Shown here one piece after another: positions 1 to 64,000 of a stretch of 64,000 nt of DNA. The position numbers were made by a program, and so were the translations under genes. Origin of the DNA: Methanotrichaceae archaeon (GTDB lineage Archaea; Halobacteriota; Methanosarcinia; Methanotrichales; Methanotrichaceae); NCBI GenBank assembly GCA_013178225.1, contig JABLXE010000012.1, forward strand, positions 1-64,000, in the 5' to 3' direction. Under the pieces are notes generated by a model. The model was not told the origin of the DNA, did no database searches, and saw only the letters and a list, made by a program, of their open reading frames with translations. Every line of letters begins with the position of its first letter. Positions within the stretch are counted from its first letter, which is position 1.

Positions 1-117
1 AAGTTTGCAGTTGCGGGTTTTGGGCATTGCCTCATCGATGACTTTTGAAATGCCTAACTCATCGAAGATCCCAGCTACTAACCCTAAGTGATCTAGCGAT
101 AACGTCGATACCTTCAT
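1..117 (-). CDS. N-terminus of an IS1634-type transposase, cut by the window edge
   Basis: The first 39 codons of a protein start at the ATG at 117 and run off the left edge. The segment LDHLGLVAGIFDELGISKVI followed by DEAMP resembles, from memory, the N-terminal domain of IS1634-family (IS4-like, DDE) transposases common in Methanosarcinales. These enzymes catalyse cut-and-paste transposition. A purine-rich GGAAGGGGGG lies just upstream of the start. The catalytic DDE residues would lie outside the window, so integrity cannot be judged. The end of the element probably falls between about 120 and 190, next to the 3' end of the TIR gene, but no terminal inverted repeat can be defined from one side. 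The family call rests on recognition of the motif only. Confidence 0.7.
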   Translation of the reverse strand, partial: MKVSTLSLDHLGLVAGIFDELGISKVIDEAMPKTRNCKL

Positions 118-191
118 CCCATGCCCCCCTTCCTATTCCCTTTCGGTTTTAGAAAAGCATTTCAGGATAAAAATGTTTCATGGTCGAAGGG

Positions 192-920
192 CTACCTGCG
201 GGATGTGGGCTTCATCTCACTTTTCTCAGAATTGTATCCTGTAATAGATGCCATATAATTGTCCTCGAATACTCCCTCTTTTAAAGCTTTGATAATTATG
301 TCAGCTTTCAATTTTAAACGTTCATCTTTTTTATAAACTGTAATATCAGAAATCATTCTCGATTGCTGACGAGTCAATTCCAGCAACTCCCTGAGAATAT
401 CTGTGCTATCTCTCGGAGGAACAACATCATCTGATGGTCCCAAGAGGATACCGTTGAGCTTGGATTCAAGACCTACCCATAGTAGACCGAAGAGTTGGTC
501 AATACGTGATTCATCAATAGAATTATCTGCTATTTTATTGATCAAATACAATAATTCTTTAGTGCCATCCTTTTCCGCTCTCTTTGCCTGAAATTGAGAT
601 AACGGACCTTGAATGTCAGAAGGTTCGATGCCTAAGAGATATGGGCAAACATAATTCCGATCTTTCAGACTATTGGCTAACATTCCAGCTTCAAAGTGCA
701 TCCAAGTAGAGCTCAAATTATCCGGCGTGAGACATAATACACCCAATTTAGCGTTTTCTACTTCATCTTGGATGTCTTGATTCCATCTAGCTCCAGGATC
801 GAGATCAATCTCTGACATCCATGGTTTTGCTGACTGAATTATAGTGGGAATCCACTCTCGCAAAGCTCTAGCTACGCCTTTGCTTTTCTTCCCTGACCAG
901 CCTATAAATATTTTAACCAT
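192..920 (-). CDS. TIR-domain protein, possible NADase-type defence effector
   Basis: This 242-residue protein starts with MVKIFIGWSGKKSKGVARAL, the first strand and loop of a TIR fold. The segment WMHFEAG carries a glutamate (E77) at the place of the catalytic glutamate of TIR NAD hydrolases. About 140 N-terminal residues form the TIR domain; the C-terminal third is charged and helical (a stretch from about residue 170 could be coiled coil). Prokaryotic TIR proteins often degrade NAD or make signal nucleotides during anti-phage defence; whether this one does is inferred. No partner gene such as a ThsA or Argonaute is next to it in the window. A TATA-like box (941-950) lies about 26 nt before the ATG, suggesting a leaderless transcript. 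It sits beside an IS element and near a toxin-antitoxin pair. Confidence 0.8.
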   Translation of the reverse strand: MVKIFIGWSGKKSKGVARALREWIPTIIQSAKPWMSEIDLDPGARWNQDIQDEVENAKLGVLCLTPDNLSSTWMHFEAGMLANSLKDRNYVCPYLLGIEPSDIQGPLSQFQAKRAEKDGTKELLYLINKIADNSIDESRIDQLFGLLWVGLESKLNGILLGPSDDVVPPRDSTDILRELLELTRQQSRMISDITVYKKDERLKLKADIIIKALKEGVFEDNYMASITGYNSEKSEMKPTSRR

Positions 921-940
921 AGTCCCAAGGAAGTCTCTCT

Positions 941-950
941 TAATTTATAG
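941..950 (-). promoter_or_regulatory. TATA-like box of the TIR gene
   Basis: On the minus strand the sequence reads CTATAAATTA, centred about 26 nt upstream of the ATG at 920. No Shine-Dalgarno motif lies between, which fits a leaderless archaeal mRNA. Confidence 0.5.
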
Positions 951-1048
951 GTTCGTGTCACTCATTAGAATTACCGCGTGTGGGCACAAGTGCACTGCTA
1001 CGGATAGCCAAGGTGGCTTCACAGCCGCCAAAGGGCAGCTGAATCCCC

Positions 1049-1504
1049 TCACCCGGCATCTTCCGGAAAGAGCTTTCTTCCCCGTTCCGTGTATTCGATT
1101 GCGCCCAATTTCTTGAAGATATCCAGCTGATCGTCGACCTCCCAGCCCTCTGCGAGTTTCCCGCCGGCTATGCGCCAGATGAAGACCATCATCATCGTCA
1201 CCTTCTTTCCGGAGGGGGGCAGCCTGACCCCAAAGAGATCCCATTCTGCCGTATGGGTCCCGGTGGCTTTGACCAAGACCCAGACCCGGTCTCCCTCAGC
1301 CACGATATCTTCTATTTCTTCATGCCAGTCGGGGAAGGCCTTGAAGGCCAGCTCAAAGAGCCGCTTAAAGCTTTCCAGACCTTGCTGCTGATGGGCATGG
1401 TCAAGGTAATCCGCCGACACCAAATCGTCGAATTGGTCCAGATTTCGTCCGTTGTAGGCCTCGATGAACCTGCGAACGACCGCCTTGTTTTCTTCTATCG
1501 ACAT
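1049..1504 (-). CDS. SnoaL-like ester cyclase family protein
   Basis: The 151-residue protein has the short alpha+beta barrel pattern of the SnoaL/NTF2-like superfamily: an N-terminal helix NKAVVRRFIEAYNGRNLDQF, then DDLVSADYLDH, AFPDWHEEIEDIVAEGDRV and a C-terminal EGWEVDDQLDIFKKLGAI. Family members include polyketide cyclases and many small proteins with no known substrate. The length is typical. There is no polyketide gene nearby, so a cyclase role is not supported; it is best treated as a SnoaL-like protein of unknown function. The ATG at 1504 has no clear ribosome binding site. Confidence 0.8.
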   Translation of the reverse strand: MSIEENKAVVRRFIEAYNGRNLDQFDDLVSADYLDHAHQQQGLESFKRLFELAFKAFPDWHEEIEDIVAEGDRVWVLVKATGTHTAEWDLFGVRLPPSGKKVTMMMVFIWRIAGGKLAEGWEVDDQLDIFKKLGAIEYTERGRKLFPEDAG

Positions 1505-1660
1505 GGAGCATCATATCTCTTGAAATCATTTTTGATACTTAACGGTTGTTGCCTGCGGGCTTTGGGGTACACTGGCTGAGAAAAACGCAATTTCATTTGC
1601 CCGTGGGTGGAAACGGAATTGTCGCCTGGAGCGTTTGCAGGTAAACCTCTCAGGGCCGCA

Positions 1661-1670
1661 AATTATATTT
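1661..1670 (+). promoter_or_regulatory. TATA-like box of the toxin-antitoxin operon
   Basis: AATTATATTT is centred about 29 nt before the ATG at 1695, consistent with a leaderless transcript of the antitoxin-toxin pair. Confidence 0.45.
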
Positions 1671-1694
1671 CTTTACAAGCTTTACAATATCACC

Positions 1695-1880
1695 ATGATT
1701 GCGTCAAAGCGTGTAGCTGTGACCGAGGCGGTATGGGCCGAGCTGTCCGATCTCAGGAGGCCGGGAGAGACCTTTAGCCAGCTCCTCGCCGAGATGATAG
1801 AACGCGAAAGGAAGGCTCGACTAGTCGAGCACCTCATGAAGATTGCAGATGAAGGTGACTTTGTGGAGCTGCCACCTTGA
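1695..1880 (+). CDS. antitoxin of a RelB/VapB-like toxin-antitoxin pair
   Basis: The 61-residue protein reads like a ribbon-helix-helix antitoxin: a short N-terminal strand (KRVAVTEAVWAELSDL) and a helix with GETFSQLLAEMIERERKA. It precedes a RelE-like toxin and its stop codon overlaps the toxin start, as expected for a co-translated antitoxin. Antitoxins of this type bind and neutralise the toxin and usually repress their own promoter. The ATG at 1695 is preferred over an upstream in-frame start because it begins the conserved part and lies about 29 nt after a TATA-like box. It also resembles short DUF7557-type antitoxins of methanogens. Confidence 0.7.
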   Translation: MIASKRVAVTEAVWAELSDLRRPGETFSQLLAEMIERERKARLVEHLMKIADEGDFVELPP

Positions 1881-2161
1881 GCCACAAGGTGGTGATCGAT
1901 AAAAAGGCTCTGAAATATCTCCAGGATCTTCCGGAAAAGAGCCAGCGGCTCATCAAGGAAAAATGCCACGCTCTGGCTGAGGATCCATTTCCTGATCAAG
2001 GAGGAGACAAGGAGCTTTTGCAAATGGATTACAGCCTCTATCGATTGCATATCGGGCGGTCATTCACCATTTTTTACCAGATCTGCGAAGATGACAAGAT
2101 GATCAAGATCCTGGAGATAGCAACCATAGAGAAAGCACATAAGCTGTACAGGCGGCTCTAA
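1877..2161 (+). CDS. RelE/ParE-family toxin
   Basis: The 94-residue protein starts at a TTG that overlaps the antitoxin stop (TTGA). It shows the RelE/ParE order: KKALKYLQDLPEKSQRLIKE helices, the segment YSLYRLHIGRSFTIFYQICE with the core strands, and a C-terminal IATIEKAHKLYRRL. The R-L-H-I-G-R and I-F-Y-Q pieces match the toxin core, where RelE-type enzymes cleave ribosome-bound mRNA or ParE types poison gyrase. Which of the two activities applies cannot be read from the sequence. The translational overlap with the antitoxin is typical of these modules. Confidence 0.8.
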   Translation: MSHKVVIDKKALKYLQDLPEKSQRLIKEKCHALAEDPFPDQGGDKELLQMDYSLYRLHIGRSFTIFYQICEDDKMIKILEIATIEKAHKLYRRL

Positions 2162-2179
2162 CAGTTAGGAAGGATGAAA

Positions 2180-2623
2180 ATGGCATCGAAATTCAGGCTG
2201 GCTGGCTTGCTGCTGGCGGCTATTGCTTTGACCACAACAGGCCTTTCAATCGAATACCTCCGGGGGACCACGGAGTGGAACATTGCAGAGATCAACGGCA
2301 TCACCATAGGATCGTTCGACGTGCCCTTTGGCCCAGGCCCGTTCATCTCCTTTGACGACTACTACTACTGGATCTTTGAGTCCTACGACCAGAACGCCAA
2401 TGCAGGAACGGTTAAGGGGGTGCCAATTAATAAAGCATACATCATGTGGTCCGGAACCTGGAAGGAGATCGAGTGCAACACCATCTACTGCGAGATGACC
2501 TACCGGGGAGATGACAGCTGGTACATGACTTTTATTAATCCCAAGTACTTCGTCGCCTACAAGAAACAGGATGATTACTATCCGCTGTACAGGCTGGGAA
2601 AAGCGGTGGGAGAGCCTTACTGA
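2180..2623 (+). CDS. secreted protein of unknown function, first of a tandem pair
   Basis: The 147-residue protein begins with a signal peptide (ASKFRLAGLLLAAIALTTTG) followed by SIEYLRGTTEWNIAEINGIT. The mature part is rich in Tyr and Trp and contains WSGTWKEIECNTIYCEMT with two cysteines, then DSWYMTFINPKYF and a C-terminal YYPLYRLGKAVGEPY. I do not recognise a family. The next gene is a clear paralog with the same order of motifs. The ATG at 2180 is chosen because GGAAGG at 2168-2173 sits six bases before it. The gene starts 18 nt after the toxin stop with no obvious promoter between, so read-through from the toxin-antitoxin operon is possible. Confidence 0.7.
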   Translation: MASKFRLAGLLLAAIALTTTGLSIEYLRGTTEWNIAEINGITIGSFDVPFGPGPFISFDDYYYWIFESYDQNANAGTVKGVPINKAYIMWSGTWKEIECNTIYCEMTYRGDDSWYMTFINPKYFVAYKKQDDYYPLYRLGKAVGEPY

Positions 2624-2636
2624 CTGAGGGAAAAAG

Positions 2637-3062
2637 ATGGCAGAGAAATTTCAAATGGCTCTTAAATTCGGATTTGCCGGGCTATTGCTGCTAACAATGC
2701 TGCTGGCCACAACCGGAGAAGCAATCGAGTATCTCAAGGGAACCACCTACTGGGATGTGGCGGAGGTCCAAGGGATAACAGTGGGAGATTTCCATCCCAT
2801 TTCCTGGCGCTTCGAGTCCTACGATGCCGATGCCAAGGCCGGAACCGTGGAGGCTCAGGGTGCCTGGAGCGGCACCTGGAAGGAGGTCGGGTGCAAGACC
2901 ATCTACTGCGAGATCACCGGAGGATACGACAGCTGGTACCTGACCTTTGTAAACCCGAGATATTTCTTTGCGTATAAGGAACGGGACGGCAGCTATCCTC
3001 TGTACAGGCTGGGCAAGATGAAAGGCGAGCCCTACAACTTGAATACTGTCGTTTCAGCATAG
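2637..3062 (+). CDS. secreted protein of unknown function, second of a tandem pair
   Basis: This 141-residue protein is a duplicate of the preceding gene. It shares the signal peptide, IEYLKGTT.W, FESYDADAKAGTVE, WSGTWKEVGCKTIYCEIT, DSWYLTFVNPRYF and YPLYRLGKMKGEPY, and lacks an internal Tyr-rich insertion of about 15 residues found in the first copy. The two cysteines (C-x5-C) are conserved in both and could form a disulfide. A GAGGG motif at 2626-2630 precedes the ATG, and only 13 nt separate it from the upstream gene, so the two are probably co-translated. Function is unknown; export to the cell surface is inferred from the signal peptide. Confidence 0.7.
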   Translation: MAEKFQMALKFGFAGLLLLTMLLATTGEAIEYLKGTTYWDVAEVQGITVGDFHPISWRFESYDADAKAGTVEAQGAWSGTWKEVGCKTIYCEITGGYDSWYLTFVNPRYFFAYKERDGSYPLYRLGKMKGEPYNLNTVVSA

Positions 3063-3205
3063 TTCAGCATAGAATAGAAGCGACCATTTTTATTTTGAAA
3101 GGTTTAATTTCGATAGGTGGCCACTTCTCTCAATCATCTCAACGACCTATCGAAACCAGAATATCAATCAAAAAAGATTTATTCTACCATAAATCATTCC
3201 GGTGT

Positions 3206-4855
3206 ATGATAGAGGATAACGGCGGTATTTCCTTATTCAAATGCCATCGATTTGCCCTTTGTGTTATCGCTTTCTCACTCGTTATGGGAACAGCGACCAG
3301 CAGTTGCTGGGAACCGGTGAAGAGATGCACTGTTACAGAACCATCGTGCACCATCAACGCCGATGAAGTTTCAGGAAATCTCGATTCAGGAATCTCGCCA
3401 CTATCTGAGTCCTACCTTCCCCCTTCGGGAGTTATGCCGATAGTAGTTCTCCAGGGAAGTCCCTATGAGATGGGATACCAGTACGGGCTTCAGGCACCTT
3501 CGTACATATCACTGGTTCGCGATGCTGCCTTGGCAAGCGCTTTATCAGTGAACACCTCGCAGGAGATCCAGGATACCTGCAGGATATACAACCGGTATAT
3601 TTCAGAAGAGCTAACTGAATTCGACTTCTCCGCCTTCTTCCAGGGGCTGTCGGACTCCATGAACGACCAGGGCATCAGGTTTTCTCCTCTGGACCCGGTA
3701 GTGATGCTCTACTGGGGAGGCCGGCAGGGCCCCCAGCCACCCGATCACTGCACCGCGTTTGCAGTGCCCGGAGACGCCGGGAATGACAGCACCATTGCCG
3801 GAGTGAACTTCGACTACTATCAGGTTCCTTCGAACTCCTATTCCCTGATCCTGGCGCTCTATCCTGAGAACGGGCATTCCTGCATCATCCCCAGCGGAGC
3901 CGGCCGCACCGGCAGCAACTGTGTGTGTAACGTTGAGGATCTGATATACATCATGGCAGCCGGGCCGCAGCAGGGACCGGGAGATCGCGGCCCGGGGATC
4001 ACCGGCTTTCTGGAGCTGCCCTACGTGGGAATGACCTGCGACACGGTTCCCAAGGCCGAGGAGTTCCTGATAAACTCCACCCGGATGTTCGGCTTAAACC
4101 ACCTGTTGATTGACTCCTGCGGCGATGCAGAGGTCCTGGAAGCCACCAGGGGAAGATATGCAGTGAGGCGGCCAGGAGATCATAACGAAACCAATTACCT
4201 GATCGTGACCAACTTCTACCTGAACCCGGAGATGAAGCCCTCCCAGAACATCTGGAACCCGCTGGAGTACTATCCATCCAGCTATTACCGCTACATCACC
4301 GCCGAGAAGATGATCGTCGATAGCTACCCGCAGACGAATTATTCGACAGCGGTATCAGTTCTTTCATCGACCGACTGGTGGGATGGAAACGAATGGCACT
4401 ATAACGATCCCTGGAGCACCAACACCATCAACAGGTTCCGGCCAGATGTGGCCACCCTCTATTCTGCCATTGCCGTCCCTGAAGAACACGTGGTCTCGAT
4501 CTGCACCGGCAATCCCAGGATGCCGTTTTGGGGAACCCTGGCAGAGGGACAGACCGGCACCTATGTGAACCTCACTCTGAGCCAGGGTCCTGAGAACCTG
4601 GTCTTCAATTTGCAGGCGGATGCCAAAAATGAGATGTGGAAGGCGGTCCAGGCCCTCGGGAAGAACCCGACCGAAAAGGCAAGAGAACAATGGGCAACGA
4701 TCAGAGACCGGTACTGGGAGGCGGTCTGGTGGCTCGACAGAGCTGTGCTTGAGGAGAAAAGAGATGCCAAAGCGGTGGCTTATGGAAGATCTGCAACGCT
4801 CTTTGCCGGTGTAATAGCTGGTGCGGAACAGCTGCGGGAGACGTGCGCGGACTGA
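3206..4855 (+). CDS. C45-family autoproteolytic acyltransferase/hydrolase, secreted
   Basis: The protein has a hydrophobic N-terminal segment (residues about 15-35, FALCVIAFSLVMGTATSSC) and then a C45 / acyl-CoA:6-aminopenicillanic acid acyltransferase-like domain. Diagnostic pieces are VVLQGSPYEMGYQYGLQAP and the nucleophile region PPDHCTAFAVPGD, where C182 would become the N-terminal nucleophile after self-cleavage; the GVNFDYY strand follows. Relatives hydrolyse or transfer acyl groups on amides; the substrate here is unknown. The open frame extends upstream to 3095, but the ATG at 3206 better matches a signal anchor. A T-rich TATA-like stretch (about 3088-3096) precedes it. It stands alone between the secreted pair and the CorC-like gene. 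Confidence 0.8.
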   Translation: MIEDNGGISLFKCHRFALCVIAFSLVMGTATSSCWEPVKRCTVTEPSCTINADEVSGNLDSGISPLSESYLPPSGVMPIVVLQGSPYEMGYQYGLQAPSYISLVRDAALASALSVNTSQEIQDTCRIYNRYISEELTEFDFSAFFQGLSDSMNDQGIRFSPLDPVVMLYWGGRQGPQPPDHCTAFAVPGDAGNDSTIAGVNFDYYQVPSNSYSLILALYPENGHSCIIPSGAGRTGSNCVCNVEDLIYIMAAGPQQGPGDRGPGITGFLELPYVGMTCDTVPKAEEFLINSTRMFGLNHLLIDSCGDAEVLEATRGRYAVRRPGDHNETNYLIVTNFYLNPEMKPSQNIWNPLEYYPSSYYRYITAEKMIVDSYPQTNYSTAVSVLSSTDWWDGNEWHYNDPWSTNTINRFRPDVATLYSAIAVPEEHVVSICTGNPRMPFWGTLAEGQTGTYVNLTLSQGPENLVFNLQADAKNEMWKAVQALGKNPTEKAREQWATIRDRYWEAVWWLDRAVLEEKRDAKAVAYGRSATLFAGVIAGAEQLRETCAD

Positions 4856-5051
4856 ACTGAACGGCTGACGGACGTGGTCAGAGATTGGCCATGAGTTGCT
4901 GTCTCCTGGCACATCAATGATGGAATGGACTGCACACGAAGTCTCATCCGCCTCCAGCGTGCGCTGGAATGCTTTCCAAGACTGCCTTTCCGTCAGGACG
5001 CTGAAGGCAATTCCGAGGCAGTCTAATATTAGCGAGGAGATCCAGAGATAT

Positions 5052-5092
5052 TATCTGCAGTATAAATGCATCGATCTTCATACCTGCAGATA
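5052..5092. terminator. inverted repeat between convergent genes
   Basis: TATCTGCAG (5052-5060) and CTGCAGATA (5084-5092) form a perfect 9-bp inverted repeat around a 23-nt loop, ending at the stop codon of the CorC-like gene and lying downstream of the C45 gene. A role in ending one or both transcripts is inferred from position only. Confidence 0.35.
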
Positions 5093-6376
5093 TTACTGCG
5101 CAGAGTTGATTTTAGGCTTCAATAAAGCCTCACTCATCAGCACCCGTATCTTTTTAACCCGGTTTTTGTCGATAATTTCTATTAAGAACTTGATGTTCTG
5201 ATGCTCGACAGCTTCACCCTGCCGAGGCAGTCTGCCAATCAATCCAATGATGAATCCGCCAATTGAATCATAATGCTCTGACTCAATTTTAGTGCCTATT
5301 GATTCGTTTAACTGCTCGATCCTGGTGCTTCCATCGACCAGATATTCTCCTTCCTGAACAGTTTCGATCTCCGCGGCCTGAAGGTCATACTCATCAGCTA
5401 TGTCTCCGACAATCTCCTCCAGCAGGTCCTCGATGGTGACAATCCCGGCTGTGCCTCCGTATTCGTCGAGTACAATAGCCATATGCGTTCTCCGCTTCTT
5501 CATCTCACTGAAGAGTTTTGAGATCTTCATGTACTCAAAGGTGTGGTGGGGCTTTTTTATGTACTTTTTAATATCAAAGTTCTCCTTGGCGTTGCCGTAG
5601 AAAAGCAGCTCTTTGACATTGAGAATCCCGACGATATTATCGAGCCTGCTGCTGTATACGGGATAGCGGGAGTATTGCTCGGTTTTAACCAGATTGATTA
5701 CATCGTCGTAAGTGGCGTTTATGCTGATAGCTACCATGTCCGTCCTCGGAATCATCACATCCTTGATCAACTGATCCCGGAAGTCGAAGACATTGCAGAT
5801 GATGGCCTTCTCGTGATCTTCGATGACGCCCTCCACCTCACTCAGATTAACGATGGTCTTCAACTCCTCCTCGGTTATTGTAGGCTCCAGAGAACTGCTC
5901 TTGCCGCCCAGCAGCCGGATGAAGAAACCGGAGATATAGGTGAAGATGAATACCACCGGGCTCAAAAGGTAGGTCAAGATGGAGACGGGCCATGCAACGA
6001 GCAAAGATACCTTTTCTGAATTCTGAGCAGCAAATGCTTTGGGAGTGATCTCTCCGAAAATGAGCACTAAAACGGTTATGACTCCAGTAGCTATGCCAGC
6101 ACCAGCATCTCCGAAGTAGCCGATTGCCAGGACTGTAGCCAGAGATGATGCAGCAATATTAACCAGATTATTGCCCACAAGAATGGTGCCCAGCAATTTA
6201 CTGGGATTCTGCTTTAGCCGATTTATCGTATTGGCTCCCCGGACCTTCTCCTCCATCATCTGAATGAGACGAATTTTACCAAGAGACATCAGCGAGGTCT
6301 CCGATGCTGAGAAGAAGCCTGACAGGCATAGCAGAAGAGCAAGAAATGCTAAAAGCAAAGCCGTGCTTAGATCCAA
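5093..6376 (-). CDS. CorC/HlyC-type membrane protein with CBS domains
   Basis: The 427-residue protein has the three-part order of the CNNM/CorC group: an N-terminal DUF21 membrane domain (about residues 1-190, several hydrophobic helices, with [14 protein letters not shown]), a CBS pair (about 200-330, with [11 protein letters not shown] and [20 protein letters not shown]), and a C-terminal CorC_HlyC domain. Relatives are magnesium or cobalt exporters with nucleotide sensing by the CBS pair; the older hemolysin name is misleading. The length is normal and no key motif is lost. It has an AT-rich upstream region (6440-6530) that can hold its promoter. Confidence 0.88.
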
Positions 6377-6640
6377 ACTAATTCCTCACCGATGACCCGA
6401 AAGTTCGAACGTTCCTCTATATCCAACCACAAACACTACTACTTCATTGCCTATTAATAACATAAACCTTTCCATTACGATACAAATAAATTTAATATTT
6501 ATATATTACTAGATAAATAGATTACCTTACCCGTGATAGCACAGCTTGCAGAATGGAACAAGGAGACATTGATGGACCAAACTGAAGATCAATCACGAAT
6601 GGTCTCCAGGAATAAGAAAAATTGGCAGCGGAAAACCCAG
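6377..6640. other. AT-rich intergenic region
   Basis: The 264 bases between the CorC-like gene and the next secreted-protein gene contain a strongly AT-rich block (about 6455-6530), probably the promoter region of the CorC-like gene. I see no RNA gene or convincing short gene here. Confidence 0.5.
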
Positions 6641-7627
6641 TCAAACCGCCTCGACGTATATTATTTTGGGCACACCACTCTCGACAAAGACTTCTCTCTC
6701 ATAGGGCCAGAAGCCATCCCAGACGCGTATCAGATGAGACATGCCGCCTTTGACCTTGAAGGTGTAGCTTCCTCCTGCACTGGAGCCCACATAAGCGCCA
6801 TCTACGTAAACCTGATAGCTGCCTGGACCGGGATAATTGATGGTCACGGGCGTATCTCCGGAAGCCGCAGCGGCCACGGCCGGCGTCTGCTGAGTGCCCG
6901 CGGATCCGGATAGCGGAACCGCAGATGTCTGGGCCAGCTGACCTTGCGCAAATACATCCACAATTACCACATTGCTGGGCTGGTTGCCTATCACGAAGTA
7001 GAGCATGTGCCTTCCGATCTGTCCTGCTCTGTAGGTCATGGAGTTGTAGCCCTGATAGAACCGATAGGTTTTGTAATTGGTGCTGACGGTCTCGGTCTGA
7101 ACCGTCTCGTAGAAGCCTCCGGCTCCACCCGCGGGAGCATTGGCGACCAGCTGCATTGTGGTTCCGACCGGGCAGACCAAATACTGGGTCCAGTTTTCGG
7201 CTCCACGAATCCAGAGGTCGTTAGTCCTGGAGGGCATTATAGATAGATATTGAGAATAGGGCAAGCCCTGTCCTGCTCCGTAGTACACGCTGGCAGGCGT
7301 GCCTTGCGCCACATCGAACTTGACCGGCCCGCTGATTATTCCGGATGCAAAGGACGCTGCTGCGGTCGAATAATACTCGCTGTAGGGCGAGAACGTTGTG
7401 GCAGGAACTGCCTGCCTGATGAAACCTGCATCTGAAGAGCTGTACCATGGAAAATTGGGTACCGGTGCGTCAAGCCACCGCACCATGCCGGCGATTCCCG
7501 GGTCCATCATAGAGGAACGGTCGAAGCTGCTGACGTATCCCCCTGAGAGATAGTCCTGACCGCTTGTGATTCCGGTCAGCAGGCATGCTGCGAGCACCAA
7601 GCACGGAAAAATGTTGCCAGATCTCAT
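6641..7627 (-). CDS. secreted protein with C-terminal PEGA-like domain
   Basis: The 328-residue protein has a signal peptide (residues 1-23, ending LLTGITSG). The middle part is Ser/Tyr/Gly rich and contains NDLWIRGAENWTQYLVCPVG and SNVVIVDVFAQGQLAQ. After an Ala/Thr-rich linker, the last 70 residues (INYPGPGSYQVYVDGAYVGS, then GMSHLIRVWDGFWPYERE) look like a PEGA-type surface beta domain. No enzyme motif is visible. The gene is divergent from the TPR protein at 7834, and an AT-rich box at 7650-7670 can serve as its promoter. An extracytoplasmic, possibly wall-associated, location is inferred. Confidence 0.7.
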   Translation of the reverse strand: MRSGNIFPCLVLAACLLTGITSGQDYLSGGYVSSFDRSSMMDPGIAGMVRWLDAPVPNFPWYSSSDAGFIRQAVPATTFSPYSEYYSTAAASFASGIISGPVKFDVAQGTPASVYYGAGQGLPYSQYLSIMPSRTNDLWIRGAENWTQYLVCPVGTTMQLVANAPAGGAGGFYETVQTETVSTNYKTYRFYQGYNSMTYRAGQIGRHMLYFVIGNQPSNVVIVDVFAQGQLAQTSAVPLSGSAGTQQTPAVAAAASGDTPVTINYPGPGSYQVYVDGAYVGSSAGGSYTFKVKGGMSHLIRVWDGFWPYEREVFVESGVPKIIYVEAV

Positions 7628-7778
7628 TTCTGTTCACTCAAATATCTAATAAGGTGATATTAATATTTAAACCTATTTATATCGTCAGGATCCGCCCCGA
7701 TTCGATACCACAAGATACCCAACCCAAACAGCGCTGCACCCCCCACCGGGATTCGATATCCGCTGCGTCTTTGGTAGA

Positions 7779-7788
7779 ACTTATATAT
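7779..7788 (+). promoter_or_regulatory. TATA box of the secreted TPR gene
   Basis: CTTATATATT lies about 50 nt before the ATG at 7834. A strong AGGAGGGG ribosome binding site (7820-7827) sits in the resulting short leader. Confidence 0.55.
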
Positions 7789-7833
7789 TCAGCCGTTCAA
7801 CTTTCATTGGATTTAGGTTAGGAGGGGTTTTAG

Positions 7834-8502
7834 ATGGTGAGAAGACCTGAGAAGCTGTCTTTGCTGCTGATCGCGGCAGCAGTTGCGGCAATCATTGTTC
7901 CGGCCGGAGCCACGTGCTCGGGATGCGGGTGTTACACCCCGCACCCTACCGAAGCCGAAATACAGCAGTTCCAGTGGATGAAGGAGGCCTTCTGCTTTCT
8001 TTACAGCGACGACTGCTATTGCGGAGCAGCAGCACCTTATTATCTTGGCCCCGGAGGCCGGACTTTCGTTGGCGGAACGTCTGCCGTCACCTTCGCCAGT
8101 CCCCAGTATCCCGCCGCCGACACCGCAGAATACTGGCTGAACCAGGCCAATGAGCTATATCTCGCGGGTTCGTACGAAAAGGCGGCAGAATCGTACGCCA
8201 ACGCGGTGGAGATCGACCCATACCTGCTGGACGGCTGGCTCAACATGGGCAATGCCCTCTTCTTCTCCGGCAGATACGAAGGAGCCCTGAACGCCTACAA
8301 CTCGGCTCTGAGCCTGGACCCTCAGAATGAAAGCGCCTGGATCGGCAAAAGTCAGTCTCTTTCGGCGCTCAATCGCGCGGAGGAGGCCAACTCAGCCATG
8401 AATGTTGTGCAGAAGCTGCAGAGCCGCCAGATCGCCGAACTGGGAGGACTGAAATCCACATCAGGAACTGTTGAACCGGTGATGGTGGGAAGCTATTTGT
8501 AG
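7834..8502 (+). CDS. secreted tetratricopeptide-repeat protein
   Basis: The 222-residue protein has a signal peptide (residues about 8-28, LLLIAAAVAAIIVPAGA), then a cysteine-rich segment (TCSGCGCYTPHP and a later CYCGAAAPYY), and a C-terminal half of about three TPR units: YWLNQANELYLAGSYEKAAE, GWLNMGNALFFSGRYEGALN and AWIGKSQSLSALNRAEEA. TPRs bind partner proteins; here they would act outside the membrane. The five clustered cysteines near the N-terminus could form disulfides. A very good ribosome binding site precedes the ATG. The partner is unknown. Confidence 0.78.
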   Translation: MVRRPEKLSLLLIAAAVAAIIVPAGATCSGCGCYTPHPTEAEIQQFQWMKEAFCFLYSDDCYCGAAAPYYLGPGGRTFVGGTSAVTFASPQYPAADTAEYWLNQANELYLAGSYEKAAESYANAVEIDPYLLDGWLNMGNALFFSGRYEGALNAYNSALSLDPQNESAWIGKSQSLSALNRAEEANSAMNVVQKLQSRQIAELGGLKSTSGTVEPVMVGSYL

Positions 8503-8627
8503 CGCATTAAGTATTGACAACTGCAGAGATTGATACCTGTAGATCTATCGGCAAAAAAAATGATGATGCTCTAAGGCATTAATCGCCAAGTAGGCCCAGT
8601 GAGGACAAAAAGCAGCAAAACCAGCTA

Positions 8628-9491
8628 TCACCTGAACTCCTCCTCCAGCTGTCTCCACTTTCGAATTCCTATCAATTCGTTGAACTCGGACCAGCTGACT
8701 CCGATTTCTCCAATCCCTGTGAGGTCTCCTTCTCTTAGCATCTGCAGAGAGTTTGACATGGCCTTCGCTGCCGGATATAAGCAGACCATTGGAATCGAGA
8801 GGTACTTCACGCCCAGATCCTGCAGCTCTCTAATGGAAAATGATGGAGTCCGGCCTCCGGGAATCAGATTGAACGCCAGCGGTATCGGGATCTCATCGAC
8901 CAGCCGCTTTACCTCATCCAGAGATTGCGGGCATTCCACGTAAACGTAATCGGCACCTGCATCAGCATAGGCGGCACACCGTTCGATGGTCTTCTCGAAA
9001 CCCTCGATGGCCCGGGCATCGGTTCTGGCTCCAATGACCAGGTCCGACTTCTCCTCGTCTCTGGCCCGTATGGCGGCTCCGATCTTGTGAACCATATCTT
9101 CCTTAGAAATGATGGATTTTCCGCTCATATGACCGCATCGTTTGGGCCAGGTCTGATCCTCGATTCTCACGCCTGCTGCGTCTATCCAGATGTAGTTTTT
9201 AAAGGTCCAGTAGGCGTTCAGGGCGTTTCCGTATCCGGTATCGCCATCTACATCGACCGGTATCGAAACGCTGTCAATTATATGCCGGGCCCTCTCCAGG
9301 AGTTCGCCAAAGCTGATCAATCCCAGGTCCGGCTGCCCGATGGCGGACGCGGAGATAGCATAACCCGATGTTCCCATCAATTTGAATCCGGCTTTCTCTA
9401 TCAAGATGGCCGAGAGGGCATCATAGGCACAGGGCCTAAGGGTCAAACCCGGCTGCTCAAGCAGCTGACGGAAGAGTTTCGATCTGTTCAT
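8628..9491 (-). CDS. isocitrate lyase/PEP mutase superfamily enzyme
   Basis: The 287-residue protein is a TIM-barrel enzyme of the isocitrate lyase/phosphoenolpyruvate mutase group. The metal-binding DVDGDTGYGNAL and the catalytic-cysteine loop PKRCGHMSGK are both intact, followed by VIGARTDARA. The KRCGH cysteine is found in the C-C lyases (methylisocitrate, dimethylmalate, oxaloacetate-type) rather than in PEP mutase. The length matches methylisocitrate-lyase-like enzymes, not the longer isocitrate lyase. No methylcitrate synthase or phosphonate gene is nearby, so the substrate is open. A GGAGG ribosome binding site lies 8 nt before the ATG. Confidence 0.82.
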   Translation of the reverse strand: MNRSKLFRQLLEQPGLTLRPCAYDALSAILIEKAGFKLMGTSGYAISASAIGQPDLGLISFGELLERARHIIDSVSIPVDVDGDTGYGNALNAYWTFKNYIWIDAAGVRIEDQTWPKRCGHMSGKSIISKEDMVHKIGAAIRARDEEKSDLVIGARTDARAIEGFEKTIERCAAYADAGADYVYVECPQSLDEVKRLVDEIPIPLAFNLIPGGRTPSFSIRELQDLGVKYLSIPMVCLYPAAKAMSNSLQMLREGDLTGIGEIGVSWSEFNELIGIRKWRQLEEEFR

Positions 9492-9880
9492 GGTCTTGGC
9501 CTCCAGCGAAATTCACGATCGTCCTTATGATAATCTATTGTGGTTCTTAATATAGATATAATCTGTCATAAAGAAGCTCTTATTCACGTAGTTCAAGGCA
9601 CAATATGGTTGATTTTCAGTCTTCCTTTTTCGCCTTTCGGCTATTGAATGCTGTAAGACAATCAAGCAACTGCATCACGCAAAGTTCTCAAGATGCCATC
9701 ATGAAGATGCTGGAAGGCACTTTGCATAAGTGATATATGCAGGAAACTCATTTCCCCATTGTGAGACTGAATGGAGGCTTCCTGTCAGCACGCCGGCATA
9801 TTCCAATTGGAAATATGGCGGCGTTAATTGCCGCTCCTGCAAGACTTTTTGTTAATTTTTTAGGAGTTTGATGATCCCCA
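9492..9880. other. intergenic region with a strong hairpin
   Basis: This 389-base gap between divergently oriented genes holds AT-rich promoter-like sequence for the lyase gene (near 9540-9565), a conspicuous imperfect inverted repeat (9791-9823) and an AGGAG motif (9862-9866) followed by a five-codon ORF (9871-9888) that overlaps the start of the phosphatase gene. No RNA gene is recognised. Confidence 0.5.
9791..9823. repeat. long imperfect palindrome upstream of the phosphatase gene
   Basis: CGCCG and CGGCG form the outer arms, CATATTCC and GGAAATATG the inner arms, around AATT. One G:G mismatch and one bulged A interrupt an otherwise paired stem of about 13 bp. It lies about 60 nt before the start of the next gene and could be an operator or an mRNA leader hairpin. 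Confidence 0.5.
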
Positions 9881-11248
9881 ATGGATAGCGCTTTCATCTC
9901 TGATTCCCTGGTGCTGCTTCAGGCAGTGAGCGTCATAATAGTCGCCTCTTTATGGGTCTCGAGGAGCAGGTATTTTGCCGCGGTCCTCGACGGACGGGCG
10001 AACAACAAAGACCTGGCTGTGCTCATAATATTCTTCGGCGCAGTATCCATCTACGGCAGCTTAATCGGCATCAAAGTCTTCGGCGCGATCATAAGTGTGC
10101 GGGACCTGGGGCCCCTGGTCGGAGGCCTGGCCTGCGGCCCGATTGTGGGCATAGGTGCAGGGCTGATAGGAGGAGCCTTCCGTTATTCGCAGGACGGCTT
10201 TACTGCCGTTGCCTGCTCTTTAGCGGCGATCTTAGCCGGCATTCTCGGAGGCCTCGTACACCTCAAGACCGGCAAGTTTCCGGGAGTCAAATTTGCGGTC
10301 GTCTTTGCAGTCCTCTTCGAGCTGTTTCACATGGGCTTGACGCTGGCCCTATCCAGGCCCTATCCCCTGGCTTTGCAGGTCGTGAAACAGGCCGTTGGGC
10401 CCATGGTCCTGGCCAATGGGGCAGGCATGCTGATCTTTGCCTATATCATTTCCAACGTGATACTGGAGAGGGAGACCAAAAAAGAGAGAGATGTCTACCA
10501 GACGGAACTGCAGAAAAAGCAGGCCGAACTCTCGGTTGCCTCCGACATTCAGAAGAGCTTTCTTCCGGAGAGGATTCCCCTGCTGGACGGATTCGATATA
10601 GCCGCCACATCCATTCCGGCCAAAGAGGTGGGTGGAGACTTCTACGATTTCATCGATAGGGACGACGGCATGGGTTTCGTGATCGCAGACGTATCGGGAA
10701 AGAGCATCTCTGCTGCCCTATTCATGGCCTACTCCAGAACCATCATGCGGGCGGCTGCCTCCTCCGGCAAAGCAGAATCTGAATCCCTCAGAGAGGCCAA
10801 CAATGTGATTGCTGGAGATTCCGGCTCCCGAAACTCGGGCATGTTCGTGACCCTGTTCTTCGGCGTTTTAGATCCCGTCTCTCGAAGGCTTGCTTATGCC
10901 AATGCCGGCCACAATCCGCCCCAGCTCTTCAGGGCTGGTGAGGGAAAATTCGAGGCCCTGCAGGTAACAGGAGTGGCTCTGGGAATGATTGATGATATGG
11001 AGTATGAGGAGAGGGAGGTCGAACTTCATCCGGGAGACGTCCTGGTCCTGTATACGGATGGCCTGGTGGAGGCCATGGACCACAATCAGCAGCTCTTCGG
11101 CCTGGATAGGCTGACCGCCTCCATCAGAGCTTCCAGGGATCTGACCGCCCAGCAGATACTTGACCGGGTCCTAGCGGACATATCGTCGTTCAGCCGGGGT
11201 CTAGAACAATCGGACGATATGACGGCCATTGTGGTCAAAGCGAAGTGA
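9881..11248 (+). CDS. membrane SpoIIE/RsbU-type serine phosphatase with 5TM receptor domain
   Basis: The first 200 residues carry about five or six membrane helices and fit a 5TMR-LYT (LytS-type) receptor, with GPLVGGLACGPIVGIGAGLI. After a helical linker (residues about 205-225) comes a PP2C-type phosphatase domain: KEVGGDFYDFID, VIADVSGKSISAALFMAYSR, YANAGHNPPQLFR, LVLYTDGLVEAMD and the terminal SDDMTAIVVKAK. The metal-binding aspartates are present. Such enzymes dephosphorylate anti-sigma-antagonist-type proteins in partner-switching systems. The following permease carries an RsbW-like tail, so the two may be functionally linked (inference). The 455-residue length is complete. Confidence 0.85.
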   Translation: MDSAFISDSLVLLQAVSVIIVASLWVSRSRYFAAVLDGRANNKDLAVLIIFFGAVSIYGSLIGIKVFGAIISVRDLGPLVGGLACGPIVGIGAGLIGGAFRYSQDGFTAVACSLAAILAGILGGLVHLKTGKFPGVKFAVVFAVLFELFHMGLTLALSRPYPLALQVVKQAVGPMVLANGAGMLIFAYIISNVILERETKKERDVYQTELQKKQAELSVASDIQKSFLPERIPLLDGFDIAATSIPAKEVGGDFYDFIDRDDGMGFVIADVSGKSISAALFMAYSRTIMRAAASSGKAESESLREANNVIAGDSGSRNSGMFVTLFFGVLDPVSRRLAYANAGHNPPQLFRAGEGKFEALQVTGVALGMIDDMEYEEREVELHPGDVLVLYTDGLVEAMDHNQQLFGLDRLTASIRASRDLTAQQILDRVLADISSFSRGLEQSDDMTAIVVKAK

Positions 11249-11430
11249 ATGGAAAAGCGAAAGCGACGCAATTTCAAACCCAACTTGGGAAAAAAGGATC
11301 GGAGGGCAACAGTTCATAAGCGCTATGCCCGGTAAGCACGAAAAGGCTATTTTAGGTCAGTTTTTTAGATCCTTATTCTTTATCAGAATGAAATCCCAAA
11401 AAGGACCATGAGGAGGCCGAAAGGGATAAA

Positions 11431-13185
11431 TTGATAGAATCCATGAACTCCGAAATATCGAGACTCAGAGGTAAAATGGCCAAGAAACCCACCAATATCA
11501 TCTATGGCGTGGACGACGATCCTCCTCTGGCAACTACATTGCTTCTGGGCTTTCAGCACATCTTCATTTTATCCATCGCCTTCATCTTTCCGGTGGTCAT
11601 AGTGAGCGAGATCGGCGGCTCTCCTGAGGACGCAGAGAACCTGATCTGCATGGCCATGTTGGCCACCGGCTTCGGCACCATTCTACAGGGGATAAATAAA
11701 GGACCGATCGGTTCAGGCTATCTGTGTCCGCTGGTAAACGGTCCGGCCTTCGTGCCGGCATCGCTCCTGGCCGGAAAAGCAGGCGGCCTGGCTCTGATCT
11801 TCGGCATGACCGCTGCAGCCGGCATTTTTGAGGCGCTATTCTCCCAGGTGGTAGGAAGACTGCGCAAGTACTTCCCTCCCGAGGTGACGGGAACGGTGGT
11901 GCTGATGGTGGGGGTGGAAGTCATTCCCATTGCCGTTCCAAAGTTTTTCGGAATTGACAGCACTCACCTGGAGCCCCAGCTCCTACCCTTCCTGGTGGCT
12001 CTGGCCACCCTGGCAGTGACGGCAGGCTTCAACGTCTGGGGAAAGGGAAACCTCAGGCTCTACTCTCTCTTAATCGGCATGACAGCAGGCTATCTCATAT
12101 CCCTTGCCGCCGGCATCCTGACCATAGACCACATCAGGCTGATCCTGGACTCGCCCGTGTTTCAGCTTCCGGAGATGGGCCGTTTCGGCATGACCTTCAG
12201 CGCTGCTTTGCTGGTGCCGTTCATGGTGGCTGCCCTCTCCTCGGCACTGAAGACCATGGGCGATCTGACCACCTGCCAGAAGATCAATGACGCCGAATGG
12301 AAGCGAATTGAGATGGGGTCCATCAGCCGGGGAATGCTGGCCTGTGGAGCCGGCAATATCGCCTCCGGCCTGCTGGGAGCCCTGGGACAGTCGGTCTCTT
12401 CGAGCAACATCGGCCTATCCATTGCCACAGGAGCCACCAGCAGGCGCATCGGCTACGCGGCCGGCGGCATTCTGATGCTGATGGCCTTCTTTCCGAAGCT
12501 TGCGGCCATCTTTGCAATAATGCCCACGCCGGTGATGGGCGCCTCACTGATCTTTGCGATCTGCTTCATGATCATGGCCGGAATTCAGATCATAATGTCA
12601 CGCATGATCGATGCCAGAAAGACCTTCGTGGTGGGACTGTCCATCATATTCGGGTTGAGCTTCGACTCTGTGCCGGAGCTTTACAGCGGCCTGGACCCGG
12701 TGGTGGCGACCTTCTTTTCATCATCTCTGGCCATGGCCACCATCTGTGCGGTAGTCCTCAACGTCTTTTTCCGCCTGGGAATAAGCCAGAAGATAGATTT
12801 CCAGATCGACACCGAGGCAGATACCTCAGATAAGATCTTCCAGATCATGGAGAGACAGGGCTCGGCCTGGGGGGCTAGAAGAGAGGTAATAATGAACGTA
12901 ATAGCCGCCCTAAACGAGCTGCTGGAGGCGGCACCATTCCTGGATCTGCGGGATAAGAATATCGCTGTGAGCGTTCAGTTCGATGAGTTCAACCTGGACG
13001 CCCGGGCGGTCTATGACGGAAAGCCCTTCAATATACCCTCTGCCATGCCTTGCATCGAATCTCTCGAAGATGCAGATGATGCGTATCTCGCCATGGCGGC
13101 GTTCATGATGGGCAGGTATGCCGACAGAATATCGTTCTCCACCAAAGACGGAAAGACGCAGATACACCTGCATTTTGAGCATTAG
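11431..13185 (+). CDS. nucleobase:cation symporter-2 family permease with C-terminal RsbW-like domain
   Basis: Residues about 30-450 form a uracil/xanthine permease (NCS2) with a dozen hydrophobic helices; typical pieces are LLLGFQHIFILSIAFIFPVV, the QGINKGPIGSGYLCPLV region and SSSNIGLSIATGATSRRIGY. After residue 455 there is an extra domain of about 120 residues: REVIMNVIAALNELLEAAPF resembles the N-box helix of GHKL/RsbW ATPases, FDEFNLDARAVYDGKPFNIP the D-box strand, and the C-terminal YADRISFSTKDGKTQIHLHF the last strands. The glycine-rich lid is absent, so ATP binding may be lost. Substrate is probably a purine or pyrimidine base. The start is a TTG at 11431 with AAAGGGA upstream; the ATG at 11443 or 11476 is possible. 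Confidence 0.8.
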   Translation: MIESMNSEISRLRGKMAKKPTNIIYGVDDDPPLATTLLLGFQHIFILSIAFIFPVVIVSEIGGSPEDAENLICMAMLATGFGTILQGINKGPIGSGYLCPLVNGPAFVPASLLAGKAGGLALIFGMTAAAGIFEALFSQVVGRLRKYFPPEVTGTVVLMVGVEVIPIAVPKFFGIDSTHLEPQLLPFLVALATLAVTAGFNVWGKGNLRLYSLLIGMTAGYLISLAAGILTIDHIRLILDSPVFQLPEMGRFGMTFSAALLVPFMVAALSSALKTMGDLTTCQKINDAEWKRIEMGSISRGMLACGAGNIASGLLGALGQSVSSSNIGLSIATGATSRRIGYAAGGILMLMAFFPKLAAIFAIMPTPVMGASLIFAICFMIMAGIQIIMSRMIDARKTFVVGLSIIFGLSFDSVPELYSGLDPVVATFFSSSLAMATICAVVLNVFFRLGISQKIDFQIDTEADTSDKIFQIMERQGSAWGARREVIMNVIAALNELLEAAPFLDLRDKNIAVSVQFDEFNLDARAVYDGKPFNIPSAMPCIESLEDADDAYLAMAAFMMGRYADRISFSTKDGKTQIHLHFEH

Positions 13186-13325
13186 TCAATGCCATTTTCC
13201 CTTGTGGCAGATGAATGGAGATCGCAGAGCGGCAAATGAGTACTTACCAGAAAATTCTTAATATTCCGGTCGGCAAAATCGATAACTTGATTGCAATACA
13301 TACCGATCTTGCGAGGAGCATTGAG

Positions 13326-14108
13326 ATGACACAACAGCAGAAGAGAAAAATCATCGCCGCCGAGATGAACGGCAAGGCTTATGACCAAGCCAAGTTCGAT
13401 AAGGCCATCGTGGCCATTGGCTCAACGGAAAACCACGGCTTTCACCTGCCCTTTTCAACCGACACTTTCGTCTCCCAGGCGCTTGCCGAAGAGATCGCCT
13501 CACGGATGGAGAATATGCTGGTTCTTCCGCCGCTCTACTACGGCATGAGCGAGCACTACCAGCACCGCCCGTTCTCCATCTCGCTCAGGTCCGAACACCT
13601 GATCCAGGTGGTGAGAGACATCCTGGAGAGCACCTACCGCTGGGGGATCAAGAAGATCGTGATCATCAACGGCCACGACGGCAACATAGCTCCAATCGAG
13701 ATTGCCGCCAGAGAGTTCAAGGCCCAGCATGCTGACGCCAGAGTGGTCTCGCTTGACGCCTGGTGGGTCTCCGCCGGGAACCTGCTGCCCAAAGACACCT
13801 TCGAGGTCTGGGATGGACTCGGTCACGCCGGAGAGGGCGAGACGTCCATTGCCCTGGCCCTCTTCCCGGATCTGGTGGACATGAGTGCGGCCAAGGGCGT
13901 GGTGCCTGACCTGCCGCCTCATCTGGACATAAAGTGGCTCTTTTCCGAGCTAACCGATACTGGTGCCACCGGAGACCCATCAAAGGGCAGCCGGGAGAAG
14001 GGTGAGATGATGAAGGCGGCTCTGGTTGACGCGGTGGTGAAGTCGCTTCAGGAGCTGGAAGAGGTTGATTGGAGGTACGAGAGCCTCAAGCTCAAGAAGC
14101 AGATTTGA
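13326..14108 (+). CDS. creatininase-family amidohydrolase
   Basis: The 260-residue protein carries the metal-site motifs of the creatininase fold: GSTENHGFHLPFSTDT (Glu, His and Asp ligands), IINGHDGN, and GHAGEGETSIAL. Members include creatinine amidohydrolase, the MftE peptidase and archaeal ArfB, the formamide hydrolase of riboflavin and F420 synthesis. ArfB would fit a methanogen, but the sequence alone does not separate these activities, and no other F420 or riboflavin gene adjoins (RibC is 3.7 kb away). The ATG at 13326 is chosen over the longer frame from 13215 because GAGGAG lies seven bases before it and it gives the usual N-terminal length. It follows the nucleobase permease in the same direction. 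Confidence 0.8.
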   Translation: MTQQQKRKIIAAEMNGKAYDQAKFDKAIVAIGSTENHGFHLPFSTDTFVSQALAEEIASRMENMLVLPPLYYGMSEHYQHRPFSISLRSEHLIQVVRDILESTYRWGIKKIVIINGHDGNIAPIEIAAREFKAQHADARVVSLDAWWVSAGNLLPKDTFEVWDGLGHAGEGETSIALALFPDLVDMSAAKGVVPDLPPHLDIKWLFSELTDTGATGDPSKGSREKGEMMKAALVDAVVKSLQELEEVDWRYESLKLKKQI

Positions 14109-14161
14109 CGCTGCAAGATTGAAGCTTGAAGCCGCCCGATCGAGCCCCTAGGTAGGACAGT

Positions 14162-14181
14162 TGTCGAAAAACCTTTCGACA
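14162..14181 (+). repeat. perfect 8-bp hairpin upstream of the DUF2254 gene
   Basis: TGTCGAAA and TTTCGACA pair perfectly around AACC, ending 20 nt before the next start codon. The right arm and following bases (TTCGACAGGCT) recur at about 37906, downstream of the Tex gene. It may be a terminator for the creatininase gene or part of a small dispersed repeat. Confidence 0.4.
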
Positions 14182-14201
14182 GGCTTATACGTCTCAAGAG
14201 A

Positions 14202-15428
14202 ATGGCATTCGTGGTGCAGCTGGAAGATGTTCTGAGCAACTCGCAGAGACGGACCTGGATCTCGATCCTGGTCTATGCCATTTTAATGGCGGCGGTCTTT
14301 GCCGCAACCCACCTGATCTTCACCTACTTCGGGCTTCTGCACACCGATCCCACCACAGCCCGCTACCTGCTCAACACCCTGGTCAACAGCGAAGCCGGAA
14401 TCTTCGCCATTGTGGTAACGCTCAGCCTGATCGCGGTTCAGCTAGCCGCTTCGTCCTATTCGGCCAGGGTGATAGACCTGTTCATGAGAACCCCCGACCC
14501 GTGGGTGGTGATGATCATATACATAGTGGCCATGGTCTACGGCCTCGGAATTCTAAAGCTGATGGACGACATAAGTGTGGCCGGCCTCGAGATTCACATA
14601 GCCATATCCTATTATCTGGGCATCTTCGCCTTCCTGTCGCTGATCGTCTTCATCTGGAACACCTTCAGCCTGCTTCAGCCCTTCTCCATCATCGACCGCC
14701 TCTCCGAGAGGATAGATAAGCAGCACATCATTTCGCTGCACAGCCGGGCAGCGCCCTTCAACAACGATCCAGTGCAGCCGATCATAGATATCGTGCTGGG
14801 CTCCTGGGGAAAGTACGACTACGAGACTCTGGGGTACGGGCTGCGAGCCATAAGCCTGCGAACGGAGGAGATCCTGGAGGAAAACCGCATCAACAATGCG
14901 GAAAAGGCCCTGGTTCTGAATCATATCTCCGGCCACTTCTTCAAGGTGGGCACGCTGGCCCTCAACCGCAAGGACGAGGACTTCACCCTGAAGGTATTTC
15001 AGAACCTGGACTATGTCGGCCTGGTCGCCACCAGGGAAGGGCTGGAAGCGCCGGTCCTGGATATACTCAAATTCTTCGGCAACACCGGCATCCGGACCGC
15101 AGAGGAGGGACAGGAGAAGATAGCCTTCGAGTCGGTGGGGCATCTCAGGAGTGTGGGCGAAGCCGCAGTAGAGCGACAAATGGCAGACGCGGCCAGAACA
15201 TCGGCCTTCTATCTCTCGGAAGTAGGAGTCGTCGCTGCCGAGCACGACGGGGAGAATACTGCTTCCTTCTCGGCCACCAACCTGGAACAGTTCCGGGCAA
15301 AAGCCTCCTCAAAGAAGCTCTATGCGGTGGCCCAGCAGTGCGAGCTGTCCCTAAACGACATCAACGAGGCCCTATGCAACGGCCAGGGCTCGATAGAGGG
15401 GCTGTTGAGGCAGGCGGCCGGAAAGTAA
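14202..15428 (+). CDS. DUF2254 family membrane protein
   Basis: The 408-residue protein has four hydrophobic segments in the first 160 residues (WISILVYAILMAAVFAAT, NSEAGIFAIVVTLSLIAVQL, WVVMIIYIVAMVYGLGI and YYLGIFAFLSLIVFIW), followed by a soluble helical part of about 240 residues. The ARVIDLFMRTPDPWV stretch and general layout match DUF2254 predicted membrane proteins. The function of the family is not established. It stands alone, with a weak AAGAGA before the ATG and a hairpin just upstream. Complete, without visible damage. Confidence 0.75.
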   Translation: MAFVVQLEDVLSNSQRRTWISILVYAILMAAVFAATHLIFTYFGLLHTDPTTARYLLNTLVNSEAGIFAIVVTLSLIAVQLAASSYSARVIDLFMRTPDPWVVMIIYIVAMVYGLGILKLMDDISVAGLEIHIAISYYLGIFAFLSLIVFIWNTFSLLQPFSIIDRLSERIDKQHIISLHSRAAPFNNDPVQPIIDIVLGSWGKYDYETLGYGLRAISLRTEEILEENRINNAEKALVLNHISGHFFKVGTLALNRKDEDFTLKVFQNLDYVGLVATREGLEAPVLDILKFFGNTGIRTAEEGQEKIAFESVGHLRSVGEAAVERQMADAARTSAFYLSEVGVVAAEHDGENTASFSATNLEQFRAKASSKKLYAVAQQCELSLNDINEALCNGQGSIEGLLRQAAGK

Positions 15429-15451
15429 AAAGATCGGAAACCAACACAAAA

Positions 15452-16150
15452 CTACCGCTCGGCTCGATCCAGATCCGACTCGGCGTTGCGTTTGAAGTCC
15501 AGGGTCAGATAATCGAGAGTCATGGGAAGGGATAGCACCAGCTGGTCGATGAACTGGATGCCGATCCGAATCCAAGAGGGTCGACACTCCAGCAGGTGAC
15601 CGCCGTGCTGCAGGTCAAAAGACAGGAAATGCAGGTGAAGCCCGGGAACATTTAGCGAGGACATGAAACTGGGAGTGAAATAGCCTGCCACCGTTCCATC
15701 GATGGCTCCAAACTCAAAAGTGGGCTGATTCCTGGTGGCCTCAACCAGAGGCTTGTAGTTTTCCTGCTTTGGAACGGATCGAGTTTTGACCTGGGCAAAT
15801 CTTCCCTGGACCCTGATTGCGTAGAAGATATTGGGCGAGGGGAGCATTCCCAGCAACATATCGATGAAGGCCCGGTAATCCATGTCGCCCTCGACTTCTT
15901 CCTGAGTCATGGGCGAAAAGAAGGTCACACAGGCAAAGGGAGTTTCCGCCTCGTCTCCGATCACATTGACCCGGCCTGAGGCATCGATCTGGTAAACGAC
16001 TCCATCCAGCATCACCATCTCGCCGTCAAGGTCGTTGAAGGTCCCCAGGCCGAAGTCGCCGTGCTCCCTCAGCTGGGCGAAGGTCACGTTCTCCTCGTAG
16101 ATTCCCTCAACCAGGGCACCCACCGGGCTCGATAGGTAAACCGGCTTCAC
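15452..16150 (-). CDS. budA: acetolactate decarboxylase
   Basis: The 232-residue protein matches alpha-acetolactate decarboxylase, which converts acetolactate to acetoin. Visible motifs are the N-terminal GALVEGIYEENVTFAQLREH, GDFGLGTFNDLDGEMVMLDG, the ATRNQPTFEF loop and the zinc-binding GLHLHFLSFDLQHGGHLLEC, whose three histidines are typical ligands. The length is normal. It starts with a GTG and lacks a strong ribosome binding site. No acetolactate synthase or butanediol dehydrogenase gene adjoins; in a methanogen it may dispose of surplus acetolactate from branched-chain amino acid synthesis (inference). Cytoplasmic, no signal peptide. Confidence 0.9.
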   Translation of the reverse strand: MKPVYLSSPVGALVEGIYEENVTFAQLREHGDFGLGTFNDLDGEMVMLDGVVYQIDASGRVNVIGDEAETPFACVTFFSPMTQEEVEGDMDYRAFIDMLLGMLPSPNIFYAIRVQGRFAQVKTRSVPKQENYKPLVEATRNQPTFEFGAIDGTVAGYFTPSFMSSLNVPGLHLHFLSFDLQHGGHLLECRPSWIRIGIQFIDQLVLSLPMTLDYLTLDFKRNAESDLDRAER

Positions 16151-16305
16151 TTTAAGCAGGCTCCATGTTCAGTCTCGCTTTCAAAGGCCTGTGCACTCAG
16201 CGGATCACTTCCCTGCATTTCAATTGCCATTCAACCAGCCGTAATCCTATTTTCTCAACCGTCTCGAACAAATGATTGCTCATCGAAGAACTATCGCGCC
16301 AAACT

Positions 16306-16319
16306 TATTTAAATATTTT
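16306..16319 (+). promoter_or_regulatory. TATA-like box for a short transcript
   Basis: TTATTTAAATATTT is a strong archaeal TATA-like sequence centred about 28-29 nt before the ATG at 16342, with no longer gene directly downstream. Confidence 0.5.
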
Positions 16320-16341
16320 CAGATATGATCCTGCCTCGAGA

Positions 16342-16452
16342 ATGTACGAGGCCGTCCCGCCCAAGAGAGAACCAAGACAATTCTTCAGAAAAACGCCAGC
16401 TCTCACTGGCCGCTCTTGGAAGTCATGCGACACCTTAATGTGCTCAGAATGA
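16342..16452 (+). CDS. possible 36-residue leaderless protein, or a small RNA
   Basis: An ORF of 36 codons starts at an ATG placed about 28 nt after a strong TATA-like box, the spacing expected for leaderless translation. The predicted peptide starts MYEAVPPKREPRQFFRK, is basic and has two cysteines near its end. I do not recognise it. The first 20 nt of the transcript can instead fold into a hairpin (GCCTCG/CGAGGC, 16333-16352), so a non-coding RNA is an equal possibility. Coding status is therefore uncertain. Confidence 0.3.
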   Translation: MYEAVPPKREPRQFFRKTPALTGRSWKSCDTLMCSE

Positions 16453-16752
16453 AATAACTACTCTGCCCTTTTGCACAGGCGATTTCGGAAAGGAAAGGAG
16501 GAATGGCCGGGGCGGCAAAAGAGAAAGGATGGGAGATTGTAGAATTGGCCGCCCGGGCCATGGACCACCACACAAATAATTCCTGCTAATTAACGGTGTC
16601 GGTTCGAAGTCCAGGCCTCCTTTCGCCCTCAAATGGGCCAAAATGGCGTAATTTATTCCAATTTAGCCAATAGATAGCTAAAAATCATGATAGCGCTGCA
16701 GCCGGGTCATTAGCCAAGAATTTATAGCTTCACCGCAGATTTAGATAACAAG

Positions 16753-17700
16753 ATGGACATCCTCACCCACTTGCTGAGCGGCTATCTGATCTCCTACTGG
16801 GCCAGCGGCACGCCGCTCAACATCTACGTGTTATTTGGCACCTTGATGGCGGTAGTCCCTGATGTGGACGTCCTGCTCGCTCCCCTGGAAAGGAGACTGC
16901 CCCTCGCGAGCCACCACGGCATAACCCATCTTTTCATATTTTTGATCGTGCTTTCAACCATCATTTACATTCTGCTGGATCTGTTTCTGGGCTTTTCCGA
17001 CCCGAAGCTTCTGCTGCTGATGTGTCTCACCGGATCTGTGCATGTGCTGGAGGACTTCACCGGCACAGGAGCGGTGTATCTTCACTTCCCCTTCAATAAG
17101 AACCAGTCCAAGCTGAACCTGGAAGTGGGCGCCAGTCCCGTCCTGGCAGTCTATTCCCTGGCCGCCATCGCCCTGCTGCTGGCCATTAACCTGAATATTA
17201 TTAACTTCATAGATATGTGGACAGCCTCCATTTTGGTGGCCGCTATCTTTCTTGCCAATCTGGCAGTTCGGGTGGTTCTGAAGAGTTACTTTGCCCGCAA
17301 GCCCGAGAACCGGGGATTTTCTGCACTTCCCACCATCAACCCGTACCGGTGGAGATTCGCACGCAGGACGAAGAGCGATTGGGAGATCGCCGTGGAGATT
17401 AAAACCGGCCATGGATTAAGAAGTTTCGTCATTCCCAAGAAAAGAAGAGAGAGATTCGAGAGCTGCGAAGACCTGGTCCACACCTACTGGCTACCTCAGG
17501 TTCAGTCAAGGCTCGGGATCTTCGATTATCCCTACTATCAGATCGACTGCATCGGAGGGAAAAAAGAGATCGTCTGGAGAACGGTCGAGATGGGCAGGGT
17601 AATGGAAGTAAAAGCGGCCATAGTCGATGGAAGGCCTGAGGTCAGGACCGAGTTCGACCGGTCTCTGGCCAACTACCTGGACGATCTATCTGAGATCTGA
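16753..17700 (+). CDS. YdjM-type membrane metal-dependent hydrolase family protein
   Basis: The first 180 residues have about five membrane helices and the family's metal-ligand candidates: MDILTHLLSGYLISYW, VVPDVDVLLAPLE, SHHGITHLFIF and GSVHVLEDFTGTGAVYLHFP. These histidines and aspartates match the YdjM/LexA-regulated membrane-bound hydrolase family. The C-terminal 120 residues are soluble and not recognised. Biochemical activity of the family is not well defined. A TATA-like TTTATAG lies about 30 nt upstream of the ATG, so the mRNA has almost no leader. No signal for an operon with the downstream RibC gene beyond the shared direction and 91-nt gap. Confidence 0.78.
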   Translation: MDILTHLLSGYLISYWASGTPLNIYVLFGTLMAVVPDVDVLLAPLERRLPLASHHGITHLFIFLIVLSTIIYILLDLFLGFSDPKLLLLMCLTGSVHVLEDFTGTGAVYLHFPFNKNQSKLNLEVGASPVLAVYSLAAIALLLAINLNIINFIDMWTASILVAAIFLANLAVRVVLKSYFARKPENRGFSALPTINPYRWRFARRTKSDWEIAVEIKTGHGLRSFVIPKKRRERFESCEDLVHTYWLPQVQSRLGIFDYPYYQIDCIGGKKEIVWRTVEMGRVMEVKAAIVDGRPEVRTEFDRSLANYLDDLSEI

Positions 17701-17758
17701 CTCAAGTGAAGCTTATGGAGATTATGGAGAAGGTCTGCGGGCACGGGCGGACCGATAA

Positions 17759-18280
<522 letters not shown>

Positions 18281-18337
18281 TGAAGAGATGCCGCTAATAG
18301 AAAAGAACCGCCGCCAAAAGCTGCCCGGAAAAAAAGA

Positions 18338-18352
18338 GGAAAGCGCCTTTCC
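18338..18352. terminator. short hairpin between convergent genes
   Basis: GGAAAG and CTTTCC pair around CGC, in the 79-bp gap between the convergent RibC gene and the next secreted-protein gene. It could help end either transcript. Confidence 0.35.
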
Positions 18353-18359
18353 CGGGAAT

Positions 18360-19358
18360 TCAGGCGCTCATGCTCTGGTTAATTGCGCTCATACTCTGAT
18401 CGCTGAGGCTGTTATTGATTGTACTCTGATTAAAGGCACTCAAGTCGACGTCGGTTGAGTTTTGAGGCATCTCCTCTGCGGTCTGGTTTAACAGGCCAAG
18501 CCCCAGCGGCTGAGCTGCTGCAGCCTCTGGGGGAAGCACTATCTGAATGTTCTCGTTTATGTCGCGGTACAAGTAAACAGTATGGAGGAGCATCTTAACC
18601 TGCACGTCTTCGGCACCTTCTGCCGGAATTCCCAGGTCCTCAAGGTCGAGGCTCATATCCATAGTCATCTCCATCTTCCGGAGCAGGTTCTGGTCTGTGT
18701 CGATCCAGTAAATCAGGTCCATGGTGGCGTTCTGATAAAGCTCACTGAGGTTAATGGTCCCCAGCATGAGATCGCCCTGCTGCGAGGCCAGCTTTAAAAA
18801 GGCGTCCATGTCCTGAACTATGCCTATCTTGTAGCATCTTATGCCCTCAACGGTCTCAATTCCCAGAAGCGAGATCTGAGACTGATTGAGCATCTCGATC
18901 TGCTCTGCCGCTGAGTCCTGCGAAGACCAGCCATCCGGCAGGTTAAGAGTCAATTTCGTCCAGTTGCCGTCAATTTTCATATAAACGGTGTCGTTTATAA
19001 AGTACTCCTCAATCGCCATGGCAGTTACATTCTCATCATCGCCTACAGGAGTTACAACGCTGGCCAGGGCCATCTTCAGAGCCTTTTCAGTCTGGTTCAA
19101 GCTGCCTGAACCGAACGATTTGATCAGGATGATCTGAGGAGCTTCCGTCTGATTGGTCAGATTGGTGAGCTTCATGGTCTGATCCATGTCGATGGTGAAG
19201 CGATAGGAGGTCATGTTTGAGGAGTTCACAACCACATCCTTCAGGGCGGCGAGCACAGGGTCTGTTTCCAGGGAGGCATTGTCCTCCTCCGCCCAGGCAG
19301 CCGTCGAAAACATGATCAACGTGGATAAGGTTGCAGCCAGAATCAATTCTCGTCTCAT
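18360..19358 (-). CDS. secreted LolA/LppX-like protein of unknown function
   Basis: The 332-residue protein has a signal peptide (residues 1-23, ending STAAWA) and a mature part with many N-x-S/T sequons. The pattern of long beta strands (SYRFTIDMDQTMKL, MKIDGNWTKLTLNLPDGWS, YWIDTDQNLLRKMEMTMDMS) resembles the lipoprotein-carrier-like fold (LolA/LppX), seen in archaeal secreted proteins, but this is a fold-level guess. The last 35 residues are a low-complexity Asn/Gln/Ser tail (NQSTINNSLSDQSMSAINQS). No lipobox cysteine follows the signal peptide. A TATA-like box (about 19440-19452) is upstream. Ligand unknown. Confidence 0.6.
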   Translation of the reverse strand: MRRELILAATLSTLIMFSTAAWAEEDNASLETDPVLAALKDVVVNSSNMTSYRFTIDMDQTMKLTNLTNQTEAPQIILIKSFGSGSLNQTEKALKMALASVVTPVGDDENVTAMAIEEYFINDTVYMKIDGNWTKLTLNLPDGWSSQDSAAEQIEMLNQSQISLLGIETVEGIRCYKIGIVQDMDAFLKLASQQGDLMLGTINLSELYQNATMDLIYWIDTDQNLLRKMEMTMDMSLDLEDLGIPAEGAEDVQVKMLLHTVYLYRDINENIQIVLPPEAAAAQPLGLGLLNQTAEEMPQNSTDVDLSAFNQSTINNSLSDQSMSAINQSMSA

Positions 19359-19537
19359 GGGCTGGACATGGGCTGGAGATAGGGATATTTCTTTTGGTCA
19401 GTTAACCGTCACAGTCGGCTCTTCTTGATATGCATCCTCCTCAAAATAAAATATAGACTAAGCCCGGGCCGCTTCATCTGGCATCTAGCGCTGCCCAGGA
19501 GATGGATTGCTTCAGAGCCGGCAGGCCCGCCTGACCG

Positions 19538-19555
19538 AAAAATTATATAATTTTT
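19538..19555. terminator. perfect AT palindrome after the rubrerythrin gene
   Basis: AAAAATTATATAATTTTT is a perfect 18-bp palindrome located about 30 bp after the rubrerythrin stop codon. The U-run in the transcript fits archaeal termination; it could also work as a promoter element. Confidence 0.4.
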
Positions 19556-19583
19556 TGAAATAAAATGAATTAGATCGCTAATC

Positions 19584-20078
19584 TCATTCTATCTTCCTGA
19601 ACATGGACCCCTTCACGCCGCATACCGGACACTTCTCTGGAGGCTCGCGCTCTACAGTCATGCCGCAGACCGGGCAGACGTAATAGGGATAGCTCTCGGC
19701 CTTCCCAAGGTTCTCCAGCATCTCGTGATACAGCTTGGCGTGATATTCCTCGACCGCATTGGCATAAGACAGCGTACGCTCCGCATTCTGATCGCCCTCT
19801 GCCCTGGCGGTTTTGATCATCTCGGGATACATCTCCTTGAACTCGTGAGTCTCGCCGGCAATGGCCTCACGCAGGTTCTCCTTGGTATCCTTGACGGCTT
19901 TCAGGGCTCGCAGATGGTTGGCAGCGTGGATCGACTCCGCCTCGGCCGCTGCTCTGAACAACCTGGCTGCCTGCGCCAGTCCCTCCTTGTCCGCCTGAAG
20001 AGCGAAAGCAGTGTATTTCCGGTTGGCCTGAGACTCTCCGGCAAACGCTTCATTCAATGCATCTTCCGTCTTGCTCAT
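19584..20078 (-). CDS. rubrerythrin
   Basis: The 164-residue protein has a ferritin-like four-helix domain with the diiron glutamates (AFAGESQANRKY, AEAESIHAANHLRAL, AIAGETHEFKEMYPEM, NAVEEYHAKLYHEML) and a C-terminal rubredoxin-like knuckle (CPVCGMTVEREPPEKCPVCG). Rubrerythrin reduces hydrogen peroxide in anaerobes using electrons passed through the rubredoxin-type iron. It is a complete, normal-length member. The ATG at 20078 is chosen over the upstream GTG at 20090 because GGAG lies at a suitable distance and residues before it are not conserved. Monocistronic by spacing. Confidence 0.93.
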   Translation of the reverse strand: MSKTEDALNEAFAGESQANRKYTAFALQADKEGLAQAARLFRAAAEAESIHAANHLRALKAVKDTKENLREAIAGETHEFKEMYPEMIKTARAEGDQNAERTLSYANAVEEYHAKLYHEMLENLGKAESYPYYVCPVCGMTVEREPPEKCPVCGVKGSMFRKIE

Positions 20079-20329
20079 AGTTTCCAGCACTCCATCACTA
20101 ATCTTTGACTATGCAATGAAGATAATACTTATCCTTGAATTCATTCAGCTAGCCATCGAGTTCATCAAAATGCAGCCACAATGTAGCCACGGTGCAGCCA
20201 CAGCAGTCACAATGCCGTCATAATGCAGCCGCAGTGCCTTCACAACCCCTGGGCCTTGCCGCTCGATTTTCCCCCAGCTATAAATTCTTGCAGGTCGAAT
20301 ACGAGATTAGAAATGGCAAGAGAATAGAA

Positions 20330-21307
20330 ATGGCGGGAAATATCATCGAAGTGGACCACCTGAAACATGAATATGGAGACTTCAGGGCCGTGGACGATAT
20401 CTGCTTTTATGTGGAAAAGGGGGAGATCTTCTCCTTTCTGGGACCCAATGGTGCCGGAAAGAGCACGGTCATAAACATCCTGACCACTCTTTTGCCCCTG
20501 CAGGAGGGAAGCGTCAAGATCGCTGGCTACGACCTGAAAACGCAGCCCGAACAGGTGAGAAGATCCATCGGCATAGTCTTTCAGGACGAGACTCTGGACC
20601 GTGACCTCACCGTCTGGGAGACGCTGGAGTTTCACGGCCGGCTCTATTCCATGCCCAAAGAGAAGAGGCGCGAGAGGATCAAAGAGATGATCAAGCTGGT
20701 GGAGCTGGAGGACAAGAAGGACGTTCGCACCAGAAACCTGAGCGGCGGAATGAAACGCCGTCTGGAGATCGCACGGGGCCTCATGACCAGACCGGGAGTT
20801 TTGTTTCTGGACGAGCCCACCATCGGCCTGGACACCCAGACCCGCATCCGGATGTGGGAGTACATCCAGAAGGTGAACGAGACCGGCACCACCATATTCC
20901 TGACCACCCACTACATGGACGAAGCCGATCAGGTGAGCGACTGGATAGACATCATCGATCGGGGAAAGATAATCGCCTCAGGCGAGCCTGAAGGGCTGAA
21001 GAGCGCTCTGGGAAGGGACATGATCTACCTGGAGACCGGAGACGATGAGAGCGCCTTGCGCTTCCTGCAGACGCTTCCCGTCGTAAACGATGTCAAGAGA
21101 TTGGATAAAGGATTGCTCATCACCATTTCCCGAGACGGTACTCACTGTCTGCCCCTGATCATGGCCAGGCTCAAGGACCAGGGAATAGAGATCACCGGCG
21201 TGAACCTGAAGAAGCCCACTTTGGACGACGTCTTCGTCCACTTCACCGGAAGGGAGATCCGGGAATCCGGAGCGGATAAGTTCCGTAAGATGGTGGCCCG
21301 GAGGTGA
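20330..21307 (+). CDS. ABC-2 type exporter, ATP-binding subunit
   Basis: The 325-residue protein is an ABC ATPase with Walker A GPNGAGKSTVINIL, Q-loop GIVFQDETLDRDLTVWETLE, signature LSGGMKRRLEIARGLM, Walker B VLFLDEPTIGLD and H-loop IFLTTHYMDEADQ. The C-terminal extension with the conserved HFTGREIRE element is typical of the DrrA/CcmA group. It drives export by the permease encoded directly downstream. Substrate unknown; such pairs move lipids, antibiotics or polysaccharides. The ATG at 20330 begins the conserved domain; the frame is open upstream to 20192 but that part overlaps a GCAGCCACA-type short repeat and looks non-coding. Confidence 0.9.
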   Translation: MAGNIIEVDHLKHEYGDFRAVDDICFYVEKGEIFSFLGPNGAGKSTVINILTTLLPLQEGSVKIAGYDLKTQPEQVRRSIGIVFQDETLDRDLTVWETLEFHGRLYSMPKEKRRERIKEMIKLVELEDKKDVRTRNLSGGMKRRLEIARGLMTRPGVLFLDEPTIGLDTQTRIRMWEYIQKVNETGTTIFLTTHYMDEADQVSDWIDIIDRGKIIASGEPEGLKSALGRDMIYLETGDDESALRFLQTLPVVNDVKRLDKGLLITISRDGTHCLPLIMARLKDQGIEITGVNLKKPTLDDVFVHFTGREIRESGADKFRKMVARR

Positions 21308-21309
21308 AC

Positions 21310-22146
21310 ATGGCCCTGGAGTTCGCAACCATCTACTGGCGCGATATGCTCAGATTCTTCCGGTTCAGGGCCCTCCTGATCTCATCGCTGGTGCAGCCGG
21401 CCCTGTGGCTGGCCCTCTACGGTGCAGCCATGTCCAGCAACTTCAGCCGCTTCGGATCGGCCCTGCCCGTGCCGGAAGGGGCGGTCTCGGTCTCCTACCT
21501 GACCTTCCTGGGAGCGGGCGTGATCGCGCTGACAACCCTGTTCACCAGCCTCTTCGGTGGAATATCGCTTCTGTTCGATAAGAACTGGGGGCTCTTGCGG
21601 GAGGTCTTTGCCAGTCCGCTCCCCCGTAACAGCATCATAATCGGCATCGGGCTCTCAGGGGTCACGAAATCGATACTGCAGGTGCTGGTGATCATGAGCT
21701 TCGGGCTGCTGATAGGCGTCAAGTTCTTTCAGGGATATTCCATCATGGAAACGGCCCTGGCCATCGCCGGCATCCTGATCTTCGTCGGGGTCTTCTCCAT
21801 CGGCTTTCTCTTTCTGTCCTCGGCCATCTCCATGAGCATGGAGACCCCGGAGGGCCTGCAGGGAGTGATCACCCTTCTGACGCTTCCCCTTTTCTTTGCC
21901 AGCAACGCCCTGTACCCGATAGAGGCGTTTCCGGATTTTGTGAGGCTGCTGTCGATGCTAAATCCGCTCACCTACCTGGTGAACGGGGTGCGCTACTTCG
22001 CCATAGGAGACGACTTCTACGCCATCGGATATCACTACAGCTACACGACCATGGACATAGTGATCTCCTTCCTCGCTCTGGCTGCCTTTGCGCTGGTTAT
22101 GTTTCTGGTGGCGAGGTGGATCTTCAAGAAGGCTACGGTGACCTGA
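21310..22146 (+). CDS. ABC-2 type exporter, permease subunit
   Basis: The 278-residue protein has six hydrophobic segments and the ABC-2 membrane layout: an N-terminal cytoplasmic helix ALEFATIYWRDMLRFFRFRA, then FREVFASPLPRNSII-like coupling helix (LREVFASPLPRNSIIIG) and the C-terminal signature LSMLNPLTYLVNGVRYFAIG. The GGAGG of its ribosome binding site lies inside the last codons of the ATPase gene and the ATG follows at 21310, so both subunits are probably made in step. A GTG at 21304 is the alternative start. Cytoplasmic membrane. Confidence 0.9.
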   Translation: MALEFATIYWRDMLRFFRFRALLISSLVQPALWLALYGAAMSSNFSRFGSALPVPEGAVSVSYLTFLGAGVIALTTLFTSLFGGISLLFDKNWGLLREVFASPLPRNSIIIGIGLSGVTKSILQVLVIMSFGLLIGVKFFQGYSIMETALAIAGILIFVGVFSIGFLFLSSAISMSMETPEGLQGVITLLTLPLFFASNALYPIEAFPDFVRLLSMLNPLTYLVNGVRYFAIGDDFYAIGYHYSYTTMDIVISFLALAAFALVMFLVARWIFKKATVT

Positions 22147-22221
22147 AGGATTCAAAGCAGGACTGAATATTTAAGAGTGGAATCCATTGAGCACTCTCAA
22201 GATGATACAGGAGCCATTGAG

Positions 22222-22887
22222 ATGAAGATACTGGGCATTAGCGCGAGTCCCAGGGGGTCCCAGAGCACCACCCTGCGGCTGGTAAAGGCTGCTCTCGAAG
22301 GCGCGAAGTCGGCGGGAGCTGAAGTCGAACTAATCGATCTCTGCCGGCTGAAGATCGAGTACTGCAACGCCTGTCAGGTATGCTTCAAGACCGCCAAGTG
22401 CGTTCACAAGGACGACTTCCAGGCGGTCTACGAGAAGATTCTTGAGGCAGACGGAATGGTTTGGGGATCACCCAACTACTTCCGGAGCGTGACCGCCCAG
22501 ATGAAAACGGCAATTGACCGCATGGCCGACGCCATCCACTGCCAGCTGCTGACGGGCAAATACTGCTGCTCGGTCTCCTCGGCCGGAGGCCCAGCATATA
22601 GCGAGGTGACAGGCTACCTGAACGGCCTGCTAATGCACTTCGGGTCGTTTGTCACCGGAGAGGCGGGAGTCTCTGTTTCCGCAGGCCCGGCGGCCCTGGA
22701 GAAGGCTGAGAAAGAGGCCTTCGAGCTGGGGCGCACCCTGGCAGAGGACGTAAAATCCAGGCGCGACTATCCGGAGCAGAGGGCTGCCCTGAAGGAGAGC
22801 CGGGAATACTTTATGAGGCTGGTGAAGATGCACGGGCCGGAATGGGAGCACGAGTACGAACACTGGAACAGCCTCAACTGGAAGTGA
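22222..22887 (+). CDS. iron-sulfur flavoprotein (Isf-type NADPH-dependent FMN reductase fold)
   Basis: The 221-residue protein has a flavodoxin-like FMN site (ILGISASPRGSQSTTLRLV, GSPNYFRSVTAQMKTAIDRM) and a compact cysteine motif C-x2-C-x2-C-x5-C (CNACQVCFKTAKC) that in Methanosarcina Isf binds a 4Fe-4S cluster. Isf passes electrons from ferredoxin and is linked to oxygen or peroxide defence in methanogens. The ATG at 22222 has GGAG about 8 nt upstream. A second Isf-type gene lies 1.4 kb downstream. Partner and exact electron acceptor are unknown. Confidence 0.85.
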   Translation: MKILGISASPRGSQSTTLRLVKAALEGAKSAGAEVELIDLCRLKIEYCNACQVCFKTAKCVHKDDFQAVYEKILEADGMVWGSPNYFRSVTAQMKTAIDRMADAIHCQLLTGKYCCSVSSAGGPAYSEVTGYLNGLLMHFGSFVTGEAGVSVSAGPAALEKAEKEAFELGRTLAEDVKSRRDYPEQRAALKESREYFMRLVKMHGPEWEHEYEHWNSLNWK

Positions 22888-22912
22888 GGCCGGCGGCGGT
22901 CGGACTAAGCCC

Positions 22913-23395
22913 TCATTTGTGGTACGGCTGGCCGTGTATTATGCGAAATGAGCGGTAGATCTGCTCCAGCAGGATCAGACGTGCCATCTGGTGCGGGAAG
23001 GTGAGGCTCGAAAATGAGAGGATGAGGTCCGCCCGCTCCTGCACCTGCCGTGAGAGTCCCAGAGGGCCGCCGATGATCCAGGCAACCTCATTCTGCCCTT
23101 CGATCATCCGCCCCTGCAGCCAGCTCGCCAGCTCCAGGGAATCGCAGGATCTACCCTGCCGGTCCAGGGCCACGACCGCTCCGTGATGCCGCTTGAGCCG
23201 TTCCAGGATGGCCTGGCCCTCCTTTGTCACGGCTTTCGATTCTTCGGCATCCGATGCTCTTTCGGGAATCCTGGACTCGGCCACCTCCAAAACCTCCAGG
23301 CGGGCGTAGGGAGCCAGGCGGCGGGAATAATCCTCGGCCGCCTCCTGCCAGTATCTCTCTCTCAACTTTCCCACGGCGATAATTCTGATGATCAT
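22913..23395 (-). CDS. rlmH: 23S rRNA (pseudouridine-1915 N3)-methyltransferase RlmH
   Basis: The 160-residue protein is a small SPOUT methyltransferase. It starts MIIRIIAVGKLRERYWQEAA and has the SAM-knot region AWIIGGPLGLSRQVQERADL followed by the C-terminal LLEQIYRSFRIIHGQPYHK, the most conserved part of RlmH. The enzyme methylates pseudouridine 1915 in helix 69 of 23S rRNA. RlmH is mostly bacterial but also occurs in some methanogens, so transfer in the past is likely. The ATG at 23395 begins the conserved part; a longer frame to 23422 lacks support. It is convergent with the Isf gene. Confidence 0.9.
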   Translation of the reverse strand: MIIRIIAVGKLRERYWQEAAEDYSRRLAPYARLEVLEVAESRIPERASDAEESKAVTKEGQAILERLKRHHGAVVALDRQGRSCDSLELASWLQGRMIEGQNEVAWIIGGPLGLSRQVQERADLILSFSSLTFPHQMARLILLEQIYRSFRIIHGQPYHK

Positions 23396-23600
23396 GCCTT
23401 TTGCCCGAATTGTGGCCTGCAAATCACAGGCATGAGAAAAACGCCGCCATCACTCATTTAGTCTTTGCCTGCTGCCAGCCTCAGGAATTCCAATCGCTCC
23501 ATCAAGATTTGCCGACCTTGATCGTTGAGCCGGACCACGCAAAACTATTAGTAGTATAATAGAAAGTATATGCGATTCAAAAAATTTAGGGGCAGTAGCA

Positions 23601-23978
23601 ATGAAAGAGAAGTACGTGAAGGTGCTTGAGGATAGAGAACAGCTCTTGATCGACACCATGCAGGATCTGGGGCTGAAGAGACAGGAGGCGGCCCTGATAG
23701 TCTTCATGAACGGTGCCGGAAAGCTGTACAGCAAAGACATCGAAAGGGGAACCCAGCTTCGGCAGCCGGAGGTTTCCAGGGCCATGAAGATCCTGCGCGA
23801 GAACGACTGGGTAGAGGTGCAGGATATCAAGGGAGCCGGAAAAGGCCGCCCCAAAAAGATATACCGCCTCAAGGCCTCGCTTTATGAGGTTATCGGCCAC
23901 CTGGAACAGAGGAAGCTCAGAGAATCGGCCATGTCCATGGGATCGATACAGAGGCTGAAAGAGCTGGCAGCTTCCTGA
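23601..23978 (+). CDS. winged-helix transcriptional regulator
   Basis: The 125-residue protein has one winged helix-turn-helix: KRQEAALIVFMNGAGKLYSK, QPEVSRAMKILRENDWVEVQ as recognition helix and following strand, and the basic wing KGAGKGRPKKIYRLK. A C-terminal helix may dimerise. It resembles TrmB/MarR-like archaeal regulators (a family guess). The gene has its own AT-rich promoter region (about 23540-23585). It lies between the RlmH gene and a second Isf flavoprotein, whose start is 290 nt downstream; regulation of that gene is possible but not shown. Confidence 0.8.
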   Translation: MKEKYVKVLEDREQLLIDTMQDLGLKRQEAALIVFMNGAGKLYSKDIERGTQLRQPEVSRAMKILRENDWVEVQDIKGAGKGRPKKIYRLKASLYEVIGHLEQRKLRESAMSMGSIQRLKELAAS

Positions 23979-24271
23979 CTGCCGGTTACACCTTTTTTAA
24001 CGGATCTTCTCCAGAGATCGAGAGCGAGGGGTTATGAGAAGCGCAGGCTGATACAGAGCTTTCAGCCGGATAGCACAGAGCTTATTTCATGATGCATGAT
24101 GCAATTCAGGCGGCATCGCCAGGCTGCGAAATCTGGACGTGCTCTTCGCTCAGGAAGAGCGATGCAGCCCCCATGAAACGCCTCAGAAGGAAATCTTTGA
24201 GTTAGCTATAAGCAGCGAGGAGAGCAGTGGGATTAACAGTTGGAATAAGCAAGGATCAATAGAGGCTCTTT

Positions 24272-24826
24272 ATGAAGGTTCTGGCATTGGTGGGAAGCCC
24301 GAGGAAGAATGGAAACACAGACCTGCTGGTGGAAAAGGCCCTGGATGGTGCCAGGAGCAGAGGCCATAGGGTAGAAAAGCTGTACCTTTACGATCACCGG
24401 ATTTTGCCGTGCATCGACTGCCGCAAATGCAAACGAGGTGACTTCAGCTGCGGCCTGGCCGACGAGATGGAGGCCATTTTTCCGGCTCTGGCAAAAGCGG
24501 ATGCGATAATATTTGCAACCCCCGTTTACTGGTACGGGCCCACGGCAAAGATGAAGCTCCTGATCGACCGGCTGCGGCCGTTCATCGCCAGCCGGGGCCT
24601 GCAGGGAAAATTGGGGCTGCTGGTGGTTCCGTCAGAGGAGGGACCCGCATGCTGCGGACCGCTGATGCAGATGTTCGAGATGTCTTTTCAGTATCTGGGA
24701 ATGAATCTCGCAGGATATGTGCTCGCCACCGCTTACGAGCGCGGCGAGATCCGGGACCGCCCGGAAGAGCTGGAAAGAGCGTATGCCATGGGAGCATCAA
24801 TCCCAGTATCAAGCTCGAATGTTTAG
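24272..24826 (+). CDS. second Isf-type iron-sulfur flavoprotein
   Basis: The 184-residue protein has the flavodoxin-like N-terminus MKVLALVGSPRKNGNTDLLV, the FMN-site FATPVYWYGPTAKMKLLIDR and a cysteine motif C-x2-C-x2-C-x6-C (CIDCRKCKRGDFSC). The last spacing is one residue longer than in the neighbour at 22222. Members are FMN reductases that may carry a 4Fe-4S cluster. It is shorter than the first Isf gene because the C-terminal region is reduced. The ATG at 24272 starts directly at the first strand; there is no good ribosome binding site. Physiological electron donor unknown. Confidence 0.85.
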   Translation: MKVLALVGSPRKNGNTDLLVEKALDGARSRGHRVEKLYLYDHRILPCIDCRKCKRGDFSCGLADEMEAIFPALAKADAIIFATPVYWYGPTAKMKLLIDRLRPFIASRGLQGKLGLLVVPSEEGPACCGPLMQMFEMSFQYLGMNLAGYVLATAYERGEIRDRPEELERAYAMGASIPVSSSNV

Positions 24827-24853
24827 TTCCCCGACTTTGAGGTTGGTTAAGAA

Positions 24854-24860
24854 CTTATAG
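24854..24860 (+). promoter_or_regulatory. TATA-like box for the small CPGWK protein
   Basis: CTTATAG lies about 29 nt before the ATG at 24886. Confidence 0.4.
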
Positions 24861-24885
24861 ATGCAACGCACGTAAATGAGGATAA

Positions 24886-25011
24886 ATGCCCGAAAAAAAA
24901 GGTTCCTGCGAATCCTGTCCCCTAAGGAGATATGCCGAGCGGAAGCCCGATTCCATCCTGGCCAGAATATGGCGCTGGCACACCGGCTGGTGCCCCGGCT
25001 GGAAGGCTTAA
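24886..25011 (+). CDS. small conserved-looking protein, 41 residues, CPGWK motif
   Basis: A 41-codon ORF encodes MPEKKGSCESCPLRRYAERK, then PDSILARIWRWHTGWCPGWK and a final Ala. Support comes from three sides: GAGGA 5 nt before the ATG, a TATA-like box about 29 nt upstream, and a composition typical of a real small protein, with a C-x2-C pair, a tryptophan-rich W-R-W-H-x3-W segment and the motif CPGWK. From memory this resembles tiny proteins of anaerobic archaea and bacteria that share an xWRWHxxWCPGWK ending, but I cannot confirm this here. The three cysteines could hold a metal. No function is proposed. Other frames over this stretch look non-coding. Confidence 0.65.
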   Translation: MPEKKGSCESCPLRRYAERKPDSILARIWRWHTGWCPGWKA

Positions 25012-25260
25012 CAGAAATCGCTTGGCGAAAAATAGCTGCAGTATCGCAGCGTAGCCCGCATAGCCTAATTGCACAGATCTGATGGCATGGATCTGACTGC
25101 GTAGATCTGATTTGCATAGATCTGAAGGGAAAAAGGGCCAGGAGGCTCTTTGCCATCAGCCGCCAGGACTGCAGACCTAAAATTTGCTCACTCGCTGCAA
25201 ATCCCAATAGCCTGGCAGCAGCCCGCCAACGCTCAGGGAAAAATGGAAAGTCAGAGCCGT
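25012..25260. other. intergenic region with a short tandem repeat
   Basis: This gap between the small protein and the convergent PurA gene contains four copies of (A/G)GATCTGA at 25075, 25089, 25103 and 25118, and nothing else I can support. Confidence 0.5.
25075..25125. repeat. four 14-15 nt repeats with AGATCTGA core
   Basis: The core (A/G)GATCTGA occurs four times at a spacing of 14, 14 and 15 nt, joined by TGGCAT, CTGCGT and TTTGCAT. The array lies downstream of both neighbouring genes. Its role is unknown. Confidence 0.6.
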
Positions 25261-26541
25261 CTAGAGCTCTTCTTCCTCATCCCGGAAGATGGTCTGCTCT
25301 CTTCCCGGCCCCACTGAGACCGCTGAAATGTCCACTCCCAGCAGGTCTTCCAGCCGCTCCACGTAATCGCGGGCCTTCTGGGGCAGATCTTCGTAGATCT
25401 CGGCGGTCGTGATGTCCTCGGTCCAGCTGGGCATCGATTCATAGATGGGCTTGCATTTGGCCAGCTGGACCGTGCTCTCCGGAGGATAGCCGATCTTCTC
25501 TCCATCCAGATCGTATCCCACGCAGATCTTGATCTCTTCCAGACCGGACAGCACATCGAGTTTGGTCAGGGCCAGCTCGGTGTAGCCGTTCAGATAAATG
25601 GACTTGAGACCCAGGACGGCATCGAACCACCCGCATCTTCTGGGCCGTCCGGTGGTGGTGCCGAACTCCGCGCCCCTCTCCCTCATGCTTTCGCCTATCT
25701 CGTCCTTCAGCTCTGTTGGCATGGGACCCTCGCCCACCCTGGTGATGTAGGCTTTAATCACGCCCACCACGTTGTCCACCATGACCGGACCTACTCCCAG
25801 GTTGGCGCAGGCGCTTCCGGCGGTAGTGAAGCTTGAGGTCACGAACTTCTGAGTGCCGTGGATCACGTCCAGGAACGCCCCCTGTGCTCCCTCGGCCAGA
25901 ACGCTCTGTTCCTCGGAAAGGGCGATGTTGATCTCCCGCGAGACATCGGTAACCCGGTCCTTCAACCGCTTTCCTATCTCCAGATACTCATCGATGAAGG
26001 GGGCATATCGAACCACGGTCGGATCGCCTCCCATGTCCGCAATGGCCTTCTCCTTGGCGGGAGCGATCTCCTCGAGCTTCTTCTCCAGCAGGGTGCGATC
26101 GGTCAGGTCCTCCATCTGCACCTCCTCGCGGGCGAATTTGTCCACATAGGCAAATCCTATGCCCCGGTTGGTGGTTCCGATCTTCTCAGTCCGGGCCTTC
26201 TCCCGCAGAGCGTCCAGCTCGATGTGATAGGGCATAATTATGCTGGTCTTGGCATCGATTCCCAGATCCAGCTTAATGCCTTCTGATTCAAGAGACTGAA
26301 TCTCGCCCCACAATACTCTGGGATTGAGGACCACGCCGGGGCCGACCAGCAGCCTTTTTTCGTAGAGAGCGCCACTTGGCACCAGGTGCAGCTTGTATTT
26401 CTTGCCGCCCACTACCACGGTGTGGCCAGCATTGTCGCCACCCTGGAAACGCACCACCAAATCGTAGTTTTGCGCCAAGAGATCTATTATCTTGCCCTTG
26501 CCTTCATCCCCAAACTGTGCACCGGTGAGTATCGTGAACAT
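25261..26541 (-). CDS. purA: adenylosuccinate synthase
   Basis: The 426-residue enzyme joins IMP and aspartate with GTP to form adenylosuccinate, the first committed step to AMP. It has the N-terminal GTP loop GAQFGDEGKGKIIDLLA, the catalytic-His region FQGGDNAGHTVVV, and TTGRPRRCGWFDAV, LTKLDVLSGLEEIKI and the C-terminal VSVGPGREQTI. Length and motifs are normal. The ATG at 26541 is used because the conserved FTILTGAQ strand begins directly after it. It has no obvious operon partner; the MptN-like gene starts upstream on the same strand and ends 43 bp before it. Confidence 0.96.
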   Translation of the reverse strand: MFTILTGAQFGDEGKGKIIDLLAQNYDLVVRFQGGDNAGHTVVVGGKKYKLHLVPSGALYEKRLLVGPGVVLNPRVLWGEIQSLESEGIKLDLGIDAKTSIIMPYHIELDALREKARTEKIGTTNRGIGFAYVDKFAREEVQMEDLTDRTLLEKKLEEIAPAKEKAIADMGGDPTVVRYAPFIDEYLEIGKRLKDRVTDVSREINIALSEEQSVLAEGAQGAFLDVIHGTQKFVTSSFTTAGSACANLGVGPVMVDNVVGVIKAYITRVGEGPMPTELKDEIGESMRERGAEFGTTTGRPRRCGWFDAVLGLKSIYLNGYTELALTKLDVLSGLEEIKICVGYDLDGEKIGYPPESTVQLAKCKPIYESMPSWTEDITTAEIYEDLPQKARDYVERLEDLLGVDISAVSVGPGREQTIFRDEEEEL

Positions 26542-26584
26542 GGGACAGGGGTGAAGCCGCAACGTAGATAACTATTTTGATCCC

Positions 26585-27451
26585 TCACGACTCCAGGACC
26601 AGGCCGGCGATGGCATCGGTCACATCCAGACCCATGGCGACAAAGAGCCCTCTGCCGGAGGGCGTGCCGTTAACCTCGATCACCTTCAGCCCCTGTGAGG
26701 TCTCCAGCAGGTCCACTCCGCAGTATGAAGCCCTGATTGCCCGGGCCGCCCGGACGGAGAGATCTACCAGCTCGGGCGTGACCTCGCAGGGTGCGGCGGT
26801 CCCACCGCGGGCCAGGTTGCTGATCCACTGGCCGGGCGGAGCTACCCTGTAAATGGCGCCCATCAGCCTTTCCCCCACCACGAAAGCCCTGATATCCCTG
26901 GGCTGAGGAGAGGAGACGAACTCCTGCAGATAGACCAGGCCCTGCCTCTGCATGATCTCCTCCAGCCTCTGGCGGTCCGAGGAGGTGAGAAGCTCGATGT
27001 CCCGGCCCTTGTAGCCGAAGAGGGGCTTTGAGACCGCCCGTCCGTAATTGTCGAGCGCTTGCAGGGCCTCCTCCGGATCGGTAGCGATGGTAGTGTGAGG
27101 TGTGGGAATTCCCGAGCGCGTCAGGGCCAGAGAGGTGGCAAACTTATTGGCTGCCCTGGCAATGGCCGAGGAAGAATTGAAGACCGGCATCCCCAATTCC
27201 TCCAGGGCCTGCAGGGCCTCAAACCTGAAGGCCACGTCGTGGGCCCCTCTCCTTCCCAGGTCCCTGACGATCAGGCCGTCAAGCTCCAGCAGATTTACGC
27301 CATTGCTGGCAAGAGAAAACTTCCGGTCAAGGCAGGCTGAAAGACGGGAAAAATTGAGATAGAAGGTCTTTGCCCCTCTGCGGCGCAAAGCAGACCCAAG
27401 AGATGCAGCGGTCCAGTCATCGGGATCAGAGACCACAATTCCAAAGCGCAT
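26585..27451 (-). CDS. ATP-grasp glutamate ligase, MptN-like (tetrahydrosarcinapterin synthesis)
   Basis: The 288-residue protein is a RimK-like ATP-grasp ligase: KFATSLALTRSGIPTPHTTI, the ATP-binding VSKPLFGYKGRDIELL, RDIRAFVVGERLMGAIYR and the Mg-binding YCGVDLLETSQGLKVIEVNG. In methanogens this size and pattern occur in MptN, which adds glutamate to tetrahydromethanopterin to give tetrahydrosarcinapterin, and in CofF, which adds an alpha-linked glutamate to F420. MptN is preferred from overall resemblance, not from a diagnostic residue. No cofactor-synthesis gene adjoins. It lies just upstream of PurA on the same strand (43 nt gap), so they may be co-transcribed. Confidence 0.7.
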   Translation of the reverse strand: MRFGIVVSDPDDWTAASLGSALRRRGAKTFYLNFSRLSACLDRKFSLASNGVNLLELDGLIVRDLGRRGAHDVAFRFEALQALEELGMPVFNSSSAIARAANKFATSLALTRSGIPTPHTTIATDPEEALQALDNYGRAVSKPLFGYKGRDIELLTSSDRQRLEEIMQRQGLVYLQEFVSSPQPRDIRAFVVGERLMGAIYRVAPPGQWISNLARGGTAAPCEVTPELVDLSVRAARAIRASYCGVDLLETSQGLKVIEVNGTPSGRGLFVAMGLDVTDAIAGLVLES

Positions 27452-27508
27452 AGGCCCGGCAAAGGGCAGACCCTGTATATTTGAGTTTCTCGGCGTGGGG
27501 CCCCCTGG

Positions 27509-27754
27509 TCATCTCTTGATCATTCCGGCTATGATCAGCAGCACAATGGCACCCAGAATGGCAGAGATCCAGCCGCCGATTCCGGCAGTGCCGAACAGCC
27601 AGCCGAAGAGATAGCCGCCGATGAACGAGCCAACTATGCCCACTACGATGTTTCCGATCAGGCCGAATCCGTGCCCTACCCAGACCTTTCCTGCGATCCA
27701 GCCGACAACCGCTCCTATGATCAGCCAGACCAGAAAATCGATTATTCCATCCAT
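27509..27754 (-). CDS. GlsB/YeaQ/YmgE family small membrane protein
   Basis: The 81-residue protein has three hydrophobic segments full of glycine (DFLVWLIIGAVVGWIAGKVW, GLIGNIVVGIVGSFIGGYLF and GGWISAILGAIVLLIIAGMI). This pattern is the GlsB/YeaQ (transglycosylase-associated) family, small stress-linked membrane proteins of unclear mechanism. The length is typical. GAGGG lies 7 nt before the ATG. It is a single gene between the MptN-like gene and a secreted protein gene. Confidence 0.88.
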   Translation of the reverse strand: MDGIIDFLVWLIIGAVVGWIAGKVWVGHGFGLIGNIVVGIVGSFIGGYLFGWLFGTAGIGGWISAILGAIVLLIIAGMIKR

Positions 27755-27975
27755 CTCAAATCCCTCGTAAACGAAATCAGAATCATTCCGCCATTTCCGA
27801 GACTGCAGAAAACTGCTTAATATAAATTGAAAGTCAAAGTATAAATTTTTTTGGTGGCAAAGAGAGCGAGACCAAAACCCTGCTCAACCAGGCCTTCGCC
27901 GCTCAAGTTCCCGGACAGGCCTTCATTTCAGGGCGATCGCTATTTGGCAGGGGGAAACCGACAAGCTCCATCGTC

Positions 27976-28887
27976 TCAAATGCTTGATGCCTCAATATCG
28001 ACTAGATAGGTCCTGGTATCGGCCACAATATTCTCCCACGGCCTGCGGTAAACGAGAGAGATTGTAGTCTTTCCGGGCCTAAGCGGCTTGAAGGCCAGAA
28101 CATAGGTACCGGACGCTCCCAGAGCCGCAGACGATCCCCTTTCGAAATCCTCGGCCTCCAGGCTCAGCAGGTAATAATCGTAATCAGCATACCACTGATA
28201 GCCGGTGGTGGGATTGGCCCGCAGCCGGATGGTGAAGGGTTCATTGACACGGGCGTTGATCTTGTCCATCTTCGTCTCCACTGAGCCCTGCAGGAGATAG
28301 CTATCTGCAGGCTGTATTAGCGGATAGTAATCGGCGATTCCAGGAGCGATGACCAGGGGCTGGTCTCCGATTCCGTCGAGATTCTCGTCCGTCCCCTGGT
28401 AATCCGCCCAGTAGTTTCCCAGCCTGCTGCGCTGGATCCGGCTCTCGAACTGATAGGTTACGGGCTGGGTTGCGTTCCAGAACCCGGCGCTCTTCGGGCA
28501 GACCAGCCAGGACCCGGCAAAATTATTGAGGTAGATCTGGCAGGGGACCGCGACGTTGATCCGGCAGTCCGTTCCTCCCGGCGACGCTTCCGGAGCTTCA
28601 AATTCAAAGCCCCGCAGCGATACGTTACCGGAAGCTATGGTCAGGAATCCGGTGAAAACCGGAAAACCGCCTCCGGTGTCCAGGCCCCTCAGGGCAACTC
28701 CCTGGGAAATGATTGCGTCTTCCGAATAGGTTCCGCTCTCGACTGCGACCTCCTGACCTGGCGGGACGGAGTCCAGAGCCTCCTGAATGCTGTTCTGAGA
28801 AGAGACCAGGACATGTCCCTGCGCAGCAGCTGCAGTTACCGCCGTTGCCACAATCAGATAGAGAAGCAGCCTCTTGTAATCCAGCAT
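27976..28887 (-). CDS. secreted protein: beta-helix fragment plus chagasin-like domain
   Basis: The 303-residue protein has a signal peptide (residues 1-22), an N-terminal NosD/pectate-lyase-like part (NSIQEALDSVPPGQEVAVES, VALRGLDTGGGFPVF) and GNYWADYQGTDENLDGIGD, both also found in the long beta-helix protein at 54242. The C-terminal 95 residues have chagasin (I42 cysteine protease inhibitor) motifs: NPTTGYQWY, GASGTYVLAFKPLRPGKTTI and YRRPWE, matching the NPTTGY, GxxG and RPWE loops. Chagasins block papain-type proteases. The gene thus joins a shortened surface scaffold to an inhibitor; the target is unknown. Confidence 0.78.
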   Translation of the reverse strand: MLDYKRLLLYLIVATAVTAAAAQGHVLVSSQNSIQEALDSVPPGQEVAVESGTYSEDAIISQGVALRGLDTGGGFPVFTGFLTIASGNVSLRGFEFEAPEASPGGTDCRINVAVPCQIYLNNFAGSWLVCPKSAGFWNATQPVTYQFESRIQRSRLGNYWADYQGTDENLDGIGDQPLVIAPGIADYYPLIQPADSYLLQGSVETKMDKINARVNEPFTIRLRANPTTGYQWYADYDYYLLSLEAEDFERGSSAALGASGTYVLAFKPLRPGKTTISLVYRRPWENIVADTRTYLVDIEASSI

Positions 28888-28958
28888 GGCTCAGATTCAT
28901 TTAAGGCATCCGTGATATTAAGAGCTTCTCTAAAAACCGGGGAGAAAAGGTGAGAATC

Positions 28959-29903
28959 ATGGCAGAGTGCGGCGGAAAGAGCGAACGTGAACTCATTTTG
29001 CGGATCATGGAGATCCTGGGCGGGGTGGAGAACGACGATTGCGCGAGCCTGGACCTGGGAGACCGCTATCTGGTGGTCAGCACAGATATGCTGCACCGCG
29101 AATCGGATTTTCCGGACATCATGAACCCCTGGCAGATGGGATGGATGAGCGTGGCCGTGAACCTCTCGGATGTTGCAGCCATGGGCGCTGAGCCTGCCGG
29201 AGTGCTGGTGGCCGCAGGGCTGTCCGCTGAGGCCGACCTCTATTTCATCGACGAGCTCTTCTCGGGATTCTCGGACTGCGCCAGCTACTACGGAACCAGG
29301 ATTTTGGGCGGAGATCTGGACTCGCACCAGGAGCTGACCATCACCGGCTGCTCGCTGGGCTTTGTGGAGAAGGACCTGATACTCAGGCGGCGGGGGGCAA
29401 GGCCTGGAGACCTGCTCTGCACCACGGGCACCCTGGGCGGGGCGGGAGGCGGCCTGTGGGCCTGGAAAGAAGGATATTCGGATTCGGAATTAATAACCAG
29501 GCTGCTGGAGCCTGAGCCCCGGATGGCGGAAGGAAGGGCCCTGGCCAAGTCAGGGGCGGTGACAGCCATGATGGACAACAGCGACGGCCTGGCCCTCTCG
29601 CTCTCCGATCTGGCCGGCGTAAACCGGGCCGGATTTTTGGTTCGGGAGGAGACCATTCCTCTGGCAGCGGGGCTCGTAGAGATGGTTGGCCGGGAAAAGG
29701 CAGTGGAGATGGCTCTGTCCGCTGGCGGCGACTTCGAGCTGATCTTTACCGTAGATCCGGAAAAGCTCGCCAGAGCAGAGGCGGCCTGCGATCTGACGGT
29801 GATAGGAGAGGTGGTCCAAGAAGGAATCTGGATGGAGGCTCAAGGGATGAGAAATCAAATTTTGCCCAGAGGATTCGAGCACCGGATTGGAGGCTGCCGC
29901 TAA
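28959..29903 (+). CDS. thiL: thiamine-monophosphate kinase
   Basis: The 314-residue protein is in the PurM/ThiL ATP-binding family. It shows the ThiL order: NDDCASLDLGDRYLVVSTDM, the signature GWMSVAVNLSDVAAMGAEPA, LGGDLDSHQELTITGCSLGF and SNSDGLALSLS-like MMDNSDGLALSLSDLAGV, then AGGDFELIFTV. ThiL phosphorylates thiamine monophosphate to the diphosphate coenzyme. The common HF-motif after the first strand is replaced by HRESDF. The ATG at 28959 follows AGGTGA by 5 nt; the GTG at 28950 is the alternative. Methanogen paralogs of this family (marker proteins, HypE-like) look different at these motifs. Confidence 0.87.
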   Translation: MAECGGKSERELILRIMEILGGVENDDCASLDLGDRYLVVSTDMLHRESDFPDIMNPWQMGWMSVAVNLSDVAAMGAEPAGVLVAAGLSAEADLYFIDELFSGFSDCASYYGTRILGGDLDSHQELTITGCSLGFVEKDLILRRRGARPGDLLCTTGTLGGAGGGLWAWKEGYSDSELITRLLEPEPRMAEGRALAKSGAVTAMMDNSDGLALSLSDLAGVNRAGFLVREETIPLAAGLVEMVGREKAVEMALSAGGDFELIFTVDPEKLARAEAACDLTVIGEVVQEGIWMEAQGMRNQILPRGFEHRIGGCR

Positions 29904-29969
29904 CAATTCGGATGCATATGGTGAACAGGCCTCAATTCCGGCTGAGGACTCCGCCTCATGCGCTCAGCT

Positions 29970-30098
29970 CTAGCTAACGGGCAGCAGGATTGACGGAAGC
30001 ACCCACATGGCGTACAACACCGCCACCACCACGAGCACTTCGATGGCATAGGTCCCGATCGTGAACGGGTCCATTTTGCTCTCTTCGTTCGAGGTCAT
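29970..30098 (-). CDS. small single-span membrane protein, 42 residues
   Basis: A 42-codon ORF encodes MTSNEESKMDPFTIGTYAIE followed by VLVVVAVLYAMWVLPSILLP and VS. GGGAGA lies 5 nt before the ATG and an AT-rich block (30145-30172) upstream can act as promoter. The polar N-terminus and one hydrophobic span fit a small membrane protein, perhaps a subunit or regulator of a larger complex. I recognise no family. It is convergent with the ThiL gene and not overlapped by any other plausible gene, which supports it. Confidence 0.6.
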   Translation of the reverse strand: MTSNEESKMDPFTIGTYAIEVLVVVAVLYAMWVLPSILLPVS

Positions 30099-30290
30099 GA
30101 TCTTCTCCCGGGACGTCAAATACACTGACGCAACCCCACACTGATTATTGGATCTTAAATTATTTAAAATCTTTCAGGCCGAAATGCAGTTAACAAAAGG
30201 CGTAAGAAATCGAAAATCCCCGTTATTAGGAAGCACAGTCCTGAAAATAAATGGAAGGATTTGCGGCCTCACATAAGACCTAAAAAAATC

Positions 30291-30728
30291 CTAGAAATCT
30301 CCCAGTGCCGGCCCCCAGGAGTAGTACAGCTCAGCCGGCACTCCATTTATGAGCCCGTATTCATCGGCAGTGGGCAGCCCCAATTGGGTTCGATTCCAGC
30401 TGGCATCAATCTCGTGAACGGGTTTGTAGGTCTTGCTGATGAAGTAGGGATTGGCAGTAGATGCAGCAGAGGTCTGGGCCACGGCTTGCGGGCTGATCTG
30501 GTTCAGCATCAAGGACTCGTTCTTTCCGAATATGCTCTCAATCCAGGCGTTGTAGCCCGCAACCGCCTGGTTGAACTCTGCCGGACTGCCCGCTACAGCC
30601 TGGTCGTACATCCGGGCCATTGACCAGCCCCGGTTGAGGCCGTCAAGCACCCCCCTCTGGTAGTCGGATAGAGCTGACGATGGAACTATGAAGGCCATCA
30701 TAATCAACAAAACTAGCATCTTCTTCAT
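30291..30728 (-). CDS. secreted protein of unknown function, paralog of the one at 48103
   Basis: The 145-residue protein has a signal peptide (MKKMLVLLIMMAFIVPSSA) and then LSDYQRGVLDGLNRGWSMAR, FNQAVAGYNAWIESIFGKNE and SLMLNQ. The same spacing and related residues occur in the protein at 48103 (MSDYEKGVANGIKIGFFMGE, FNGFLDQFYQFLSDSF). Both end with a segment placing a Tyr/Gly/Pro motif near the C-terminus. I name no function. The ATG at 30728 starts a standard signal peptide; GGAGG lies about 10 nt upstream. An in-frame ATG at 30749 is less likely. Confidence 0.65.
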   Translation of the reverse strand: MKKMLVLLIMMAFIVPSSALSDYQRGVLDGLNRGWSMARMYDQAVAGSPAEFNQAVAGYNAWIESIFGKNESLMLNQISPQAVAQTSAASTANPYFISKTYKPVHEIDASWNRTQLGLPTADEYGLINGVPAELYYSWGPALGDF

Positions 30729-30816
30729 TTCGGCCAATCCTCCGATCAACTATAGCGACCATTATAGAGACTGCCATCTCAAAAGGATTTGGGTGAAACT
30801 CCAGTAGATTCCGATC

Positions 30817-31053
30817 CTACTGCCTCGGGGTCTCGTCCTCAGGCGCACTACCGACCTTGACGCAGTCATAGACGTCATCAGAACCGGCTGAGCCTGGCTG
30901 GCCACCCTTTTTCGCAAGCTTGCATTGATAAAGCGGCGTGGACTTATCCTGTTCCTGCCTGTGCTGAGCAATCCGGTCCCTGATGCGCGGAAGGAGAAGC
31001 ACGATCAGGATCAGGGCGACGACTACGACCCCCGCAATTAACAGGCTCGCCAT
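30817..31053 (-). CDS. small membrane-anchored protein with two cysteines
   Basis: The 78-residue protein has one N-terminal membrane helix (LLIAGVVVVALILIVLLLPR), a basic stretch (RDRIAQHRQEQDK) and a short tail with YQCKLAKKGG and DDVYDCVKVG. Charge distribution predicts the tail in the cytoplasm. The two cysteines about 24 residues apart could bind metal or form a disulfide. Its ribosome binding site GGAGG is partly inside a small hairpin (31064-31078). No family is recognised. It sits downstream of MoaA on the same strand with an 85-nt gap. Confidence 0.6.
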   Translation of the reverse strand: MASLLIAGVVVVALILIVLLLPRIRDRIAQHRQEQDKSTPLYQCKLAKKGGQPGSAGSDDVYDCVKVGSAPEDETPRQ

Positions 31054-31063
31054 GTATCAAGTC

Positions 31064-31078
31064 CTCCAATTTTTGGAG
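31064..31078 (-). promoter_or_regulatory. hairpin overlapping a ribosome binding site
   Basis: In the mRNA of the small membrane protein gene, CUCCAA and UUGGAG can pair around AAA. The GGAG of the ribosome binding site is in the 3' arm, 10 nt before the start codon, so folding could limit translation. Confidence 0.4.
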
Positions 31079-31138
31079 TTATAAACTCTCTGATCAACCA
31101 CTCCAATCGTCCTTTCCGGCGGGGTTTGAAAGCAATCT

Positions 31139-32026
31139 TCATTTCATAAAATAGGGCTTGCGTCTGGCGTTAGCCTCCCGGAGCAGTGCCTTGATCTGTT
31201 CGCTGTCGAGAGTATTGACCGGCACCAGATTGTCGCATCTCAGGAGGCAGGGCTTGATCTGGCCGTCAGAGGTCACCCGCAAACGGGTGCAGTTGGCGCA
31301 GAACTCCGTGTTGTCCATGGGACGGACCACCTCTACCTCCGCACCATCCAGGAAGTACTTCCGACGGCGGTGAAGCTCACGAGTGCGCACGCGAATAGCC
31401 TGCTCTTGCAGAGATTTCTCGATCCTCTCGATGTCTCCGGACATATTGTGGTCCTTTAGATCCAGCAGCTCGATCAGCTGCAGGATCAGCCCCTTTTGGC
31501 GCGAGAACTCGATTAGATCCGGTATCTCACGCTCGTTTTCCCGCAACACCACCACGTTGAGCTTGATGGGCTCAAGCCCCGCTTCCTGGGCGGCAGCGAT
31601 TCCGTCGATCACCCTCTGCAGGTCGCCTCTCCTGCAACCGGTGATGTTCCGGTAGACCTCAGGCTTCAGCGAGTCGAGGCTCACGTTCACCCGCTCCAAT
31701 CCGGCCTCAGCAAGAGCTATGGCTCGACCAGCTAAAAGCGTGCCGTTGGTGGTAAGGGAGATATTCAGGCCTTCAGGCATTCTAGCTATCAGGTCTTCGA
31801 GATCCGTCCTCATCAGTGGCTCTCCACCTGTAAGCTTCAGAGTTCGCATGCCCAGCTCAGCCGCGGCTCTGGCGATGGCCACGGCCGTCTCAGCCGAGAT
31901 CTCGCCCTGAGAGACGAGATCGCCCTCGTGATGGCAATAGATGCAGTTCAGATTGCAGCGTGGGGTCAGGGCCATGCGGAGGCCGGTCAGCTTGCGACCG
32001 TAGGCATCTACCAGAGTCTCAGGCAT
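31139..32026 (-). CDS. moaA: GTP 3',8-cyclase MoaA (molybdopterin/tungstopterin synthesis)
   Basis: The 295-residue radical SAM enzyme starts the synthesis of the molybdenum/tungsten cofactor by rearranging GTP. The N-terminal cluster motif is CNLNCIYC, followed by KLTGGEPLMRTDLEDL, ISLTTNGTLL and NVSLDSLKPEVYRNITGC. The C-terminal second cluster motif FCANCTRLRVTSDGQIKPCL (C-x2-C-x13-C) is also present. The bacterial GG tail is absent, as in many archaeal forms. Methanogens need the cofactor for formylmethanofuran dehydrogenase. The ATG at 32026 is preferred over an adjoining TTG. Confidence 0.93.
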   Translation of the reverse strand: MPETLVDAYGRKLTGLRMALTPRCNLNCIYCHHEGDLVSQGEISAETAVAIARAAAELGMRTLKLTGGEPLMRTDLEDLIARMPEGLNISLTTNGTLLAGRAIALAEAGLERVNVSLDSLKPEVYRNITGCRRGDLQRVIDGIAAAQEAGLEPIKLNVVVLRENEREIPDLIEFSRQKGLILQLIELLDLKDHNMSGDIERIEKSLQEQAIRVRTRELHRRRKYFLDGAEVEVVRPMDNTEFCANCTRLRVTSDGQIKPCLLRCDNLVPVNTLDSEQIKALLREANARRKPYFMK

Positions 32027-32260
32027 CAATTGGGCAGCTTGCTACCCGCTAGTATTAGTAGTCTATCTCAATGGCGCAAACCCTCGCTATCCCCCGGGAG
32101 CCCACGTTCAGAAGCCCGCGGCTCTGGACAAATCAGGCCGCATCAAGAAAAGAGAGCATGGCTTCCCGGAGCCAGGCCGCGAAACAGGTCAGGAACCCAT
32201 GCAAAAACTGTCCTGATTGTTAGCACTTCAGGAACAGAAACGCCCAAAGTCTCCAGGATC

Positions 32261-32734
32261 CTAGTAGGTCCAGCCGTAGGACGCCCAGGCTGACTCTACT
32301 ACATAATGCTTGTATTGCTCTACGGGCTGTCCATCCCAGGTGATCAGGCCTTTTCTGACCAGCTCTCTGTAAACTGCAGGCGGCGGAGTCATTATGTTGC
32401 CGATAGGCACACCTCGGTAATACGCCTCCACAACCGGCCTTCCGAGTATGTCCCTTCCCAGCACATCGAACTGAAGCTCATCGCCCTCGAAGCTCTGCAG
32501 CCCCTCCTCAGGTCTGGACAGCAGGACTTGCACCACGCCCATCAGGTTGTACTCATTCGGCTCTGTAATGTTTATCCATAAGCTGTTCTCGCCATCCGTC
32601 TTGACGACGGTTCCTGTCAGGTCATTTGGCAGGGCAGAGGCCAAAGAAGTCAAGAGCAGGAGCGAAATTATCATGGTTTTCAATTTCAATCCCCATGTAG
32701 GATAGCTAGATCGCTCAATCTTAAACTTTTTCAT
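32261..32734 (-). CDS. secreted protein of unknown function
   Basis: The 157-residue (or shorter) protein has a hydrophobic signal segment (MIISLLLLTSLASA) and then LPNDLTGTVVKTDGENSLWI, the strand pattern of a small OB-like or beta protein, and a conserved-looking FDVLGRDILGRPVVEAYYRG. The C-terminus reads HYVVESAWASYGWTY. No family is recognised. The start is uncertain: the ATG at 32734 gives a long N-region, whereas a TTG near 32680 with GGGGA upstream would give a normal signal peptide. No neighbour suggests a role. Confidence 0.6.
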   Translation of the reverse strand: MKKFKIERSSYPTWGLKLKTMIISLLLLTSLASALPNDLTGTVVKTDGENSLWINITEPNEYNLMGVVQVLLSRPEEGLQSFEGDELQFDVLGRDILGRPVVEAYYRGVPIGNIMTPPPAVYRELVRKGLITWDGQPVEQYKHYVVESAWASYGWTY

Positions 32735-33087
32735 TTTAGCCTGTCCGAGGAACCTTCTGCCAACCGGACGCAATCGTTCATGTCCCAGAAAGGCAAAGCG
32801 GTCCGGCCGTGGAAGCGAGAGCCAGAAACCCGGCACCACTCTTCTTGCGCAGACCAGTTTCCCGCGGCCCGACTCAGGGGATGCTCAACTGATCCAAGGC
32901 CTATCCCGGGCCCCTCGCCCCCCGTCCCTTCGCCCGGCTGCCCTCCCGGCATCGCGGCAAGATATTGTTTTTGCATCTACACATGGCCCGGGCGAGGGAG
33001 GAAAAGGGAAGGAGAATTCCGACCGTCTGCCCAAGTAGCCGGGTGGAAACTGCCCTGGGCCGGGATGAATGATGAGGCCGCAAAAAA
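32735..33087. other. 353-base GC-rich intergenic region
   Basis: Apart from a 9-bp inverted repeat (CCCTCGCCC at 32912-32920 and GGGCGAGGG at 32990-32998) I see no gene, promoter or RNA that I can name. Several reading frames are open only because of the high GC content. Confidence 0.45.
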
Positions 33088-33489
33088 TCAGTATTCTATC
33101 TCGCCCAGGCTGCGCTTCAGGTAATTGAGAAGGGTCATGGATATGATCATGCAGATGGCCAGCCCGGACGCCATCTCCTCCCAGCCGGGATTTTTCGCCG
33201 ATAGCGAATAGATAACGCCGCCTGCGATCAGGGTCAGGATCAGGGTAATTATGAGCGAGACCATCGTGGCCCACATAATGGATCCGACCTCGTAGCGCTC
33301 GAAGAATGATGCGGAGAGGACGAATGAGACCGCAGCGACGATCAACACCAGTGGAGTGGACAGCGGCGTGCCCCGGGTGAAGAGATGAATGAGCCCCAGG
33401 GCCAGCACCATCATTATCACCGCCAGGAGGGCCGATGCTAGAAAAGCTTTGAGAATGTAATTCTCCAAATGAATCTGCATCCCTTTCAC
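33088..33489 (-). CDS. four-helix membrane protein of unknown function
   Basis: The 133-residue protein has four hydrophobic helices (LKAFLASALLAVIMMVLALG, PLVLIVAAVSFVLSASFF, MVSLIITLILTLIAGGVIYS and LAICMIISMTLLNYL). Charged residues are confined to short loops, including FERYEVG and KNPGWEE. I do not recognise a family. The start is a GTG at 33489, with an in-frame ATG three codons later (33480); the AAAGGG before the latter is close. The gene is divergent from the symporter at 33602, so the promoter region of about 110 bp is shared. Confidence 0.65.
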   Translation of the reverse strand: MKGMQIHLENYILKAFLASALLAVIMMVLALGLIHLFTRGTPLSTPLVLIVAAVSFVLSASFFERYEVGSIMWATMVSLIITLILTLIAGGVIYSLSAKNPGWEEMASGLAICMIISMTLLNYLKRSLGEIEY

Positions 33490-33601
33490 TCAGAGCTTTA
33501 TAAGGCTATATTGAATATAAAGATTGTGTATAGTTACCCGAAACCCTTATATTATTGTTAACCCCACCGCCGAATTCAGTTTACAATTCGGAGGAGGAAA
33601 A

Positions 33602-34960
33602 TTGAACCTGGCAGCGCTGACGGTAATCATCTATCTTCTGGCAGTGTTCTTTCTGGGCATCTGGGGAAAGAGGCGGCTTGGAAAGTCTCAGGAGCTCGAG
33701 GAGTTCCACCTTGCGGGCCGCAGCCTGAAGCCGGCCCTCTTGACGGGAACGCTATGTGCAACCGTCGTGGGCGCATCCTCCACTGTCGGCATGGCCGGCC
33801 TCGGATACAGCGTTGGCCTTCCCGGTGCCTGGTGGATGCTCTCCGGCACTGCCGGGCTGCTGCTGCTATCCATCTTCCTGGCGGAGAAGATCAGGGATAC
33901 GGGCGTATCCACCCTTCCTGAGCTGGTGGGCTCATTTTACGGACAGCGCGTCCGGCTGGCGGCATCGGCCCTGATTGCCCTATCCTGGGTGGGAATTATC
34001 GCTGTTCAGATCGTGGCCGCGGGAAAGGTGCTGGGAGCCGTCTTCGGCGGAGATGAAACCCTCTATATGGTCGCCTCTACTGCGATCTTTGTGCTCTACA
34101 CCGCACACGGAGGGCAGAGATCGGTGGTCAGAACGGACCTTTTGCAGTTTCTGATAATATTCGCGGGAATGGCGGCTCTCTTTATCAGTGCTCTGCAGGT
34201 CACCGGAAACTCGATTCTTTTCGACCAGAGCTTTCCCACCTCAGAGGAGATGGGCCTTGGCGGAGTGATTTCCATGCTGTTAGTGGTGGGAGCGGCCTAT
34301 CTGGTCGGACCGGACATGTATTCCCGGCTTCTCTCGGCCGAGAGCCCCAGCTCCGCTAAGAGATCTGCTTTGGCCTCAGCACTGATCATAGTTCCCCTGG
34401 CCTTCATCATAACCTTCCTGGGGATCTTCGCATCCCAGCTCTTTCCCGGAATTCCCTCCGAGCAGGCCATTCCCGCTCTCATGACCGGCCTTCTTCCCCC
34501 CGCCGCCCTGGGACTGGTGACGGCAGCTCTGCTGGCGGCCTTCATGTCCTCTGCCGATACTACCCTTATGACCACCACATCGATTCTCACCCTCGATCTA
34601 TATCGAAAAGCCCGTCCCCATTCCAGCAGAGAGCACCTGATGACTGTTTCAAGACTGATGGTAGTGGCCGCAGGCGCATCAGCGCTGGCCCTGGCAGTCT
34701 CCATGCCCAACATCATCAAGACCCTGCTTCTGGCCTACACCGTCTTTTCCGGCGGCCTGCTGGTGCCTGTGGTGGCCGGATTCTTCCGGGAGAAGCTGGC
34801 GCTTACCTCCACAGGTGCGATGGCGGGATTGATCGGCGGAGGGGGAGCGGCCCTGATCTGGGGTCAGGCCTATCCCCTCCTCGGGCTGGCGGTATCAGCG
34901 GTCCTGCTGTTTTCCGTCAGCTGGCTTGATCGGCGACAAGCTCCGGTTACTGGCAGATAG
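33602..34960 (+). CDS. sodium:solute symporter (SSS family)
   Basis: The 452-residue protein has about 13 hydrophobic segments and SSS motifs: LAVFFLGIWGKRRLGKSQEL, EEFHLAGRSLKPALLTGTL and a GLLLAAFMSSADTTLMTTTS-like region (ALLAAFMSSADTTLMTTTS) that contains sodium-site serines of this fold. Substrate (amino acid, organic acid, vitamin or sugar) cannot be assigned. The start is a TTG at 33602 preceded by a very strong GGAGGAGG; the frame upstream of it is open but lacks the family. Its last 14 nt overlap the convergent gene at 34947. Cytoplasmic membrane. Confidence 0.85.
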   Translation: MNLAALTVIIYLLAVFFLGIWGKRRLGKSQELEEFHLAGRSLKPALLTGTLCATVVGASSTVGMAGLGYSVGLPGAWWMLSGTAGLLLLSIFLAEKIRDTGVSTLPELVGSFYGQRVRLAASALIALSWVGIIAVQIVAAGKVLGAVFGGDETLYMVASTAIFVLYTAHGGQRSVVRTDLLQFLIIFAGMAALFISALQVTGNSILFDQSFPTSEEMGLGGVISMLLVVGAAYLVGPDMYSRLLSAESPSSAKRSALASALIIVPLAFIITFLGIFASQLFPGIPSEQAIPALMTGLLPPAALGLVTAALLAAFMSSADTTLMTTTSILTLDLYRKARPHSSREHLMTVSRLMVVAAGASALALAVSMPNIIKTLLLAYTVFSGGLLVPVVAGFFREKLALTSTGAMAGLIGGGGAALIWGQAYPLLGLAVSAVLLFSVSWLDRRQAPVTGR

Positions 34961-35495
34961 TGGTAACTACCAGAAGGTTGTTGTTTTCATCGCTCTCGGA
35001 GATCGCGTTCTCCGGGTCCACGACAATTGCGATCTCATTGCTCCATCCAGGCTCAGTTGAGGCATCTGCCGGAGCCGGGAAGCCGATGGTGGCAGAGGTG
35101 GACCCGCCTACTGCAGGAACCAAGAGGGTCAGCTCGGAAACCGTCTGGGAGGCACCGTTGACCTGATCGATCACCTTTACAGTTACGGCCTGGTTTCCGG
35201 AGGCGGTGGCCGAAAGAGGGTCTGCCGTCAGTGTCACTGCGAAGGAGACCTGATTGCAGCCAATCTGGGTGGGCTCAGCGGTTGCGCTGAGGTCCATCGA
35301 CGCCCTGGATTCCTGGGTCGAAGCGGACAATCCCAACGAGACCGGCGAGGATGTTGCGGCTCCGGCGGGCTGGTCCAGGAAGCTCTCGTCAAATCGCGGA
35401 ATCCTCTCGGCGAAAGATGGAGACTCCCGGTTCATCTGGGCATCAACTGCGGAAAAAGAAATCAACAAGCCCAGAGCGAGCATTATCTTCAACAT
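34947..35495 (-). CDS. secreted protein with CARDB-like domain
   Basis: The 182-residue protein has a signal peptide (MLKIMLALGLLISFSAVDA), a low-complexity Ser/Ala region and a C-terminal CARDB/APHP-type beta domain (NQAVTVKVIDQVNGASQTVS, then IVVDPENAISESDENNNLLV). The DENNN end is diagnostic for CARDB, a module for cell adhesion or scaffold roles in archaea. One domain only, so it is a small member. The ATG at 35495 starts the signal peptide. It overlaps the convergent symporter gene by 14 nt. Confidence 0.75.
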   Translation of the reverse strand: MLKIMLALGLLISFSAVDAQMNRESPSFAERIPRFDESFLDQPAGAATSSPVSLGLSASTQESRASMDLSATAEPTQIGCNQVSFAVTLTADPLSATASGNQAVTVKVIDQVNGASQTVSELTLLVPAVGGSTSATIGFPAPADASTEPGWSNEIAIVVDPENAISESDENNNLLVVTTICQ

Positions 35496-35759
35496 AACAT
35501 CGTAATTTGGCATGCTCCGCAAATACCGATCCCGAGAATATAATTATTTTGGAATAGCATTCTGAAAGCGCCAGCAGAGACTTTCATTTCCCGGTCAACG
35601 CTTTCCAGGTACCGTCCACCTGCAACCAGCCCCTATTCCCGGCAAAATGGTAGCTGCGGGACTTGGCCTAACCTGCGTCCACATCGCCTCTCTTCGAGAT
35701 GATGAAGTGGAAGAGAAAAGATAATGGCCTCAAAGCAACTGCATCAAGGGTGACTTGAG

Positions 35760-37883
35760 ATGAACGACTCAATTGTGGCCCGGATATCACGCGAACTGTC
35801 TCTTCGAGCCGATCAAGTGGAGGCTGCACGGCGGCTTCTCGACGATGGGGCAACCGTTCCTTTCATCGCGCGCTATAGAAAGGAGGCTACCGGAAGCCTG
35901 GACGAGCTGGCCATCCTGACTATACGCGACCGTCTGGCCCAGCTGAGGAGGCTGCAGGAGCGAAAAGAAGCCGTAACCTCATCCCTGAAAGAGCGCGGGC
36001 TGCTGAGCGCTGACCTGGAAGAGAAGATCACTGCGGCACAATCCCTGACCGTCCTGGAGGACATCTACCTTCCCTACCGGCCCCGCCGCCGCACCAGAGC
36101 AACAGACGCCAGGGAGAAGGGGCTGGAGCCCCTGGCTAGAGAAGTGTTCTCTCAGCAAGAGATGGATCTGGCAGCAGAGGCTGATCGGTTCGTATGCGCC
36201 GAGAAGGAAGTCGGTTCAGGGGAGGAAGCATTGGCCGGAGCCAGAGATATAATTGCCGAGTGGATAAGCGAAGATTTATCGGCCAGGTCTGCTCTGCGAG
36301 AACTCTTCGAGAGACAGAGCACCCTCAGGTCCCAGGCCGTCCCCAAAATGGAGAAGGACGCCGGCAAGTACCGGGACTATTTCGATTGGTCCGAGCCACT
36401 CTCAGAGATCGCATCTCACCGCCTCCTGGCCGTTCTGAGGGGCCAGAGAGAGGGTTTTCTCCGGTTGCATCTATCTCCTCCGGAGGATGAGGCTCTCGAA
36501 ATACTGGACGGCATCTTCTTGCAAGAAGAGAACGAGGCCTCTGATCAGGTGAGGCTTGCCATCAGAGACAGCTACCGGAGGCTGATCCTGCCGTCTCTTG
36601 AAAAAGAGACCGTCTCTTCGGCCAAGGCCTGGGCAGACCGGCAGGCAATCGACATATTCTCCGAGAATCTCCGGCAAATATTGCTCCAGCCACCCCTCGG
36701 CCAGAAGAACATCCTGGCCGTAGATCCGGGTTTCAAGAGCGGCTGCAAGCTGGCGGTCCTGGACAGCACCGGACGGCTTGTGCACAGCGATGTGATCTAC
36801 CCGCACGAAGCAGCGAGAAGAGGACAGGCAGATGAGATGGTGCAAGAGATCTGCGAGCGCTTCGGAATAGAGGTCATAGCTGTTGGAGACGGCACCGCGG
36901 GCCGGGAGACAGAAACCTTCCTGCGAAGCCTCAGGTACCCCCGGAAGACCCCTGTAACTTCTGTCGACGAGTCGGGAGCGTCCGTTTATTCGGCCTCCGA
37001 GATAGGACGCGAAGAGCTACCGGAGCAGGACGTGACCATTCGAGGGGCCGTATCCATCGGCCGGAGGCTTATGGACCCGCTGGCAGAGCTGGTCAAGATT
37101 CCGCCGGAGTCCCTGGGAATCGGCCAGTACCAGCACGACGTGGAGCCAAAGATGCTCAAGATAAAGCTGGATGACGTGGTCGTGAGCTGCGTGAATCTGG
37201 TGGGCGTCGACCTGAACACTGCCAGCCAGCGCCTCCTGACCTACGTCTCGGGTTTGGGGCCCAGGCTGGCGGAATCCCTGGTCAGGTACCGGGACCTGCA
37301 CGGCCCCTTCAGCTCTCGCCAGCAGCTGCTGAAGGTTCCCCGTCTGGGACCCAAGGCCTTCGAGCAGTCAGCGGCCTTTCTCCGGATCAAGAGCGGACCA
37401 AATCCCCTGGATGGCACAGGCGTTCATCCCGAGAGCTACGCAATCGTTGAGGCCATGGCCCGCGACCTGGGCACGAGCGTCCCGGAACTGATGAGCAGGC
37501 CGGAACTGCTGAAGGATATCGAATTGAAAAAGTATGCCTCCGAGAACTGCGGGCTGCCCACCCTGCAGGACATAATTAAAGAACTCTCCTATCCCGGAAA
37601 GGATCCGCGCGCGCAGAAGGAGGCCTTCACCTTCTCCGAAGAGGTAAGGGATATCGAGGATCTGCGGCCGGGAATGAAGCTGCCCGGGGTGGTCACCAAC
37701 ATCGTATCCTTCGGGGCTTTCGTCGACATCGGCGTTCACCAGGATGGCCTGGTCCATATCAGCCAGCTGAAGAACGGTTTTGTGAAAAGCCCTGCCGATG
37801 TGGTGAAGCTGCGCCAGCAGGTCGTGGTGAAGGTCCTGGCGGTGGACAAAGAGAGGAAGAGGATCTCGCTCTCCTTGAAGTAG
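35760..37883 (+). CDS. tex: Tex-family RNA-binding transcription accessory protein
   Basis: The 707-residue protein has the Tex layout: N-terminal helical region with VPFIARYRKEATGSLDELAI, the YqgF/RuvC-like domain (NILAVDPGFKSGCKLAVLDS, VGDGTAGRETETFL), the HhH motifs (GVDLNTASQRLLTYVSGLGP, FSSRQQLLKVPRLGPKAFEQ) and a C-terminal S1 domain (MKLPGVVTNIVSFGAFVDIG, HQDGLVHISQL). Tex binds nucleic acids and affects transcription; it is mostly bacterial but found in some methanogens. GGTGA lies 6 nt before the ATG. The length is near the family norm. Cytoplasmic. Confidence 0.93.
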   Translation: MNDSIVARISRELSLRADQVEAARRLLDDGATVPFIARYRKEATGSLDELAILTIRDRLAQLRRLQERKEAVTSSLKERGLLSADLEEKITAAQSLTVLEDIYLPYRPRRRTRATDAREKGLEPLAREVFSQQEMDLAAEADRFVCAEKEVGSGEEALAGARDIIAEWISEDLSARSALRELFERQSTLRSQAVPKMEKDAGKYRDYFDWSEPLSEIASHRLLAVLRGQREGFLRLHLSPPEDEALEILDGIFLQEENEASDQVRLAIRDSYRRLILPSLEKETVSSAKAWADRQAIDIFSENLRQILLQPPLGQKNILAVDPGFKSGCKLAVLDSTGRLVHSDVIYPHEAARRGQADEMVQEICERFGIEVIAVGDGTAGRETETFLRSLRYPRKTPVTSVDESGASVYSASEIGREELPEQDVTIRGAVSIGRRLMDPLAELVKIPPESLGIGQYQHDVEPKMLKIKLDDVVVSCVNLVGVDLNTASQRLLTYVSGLGPRLAESLVRYRDLHGPFSSRQQLLKVPRLGPKAFEQSAAFLRIKSGPNPLDGTGVHPESYAIVEAMARDLGTSVPELMSRPELLKDIELKKYASENCGLPTLQDIIKELSYPGKDPRAQKEAFTFSEEVRDIEDLRPGMKLPGVVTNIVSFGAFVDIGVHQDGLVHISQLKNGFVKSPADVVKLRQQVVVKVLAVDKERKRISLSLK

Positions 37884-37960
37884 CCTGATCCTAATTTTAT
37901 CACTTCGACAGGCTAAAAGCTCCAGACGAGGCAGCTTTAAGCCTTGCCGAGACTTCCGCT

Positions 37961-39886
37961 TCAGACTCGAGGCTGCTGCTGGCTTATACAGTGAATGGCT
38001 CCGAGTCCATGGACCATCTCCCGGCAGTTGATGCTAACTGCGGTTCGGTCTGGAAATAGGTCCTGAACTATACTTAGGGCTGCCTGATCGTTGGCATGGC
38101 CGAATGCCGGGACCAGCACAACCTCGTTTCCGATGTAGAAGTTGGCGTAGCTTGCCGGAAGCCGTTTGTCGCCGCCCAAAGAGCCAGGCATGGGAAGCTT
38201 GATCACCTGCAGCGGTCTTCCATCCTGATCAGTCTCCCCGCACAGCAGCTCATAATTCTCCCTGAGGACGGAGTAGTTTTCATCTTCGGAACTGTCCTCA
38301 TAGGCGCAGAGAACGGTGCTCGGACCGACAAAGCGGGCTATGTCGTCCACGTGGCCGTCGGTGTCGTCGCCGATTATCCCTTGCTTTAGCCAAATCACCT
38401 TTTGGGCACCCAGATACTCTTTCAGGTACAGCGCCAGCTCATCCTTTCCCAGACCAGGATTGCGGTTGCTGTTGAGCAGGCACTGCTCGGTGGTGAGGAC
38501 AGTTCCCAGGCCGTTTACATCGATGGATCCTCCCTCCAGCACTAGACCTGGAGAAAAGACCCGCAGTTTGAGGTCTTCGTTCATGATGGATGGAACTGCC
38601 GCATCTCCCATCAGCTCGGGATACTTCTCTCCCCAGGCATTGAAGACCCAGTTGACCATCGCCAGATCCTTCTGCTCCCGATTGACCACAAATGTGGGGC
38701 CGTAGTCTCTGAACCACACGTCGGCGTAGCTTGCCAGGTGAAACTTCACCTTCGAGACCTCCACGCCTGCATCCTCCAGCATGGGCAGCACCCGGTCAAG
38801 CATCATCTCGTCCCTTAGCAGGAGGTTTACCCGCTCGCCCACATGAAGGGCTCTTATAATGGAGATATAGGCGCGTTCAACTGCCTCGATTTCCGGAAAG
38901 CTGTCCAGGTCATAGGGCCAGGAAAGCCATACCGCCTCATGGCTCTCCCATTCAGCAGGCATGTGAAAGCCGGCTTTAAGCGGCGTGTCCTCCGGGCAGA
39001 ACCGACCTTTAATCACTTCGACGGCTTCTTCTGCCGGCATTTCCACCAGCGGCCAGTAAAGTTCGGGACGCCGGTTCCTCATGAAGCCCCATCCCTCACG
39101 TACCTCTTGATTCAGGCCCAGGTCAAGTTCAGCCACCAAGGAAATCTCTTCCCTGACACCCGCCTTGGCGATGACGTTCCCAAAGGAATCGCAGGCAAAA
39201 GAGCTTCCCCAGAAGATCAGGTCGCCTTCCTCCCCCACGCGGTTAACGGCCACCACGGCGACTGAATTGGCAATGGCGTGAGCCCTCTGCACCGTCTCCC
39301 AGGCAAGGCGCCAGTCTCCCTCGGGCGGCACCTGGCCCTTTATCCAGCCGATGGCTGTCGGATAGAAAATTATGTCTGCTCCCTTCAGGGCCACGATCCT
39401 TGCCGCCTCGGGGAACCACTGGTCAAAGCAGATCAAAACCGCGAACCTGGCATATCTGGTGTCATAGACTCTGAATTCAACGCCTGCCTGAAAATAGCTC
39501 TTCTCAAAGAAATATGGATCGTTCGGGATGTGAACCTTTCTGTAAGTCTCAAGAAGTGTGCCGTCTGCATCTATTACCGCCGCTGAATTGTAGTAGCCCC
39601 CCTCATCCTCTTCAAACACCGGCACGATGACCGCAGCTTCATATTTGCGTGCCAGTTCAGAAAAAGCCCGGGTGGCCTCTCCAGGTATGGTTTCTGCCAG
39701 AGAAAATGCCTCTTTGTCTTCACGCTGCGGGAAGTACAGAGTGCGACAGAGCTCAGGAAGACAGACGATTCGAGCTCCTTTTGCCATTGCCTCTTCAGCC
39801 CTTTGTAGCGCCCTCTTGAGGTTCAATTCCGGATCTGCCGAAATAGACATCTGAACCAAGCCAACCTTTACCTTTCCCTGATGCAT
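37961..39886 (-). CDS. fused N-carbamoylputrescine amidase and agmatine deiminase
   Basis: The 641-residue protein joins two consecutive enzymes of polyamine synthesis. Residues 1-295 are a nitrilase-fold N-carbamoylputrescine amidase (AguB) with catalytic E45 (CLPELC), K117 (YRKVHIP) and C153 (LICFDQWFPE). Residues about 305-641 are agmatine deiminase (AguA): GFHMPAEWESHEAVWLSWPY, YADVWFRDYGPTFVV, VLEGGSIDVNGLGTVLTTEQ, DDTDGHVDDIARFV and C633 in GLGAIHCISQQQ. Together they turn agmatine into putrescine, with the order of domains reversed relative to the pathway. An arginine decarboxylase is not in the window. The ATG at 39886 is preferred over a GTG at 39898. No frameshift is needed to connect the domains. 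Confidence 0.93.
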   Translation of the reverse strand: MHQGKVKVGLVQMSISADPELNLKRALQRAEEAMAKGARIVCLPELCRTLYFPQREDKEAFSLAETIPGEATRAFSELARKYEAAVIVPVFEEDEGGYYNSAAVIDADGTLLETYRKVHIPNDPYFFEKSYFQAGVEFRVYDTRYARFAVLICFDQWFPEAARIVALKGADIIFYPTAIGWIKGQVPPEGDWRLAWETVQRAHAIANSVAVVAVNRVGEEGDLIFWGSSFACDSFGNVIAKAGVREEISLVAELDLGLNQEVREGWGFMRNRRPELYWPLVEMPAEEAVEVIKGRFCPEDTPLKAGFHMPAEWESHEAVWLSWPYDLDSFPEIEAVERAYISIIRALHVGERVNLLLRDEMMLDRVLPMLEDAGVEVSKVKFHLASYADVWFRDYGPTFVVNREQKDLAMVNWVFNAWGEKYPELMGDAAVPSIMNEDLKLRVFSPGLVLEGGSIDVNGLGTVLTTEQCLLNSNRNPGLGKDELALYLKEYLGAQKVIWLKQGIIGDDTDGHVDDIARFVGPSTVLCAYEDSSEDENYSVLRENYELLCGETDQDGRPLQVIKLPMPGSLGGDKRLPASYANFYIGNEVVLVPAFGHANDQAALSIVQDLFPDRTAVSINCREMVHGLGAIHCISQQQPRV

Positions 39887-39999
39887 GCGGTTCCCCACAA
39901 TTTTCAGGCGTTCTTGGCTTAACTAGGTGGCGGAACGCGAAATCCGACGAAAAAGGATGGCCGATGCCCAGCGTCATTCACAGGCATCTGTTTTCATTT

Positions 40000-41166
40000 C
40001 TATTGAACACCGGAGTAAGTCTCAGGCCTCAGTTCCGGCTGTCCGGTAACGGCGCAGGGGCAGCTTCCCTGCCCCGGACACGCCGTGCTGCTGGTGGGGC
40101 AGAAATGACTGGTACCGCAAATGACTCCTGTCGGACAGCCCTGCCTGCTTGGGCAATCGCTTCCACTCATACAAATGCGGCCTGTGGGGCAGGCAGATCT
40201 GCTGGGGCAGTCGGTTCCCGTAGTACATCTTGTACCGGTCGGGCAGTTGCTACTGGTCGCACCGCAACTGGAGCCGGTAGCACAGCTTGAGCCGGTCGGG
40301 CATAGGGTTCCGGTGGTACAACCAGTTCCTGTGGAACAGCCGGCTCCGGTGGTGCAGGTTGAACCGGTCGCACAGCTGCTATAGGTAGGACATCCGCTGC
40401 TGGTCATGCACCCGCTGCTTGACGGACAGCTAGTGCTGGTGGTGCAACCCGTTCCAGTCGGACAGCTGCCATTTGACGGACATGCGCTATTGGTTATGCA
40501 ACCGCTGTTGGATGGACAGTTGCTGCTGGTGGTGCAATCCGTGGCCGTGGCGCAACCACTGCCGGTCGGACATGCACTGCTGGTTATGCAGCCATCGCTG
40601 GTTGGGCAACTGGTGCTGGTGGTACAGCCTGTGGCCGTGGCGCAACCACTGCCGGTCGGACATGCACTGCTGGTTACACAGCCACCGCTGGTTGGGCAAC
40701 TGGTGCTGGTGGTACAGCCTGTGGCCGTGGCGCAACCACTGCCAGTCGGACATGCACTGCTGGTTACGCAGCCACTGCTGGTGGGGCAGCTGGTGCTGGT
40801 GGTACAGCCTGTGGCCGTGGCGCAGCTGGAACCTGTGGGACAATTCGATCCCGTGGGGCAGGTAGAAGTGGTTGCAGCGCATCCACTTCCGGTCATACAA
40901 TAGCTTCCAGTAACGCACCTGGATCCGGTGGGACATCCGCTAGCAGTTGAGCAATACGATCCGCTAGGGCAGGCCGAACCGGTTGTGCATCCTGAGCCGG
41001 TAGGGCAGTAAGAACCAGTAGGGCATCTCATGCCGGTTGGCGAGCTGGAAGTGGTCGGCATGACAAAGCCCGCACCTGCAGCTATGGCAGTGCTGACAAG
41101 GATTGAGGCCAATATTAGAATATATAGAATTATCATCAATCGAAACCATTTTCTCTCTCGAGCCAC
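40000..41166 (-). CDS. secreted cysteine-rich hexapeptide-repeat protein
   Basis: The 388-residue protein has an N-terminal hydrophobic signal segment (LMIILYILILASILVSTAIA) and then about 55 cysteines almost all exactly six residues apart (C-[PTAVI]-[TS]-[GSA]-[ST]-x). Three hexads have one extra residue. The block CATATGCTTSTSCPT recurs; four 30-residue units are encoded by 90-bp DNA repeats (40471-40830). The mature part is mostly Cys, Thr, Ser, Gly, Pro and Ala, with almost no charge until the C-terminus, which has RPETYSGVQ. The regular spacing suggests a solenoid with stacked disulfides, as in cysteine-ladder beta-helices, or a crosslinked wall protein. The GTG start at 41166 has GGGAGGAG six bases upstream. 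Family unknown to me. Confidence 0.8.
   Translation of the reverse strand: MARERKWFRLMIILYILILASILVSTAIAAGAGFVMPTTSSSPTGMRCPTGSYCPTGSGCTTGSACPSGSYCSTASGCPTGSRCVTGSYCMTGSGCAATTSTCPTGSNCPTGSSCATATGCTTSTSCPTSSGCVTSSACPTGSGCATATGCTTSTSCPTSGGCVTSSACPTGSGCATATGCTTSTSCPTSDGCITSSACPTGSGCATATDCTTSSNCPSNSGCITNSACPSNGSCPTGTGCTTSTSCPSSSGCMTSSGCPTYSSCATGSTCTTGAGCSTGTGCTTGTLCPTGSSCATGSSCGATSSNCPTGTRCTTGTDCPSRSACPTGRICMSGSDCPSRQGCPTGVICGTSHFCPTSSTACPGQGSCPCAVTGQPELRPETYSGVQ
40471..40830. repeat. four 90-bp tandem repeats inside the cysteine-rich gene
   Basis: Copies start at about 40471, 40561, 40651 and 40741; the three later ones differ at only a few bases. Each encodes 30 residues, five hexads. The high DNA identity suggests recent expansion. 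Confidence 0.8.
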
Positions 41167-41813
41167 GTTACACTCCTCCCATGACTGATTTATGATTTGA
41201 ACTATCTTTCTCGGATCACAAAGTCATTTTAGTTTGGGAGTCTGTTTTCCAACTGATTCTATATATATTAGCATCTTATAATATTATCAGTTTCTTGGTT
41301 ATCGGTTAAACAAAAAATGTTTTAACAACATACAATCCTACTAAAAACCATAGATAGACATTCGGTATAATAACAAGCATTAGCCTAATTTGGCTACCAG
41401 TAGCGATCGTGAAGGCCGTTTCGCGCTCAGGCGAAATGGCGGCGAACCCGCATAGAAAGCTTCAGGAGGCGAGGTGTCGCTGCATGAAACCAGTGCCAAA
41501 TTGAGCTGGTCCAAGCCTTAGTTGAATACAAATGCCCTTATCCCAATCTCAGCGGGCTGCGGCCGCTAAATCAAAAATAAAAAAAATATCTGCTGTTTAA
41601 GTATAATATTATTTATTAAAAATAGTAATAATTTTAATACTTTAGTTGTTAATGAAAACATCCAATAAAACTTCAAATATTAGACATCCCAGAACAGTCG
41701 ACAAAAAATTATTTCTATGGGTTATTTGATAATTAAAAACTGTTAATCATGCAAGTCCTTGCGAAATTAAAGGAGATTGGTCGGAGAGCCGCCCATCAAC
41801 GGGGATTGACGAT
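41167..41813. other. 650-base AT-rich intergenic region with a possible structured RNA
   Basis: This gap separates divergent genes. It holds AT-rich promoter-like stretches (about 41255-41290, 41575-41640), a TATA-like box (TATAATAA, 41366-41373) and, downstream of it, a locally GC-rich island of about 150 bp (41395-41570) with a strong hairpin at 41415-41440. No protein gene is convincing here. Confidence 0.55.
41395..41525 (+). ncRNA. candidate structured RNA
   Basis: A GC-rich island inside AT-rich DNA starts about 25 nt after a TATA-like box. GCCGTTTCGC (41415-41424) pairs with GCGAAATGGC (41431-41440) in a 10-bp stem (one G:U) with a six-base loop. The island contains only short reading frames, one of them about 31 codons from a GTG at 41410. 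I cannot assign an RNA family, and the 3' end is a guess. Confidence 0.3.
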
Positions 41814-43229
41814 ATGAACCCGGAAAAAGCTGAAAACAGCATTTCCATATGCCGAATGCTGCCCATAATATTGGCAGCGAGCATAACCATCCTGACGGTC
41901 ACGATAGCATCAGCAGGCCAGGACGAGACCGTAGTCAAATATAACGGCCTTTTTACCTCAAAGGGCTTTGACGATGATGGAGATGGGCGCTTCGATTGCA
42001 TCATTGTAAATGTGGGAGTAAGCGTGATTCAGGCCGGCGAATATAGCGTTTCGGGCCGACTCTTCGACTCGCAGGGCGACGAGATGAGGCAGGTTCTGCC
42101 GGAGAAAAGACACCTCTCCATCGGTGCGAAGATGACGCCCCTGAAGTTCTACGGCATGAACAGGACGGGCTCTTATTACTTGAGAAATCTGACGCTATGC
42201 GATGAAGGCGGAAAGGTGCTGGACCGCCTCGATCAAGCCTATGTAACGGACAGATATTTCAATATCGATCAAAGTCCGCAGTATGCGAACCTGACGGGTG
42301 AGTATCTCGATTGGGGACTCGATACCGACTACGACGGCAAGTACGAATTTCTGGCGGTGGACGCAAACGTCGAGGTGCTCTTTCCCGGCGAATATACCCT
42401 CACCGGCTATCTTTTAAGTCAGGATGAAAAAGAGATTGCCTGGGCTATTGACAGCAATTTCTTGCAGCCCGGCCTGAGGACCATGCACCTGGCCTTCGAT
42501 GGCCGGCCAATTGAAGAGAGCGGAATCGATGGTCCTTACACCCTGGGAAAGCTCTTCCTCACCGGCCAGAACCTGACGGTGAAAGATGTGAAAGAACGCG
42601 CCTATCGCACTGGGGACTACAGTTGTAGGGATTTCTGCTCGGCCGATAAGTCCGTCGGAGAGAAGGCAGTGCGCGGAAAAGGTTATGGAGAACTTCTACT
42701 GTCAGTCAATATTTGCACCACAGTTCCTGTCTCTTCCGGGACCTACAGCTATGACCTGATGGGCATCAATATCCCGCCTATATCCACTCCCTGGAAAGTG
42801 AACGGCTCCAGATATGGATACAGCTATGACATTCCAGGAATCTTCATGCCCGCCAAGCCCAACGACTTCGCCGTTCAGGCCAGCGGCGCAAAAGATCTCA
42901 ATGTGGGCCTCAAAAAGCTGCCCGTGCCGGGAAAAAACGAATACACCAGAATCTGGGTCACCTCCCGGGCCAAAGCAGACGAAAACGGGACGGCCACCGC
43001 CAAAAGCGACCTGCTCTCGCCCGGAAACTACCACGCCAAGATCTTTGGGGATGCGGGCGAGAACGTTTCTGCGGTTGAAATCCTGATGACGGTTGAGAAA
43101 AAGCTGATAGTAAACGGGGAGTTCGACCTCAGGATCAACACCAGCGGATTTCCTCCAGTGAAATACTCCATCCAGGCAGAGGCTCTTAACGGCACCTTTG
43201 AGCTGGAGGAGATCAGCATGCAGGTATGA
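41814..43229 (+). CDS. large secreted surface protein with calcium-loop-like motifs
   Basis: The 471-residue protein has a hydrophobic N-terminal segment (MLPIILAASITILTVTIASA) and a long beta-rich part with repeated modules: FDDDGDGRFDCIIVNVGVSV and LDTDYDGKYEFLAVDANVEV are two related strands, each with a D-x-D-x-D/DxDxDGxxE loop that could bind calcium. The second half (ICTTVPVSSGTYSYDLMGIN and onward) is not recognised. Several N-x-S/T sequons fit surface glycosylation. The start ATG at 41814 is followed by a charged N-region, and an ATG at 41856 is an alternative. A surface or wall role is inferred. Confidence 0.7.
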   Translation: MNPEKAENSISICRMLPIILAASITILTVTIASAGQDETVVKYNGLFTSKGFDDDGDGRFDCIIVNVGVSVIQAGEYSVSGRLFDSQGDEMRQVLPEKRHLSIGAKMTPLKFYGMNRTGSYYLRNLTLCDEGGKVLDRLDQAYVTDRYFNIDQSPQYANLTGEYLDWGLDTDYDGKYEFLAVDANVEVLFPGEYTLTGYLLSQDEKEIAWAIDSNFLQPGLRTMHLAFDGRPIEESGIDGPYTLGKLFLTGQNLTVKDVKERAYRTGDYSCRDFCSADKSVGEKAVRGKGYGELLLSVNICTTVPVSSGTYSYDLMGINIPPISTPWKVNGSRYGYSYDIPGIFMPAKPNDFAVQASGAKDLNVGLKKLPVPGKNEYTRIWVTSRAKADENGTATAKSDLLSPGNYHAKIFGDAGENVSAVEILMTVEKKLIVNGEFDLRINTSGFPPVKYSIQAEALNGTFELEEISMQV

Positions 43230-43473
43230 GATCTGCGGATTGGAGAACCAAGAGGACTTCGTTTGAAAGCCTCATCAGGGGTGCGGATGATTTTCCATGA
43301 AACTGGCCGCCGACCAGTCCGTCGCTACCTGTCAGGCAAATAAGATCACCAGACTGATATCGATTATGGAGTTGGGCTGAAAGTCCTCGACCTTTGACGA
43401 CGCCAGCTCCACATCCGCAGGGAGATCGTGGGGCGGAGGACTTCATGATTGTTCCCATTTTATTGTCGGCGCT

Positions 43474-44709
43474 TTACAGGAAAAACCAGTATACCAGGAT
43501 GTTCAAAGCGGTCAGCGGAATTCCTACGCGGGCGAACTCCAGAAAGGACAGGGTCTCGCCGTCCTTCTCGGCGTTCTGGATGATGATCACATTGCTGGCG
43601 GCCCCCAGTATGAAGAGATTTCCAGCAATGGTCGACCCTGCAGCCAGGGCCATCAGGCTCGGCTCCGGTGCCCCTGCCATCATCGGAAGAATCAGGGCCA
43701 GGAAGGGGACGTTGGAGATGAGCTGGCTCAGAGACACCGATAAAACGAGTATCACCGGAACGGAAGTCAGGTCGGCATCAGCTGCGGCCAAGCCGGACTG
43801 GAAGAATCCCGAATCCCATACGCTCTGCATGAGAACGAACATGGAGGAAAAGAAGATCAGTGTCGGCCAATCGATGTCCCTCAGGATCTCGGCCCTTCGG
43901 GAGCTGAACAAAATAACAGGCAGGGCAGCAGCAACGGCGATGTAGGTGAGCCTGAAATCGACTGATATCCCGGTGAGAACGACGGCAATCTTGGCGAATA
44001 TCAATATTAAAAGCAGAAAGAATGATATTCTGGAGATCGAGGCCAGCCTCTGATCTTTGATAGGTTCTCGAAGGTGATTAAGCTTCACATTTCGAAAAGA
44101 ACTTCCGAAAAAGAACTTCAGTAGCAGGTAAGCTGCCAGGAGGTTTATGAGGGTTGGCAGCAGAAGATACTCTGAAAAGATCAGAAACGGGTTGCGGATC
44201 CCGCTGTTCAATGCAATCAGGAGATTCTGGGGATTTCCGATCGGGCTCATCACGCTTCCGGTGGTAACGGCAAAGGCCAGCGCAAGAAGGAGAACCTTGG
44301 CCGGAACTCCGTGGACCCGGGCAAAATAGAGCATCAACGGAGTGCCGATTATGGCCAGGGTGTCGTTCATCAGAAAAGCGGAGAGGATTCCCATCCCAAA
44401 GAGAGTAAGCAGCAACAGCTGATCCGCACTTTTAGCCCTGCAAAAGAGCCGATAGGAGAGCTGCAGCAGGTAGCCGCTCTTTTGCATGCCCTCGCCCACG
44501 ATGAACATTCCCAGGAGAAATACCATCACATCCAGATCAATGGCCCTGAGGGCATCTGGAAGCGAGATCTGCCCAGTCAGCAGCACTGCCAGAGCCCCCA
44601 GCGACATTATCTGCCAGATCTGAAGCCTGATTCCACCCAGCTGCCGCACAGAGATCAAGATGAAGACTGCCGCCAGAATAATTACTGAACAGTTTAGGGC
44701 GATCGTCAT
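43474..44709 (-). CDS. ArsB/NhaD-type ion transporter superfamily protein
   Basis: The 411-residue protein has about eleven membrane helices in the layout of the ArsB/CitM/NhaD superfamily. Two repeat halves carry the typical loops: SAFLMNDTLAIIGTPLML and GSVMSPIGNPQNLLIALNSG in the first, SQLISNVPFLALILPMMAG and NLFILGAASNVIIIQNAEKD in the second. These Asn/Pro/Gly loops form the transport site. Substrate could be sodium/proton, arsenite, or an anion such as citrate or sulfate. No arsenic-resistance gene adjoins. It is convergent with the surface protein gene at 41814. Confidence 0.85.
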   Translation of the reverse strand: MTIALNCSVIILAAVFILISVRQLGGIRLQIWQIMSLGALAVLLTGQISLPDALRAIDLDVMVFLLGMFIVGEGMQKSGYLLQLSYRLFCRAKSADQLLLLTLFGMGILSAFLMNDTLAIIGTPLMLYFARVHGVPAKVLLLALAFAVTTGSVMSPIGNPQNLLIALNSGIRNPFLIFSEYLLLPTLINLLAAYLLLKFFFGSSFRNVKLNHLREPIKDQRLASISRISFFLLLILIFAKIAVVLTGISVDFRLTYIAVAAALPVILFSSRRAEILRDIDWPTLIFFSSMFVLMQSVWDSGFFQSGLAAADADLTSVPVILVLSVSLSQLISNVPFLALILPMMAGAPEPSLMALAAGSTIAGNLFILGAASNVIIIQNAEKDGETLSFLEFARVGIPLTALNILVYWFFL

Positions 44710-44849
44710 TATTTGTTGATACCGTTCCTGCAGCCCAGTCCGTATTTTGGCCGGACAGAACGCTCAAGGCGGCCTTGAAGCCGGCGCCTGATCTTATAGT
44801 TTTCCGTAAGAATCAGGCCAGCGCTCCGGAAAGTAATAAATTCTCGAAA

Positions 44850-45263
44850 ATGTATAGCTATTCATCGATCGATATGAGCGAGGACAGCGTCGTCGAGCTG
44901 GATGACAGCCAATGGGAAGAGGTGGTGGAGAAAGGAGAGACCCCTGTGGTGGTCATGTTCTACCACCCTTTGTGTCCTCACTGCATGGCTATGATGCCCC
45001 ATTTCGAGAGATATGCCGAGGAGTTTCGGGGAAAGATCACCTTTGCCCGAATCAACGTGGAGACTAATCCTTTTTCTGTCAACAGATACGGAATTATGGC
45101 TACTCCAACCTTCAAATTCTTCTGCGGAGGCCGTCCGGTCCAGGAGATCGTGGGGGAGATATATCCGGGCCTTCTGAAAAGGATCACTGAAGATGCATTG
45201 CAGTATGGACGGGAATGTGCATCCAGGTCCACGCCCATCGACTACAATATCGGCTATGCCTAA
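44850..45263 (+). CDS. thioredoxin-family protein with CPHC active site
   Basis: The 137-residue protein has a thioredoxin fold: VVELDDSQWEEVVEKGETPV, active site FYHPLCPHCMAMMPHFERYA, RINVETNPFSVNRYGIMATP and the cis-proline PTFKFFCGGR. The C-P-H-C site, without the usual tryptophan before it, resembles DsbA-type or archaeal variants. A third cysteine lies in FFCGGR. The C-terminal 20 residues continue past the fold. No signal peptide, so cytoplasmic. The ATG at 44850 is used; the ATG at 44874 also gives a complete fold. Redox partner unknown. Confidence 0.88.
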   Translation: MYSYSSIDMSEDSVVELDDSQWEEVVEKGETPVVVMFYHPLCPHCMAMMPHFERYAEEFRGKITFARINVETNPFSVNRYGIMATPTFKFFCGGRPVQEIVGEIYPGLLKRITEDALQYGRECASRSTPIDYNIGYA

Positions 45264-45422
45264 TGAACCGGACGGTTGGTCGCGCCAACCCTTTTCGGTA
45301 GCATTTGGATTTAAAGGATGAGCTAGCCTCCATTTCACGTTTCAATCCCGACCCAACTGCCACACTGCCTTCCATTTCCGTTTATTATTGCACTATTCTT
45401 CATCTTTGATCCTGACCGTCAG

Positions 45423-45442
45423 CCTTATAATTTGATATAAGG
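45423..45442. promoter_or_regulatory. perfect 7-bp inverted repeat upstream of the symporter operon
   Basis: CCTTATA and TATAAGG flank ATTTGA. The repeat includes a TATA-like sequence about 95 nt upstream of the small accessory gene, so it could be both core promoter and operator. Confidence 0.4.
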
Positions 45443-45536
45443 TAACATGCCACATACTGACATGGCAGCGAAGGGCGGGAGGCCCTTTGTTGCTGTGTCC
45501 AGGACCGAAATAAGCGACATTTGGGAGGGTGCAATC

Positions 45537-45725
45537 GTGCTTGGAATAGATGATCCCTGGATTTGGGGCGTTTATCTTCTCTGTCTTCTCAGTACCTTGC
45601 TGTGCGTAAGCTATGGGCTTGCCAACTGGAATCGAGGAAGCGACCTGGAGGCTTTGCAAATCTCAGAAGAGGTGTCATGGGAAGCCCAGGAGGAAGAGAT
45701 GCAAGAGAAAGAGCTGGGGCTGTGA
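45537..45725 (+). CDS. symporter small accessory protein
   Basis: The 62-residue protein begins at a GTG at 45537 with GGGAGG about 6 nt upstream. It reads LGIDDPWIWGVYLLCLLSTL then LCVSYGLANWNRG, one membrane helix, and an acidic C-terminal tail (EEVSWEAQEEEMQEKE). This pattern, LGIDDPWIW..., matches the small accessory proteins found before SSS symporters in methanogens and some bacteria. The symporter starts 6 bp later. It probably folds against the transporter, but the mode of action is not known. The longer frame from 45447 lacks a ribosome binding site. Confidence 0.8.
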   Translation: MLGIDDPWIWGVYLLCLLSTLLCVSYGLANWNRGSDLEALQISEEVSWEAQEEEMQEKELGL

Positions 45726-45731
45726 TTCTTA

Positions 45732-47318
45732 ATGGATCTCCTTCTACTTAACCTGATCGTGCTGGTTTACCTGCTGGCGACCATCTATCTCGGCTACAGA
45801 GGCTGGAAGACCACCAAGGACTCCGAGGGCTATATGGTGGCCGGCAGGAAGATTCATCCCTATATCATGGCCATGAGCTACGGGGCCACATTCATCAGCA
45901 CCTCGGCCATCGTGGGATTCGGAGGCACGGCCGGGCTCTTCGGCATGGGGCTTTTGTGGCTCACCTTCCTGAACATCCTGATCGGCATCTTCATTGCCTT
46001 CGTAATCTATGGCAAGCGCACCAGGAAGATCGGGCATAACCTCAACGCCATGACCTTTCCCGAGCTGCTGGGAAAGCGCTTCAATAGCAGCTTCATTCAG
46101 TACTTCAGCGGCCTGGTGATTCTACTAGGTATGCCCCTTTATGCTGCTGTGGTCTTAATTGGTGCCGCCCGGTTCATTGAGACCACCCTGTCCGTAGACT
46201 TCGATATGGCCCTGCTGGTCTACTCCATCATCATTGCCGCCTACGTGATATGGGGCGGTCTCAAGGCGGTTATGTACACCGACGCCATGCAGGGGACCAT
46301 AATGTTCGTGGGAATGGCCTTCCTGATAATTATGACCTATTCACACCTGGGCGGTGTGACCACCGCTCATCAGACCCTGACCAACATGGCCTCGCTGGTT
46401 CCTCAGAACCTGGCCGCCCAGGGACACACCGGATGGACCAGCATGCCCACCTTTGGCAGCCCCTGGTGGTGGACTCTCGTGTCCACCATAGTGATGGGGG
46501 TTGGAATCGGAGTCCTGGCCATGCCTCAGCTGGTGGTTCGATTCATGACCGTAAAATCCAACCGGGAGCTTAACAGAGCGGTCCTGGTGGGGGGAATCTT
46601 CATCCTGGCCATGACCGGCGTGGCCTTCACCGTGGGTGCGCTGTCCAATGTCTATTTTTATCAGACCCAGGGAAATATCTCCATCGCAACCGCCGGCGGG
46701 AATGCAGACAGCATAATTCCAGTTTACATCAACGCCGCCATGCCGGAATGGTTCGTGTACCTCTTCATGCTCACCCTGCTCGCTGCGGCCATGTCCACCT
46801 CCAGCTCCCAGTTCCACGCTCAAGGAACGGCCATTGGTCGGGACATTTACGAAACCATAACCCATAAAAAAGGCCAGGAGTCGGTGCTGCTCACCAGGAT
46901 GGGGATCGTTATTGCTGTAATCGTTGCCGTCACCCTCGGCTATCTGCTTCCCGACAACATCATCGCCCGCGGAACAGCCATATTCTTTGGACTGTGTGCC
47001 GCAGCCTTTCTCCCCATGTACACCTGCGGCCTCTTCTGGAAGAGGGCAACCCGAGAAGGTGCAATCGCTGGACTGGTGGTGGGAACTCTCACCAGCATAT
47101 TCTGGATGATCTTCGTGCATAAGTCGGAGGCTCAGGCACTGGGAATCGCCAAATTCATACTGGGGCGGGATCTACTAATCACCCAGATGCCCTGGCCGGT
47201 GGTGGACCCAATCGTAATAGCCCTTCCAATCGCCTTCCTGGTAACGATCGTGGTGAGCCTTCTAACCAAACCGCCAGAGGAAGAGCACCTGGATCTATGC
47301 TTCAAGGGGGTGGTCTGA
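45732..47318 (+). CDS. sodium:solute symporter (SSS family), second copy
   Basis: The 528-residue protein has about 13 membrane helices and SSS features: YRGWKTTKDSEGYMVAGRKI, YGATFISTSAIVGFGGTAGL, AYVIWGGLKAVMYTDAMQGT and MLTLLAAAMSTSSSQFHAQG. It differs from the gene at 33602 in length and in having the small accessory protein directly before it. In an aceticlastic methanogen, uptake of acetate or another carboxylate would be a reasonable role, but substrate is not shown by the sequence. The 6-bp gap to the accessory gene indicates one operon. Cytoplasmic membrane, coupled to sodium by family. Confidence 0.88.
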   Translation: MDLLLLNLIVLVYLLATIYLGYRGWKTTKDSEGYMVAGRKIHPYIMAMSYGATFISTSAIVGFGGTAGLFGMGLLWLTFLNILIGIFIAFVIYGKRTRKIGHNLNAMTFPELLGKRFNSSFIQYFSGLVILLGMPLYAAVVLIGAARFIETTLSVDFDMALLVYSIIIAAYVIWGGLKAVMYTDAMQGTIMFVGMAFLIIMTYSHLGGVTTAHQTLTNMASLVPQNLAAQGHTGWTSMPTFGSPWWWTLVSTIVMGVGIGVLAMPQLVVRFMTVKSNRELNRAVLVGGIFILAMTGVAFTVGALSNVYFYQTQGNISIATAGGNADSIIPVYINAAMPEWFVYLFMLTLLAAAMSTSSSQFHAQGTAIGRDIYETITHKKGQESVLLTRMGIVIAVIVAVTLGYLLPDNIIARGTAIFFGLCAAAFLPMYTCGLFWKRATREGAIAGLVVGTLTSIFWMIFVHKSEAQALGIAKFILGRDLLITQMPWPVVDPIVIALPIAFLVTIVVSLLTKPPEEEHLDLCFKGVV

Positions 47319-47371
47319 GGATAACCATCTTTTTGCAGGACCATTTGGCATGACATTTTGCAGGACCGCCT

Positions 47372-47980
47372 TCAAAATTTTTTACCTTTGCGGACCATTC
47401 TCGTTGAAGGCAATACCCTGCGAACCCTTTTCGAATAGGCCTGATACTCCGGACCGAACTGATGCCTAAGCCTGCTCTCCCAGTGCAGAGATCCCAGGAA
47501 GAGATAAAGCGAGGCCAGCAGGTACAGAATCAACAATCTGGCGGTCATGAAAGGCGTGAGCCATATCTGAAGCAGACCCGAAAACAGAAAGGGGTCTCTC
47601 ATCCAGCAGTATATGCCCCGTGGCTTTAAGGGCGCAGGATCCGCGGTTTTTTTCAGTTGCTCTGCGATTGAGAACCTGTGAGGTGCATCGGTGAAGGCTT
47701 TGACGGTGATCGTTCCCGCCAGAAGCTGCAGGCCGACCATTAGCCACCTCCACGGAGAGGGCACGACATAGAGCCTTTTTCCGGGAAAGAGCAGGAATAA
47801 AAGGAGAAGGGGCAGCAACAAAAGAGCGGCTGCGATGCTGTAGGCCCTCAGGTACCAGGGATCGGTTCTGGTTCCGAAGATCGCCCAGGCCAGCCGTTTT
47901 GCCGGCAAGCTGGCCAATAGGCTGTGAAGGAGGGCAAATGCTGCCAGATAGAAGACCTGGATCAAGCAAATTCGGGACAT
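47372..47980 (-). CDS. NnrU/isoprenylcysteine methyltransferase-like membrane protein
   Basis: The 202-residue protein has five or six membrane helices and the C-terminal methyltransferase signature of the ICMT/PEMT/NnrU group: LKPRGIYCWMRDPFLFSGLL, then LGSLHWESRLRHQFGPEYQA and YSKRVRRVLP. These enzymes use S-adenosylmethionine to methylate membrane-bound or lipid substrates; the substrate is unknown here. The ATG at 47980 gives the family length; the longer frame to 48037 starts with TTG. It is convergent with the symporter gene. Confidence 0.75.
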   Translation of the reverse strand: MSRICLIQVFYLAAFALLHSLLASLPAKRLAWAIFGTRTDPWYLRAYSIAAALLLLPLLLLFLLFPGKRLYVVPSPWRWLMVGLQLLAGTITVKAFTDAPHRFSIAEQLKKTADPAPLKPRGIYCWMRDPFLFSGLLQIWLTPFMTARLLILYLLASLYLFLGSLHWESRLRHQFGPEYQAYSKRVRRVLPSTRMVRKGKKF

Positions 47981-48102
47981 GAAGTAGACGCTGAAATAAT
48001 AGTCTTCAAAATTATTTGATCTTTTTGCCGGAACCAAGTGACAGAACCAATCGGCTCGAAAAGCTAAAAGGCCATCAGCAATACCTAACGGACGGTGAGA
48101 GA

Positions 48103-48519
48103 TTGAAGATTAAGATTTGCGTACTCACTGCCATGGTGGCCCTGGCGATAGCCATCCCGGCCAGTGCAGAGATGAGCGATTACGAAAAAGGAGTGGCAAA
48201 CGGCATAAAGATAGGATTCTTCATGGGAGAGCTTCACGGAAAAGGGCAGTATTCAACCGAGTCGGCCCAGCAGTTCAATGGATTTCTGGACCAATTCTAC
48301 CAGTTCTTGTCCGATTCGTTCAAGAACAACCAGACCATGATAGACGAGTTCATGAAACCGCCCCTGCCGGTCAAGGCCACGGCCACGGTCAGCAGCGCAA
48401 CCTATCCCGATTCCAGCGGCAGAATATTGGGCTACCCTGCTGACGCCTATTACACCGCTGTCGGCGCCGGGCCGGGCGGAGTTCCCGAGAATCCGGGAAA
48501 TGCAATGGGCTGGGTCTAG
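48103..48519 (+). CDS. secreted protein of unknown function, paralog of the one at 30291
   Basis: The 138-residue protein has a signal peptide (KIKICVLTAMVALAIAIPAS) followed by EMSDYEKGVANGIKIGFFMG and FNGFLDQFYQFLSDSFKNNQ. The gene at 30291 has the same order of elements. Both end with a YP/GYPADAYY or LINGVPAELYY-like element, here GYPADAYYTAVGAGPGG. The start is a TTG at 48103 preceded by GGTGA; the longer frame to 48016 would overlap the divergent gene. Function unknown, probably at the cell surface. The two proteins share motif order but not neighbours. Confidence 0.65.
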   Translation: MKIKICVLTAMVALAIAIPASAEMSDYEKGVANGIKIGFFMGELHGKGQYSTESAQQFNGFLDQFYQFLSDSFKNNQTMIDEFMKPPLPVKATATVSSATYPDSSGRILGYPADAYYTAVGAGPGGVPENPGNAMGWV

Positions 48520-48553
48520 CCGGATCTCAACACAAGGTGCAGAAAACGCCAAA

Positions 48554-48559
48554 TTTTTT
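48554..48559 (+). terminator. T-run after the secreted-protein gene
   Basis: TTTTTT occurs 35 nt after the stop codon at 48519, the simple U-run form of archaeal terminators. Confidence 0.35.
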
Positions 48560-48690
48560 CAGTTTGCCGCTTTACCGGGAAACGATTTCATGTAATGTGA
48601 AGGCCCTCTGAAAAAACCGGCCTGGTCCTGGAATCCGTTCACCGACCAAGGCAGTTGGGAGACGTATCGCACGATATTCCAAAAGGCCCG

Positions 48691-49140
48691 TCAGACCCAT
48701 TTTTCCCGCTCGCTCCGTTCCCTAGACGCCAGGAGATCCTTCACCAGGTCCTCGGTCCGCTCCCACCCAGCCTTTTGCCTGGAAAGCAAATTTTCCACCA
48801 TCTCCAGGAGACGCCCAGGAAAGACCGGCTTCACTAGATAGCCATCGGCTCCCTGATTGAGAGATATTATGGCATTATCCAGGCTGGCATAGCCGGTGAT
48901 TATGATCTTCATCATCTCGGGATTTATCTGCGAAAACTCTCTCAAGAGCTCCGTTCCGTCCAAATCGGGAAGCTTTACATCTATGAGGGCCAGATGATAG
49001 AAATTGCCGCTTGCTTTAGTAATTGCCTCTCCGGCGCTGGTCGCTGTGCTCACCCGATATCCCTTCATCTCCAATAGTGAGCCAAAGCTCTTCAGAATAG
49101 ACAGATCGTCATCCACTACCAGTATGCGCTCATTTTCCAT
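48691..49140 (-). CDS. response regulator receiver protein
   Basis: The 149-residue protein is a CheY-like receiver domain: ILVVDDDLSILKSFGSLLEM with the acidic pocket, phospho-acceptor D54 (LALIDVKLPDLDG), IIITGYASLDNAI and the conserved lysine loop GADGYLVKPVFPGRL. A short charged tail follows; there is no DNA-binding domain, so it acts through protein contacts or as a phosphate sink. Its ATG shares one base with the stop codon of the histidine kinase gene (TAATG), so they are co-translated. Confidence 0.92.
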   Translation of the reverse strand: MENERILVVDDDLSILKSFGSLLEMKGYRVSTATSAGEAITKASGNFYHLALIDVKLPDLDGTELLREFSQINPEMMKIIITGYASLDNAIISLNQGADGYLVKPVFPGRLLEMVENLLSRQKAGWERTEDLVKDLLASRERSEREKWV

Positions 49141-51650
49141 TATTGATCTCCTAGAGGAAGCGCGATTGTAACATCGGTTCCCACGCCTGCTGTGCTTTTA
49201 ATTGTGATCTCACCGCCCATGGCCTCGGCCAATCTCCTGCAGACGGATAGGCCCATGCCGACCCCTTTGGCCTTGGTCGTGAAGAGAGGCTGAAAAACCT
49301 TGGGCATAACATCTCCAGCAATTCCTTCACCACTATCGCTGACTACAATCTCCACCCTATCACCCTTCTCCAGCGCAGACACGGTCACCTTTCCCAGACC
49401 AGAGATAGACTGCACTGCGTTATTTACCAGATTGATGATTATGCGCTTTAGCATACCGCCATCTGCCAGCAACTTCGGAAAATCGCTTTTCACCCTGACG
49501 GACACCTCAATTCCTTCTGGTACGTATATTATTGATAAAGCGCCTCTTATCAGCTTGGGAACGTCGATCCAGGCCATCTCGGCCCTCAGCGGCCGGGCGT
49601 AATCCTGCAGGTCGGACACGACCTTGTTCATGTATCTAACGCTCTCATCCACGCTGTCCAGCATCTCTTTTAGTGTCGCATTATCTAATTCCCCAGAGAG
49701 GCAGCCTGAGCGCAGCCTTTCCTTGGCCAGATAGATTGTACAGGTTATCGCTTGTAGAGGATTTCGGAGGTCGTGGCCGATCATGGACGCAGTCTCACCA
49801 ATGGCGGCCAGACGTTCAGCCTTCTGCAGCTGATCTGTACGCTCTGCCACCAGATCCTCCAGCTGATCCTTGTACCTGATCAGAGCATCCTCTGCCTTTT
49901 TCCTCTCGGATATGTCCCTGACCATGGCCTGGATGGTGTTATTTTGAAGCGCCTTGGCCGAGATCTCCACCGGAAACGCCCTGCCGTCCCGGCGACGGAC
50001 AACGCGCTCCAGCACGACTTTTTTTCCAGACATCACTTCATCGATATGTAGCGGCCTTCTGACCAGCTCCTCCTCCGGGATGAGATCGCTGCAATTCATC
50101 TTCAGCAGCTCATCTTCCCGATAGCCGGTCATCTTGCATAGCTGGTCATTGACAGCCAGAATAGCTCCGCTTGTCCGGCAGAGCACTATTCCATCAGACG
50201 CTTGCTCCACCAGGTTACGGTATTTCTCCTCACTGGCCCTCAAAGCATCTTCCATATGCTTTCTTTCAGTTATGTCCAAGACTGCGGCCACAAAGCCGGA
50301 GAGGTTCCCCAGCGGATCAAGAAACGGAGAGGCCTCCAGCAGGGCATGCATTCTAGAGCCGTCTTTCCGCAGAAACTCGAAATCGTGCAGTCCTGAGCCG
50401 ACCTGAAGACTGCTGTCTATATAGGTCCGGCACAGCTCTCGATCTTTGCCATCCAGGAAGCTGAAGATCGACCTGCTAAGCATCTCTTCCTCACGGCAGC
50501 CCAGCATCTCTGCCATCCTCTTATTGACGAAAATGGTTCTGCCATCAGCATCTACAGACCAGATCCCCTCGTTTATACTCTGCAAGAGGCTCAGGTAATT
50601 TTCCTCTGCCATTCTCAGAGCATCTTCAGATCTCTTGCGACCAGTGAGGTTTAAAGCAGAGCAGATGAGGCCGGTTATGCAGCCATCGTCATTTTTAACC
50701 GGCTCAGCGGTCAGCTCGAAGAATAGTTGCTTGCCTTCCCAGCTAAGCCAAATCTCCTCTTTTACTCTCTTTTCCGATTCCAGGGCCCGTTGCTTGATCT
50801 CCATCAGCTTCCGCGCCTCTGCATGATCCATGATCTCCATATCGGTCCGCCCAAGAACATCCTCAGGGCGCATTGCGAACTCAGGCGGGATATTGGAGAT
50901 CCAGATGTAGCGCAGATCTTTATCGTGTCTGAATAAGATGAGCGGTGCGCTGTGAAGGGCAAGGCTCAGGTTCTCCTCGCGTTCGTTGACCTCCAGTTCC
51001 AGAGTCCTTCTCTTCTTCAAAGAGGACATGAACTGCCTTAGCCGGAGTACCGGAAAGTCCCAGCGCAAAATCTTTTCCGGGGAGAGGTAGCAGTAGTTGT
51101 CAAAGGCTTCTCCTTCGTAGATCAAGATGGGATGGCAGCGAAGGGCAGCCTCCATCGCGGCGTGGGATATGAGCCTGCCATCGTACTGGCATAAGATCAG
51201 ACAGTTGTTCTGGCAAACAAATTCATCGATCGCCGAGAAGAAGGACGATATCTCATCAACGGTCAGGCTTGATGCCCAGGTCATCTCCAGAAGCACTCGC
51301 ATAGCCCGGAACCGACCCTCCCCAACGGCCCTGTAAGCCTCATGCAGCACTGAAATCAGCCCTTGGGGCGTGAAAGGCTCATCCACACGGTAGACTCGGT
51401 CGCCCGGAAGGATCAGCAGCTGCTTACGCTGCGTAAGTGCTTGCTTAGAGATGTCTTTTTCCGATAACATCTCCTGAAGAGTTTCAAATAGCCTGTTGTT
51501 GGTCTGACATGCGATCAGCTCTCCATTTTCCAGGCCCTGGCAAAGAAAGGCCAGGGCAACGGAGATCTGATCCTCATCTCGACTGAAGATGACACCGGCA
51601 TGCTCTCCGGGCCGAAGGTCTTCTATCCTGCAATGAATACGACCGGCCAT
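49140..51650 (-). CDS. sensor histidine kinase with MEDS, three PAS and HATPase domains
   Basis: The 836-residue protein has an N-terminal MEDS-type sensor domain (residues about 10-190, LRPGEHAGVIFSRDEDQISV), three PAS/PAC units (around 235-345, 350-470 and 475-595), a HisKA domain with H626 (MIGHDLRNPLQAI) and a HATPase domain (IIINLVNNAVQSI, VVSDSGEGIAGDVMPKVFQP, GVGMGLSVCRRLAEAMGG). It has no membrane segments, so it senses a cytoplasmic signal; MEDS domains are linked to one-carbon compound sensing in methanogens and methylotrophs. The partner response regulator follows with a one-base overlap. It is unlike the membrane-bound FilI kinase of Methanothrix. Confidence 0.9.
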   Translation of the reverse strand: MAGRIHCRIEDLRPGEHAGVIFSRDEDQISVALAFLCQGLENGELIACQTNNRLFETLQEMLSEKDISKQALTQRKQLLILPGDRVYRVDEPFTPQGLISVLHEAYRAVGEGRFRAMRVLLEMTWASSLTVDEISSFFSAIDEFVCQNNCLILCQYDGRLISHAAMEAALRCHPILIYEGEAFDNYCYLSPEKILRWDFPVLRLRQFMSSLKKRRTLELEVNEREENLSLALHSAPLILFRHDKDLRYIWISNIPPEFAMRPEDVLGRTDMEIMDHAEARKLMEIKQRALESEKRVKEEIWLSWEGKQLFFELTAEPVKNDDGCITGLICSALNLTGRKRSEDALRMAEENYLSLLQSINEGIWSVDADGRTIFVNKRMAEMLGCREEEMLSRSIFSFLDGKDRELCRTYIDSSLQVGSGLHDFEFLRKDGSRMHALLEASPFLDPLGNLSGFVAAVLDITERKHMEDALRASEEKYRNLVEQASDGIVLCRTSGAILAVNDQLCKMTGYREDELLKMNCSDLIPEEELVRRPLHIDEVMSGKKVVLERVVRRRDGRAFPVEISAKALQNNTIQAMVRDISERKKAEDALIRYKDQLEDLVAERTDQLQKAERLAAIGETASMIGHDLRNPLQAITCTIYLAKERLRSGCLSGELDNATLKEMLDSVDESVRYMNKVVSDLQDYARPLRAEMAWIDVPKLIRGALSIIYVPEGIEVSVRVKSDFPKLLADGGMLKRIIINLVNNAVQSISGLGKVTVSALEKGDRVEIVVSDSGEGIAGDVMPKVFQPLFTTKAKGVGMGLSVCRRLAEAMGGEITIKSTAGVGTDVTIALPLGDQ

Positions 51651-51832
51651 CTATTGGTCTCACCTGTATCGCTTGAAGCCCAAGGCAGAACTGCTAATTA
51701 TTAATTTAATACTTTAGTTAAAGATACATGTATATGAAATTTAAGAACTTTAGATCAGTATGTTGCATGATAGCAGGAGCCACAGGAGTGGCAAAGCATG
51801 ACAGATCATGAAGCCCATCCAACCGGGAATGG

Positions 51833-51841
51833 TTTTATTTA
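51833..51841 (+). promoter_or_regulatory. TATA-like box of the PAN gene
   Basis: TTTTATTTA is centred about 30 nt before the ATG at 51867, which supports that start over the upstream ATG at 51798. Confidence 0.5.
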
Positions 51842-51866
51842 CTTGAAAGTACCAGCCTTTAAAGGT

Positions 51867-53102
51867 ATGAGTGAATCAACGACCGTATCTGGTCAGGACT
51901 CAATTCAAGAGGGTTTTGTTAAAAGGCTCTCAGCTCTGGAGACTGAAAATCGAAACCTTGCCGATGAGCTGGAGACCGTCAAGGTTGAGAGGGAAGAGGT
52001 AAGGGCCAAGCTCTTCGAGTCTCTCATCGCCAACAAGAAATACATGCGTGAGGTGGAGAGGCTTAAAAAGGAGCTCTCTCTTCTGAAGAGAATGCCGCTC
52101 TTTCTGGCCACCGTGGTGGAGCTTGCCGACGACTACGTCCTTCTAAGACAGCACGGCAACAACCAGGAGTTCATCACCACTGCTCCTCCGGAGATCATGG
52201 AAAAGCTGGAGCCCAACTCCCGTGTAGCCATAAACAACTCTCTGACTATAGTGCGCATCCTGGACCGCGCCGTTGATGTTCGGGCCAAGGTAATGGAGCT
52301 GATTGAAGCGCCGGATATCTCTTATGATCAGGTGGGCGGCCTTGAGGATCAGATCCAGGAGATAAGGGAGACAGTTGAGCTTCCCCTCACCAAACCCGAG
52401 ATCTTCCAAGACATAGGCATTGAGCCGCCCAGAGGAGTTCTGCTCTACGGCCTGCCGGGCACAGGCAAGACCCTTCTGGCCAAGGCTGTGGCCCACGAGT
52501 CGCAGGCCACCTTCATACACATGTCGGGCTCAGAGCTGGTGCACAAGTTCATCGGCGAAGGCGCGCAGCTGGTGCGAGACATCTTCCAGATGGCCCGTGA
52601 GAAGGCTCCGTCCATAATTTTCATCGATGAGATTGACGCCGTTGGAAGCATCAGGACTCATGACGGAACGACCGGCAGCGCCGAGGTCAACCGTACCATG
52701 ATGCAGCTTTTAGCGGAGATGGACGGCTTCAGGACCCGCGGAGATATCAAGATCATCGCTGCCACCAACAGAATCGACATTCTTGACCCGGCCCTCCTCA
52801 GGCCGGGAAGATTTGACAGAATAATCGAGATTCCCATGCCCAATGCTGAGGCCAGGCACAAGATCTTGGAGATTCATGCCGCCAAGATGAAGAAAGCGGA
52901 CGATGTGGACCTGGGCGAGATTGCCAGGCAGGTAGAATCCGCAAGCGGCGCAGATCTCAAGTCCCTGGTGGTTGAGGCAGGAATGAACGCTCTCCGCAGA
53001 AATGCCAGAGCAGTCACCAGGGCGGACTTCGACAAGGCAATCGACAAAGTGATGGGCGAAGACGAGGAGAGCGGCGAGGAATCCCTCAGGATGTTCACCT
53101 AA
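51867..53102 (+). CDS. pan: proteasome-activating nucleotidase PAN
   Basis: The 411-residue AAA ATPase unfolds substrates and opens the 20S proteasome. It has an N-terminal coiled coil (residues about 15-75, ETENRNLADELETVKVEREE), an OB domain (LATVVELADDYVLLRQHGNN), then the AAA module with Walker A GLPGTGKTLLAK, Walker B IIFIDEIDAVG, sensor-1 IIAATNRIDILDPA and arginine fingers LLRPGRFDR. The C-terminal M-F-T fits the hydrophobic-aromatic-x motif that docks in the proteasome. The ATG at 51867 is chosen by the TATA position; the frame is also open from 51798. Neighbours are not proteasome genes. Confidence 0.95.
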   Translation: MSESTTVSGQDSIQEGFVKRLSALETENRNLADELETVKVEREEVRAKLFESLIANKKYMREVERLKKELSLLKRMPLFLATVVELADDYVLLRQHGNNQEFITTAPPEIMEKLEPNSRVAINNSLTIVRILDRAVDVRAKVMELIEAPDISYDQVGGLEDQIQEIRETVELPLTKPEIFQDIGIEPPRGVLLYGLPGTGKTLLAKAVAHESQATFIHMSGSELVHKFIGEGAQLVRDIFQMAREKAPSIIFIDEIDAVGSIRTHDGTTGSAEVNRTMMQLLAEMDGFRTRGDIKIIAATNRIDILDPALLRPGRFDRIIEIPMPNAEARHKILEIHAAKMKKADDVDLGEIARQVESASGADLKSLVVEAGMNALRRNARAVTRADFDKAIDKVMGEDEESGEESLRMFT

Positions 53103-53133
53103 AGGGGCCTCACAGCCCCACCTTTACCGGGAT

Positions 53134-53152
53134 TCTATTTTTCTTATTTTAT
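53134..53152 (+). terminator. T-rich tract after the PAN gene
   Basis: A T-rich stretch (TATTTTTCTTATTTTATT) starts 32 nt after the stop codon, the usual form of archaeal terminators. Confidence 0.5.
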
Positions 53153-53274
53153 TAAATATATTTGGTTATGTTTAACTTTTTAAGCCGGTGGGCGAAAATC
53201 CGGCAAGATCCTCATGCATCTCAGCATCCGGCGTGGACATCTGAAGAGAAATTTCTCTCGCATATCCGGAAAGG

Positions 53275-53282
53275 CTTAAATA
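53275..53282 (+). promoter_or_regulatory. TATA box of the first MscS gene
   Basis: CTTAAATA lies about 30 nt before a GGAGG motif (53310-53314), placing a transcript start near 53305. Confidence 0.5.
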
Positions 53283-53375
53283 CGGATCTATGTTTGCCAG
53301 TCCAATTGTGGAGGTTTAACTATTGACGTTTCGGAGCCCATCTCGCTAAGACAGGCAACCCAGGACCCGGCGGAT

Positions 53376-54218
53376 ATGATTGCCGGTCATATCAATACCG
53401 CGTCAATCGATGTGCTGAGGGACACAATTTTCAGGATCGATCCTATATATATCATATTTACCGTCGTAGTCATTATCATTATATTATTCCTGACCACCAC
53501 AGCAGCCAGGATTGTAGATTCTGCCCTGCAAATCTACATTCCCAGGTTCACCGCTCGAGTGGAGGTGAAGATGGACCAGACCATGCAGCTCATGATTCGC
53601 AGGCTGGTCTCGGCGTCGATCTACGCTGTTGGCATCATGCTGGTCATACTGCAGATCCCTCAGCTGCACAGCCTGGCCATGGCCATGCTGGCCGGCGCGG
53701 GAATAGCCAGCCTGGCCATCGGCTTTGCGGCAAAGGATTCCCTTTCCAATCTCACCTCTGGTATATTCATAGCTATATTCCAGCCCATTCGGGTGGGAGA
53801 TAGAGTGGACTTCCGGGGAGATTATGGAAAAATAGAGGACCTGACGCTCAGGCATATCGTCATCCGGACATGGGACAACCGCAGAATAGTCGTGCCCAAC
53901 AGCATTGTCAGCAACGACCCCATAATCAACTGGACCATCAAGGACCCGGAGATCGCGTGGCCGGTGGACTTCATGATTGCAGCCGCTCTGGACATAGACC
54001 AGGCCCGAGCCATAATCCTGGACGAAGCCTCCAGACACCCCCTGGTCCTGAAGGACCGAAAGAACGTAGTTCTCCTGACCGAGGCAAAGGAGGCCAAATA
54101 CAACCTCAGGCTTTTCATGCGTGTCCCCAGCCGAAGCATTGCTTATCGTACGGGATGCGAGATCAGAGAGGCCGTGGAGAAGAGATTTGCCTTGGAAAAG
54201 ATATCCATAAGCAAGTAA
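53376..54218 (+). CDS. MscS-family mechanosensitive channel, first copy
   Basis: The protein has two N-terminal membrane segments, the pore helix (LAMAMLAGAGIASLAIGFAA, KDSLSNLTSGIFIAIFQPIR) and the MscS beta and C-terminal domains (VGDRVDFRGDYGKIEDLTLR, HIVIRTWDNRRIVVPNSIV). Such channels open under membrane tension during osmotic downshock. The ATG at 53376 has no ribosome binding site; the same frame is open from an ATT at 53322 that lies 7 nt after GGAGG, so the true protein may have 18 more residues. Compared with the copy at 55553 it lacks about 35 N-terminal residues. Confidence 0.88.
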   Translation: MIAGHINTASIDVLRDTIFRIDPIYIIFTVVVIIIILFLTTTAARIVDSALQIYIPRFTARVEVKMDQTMQLMIRRLVSASIYAVGIMLVILQIPQLHSLAMAMLAGAGIASLAIGFAAKDSLSNLTSGIFIAIFQPIRVGDRVDFRGDYGKIEDLTLRHIVIRTWDNRRIVVPNSIVSNDPIINWTIKDPEIAWPVDFMIAAALDIDQARAIILDEASRHPLVLKDRKNVVLLTEAKEAKYNLRLFMRVPSRSIAYRTGCEIREAVEKRFALEKISISK

Positions 54219-54241
54219 ATAACCACCTCAATCTAACCTCC

Positions 54242-55423
54242 TCAATCTGCTATCCGGCCGTAGTTCTCGGCTCTGGCCGCCAGGGGACTTGGATCCAGCA
54301 CAGATCCATGTCGATATGAAATGGACCCGATGCCGCTTCCCGATACGTCCGCAGCATAGTGATCATCCCAGAAGTTGCCCAAGTATCCCCAGGACAGCAG
54401 GCCCCGGTATTGATAAGGCATGAACTCAGGGGAACGCCAGATACTGGAGGAGTTGACGGAGTAGGCATTATCGGTATTATTGAGGAAGTTGTTCAGGTAA
54501 ACGTAGTTCATATCAGAGGAATCCATGTAAACTCCGAAGGCATTATCGGAGATGCGGTTGCCGCTAATGGAATTATGGTGTGAGGACTCCAAAGACAGTC
54601 CATCCAGATTGCCGCTGGCATGGCTGCCTGAAATGGTGTTGTTGGAGGACTGTAGAAGCATTATTCCAAAGAGAAGGTTATTCACGGCGCTGTTGCCGAA
54701 CAGGGCGTTGCCATCGGCATTGAGGAGCCATATCCCCTCATCGCGGTTTCCTTCGGCATAGTTGCCCTCCAGTGCGTTGTTGCTGCTGTTGCTGACCAGG
54801 ATCCCAACCCAAAAGTTCTGCAGTATAAGATTGCCAATCAGAGTGTTTTCCCTGGACTCAGAGAGATATACTCCGGCAAACGAGTTATTCCGGGCGGTAT
54901 TGCCGCTGATGTGGTTGTCGTTTGAGCGAAGCAGGGAGAGACCCACGTAGTTGGCCCGCATCAGATTATTCGTGATAGTGTTGTTGGAGGATGACGGTCC
55001 CAGATAAAAGCCGTACGAGTTGTTAGTGGCCACGTTTCCTTTGATGAAGTTGCCGCTGGACAGGATCCTAATGCCGGCATCAGACGCGCTGCTGCCTGAG
55101 TTTGCCAGCTCAAAGCCCTCCAGCCAGACCCCATCGGCGAAGATGGTTATAGCACTTTGTTTTTGGGCAGCGTTCAAGATGGGCTTTCCCTTTCCCGTGT
55201 CCAATCCCATCAGGATCAGAGGCCTGGTTACGTTCACGTTTCCCCTGTAGGTCCCGCTTTTTACGATTATCCGGTCTCCATCCTGGGCCTTGTCGATGGT
55301 ATTTTGGATATTGTTGGTTTTATCGGCTGATATTATGAAGGTGGTGGCTCCTGCCAGATGCAAGAAAAGCAGGCATGCGGCAGCCATCCCAAAGAGCATA
55401 ATAGAAGCTTTCCTGGAACTCAT
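54242..55423 (-). CDS. secreted right-handed beta-helix protein, NosD-like
   Basis: The 393-residue protein has a signal peptide (residues about 8-27) and then the start of a NosD/PbH1 beta-helix: NNIQNTIDKAQDGDRIIVKS and LILMGLDTGKGKPILNAAQK. It continues with about ten turns of the consensus G-x-x-L-x-x-S-x-x-N-x-I-x-G-N, for example VGLSLLRSNDNHISGNTARN. The C-terminal LGNFWDDHYAADVSGSGIGS matches the cap of the family. Such proteins act as carbohydrate-binding or copper-chaperone-like surface scaffolds. The gene at 27976 is a shorter relative. The 5' end lies close to the second MscS gene on the other strand. Confidence 0.85.
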   Translation of the reverse strand: MSSRKASIMLFGMAAACLLFLHLAGATTFIISADKTNNIQNTIDKAQDGDRIIVKSGTYRGNVNVTRPLILMGLDTGKGKPILNAAQKQSAITIFADGVWLEGFELANSGSSASDAGIRILSSGNFIKGNVATNNSYGFYLGPSSSNNTITNNLMRANYVGLSLLRSNDNHISGNTARNNSFAGVYLSESRENTLIGNLILQNFWVGILVSNSSNNALEGNYAEGNRDEGIWLLNADGNALFGNSAVNNLLFGIMLLQSSNNTISGSHASGNLDGLSLESSHHNSISGNRISDNAFGVYMDSSDMNYVYLNNFLNNTDNAYSVNSSSIWRSPEFMPYQYRGLLSWGYLGNFWDDHYAADVSGSGIGSISYRHGSVLDPSPLAARAENYGRIAD

Positions 55424-55552
55424 AATGCGGTCCTAGAAACCGGATTTCCACCAACGCGGCCACAAGTGCAGCAATCAAGACCCGAAACCGGCATTCTTTC
55501 AGTTTGGTATATCATAAGACTTTTTAAGTATTACGCCGAGACCTATCAATTG

Positions 55553-56566
55553 ATGGATGAGCCTTTCAGCTTGAATCCGGAGATTCCGGCCCAGCTTACC
55601 GGCCAGGGTGCTCCGGAAGAGCCGGTATCCATCACCGAAATCCTCTCCCCGGAATATATAAGCCAATATATAGAATGGACCTTCGAGATCAACCTCTGGG
55701 AGCTGATAAGCACAGTTGTCACCATTCTCATAATTCTGGCGACAACCATTATTACTGCGCGCCTCCTGGACCGGATGCTCAAGAGATCCCTTCCCCGGGT
55801 TCTCGAAGTGGGCGGGGTGAAGCGAGAGGTCGACGAGACCATAAACTCCATCACCCGCAGAATGCTGGTGGCATCGGTCTACCTGATCGGATTTTTATTG
55901 ATAATTCTGCAGGTTCCCTCGCTTCACAGGGTGGCAGTCGCCATGCTGGCAGGCGCGGGCATTGCCACTATCGCCATCAGCTTCGCGGCCCAGGACTCGC
56001 TCTCCAACATCATCTCCGGCATCTTTTTAGCAGTCTTCAAACCGTTTCGCATCGGAGACTACATCGATTTTCAGGGGTCCTACGGCCAGATCGAAGACTT
56101 GACTCTGAGGCACACGGTGATTCGCACCTGGGACCTGCGGAGAATTGTCGTGCCCAATGCCTCCATGGGCAAAGAAAACGTGATCAACTGGAGCATTGGA
56201 GACCCGGAGGTCATCTGGCCGGTAAATATAGGCATTGCCTACACAGCCGATATCGATCTGGCCCGTAAAATCATCGTCGAGGAGACCAGAAAACACCCCC
56301 ATGTTCTGAAGGACAAAGACATCAACGTCAGGGTCACTGAGCTCGGAGACTTTGCAGTAAACCTGAGGCTTTCCTTCCACGTTCCCAATCGAGACCTGGC
56401 CTGGGACAGCGGCTGCGACATCCGGGAGGCCGTCAAGAAACGCTTCGATTGTGAGGGCGTAGAGATTCCATATCCATATCAAAACGTGATCCTCAAGCGT
56501 CAGGATGCGGATCCGAGCGGAGACCTCAAAGACGAGTCTGCCAGGGTCGAGTACTGCTCAGACTGA
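55553..56566 (+). CDS. MscS-family mechanosensitive channel, second copy
   Basis: The 337-residue protein has an N-terminal amphipathic region, two membrane helices and the MscS core: the pore helix VAMLAGAGIATIAISFAAQD, SLSNIISGIFLAVFKPFRIG and DYIDFQGSYGQIEDLTLRHT, then VIRTWDLRRIVVPNASMGKE. It is a close paralog of the gene at 53376. The ATG at 55553 is used because upstream in-frame codons overlap the divergent beta-helix gene. Its last 9 nt overlap the convergent EngB gene. The C-terminus is longer than in the first copy by about 40 residues. Confidence 0.88.
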   Translation: MDEPFSLNPEIPAQLTGQGAPEEPVSITEILSPEYISQYIEWTFEINLWELISTVVTILIILATTIITARLLDRMLKRSLPRVLEVGGVKREVDETINSITRRMLVASVYLIGFLLIILQVPSLHRVAVAMLAGAGIATIAISFAAQDSLSNIISGIFLAVFKPFRIGDYIDFQGSYGQIEDLTLRHTVIRTWDLRRIVVPNASMGKENVINWSIGDPEVIWPVNIGIAYTADIDLARKIIVEETRKHPHVLKDKDINVRVTELGDFAVNLRLSFHVPNRDLAWDSGCDIREAVKKRFDCEGVEIPYPYQNVILKRQDADPSGDLKDESARVEYCSD

Positions 56567-57121
56567 GCTTATTCGGGCCTTTATCACCTTTCGCAGAGGT
56601 TCTATCTCTCCCTTTTTGGCGGATATGGGCGCAAACTTATCGGGCCACTGTCTCCAGGGAGAAGACATCCCCAGTCTCTCTGCGATTTGGTCCAGGACCT
56701 CTTCCGGATTAGCTATGCGGTCCATCTTATTTGCAGCCACGACCACGTTCAGCCCCAGGTCGCTTAAGAACTCGTAGAGCTCTATCTCGAAGGGCACCTC
56801 TCCCCGAGCCTCCCAGCGGTCGACGATCTCCAGAAAGGAGGCCGCATCTATCACCTGCACGGCCAGGATTATGTCCTGAGCGTGCTCCTCGATGTAGCTC
56901 ACGATCAGGTCCTTGGTCCTTTCCTGCTCTTTCCGGGAGAGGAATTTCATGAAGCCGTATCCGGGCATGTCCACATAGGAGATCCTGCCCACCTTCACCC
57001 GCACCGGACTCCTGGTGACGCCGGGCTTTCTTCCCACCCTGACCCGGGCCCCCGACAGCAGCCGGAAGAGGGTGGACTTGCCCACATTGGACCTGCCGAT
57101 GAGCACGATCTCCTTTTCCAT
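56558..57121 (-). CDS. engB: EngB/YihA-type GTPase (ribosome assembly)
   Basis: The 187-residue GTPase has all four G motifs: G1 GRSNVGKSTLFRLL, G3 DMPGYGFMKFL, G4 ANKMDRI and G5 APISAKKGE. It belongs to the EngB/YihA group of TRAFAC GTPases, which assist large-subunit assembly in bacteria; archaeal forms like this one are shorter. GAGGTGA lies before the ATG. The RKPGVTRSPVRV region is the switch-I element. Overlap of 9 nt with the end of the convergent MscS gene. Confidence 0.92.
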   Translation of the reverse strand: MEKEIVLIGRSNVGKSTLFRLLSGARVRVGRKPGVTRSPVRVKVGRISYVDMPGYGFMKFLSRKEQERTKDLIVSYIEEHAQDIILAVQVIDAASFLEIVDRWEARGEVPFEIELYEFLSDLGLNVVVAANKMDRIANPEEVLDQIAERLGMSSPWRQWPDKFAPISAKKGEIEPLRKVIKARISSV

Positions 57122-57200
57122 GAATCACCTCTGGGACGCCCAGCTTGAAAAGGGTGTCCATGGAATGGCTTAAATGCCATCCCCGGCAACTGTTGGACAC

Positions 57201-57788
57201 ATGACCGGGAAAGAGGAGATCGAGCCCCGGACGGTGGCAATCGCGCTCCTTAAAGCCGTATCCTGGCCCGATTCCAGAGTTTTTGCCAGCCTGGCCGAGC
57301 CCAGATACACCACCATCGACTACTATCGCATGGCCTGCCAGCTTCTCTTCCGCTGTCACAGATGCGGGACCTGCTGCAGCACCGGCGATCCCATACGCCT
57401 GCGCCAGGAGGACGTGCCGCTCCTGGCTCATCATCTGAAGATCCCGCTGAATAAAGCCCTCAAGAAGTTCACGGTCCCCGACCCGGACCGAAAGCAGTCC
57501 CTGAAATTCAAGCACATCCTGCCCTGCAAGTTCTACGATCCGGCAGCAGGAGGCTGCAAGATCTACGCCGCCCGGCCCTGGTCCTGCCGCATCTTTCCGT
57601 TCCTGGGAATTTACGACTCTGAGGATCAGGTCAAGGTCCACGAGTCCTGCCCCGGATCGGTGGAGGCTATGAACATCCTGACAGCAGCCCTGGAAGAGGT
57701 GCGCTCCGACCCGGCCTTCTCGGAATGTCAGGATGAAGAGGAGATTTACCGGGCAAAAGAGATGCTGAGACGGGCGCTCAAGATATGA
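57201..57788 (+). CDS. YkgJ-family cysteine cluster protein
   Basis: The 195-residue protein has the family's eight-cysteine layout: CHRCGTCCSTGDPIRLRQED in the N-terminal half and LPCKFYDPAAGGCKIYAARP, WSCRIFPF and SCPGSVEA in the second. YkgJ/FliB-type proteins are thought to bind an iron-sulfur or zinc cluster; some members modify lysines. The N-terminal 50 residues before the first cysteine look variable. The ATG at 57201 is chosen; an earlier in-frame ATG at 57174 exists. Divergent from EngB, so the two may share a promoter region. Confidence 0.82.
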   Translation: MTGKEEIEPRTVAIALLKAVSWPDSRVFASLAEPRYTTIDYYRMACQLLFRCHRCGTCCSTGDPIRLRQEDVPLLAHHLKIPLNKALKKFTVPDPDRKQSLKFKHILPCKFYDPAAGGCKIYAARPWSCRIFPFLGIYDSEDQVKVHESCPGSVEAMNILTAALEEVRSDPAFSECQDEEEIYRAKEMLRRALKI

Positions 57789-57847
57789 TTTGCAATTTCC
57801 TTTTCAAAAAGATGGGGAACTAAAAAGCATTAGAACTCAGGCCCGGC

Positions 57848-58792
57848 TCAAGGCTCGACCTTGAATACCTCCTGCAGCGAGTCTTCGGCTTTGTCCATCA
57901 CTTCTTTGGGGCAGGTTCGAAACGCCTTTCTCAGGGGCTCTATTGCCTTCGGGTCACCAATCTCTCCCAGGCTCCAGGCGGCCCAGGCGCGGATCTCTGG
58001 GTCGTCGCCGCCGAACATCACTTCCACCAGCGGCTCCAGGGCCTCATTGCGGCCAATTTCTCCGAGCGAGGTGACTGCATTGAGCCTGACCGTTGAATTT
58101 TCATCGGAGAGGGCCGAGAGGGCCATCCTGCATGCTTCTTCGCTCTGAATTCGGCCCAGGGATTTGAGCGCCTCCGATCTGACCGCAGGGTCCGGGTCCT
58201 TGAGGGAGCAGCCCAGGTGCTCCACCGCCCGATCGCTCTGAAACTCGCCCATGAAGGCAGCAGCACGCCTCCTCACCTCTGCACTTTCGTCCTCCTGCAG
58301 ACCGGCCACATCTCCGAGCGCATCCTCGCACTTGATCTTGGCAAGGCCGGTGACTGCGAGTCCCCTGGTCTCCGGCTCTGCCGAGCAAAGCAGCTCTCTC
58401 AGAGGCTGAACGGCCTTCAAGCCGCGAAGCGCGACGGCAGCCCTACGTCTCACGTCTTTGTTGCTGTCCAGCTTCATGGCCTGAACCAGATATGGAACAG
58501 CGTCCGGGTCGCCAACGCTCTCCAGCGCGGCTGCGCACCACTCGCGAACCACGAAATCGGAATCGTTTAGCATGACCGTTCCAAGGGGCTCTACTGCCCT
58601 TGGGCTCTGGATCTTTCCCAGGCACCAGGCCGCTTTGTACCTCAGATCTGAGAACTTGCCCTGCCGCAGGGCGACGATCAGTCCTTCCACCGCCTCATCT
58701 CCCAGTGACACCAGGGCCCAGGCCGCCTTCTGGCGCAGGAAGTAGTCGTCGCTTTCCCCCAGCGTTTTAATGAGTTCGGAGGCTTTATCCAT
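57848..58792 (-). CDS. HEAT-repeat (PBS-lyase-type) protein
   Basis: The 314-residue protein is made of about ten helical repeats of roughly 31 residues, such as VEPLGTVMLNDSDFVVREWC, AVPYLVQAMKLDSNKDVRRR and ALEPLVEVMFGGDDPEIRAW followed by AAWSLGEIGD. This is the E/Z or PBS-lyase HEAT type. It has no catalytic region, so it is a protein-binding scaffold. The ATG at 58792 is preferred because a TATA-like CTTAAAAAT lies about 28 nt upstream; an ATG at 58810 is in frame too. It is divergent from the radical SAM gene. Confidence 0.85.
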   Translation of the reverse strand: MDKASELIKTLGESDDYFLRQKAAWALVSLGDEAVEGLIVALRQGKFSDLRYKAAWCLGKIQSPRAVEPLGTVMLNDSDFVVREWCAAALESVGDPDAVPYLVQAMKLDSNKDVRRRAAVALRGLKAVQPLRELLCSAEPETRGLAVTGLAKIKCEDALGDVAGLQEDESAEVRRRAAAFMGEFQSDRAVEHLGCSLKDPDPAVRSEALKSLGRIQSEEACRMALSALSDENSTVRLNAVTSLGEIGRNEALEPLVEVMFGGDDPEIRAWAAWSLGEIGDPKAIEPLRKAFRTCPKEVMDKAEDSLQEVFKVEP

Positions 58793-58880
58793 ATGCGTTT
58801 TCTGGTGCATCCCGATTTTTAAGCTTTGCTGAGGATAGGATTATATCTGTCCCTGCAGAACGCACCAACCGGAACCGGAT

Positions 58881-59777
58881 ATGGAATACCTTTTCGGACC
58901 TGTGCTCTCCAGGAGGCTGGGCCTATCCCTGGGAGTGGATCTGCTCCAGAACAAGACCTGCAACCTGGACTGCGTCTACTGCGAGCTGGGAGGAACGACC
59001 TGTCTGACCTCTTGCCGCAACAGATTCGTGTCTCCGGAAAAAGTGCTCAGGGAGATCAAATCCCGTGCCGGCGAATCCTTCGATTTCCTCACCTTCGCCG
59101 GATCTGGTGAGCCGACGCTCAGCATCGACCTGGGCGAGATTCTGGCCCGGGCCCGGAAGCTGGTTGACTCTCCAATCGCCGTCATCACCAACAGCACGCT
59201 TCTCGACAGCCCGCAGGTGAGACGCGAGATCTCTTCAGCCGACGTGATCCTTCCCTCCCTTGATGCCGCAACTGAGCCGACGTTTCGGGCCATAAACAAG
59301 CCTGATCCGCGCCTTAAGATCGAGTCCGTAATTGAGGGCCTGAGAGCCCTGCGAAGGGAGTTTCAGGGCGAGATCTGGCTGGAGGTCATGCTCGTGAAGG
59401 GAATAAACGAGCACGAAGTGGAGTTGATCGCTCGTGCCGCGGAGTCCATTGAGCCGGACAGGGTTCAGCTGAATACCGTGGTCAGACCGCCGGCAGAGCC
59501 TGTCGAGCCGCTGGACGAGGAGATGATGGAGTCCCTGCTCGAGATCTTCGACCACGCCGAGCTGATACCGGACTGGGACTGGAGAGTTCCCCCCAAGATG
59601 CAGGAGAGGCTGGAGGAACTGCTGAGCAGGGAACCGTGCACTCTGGAGGATATAGCTCTCCAGCTGGACCTGGAGGGAAGTGCCATCATAAAGTATGTCA
59701 AGATCTTGGAGCGAGACGGCCGTCTCGGTCGCAAGCTCCAAGATGGCAGGTATTACTTCTATGCAATTGAAGGCTAA
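58881..59777 (+). CDS. radical SAM protein with C-terminal winged helix
   Basis: The 298-residue protein has a radical SAM core (NKTCNLDCVYCELGGTTC, C-x3-C-x2-C) with FLTFAGSGEPTLSIDLGEIL as the SAM-binding GGE-like motif and NTVVRPPAEPVEPL near the end of the barrel. The last 60 residues form a winged helix (CTLEDIALQLDLEGSAIIKY, VKILERDGRLGRK), which suggests nucleic acid or protein recognition. It belongs to the COG0731 group, near the wyosine-base enzymes but without their flavin domain. Extra cysteines follow the cluster motif. Substrate unknown. A TATA-like ATTATAT lies about 33 nt upstream. Confidence 0.8.
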   Translation: MEYLFGPVLSRRLGLSLGVDLLQNKTCNLDCVYCELGGTTCLTSCRNRFVSPEKVLREIKSRAGESFDFLTFAGSGEPTLSIDLGEILARARKLVDSPIAVITNSTLLDSPQVRREISSADVILPSLDAATEPTFRAINKPDPRLKIESVIEGLRALRREFQGEIWLEVMLVKGINEHEVELIARAAESIEPDRVQLNTVVRPPAEPVEPLDEEMMESLLEIFDHAELIPDWDWRVPPKMQERLEELLSREPCTLEDIALQLDLEGSAIIKYVKILERDGRLGRKLQDGRYYFYAIEG

Positions 59778-59819
59778 TCAGGACGGCAAGACAACCCCGA
59801 TAGCTTAAGGATGTGCTCT

Positions 59820-60665
59820 ATGACAGAACGTGACGATAAATGCGAGACCTGTACAAAGAAAACTAGCTGCAAGGAGAAAGATAAGGGTGAAGCCTGCATC
59901 TTCGAGCGCATGGGAAAAATCCGGCACAAGCTCATCATAGCCAGCGGCAAGGGAGGGGTTGGAAAAAGCACCGTGACCGTCAACCTGGCCCGGGCTTTGA
60001 TCCTGAAGGGCTACCGGGTGGGCATACTCGATGCCGATATCACCGGCCCCAACATTCCAAAGTTGTTAGGAATTGAGGGGGCGCGCCTAAGAAAGGGAGC
60101 CGGAGGAATTGAGCCTGCGGACGCCAACGGAATAAAGGTTGTATCCATGGCGCTGATCCTTTCCAGCAGTGATTCGGCGGTCGTCTGGAGAGGGCCCATG
60201 AAGATGGCGGCAATCAAACAGTTTTTGCAGGAGGTCAACTGGGGCGACCTGGACTTTCTGCTGGTGGACCTCCCACCTGGCACCAGCGATGAGCCCTTGA
60301 GCGTGGTGCAGCTGATTCCCGATCTGACCGGAGCGGTGATCGTGACCACGCCGCAGGAGGTCTCACTTCTGGATTCGAGAAAGGCCGTGAACATGGTCAA
60401 GAACATGAAGGTCTCGGTGCTGGGCGTGGTGGAGAACATGGGCAGCTTTTACTGTCCGCACTGCGGAAAGGCCATTGCCATATTCAGCACCGGAGGCGGA
60501 GCCAGGATGGCAGAGGAGATGGGAGTGCCGTTCCTGGGATCAATCCCCATGGACCCTGATATAAGCTCAATGGGCGATGCCGGAATAACTTTTGCCGATA
60601 GTAGCAGCCCTGCGGGAAGATGCTTCCAGGAGATCGTGGAACGCCTGCTCCAATCCATTCAATAG
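59820..60665 (+). CDS. Mrp/NBP35-family iron-sulfur carrier ATPase
   Basis: The 281-residue protein has a deviant Walker A (SGKGGVGKSTVTVNLARA), the Mrp segment LDADITGPNIPKLLGI, the LLVDLPPGTSDEPLSVVQ motif and a C-terminal FYCPHCGKAI. The C-x-x-C pair holds a bridging 4Fe-4S cluster in Mrp dimers; the N-terminal CETCTKKTSC is NBP35-like and may hold a second one. The protein assembles or delivers iron-sulfur clusters. AAGGATG is a suitable ribosome binding site for the ATG at 59820; a start at 59811 is also possible. It ends before a T8 terminator. Confidence 0.92.
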   Translation: MTERDDKCETCTKKTSCKEKDKGEACIFERMGKIRHKLIIASGKGGVGKSTVTVNLARALILKGYRVGILDADITGPNIPKLLGIEGARLRKGAGGIEPADANGIKVVSMALILSSSDSAVVWRGPMKMAAIKQFLQEVNWGDLDFLLVDLPPGTSDEPLSVVQLIPDLTGAVIVTTPQEVSLLDSRKAVNMVKNMKVSVLGVVENMGSFYCPHCGKAIAIFSTGGGARMAEEMGVPFLGSIPMDPDISSMGDAGITFADSSSPAGRCFQEIVERLLQSIQ

Positions 60666-60690
60666 CCGGACCACAAGCCTCAACTTCTCA

Positions 60691-60698
60691 TTTTTTTT
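60691..60698 (+). terminator. T8 run after the Mrp gene
   Basis: Eight consecutive T residues 26 nt after the stop codon, a common archaeal terminator form. Confidence 0.5.
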
Positions 60699-60780
60699 GG
60701 TAATTCATAGAAGCATTACTTCGAGCTGCTGCAATGCCTGGTAAGTTTATCATGACATAATAAAAATAAACAAAAACTAC

Positions 60781-60786
60781 TTATAT
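60781..60786 (+). promoter_or_regulatory. TATA box of the M6 protease gene
   Basis: TTATAT is located 25-30 nt before the ATG at 60811, consistent with a leaderless mRNA, and a stop codon lies just before the ATG, so no longer start exists. Confidence 0.5.
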
Positions 60787-60810
60787 TCTGAAATCCTTTT
60801 AGCCTAACAG

Positions 60811-62394
60811 ATGACCGGGATTATGCCTGATGGATATCTGAGGCCGCCAAGACAATTCTCTTGCGTTCCTCCCTCACCGGAACTGGAGAAGAGGATCCTC
60901 AAGAGCAAGCGAAGCCTGATCAAAGGTGAAGCCCTCCCCGAGAAGTCAGGCCCGGATTTTCTGGACCTGAACAGCCTGATGTTGATTGCCAACCGGCCGG
61001 CATTTACCAGGGCCCATTCCCTGGGAGCGTCGGTTGCGTCTTCTGGGGGAGCCGTAGGCAAGAGGCGGGCGCTGGTGATACTGGTCGACTTCTCCGATCA
61101 CCCCGCCAAGCAGCGGCGCGAGCACTACCAGGAGATGCTCTTTTCCAGCTCCAGGTATCCCACCGGGAGCCTGAGGGACTACTATCGCGAGGCTTCCTAC
61201 GGACGTCTGACGGTGGAAGGAGATGTGGTGGGCGGCGAAGGCGGATGGTACAGGGCTCCGAAGCCCTACTCCTACTACTGCAATGGTGAATACGGATTCG
61301 GGACTTATCCCAGAAACGTAACCCGCCTGGTGGAGGACGCAATCGAACAGGCTTCAGCTCACGTCAACTTTGCCCAGTACGACGCTGATGGCGACGGAGA
61401 TGTGGATGCTCTGTTCATAATCCACTCAGGGCCAGGGGCAGAGACCACCGGCAGCGTCAGCGATATCTGGTCCCATATGTCCGCCATCACCCCCAAGACT
61501 ATCCACGGAGTAAGAGTCAGCAGGTATTCCATGGAGCCCGAGGACGGGAACGTGGGCGTCTTCTGCCACGAGCTGGGGCACGTCTTCGGACTTCCCGATC
61601 TTTACGACTACGACATGGACTCCGCAGGAACCGGCAGCTGGGACCTTATGGCCGGAGGAAGCTGGAACAACGGCGGAAAAACTCCGGCCCACCCCGTGGG
61701 ATGGTGCAAGGTCCAGCTGGGCTGGGTGACTCCTACCGTGGTCGAGAAGCCGGTGGAGAACGTGACCATCCGTCCCTCATCTCTTTTTCCGGAGATGTAC
61801 CGTTTGCCGGCTGACGGCGCACAGAGCGAATATTTCCTGATAGAGAACCGCAAAAAGGCCGGCTTTGACAGCTACCTCCCCGGCGAAGGGCTGATGATAC
61901 TGCATATAGACGAGAGCCAGAAGAACAACAACGATCAGAGCCGCTATCTGGTGGAAATCGAGCAGTGTGACGGCAGATGCGACCTGAACAACAACGAGAA
62001 CCGGGGAGATGCGACCGACCCCTACCCGACCTCCTCCAACAGCGCCTTTGCAGCGGATACTTCTCCTGCCAGCAAGCTCTACGACGGGCGGGACTCCAGA
62101 GTCGCGGTCAGAAACGTCCGCCGAAAAGGTGAGAACATCGTTGCCGACCTGGTTCTCGGAGGGCCTGCCGGACCCGTCTGGATCAAGAACCGGACCATCG
62201 ACCGGACCTTTGCCCACTGCGCCAGCCAGTGGGCCTGGGCCCACGTGCCGGATCTAGGGTGGCGGAGGATCAAGGAGAAGAGCAACGATGGCGTATCCAA
62301 CATCTTCGGCCTGGCCTGCGAGGCGGTGGGAAGCAGCCTGAAGGTGAACCTGTACGCCGATGACTGCTTCATCTATATGCTGTATCTGGTGTAA
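60811..62394 (+). CDS. M6-family (immune inhibitor A-like) metalloprotease
   Basis: The 527-residue protein has an M6 protease core: RRALVILVDFSDHPAKQRRE, SLRDYYREASYGRLTVEGDV, DADGDGDVDALFIIHSGPGA and the zinc site FCHELGHVFGLPDLYDYD with HELGH at residues 253-257. SWDLMAGGSW follows as the Met-turn-like segment. The C-terminal 73 residues (TFAHCASQWAWAHVPDLGWR onward) form a small module that is repeated as a separate gene at 62455. Although most M6 proteases are exported, this one has no signal peptide and no upstream start. A TATA box is placed for a leaderless mRNA. Target unknown. Confidence 0.85.
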   Translation: MTGIMPDGYLRPPRQFSCVPPSPELEKRILKSKRSLIKGEALPEKSGPDFLDLNSLMLIANRPAFTRAHSLGASVASSGGAVGKRRALVILVDFSDHPAKQRREHYQEMLFSSSRYPTGSLRDYYREASYGRLTVEGDVVGGEGGWYRAPKPYSYYCNGEYGFGTYPRNVTRLVEDAIEQASAHVNFAQYDADGDGDVDALFIIHSGPGAETTGSVSDIWSHMSAITPKTIHGVRVSRYSMEPEDGNVGVFCHELGHVFGLPDLYDYDMDSAGTGSWDLMAGGSWNNGGKTPAHPVGWCKVQLGWVTPTVVEKPVENVTIRPSSLFPEMYRLPADGAQSEYFLIENRKKAGFDSYLPGEGLMILHIDESQKNNNDQSRYLVEIEQCDGRCDLNNNENRGDATDPYPTSSNSAFAADTSPASKLYDGRDSRVAVRNVRRKGENIVADLVLGGPAGPVWIKNRTIDRTFAHCASQWAWAHVPDLGWRRIKEKSNDGVSNIFGLACEAVGSSLKVNLYADDCFIYMLYLV

Positions 62395-62454
62395 TCCTGC
62401 GAACTCTCCGCCCGGTGCCAAGATCGCCGGATGAGATAGCCTGTGAGGGAAAAT

Positions 62455-62676
62455 ATGTGGAGCAAGAACTGCAAAGTAAAGGCCACCTTTGCCAGCAATG
62501 ACCCCCAGTGGGCCTGGGCCCATATCGAGGGGCTCGGGTGGAGGCGAATCAAAGGAGGAGCCCCGGATGGAGTCGCCAATATATTTCGCATGATGTGCAC
62601 GGCCAAGGTCCGGGGAAGACTGGTGAATGTGGACCTGGACGAAAAAAACCTAATCACCACAGCCTATCTGTTATGA
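62455..62676 (+). CDS. free-standing copy of the M6 C-terminal module
   Basis: The 73-residue protein matches the end of the protease upstream: ASNDPQWAWAHIEGLGWRRI, GGAPDGVANIFRMMCTAKVR and LITTAYLL align with ASQWAWAHVPDLGWRRIKEK, SNDGVSNIFGLACEA and FIYMLYLV. It has no signal peptide and no known family. GAGGG lies 5 nt before the ATG at 62455. It is 60 nt after the protease, so both may be on one mRNA. A regulatory, immunity-like or binding role is possible, but nothing in the sequence decides. Confidence 0.75.
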   Translation: MWSKNCKVKATFASNDPQWAWAHIEGLGWRRIKGGAPDGVANIFRMMCTAKVRGRLVNVDLDEKNLITTAYLL

Positions 62677-62765
62677 GCCGGGAGGAATCGCCCTGAGTCC
62701 AGAATGGATGAGCAAAAACGGGGGGAAGATCGACCGGCCACAAAAACCCGGTCAAAGGTAGAGAT

Positions 62766-62772
62766 TTTATAT
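62766..62772 (+). promoter_or_regulatory. TATA box of surE
   Basis: TTTATAT sits 26-32 nt before the ATG at 62798, the spacing for a leaderless transcript. Confidence 0.55.
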
Positions 62773-62797
62773 CTTTTGCGTTTCATCAACTAGCTCG

Positions 62798-63586
62798 ATG
62801 TCTCGCATACTGGTCACCAATGACGACGGGGTCTACGCTTCAGGACTTCATGCCGCGGCACGCGGTGTAAAAAGTCTGGGCGAGGTGATAGTGGTCGCCC
62901 CCTCCAGCCAGAAGAGCGGAGTGGGAAGATCGATATCCGTCTTCGAGCCGCTGAGGTATGCCGAGCTTTCCCTTAACGGACAGAAGGCCTATGCCGTCAC
63001 CGGAACCCCTACCGACTCGGTCATCATCGGGCTTTTCGCCATCATGAAGGGGAAGCTTCCCGACCTGGTGATCTCCGGAATCAATGTGGGCGAGAACATT
63101 AGCACCGATACCGTCACCACCAGCGGAACCATCGGAGCGGCCCTGGAGGCAGCAAGCTACGATATTCCCTCCATTGCCATCTCCATTCAGGTGGTGGACC
63201 AGGGCGATAAGTTCGATATGCATCACGGTGCCAAGCACAGCTTCGATGTGGCCGCCAAAGTCCTGGAGAGGGTAGCGAAAAAGGTGCTGGAAGCCGGAAT
63301 GCCGCGAGGAGTGGACGTCCTCAACATCAACGTTCCGGCCGAGGCCAGCGAGGACACCGAGATGGTCGTTACCAGGCTGGCCCGCAAGATCTTCAGGACG
63401 GCAGTGCAGGAGAGGTTTGACCCCCGGGGCAGGCCCTACTACTGGATCGACGGCGAGCTGATCTGCTGCGATGCCCCTGGAACCGACGTTCAGACCGTCT
63501 ACCAGGAGGAGAAAATATCCCTCACTCCTCTGAGCCTGGACTCGACCTCCAGGATTGACGAGAAGGAGATGAAAAAGCTACTCTAA
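62798..63586 (+). CDS. surE: 5'/3'-nucleotidase SurE
   Basis: The 262-residue phosphatase has the acidic metal site MSRILVTNDDGVYASGLHAA, VVAPSSQKSGVGRSISVFEP, AVTGTPTDSVIIG and the SGINVGENISTDTVTTSGTI motif. SurE removes phosphate from nucleoside monophosphates and other phosphate esters, with a role in survival under stress in bacteria. Length and motifs are normal. A TATA box is directly upstream and the transcript has almost no leader. It is convergent with the HisB gene; a T6 run lies between. Confidence 0.94.
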   Translation: MSRILVTNDDGVYASGLHAAARGVKSLGEVIVVAPSSQKSGVGRSISVFEPLRYAELSLNGQKAYAVTGTPTDSVIIGLFAIMKGKLPDLVISGINVGENISTDTVTTSGTIGAALEAASYDIPSIAISIQVVDQGDKFDMHHGAKHSFDVAAKVLERVAKKVLEAGMPRGVDVLNINVPAEASEDTEMVVTRLARKIFRTAVQERFDPRGRPYYWIDGELICCDAPGTDVQTVYQEEKISLTPLSLDSTSRIDEKEMKKLL

Positions 63587-63608
63587 TGGTCTGATGGCCG
63601 GAGAAGGC

Positions 63609-63614
63609 TTTTTT
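63609..63614. terminator. T6 run between surE and hisB
   Basis: TTTTTT occurs 23 nt after the SurE stop codon and can end that transcript. Confidence 0.4.
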
Positions 63615-63653
63615 CTCATGACTCTCTTAGGAAGCGTCCCCATCAAATCGCTC

Positions 63654-64000
63654 TTAGATCACGCCCTTGGTGCTGGGAACCCCTGAGCCCTCGCGAGTCA
63701 CAGCCTGTTTTACCGCAAATCCCAGGGCCTTGAAGATGCTCTCGGCCTTATGGTGGTCGTTTTCTCCATAACAGCGAACGTGCAGCGTCAGCCTTGCGCC
63801 CACGCATACGGCCTCCAGGAATGGCCTGATGTCCTGGGTCTCCAGATCGCCGATCCGCCGGCCCTGAAACTCTGCGGCAAATACCAGATAGGGCCGGCCG
63901 CTGAAATCCAGCGCCACTTCGGCCAGCGCCTCGTCCATGGGAACAGCAGCGCTGCCGTAGCGCCGGATGCCCGACCGGTCCAACAGAGCTTCGCTTAGAG
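63654..64000 (-). CDS. hisB: C-terminal part of imidazoleglycerol-phosphate dehydratase HisB
   Basis: The last 115 codons of a HisB-type protein are present; the N-terminus lies beyond the right edge. The part seen contains ALLDRSGIRRYGSAAVPMDE, ALAEVALDFSGRPYLVF, CYGENDHHKAESIFKALGFA and the terminal SGVPSTKGVI. The H-H of the NDHHKAE metal site is intact. HisB removes water from imidazoleglycerol phosphate in histidine synthesis. No other his gene is in the window. The frame is open to position 64000, so the gene is cut only by the window. Confidence 0.92.
   Translation of the reverse strand, partial: LSEALLDRSGIRRYGSAAVPMDEALAEVALDFSGRPYLVFAAEFQGRRIGDLETQDIRPFLEAVCVGARLTLHVRCYGENDHHKAESIFKALGFAVKQAVTREGSGVPSTKGVI

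Follow-up and report, generated by a model that had tools for sequence, protein, structure and literature searches.

The window analysed here, 64,000 nucleotides of a Methanotrichaceae genome (contig JABLXE010000012.1), encodes an exported protein that is almost throughout a ladder of cysteines spaced six residues apart. Its reading frame is under selection, it belongs to a small family that is still expanding, and gene pairs like the membrane-gene pair found at two loci of this family stand, in other genomes, beside a second, unrelated ladder of period four. With moderate confidence, we favour the explanation that these are exported structural proteins whose cysteine ladders crosslink the envelope or sheath by disulfides, and that they are assembled or anchored with the membrane pair.

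The claim of an earlier note on this DNA that the gene encodes about 55 cysteines in a six-residue period was borne out. Of the 54 spacings between the 55 cysteines of the window protein, 50 are of six residues, three of seven and one, the last, of two (Table 1). When the mature residues were shuffled 2000 times, cysteine pairs at distance six numbered 8 on average and 17 at most, compared to the 50 observed. The mature protein is 41% Thr plus Ser, 15% Gly and 8% Pro, with no Lys; Thr or Ser occupies position Cys+2 after 50 of the 55 cysteines, and position Cys+3 is taken by small residues. Inspection of the hydrophobic N-terminal segment, which is similar in the paralogs, agrees with the note that the protein is exported with a signal segment. 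Its reading of the 90-bp DNA repeats as a recent expansion also stands, given both the Tandem Repeats Finder result (3.9 copies, 90% matches) and the pattern of identity between hexamers.

Table 1. Features of the cysteine-ladder locus in the window.
Feature	Position	Strand	Basis
Cysteine-ladder gene, 388 aa, GTG start	40000..41166	minus	ORF and spacing analysis
Signal segment, approximately residues 1-33, end approximate	41068..41166	minus	Charged start, hydrophobic run RLMIILYILILASILVSTAIAAGA, paralogs start alike
Ladder, Cys 48 to Cys 371, consensus C-[PTA]-[TS]-[GS]-[ST]-x	40054..41025	minus	Spacing analysis
90-bp repeats, unit of five hexamers, about four copies	40477..40824	minus	Tandem Repeats Finder
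Ribosome-binding site GGGAGGAG, 6 nt upstream of GTG	41173..41180	minus	Sequence
Putative promoter, TATA-box-like stretch AATATATATA, about 95-105 nt upstream of start codon	41260..41269	minus	Sequence
Divergent neighbour, exported protein with DUF4785_3rd-type domain	41814..43229	plus	Domain and homolog search

Period-six cysteine runs can also appear when 18-bp tandem repeats are read in a meaningless frame, and public genomes contain many of this kind. In 50 units of the window array, the cysteine codon always carries TG at its first two bases, while its third base is C (27 units) or T (23 units) and never A or G. Thr and Pro are each encoded by all four of their codons, and 46 of the 50 18-mers are distinct at the DNA level. 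In the three arrays of the window gene, the third codon position has 0.64-0.76 bits more entropy than positions 1 and 2, and the excess is 0.49-0.86 in the relatives tested; C-x5 tandem-repeat DNA from public collections shows an excess of at most 0.56 and few distinct units among the matches listed. Given the codon signature, the distinctness of the units and the third-position entropy, we conclude that selection acts on the protein frame of the window gene. Two ORFs on the opposite strand, of 165 aa and 130 aa, were dismissed as by-products of the window repeat.

The C-x5 family is lineage-restricted and expanding, and each of its members consists of a signal segment followed by a hexamer ladder. 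Where the earlier note had looked to an absence of related genes as the result that would speak against it, we found the opposite: six paralogs in the same genome, on contigs C5, C7, C8, C22, C24 and C27, which bring the number of copies to seven, and one further copy in G001, a genome from another genus of the same family. All copies start with signal-like segments on inspection. By eye, several have in common a Cys-free entry unit, x-PTG-x-x, ahead of the first cysteine, and three end in similar C-terminal tails (ELRPETYSG, ELKPPTSAS and IFKPQTSS). The C24 copy carries an extra C-terminal domain of ∼260 residues, for which window gene 18360-19358 gave only a weak match (E=3e-4). The C5 copy, which adjoins a transposase-like gene, is a pseudogene with an in-frame TGA and a frameshift.

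Of the family's 50 genomes, these two alone carry C-x5 genes, the other weak matches being spurious. No further real C-x5 gene was added by the class (238 genomes) or by a phylum sample of 394 genomes, no relative was found in plasmid and viral collections, and no Pfam family matched any C-x5 member at a meaningful score. Several candidates were rejected. HMM matches outside the family (G083, G212 and G014) and a weak match in G031 turned out on inspection to be 18-bp-type tandem repeats, those matches to the C-x-T hexamer DNA pattern that were examined in public genomes and viral contigs were low-diversity or out-of-frame 18-bp tandem repeats, and matches to collagen-like adhesins (NCBIfam) were of low complexity and far under the cut-off.

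The copies have grown by different steps. Identity between hexamers peaks at a lag of five units in the window copy, three in the G001 copy, four in the C7 copy and two in the C27 copy, and at no lag in the longest array. Thus the elementary growth unit is C-x5 itself, and no fixed coil of 12 or 18 residues is visible in the hexamer-lag analysis.

In G001, the ladder gene and a homolog (47% identity) of the neighbouring window gene at 41814-43229 are oriented divergently, an arrangement identical to that in the window. On the other side of the G001 ladder gene lies a three-gene operon. One gene encodes an exported protein of 245 residues with a membrane segment at its C-terminus; the others are geneA, whose product of about 700 residues has membrane segments and ABC_transp_aux/GIFT/DUF4350-type domains, and geneB, whose product has about 690 residues. 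Counterparts of all three, with identities of 62, 60 and 54% to the G001 genes, are found directly upstream of the broken C5 copy; the window copy and the five other intact copies of its genome are not beside the membrane pair. Since G001 joins two contexts that are separate in the genome of the window, these data suggest that the window and C5 contexts were one ancestral locus, which was duplicated and then split. Close orthologs of geneB occur, among the 50 genomes, in exactly the two that carry C-x5 genes. As a rough control, we inspected 30 loci of homologs of gene 41814, with short flanks, and saw a ladder only at the window and G001. The membrane pair resembles DUF4350, ABC_transp_aux (GldG-type) and IFT52-GIFT proteins, whose Pfam models it matches, but in contrast to those systems no ATPase or permease gene was recognised adjoining it.

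A few more genomes in the family have distant geneB homologs (25-28%), and wherever the flank past geneA is readable it contains a gene for an exported, Cys-rich C-x3 protein. These ladders comprise a 419-aa protein in G036 with 34 spacings of exactly four, a 417-aa protein in G070 (34 spacings of four) and two in G072, one on contig C408 of 411 aa (32 spacings of four) and one on contig C425 of 745 aa, with 144 cysteines and 73 spacings of four; in G008 a short C-x3 ladder lies beside a broken geneB, the remnant of a pair. The geneA of G036 shows 44-71% identity to its counterparts at the remaining C-x3 loci that were tested, and 24% to geneA of C5 (E=1e-23). The repeats of these proteins are C-x-x-T. 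Variation is again greatest at the third codon position, and few units are exact duplicates; like the C-x5 arrays, those of C-x3 are under selection in frame. The C-x3 and C-x5 proteins have in common neither the repeat nor the domains around it. Overall, a ladder gene is present at all seven membrane-pair loci with a readable flank, although one of the ladders is broken (C5) and one of the pairs is a remnant (G008). A C-x3 gene in G073 has no geneA within the readable 2.3 kb upstream, and further C-x3 genes in G034 and G066 lie at contig ends. At a contig end of G066 we also noted a very Cys-rich protein (L398:8233-9666; 16.6% Cys, spacings of 4 and 5) that is cut by the end of the contig.

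Most C-x3 proteins carry a C-terminal domain of ∼150 residues that has no Pfam match and is encoded, frequently more than once, by most of the family's genomes, making it a candidate family-wide surface domain. Window gene 6641-7627 was considered as a carrier of this domain, for which BLASTP gives no support. In the genome of the window, L385:1048-2130 (C18) encodes an exported protein in which the domain is followed by four CEQNPxCxWxxGxCxCRG-type repeats.

We favour the crosslinking explanation because the ladders have in common export, regular cysteine spacing and some linkage to the membrane pair, and because disulfides are reported to link the hoops of sheaths in Methanothrix and Methanospirillum. 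Outside the cell, regularly placed thiols would pair as disulfides within and between chains, and a ladder paired in this way would be rigid and insoluble, crosslinking the envelope or acting as a spacer in it. The structure concerned would most likely be the proteinaceous sheath of Methanotrichaceae. The products of geneA and geneB, together with the ∼250-residue exported, membrane-anchored protein of the C-x5 version, probably serve in export, anchoring or assembly of the ladder. The selected trait need not be one fold, given that a period-4 ladder takes the equivalent place elsewhere; the two ladders are unrelated in sequence, and their common denominator is thiol density and spacing rather than fold. 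A suggestion in the earlier note, that the protein is a disulfide-crosslinked sheath or spacer part, comes close to this explanation, in which we infer both the location and the disulfides. Counting against this explanation, neither DsbB nor VKOR could be detected in the genome of the window, where only DsbD-type proteins were found. Furthermore, neither a C-x5 nor a C-x3 ladder was found with the queries used in 41 of the 50 family genomes, which are presumably sheathed, and the ladder protein is therefore not a universal part of the sheath.

The presence of two unrelated ladders by like membrane pairs suggests an undescribed route to a sulphur-crosslinked cell surface. More tentatively, cysteine ladders could form a class of their own among archaeal surface polymers, one selected for cysteine spacing and not for fold, with period-6 and period-4 versions occupying one slot in a conserved assembly module that includes two GIFT/DUF4350-type membrane proteins, and with a disulfide-zippered layer or cable as the product in strict anaerobes.

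Chlamydial OmcA and OmcB are exported, Cys-rich outer membrane proteins that crosslink the envelope by disulfides, but they are without the ladder period, and a Pfam search found no sequence relation to the ladder. Near the C8 ladder, L018:5362-10347 encodes a 1661-residue DUF11-repeat protein with a weak, below-cut-off match to Chlam_OMP6. The keratin-associated proteins of hair form a disulfide-crosslinked matrix from short Cys-rich repeats, and are a multigene family with repeat-number changes (see also PMC4423139); unlike the ladder proteins, they are eukaryotic and intracellular, with another repeat. In Methanothrix and Methanospirillum, sheath hoops are reported to be linked by disulfides (PMC6242892, PMC11576556), with the main sheath proteins carrying one or two cysteines each (PMC6242892, PMC10593813, PMC11576556). 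These proteins, MspA and SH, are like the ladders exported and found in the same or similar archaea. However, they are amyloid beta-arch proteins (PMC6242892, PMC10593813, PMC11576556), whereas the window protein, with its 55 cysteines, has few aromatic or aliphatic residues, and ladder proteins could be accessory sheath parts at most. Recombinant MspA alone does not form sheaths, and accessory assembly factors have been proposed (PMC6242892, PMC11576556); sheath building probably depends on more than the main sheath protein (PMC6242892). Phenol-soluble polypeptides of Methanospirillum (Southam and Beveridge 1992, as cited in PMC6242892) are proposed to be an accessory scaffold that makes its sheath rigid, a role resembling that which we propose for the ladders.

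The earlier note had likened the ladder to beetle antifreeze proteins. The antifreeze (thermal hysteresis) protein of Tenebrio molitor (1EZG/1L1I) is, like the window protein, exported and rich in Thr and Ser, with a cysteine every six residues. A beta-solenoid of this type would have 12 residues per coil, equal to two hexamers, with inward cysteines paired across each coil and flat Thr/Ser faces, giving a rigid rod that perhaps binds ice or surfaces. The spacing, the small residues at Cys+3 and the Thr or Ser at Cys+2 suit such a coil, and 1EZG is the sole PDB sequence match of the window protein. That match is insignificant (E=0.083 with the single sequence, 0.05 with a profile) and reflects equal cysteine spacing; it is no evidence of homology. 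The ladder protein is four to five times longer than the beetle protein and lacks its TCT ice-binding array, the motif occurring once among 55 cysteines and not more than once in each paralog. Nor is there a 12-residue super-period, since unit identity in the window protein peaks at lag 5 and not at even lags; growth by odd numbers of hexamers (5 and 3) ignores a 12-residue coil, and the period-4 ladder found elsewhere at the same kind of pair speaks against any single defined coil. As the specific answer, a beetle-antifreeze-like solenoid is therefore not supported, and we consider it unlikely. A disulfide-laced solenoid is nonetheless possible as the fold of the ladder, and as a fold it could coexist with crosslinking. 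Two AlphaFold models, with mean pLDDT of 36 and 42, have no bearing on the solenoid either way. The left-handed beta-helix hexapeptide of LpxA/LpxD was rejected because position i of its motif, [LIV]-[GAED]-x2-[STAV]-x, is here Cys and not aliphatic; LpxD-type matches (E 0.06) came from one paralog only and were far under the cut-off.

Three alternatives remain. In a metal-binding polymer, reduced thiols at the surface would bind Fe, Zn, Cu or other soft metals, either for sequestration or in metal clusters that aid electron uptake. The very high density of thiols, in an organism that is strictly anaerobic, the failure to detect DsbB or VKOR, and the additional CC, C-x-C and C-x2-C motifs of some paralogs are in keeping with this, but the window protein has a single C-x-C and is otherwise C-x5 or C-x6, unlike metallothioneins with their clustered C-x-C, CC and C-x2-C, and with few other metal ligands and no family match, metal binding appears improbable to us. 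An extracellular thiol/disulfide redox buffer or electron carrier, which would shield the envelope or pass electrons, could account for the thiol-redox neighbours at four loci (a CPHC thioredoxin in the window, a peroxiredoxin at C24, rhodaneses at C7 and DsbD fused to an AhpC-type domain at C5). These neighbours were counted without control loci and we claim no link from them, none were seen near the G001 copy and the ladder proteins themselves have no redox domain, making us sceptical of this role, which we hold to be highly improbable. It could also be argued that the arrays are selfish or decaying 18-bp tandem DNA, open by chance and functionless, given that chance C-x5 runs occur in tandem repeats elsewhere, that C-x5 genes are confined to two of 50 genomes and that one copy is a pseudogene beside a transposase-like gene. 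With the codon-position signature, the near-complete distinctness of the units, dispersed copies that have signal segments and a gene order kept across genera, we find this scarcely credible.

The crosslinking explanation bears on organisms of some consequence: Methanothrix-type methanogens are major methane producers and live in very resistant sheaths. Exported proteins with up to 144 cysteines, tied to a conserved membrane-gene pair, are candidate crosslinkers or spacers. They raise the question of how thiols are oxidised outside an anaerobe without a recognisable DsbB or VKOR. If the ladder tolerates a period of either 6 or 4 beside an unchanged neighbouring module, it would offer a clear example of selection acting on spacing rather than fold. 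The earlier note knew of no description in methanogens, and we found none in the open-access literature, which is weak evidence of absence given that most subscription papers fall outside it. Beyond the window, and so beyond the note's view, are the seven-copy family, its relative in another genus and the unrelated period-4 ladder at a like membrane pair.

Some neighbouring genes deserve mention in their own right. In the window, 3.6 kb from the ladder, 44775-45263 (plus strand) encodes a protein that has the thioredoxin fold (Pfam E 1e-20) and, like DsbA, a CPHC motif. At C5, L015:16636-18075 combines a DsbD-type membrane domain and an AhpC/redoxin-type domain in one ORF ∼7 kb from the broken ladder, and on the opposite side of that ladder is a gene that is MsrA-like by inspection. 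Finally, a 645-residue ORF in the window (37961-39898, minus strand) appears by inspection to be an N-carbamoylputrescine amidase fused to an agmatine deiminase, which would place two steps of polyamine synthesis within one protein.
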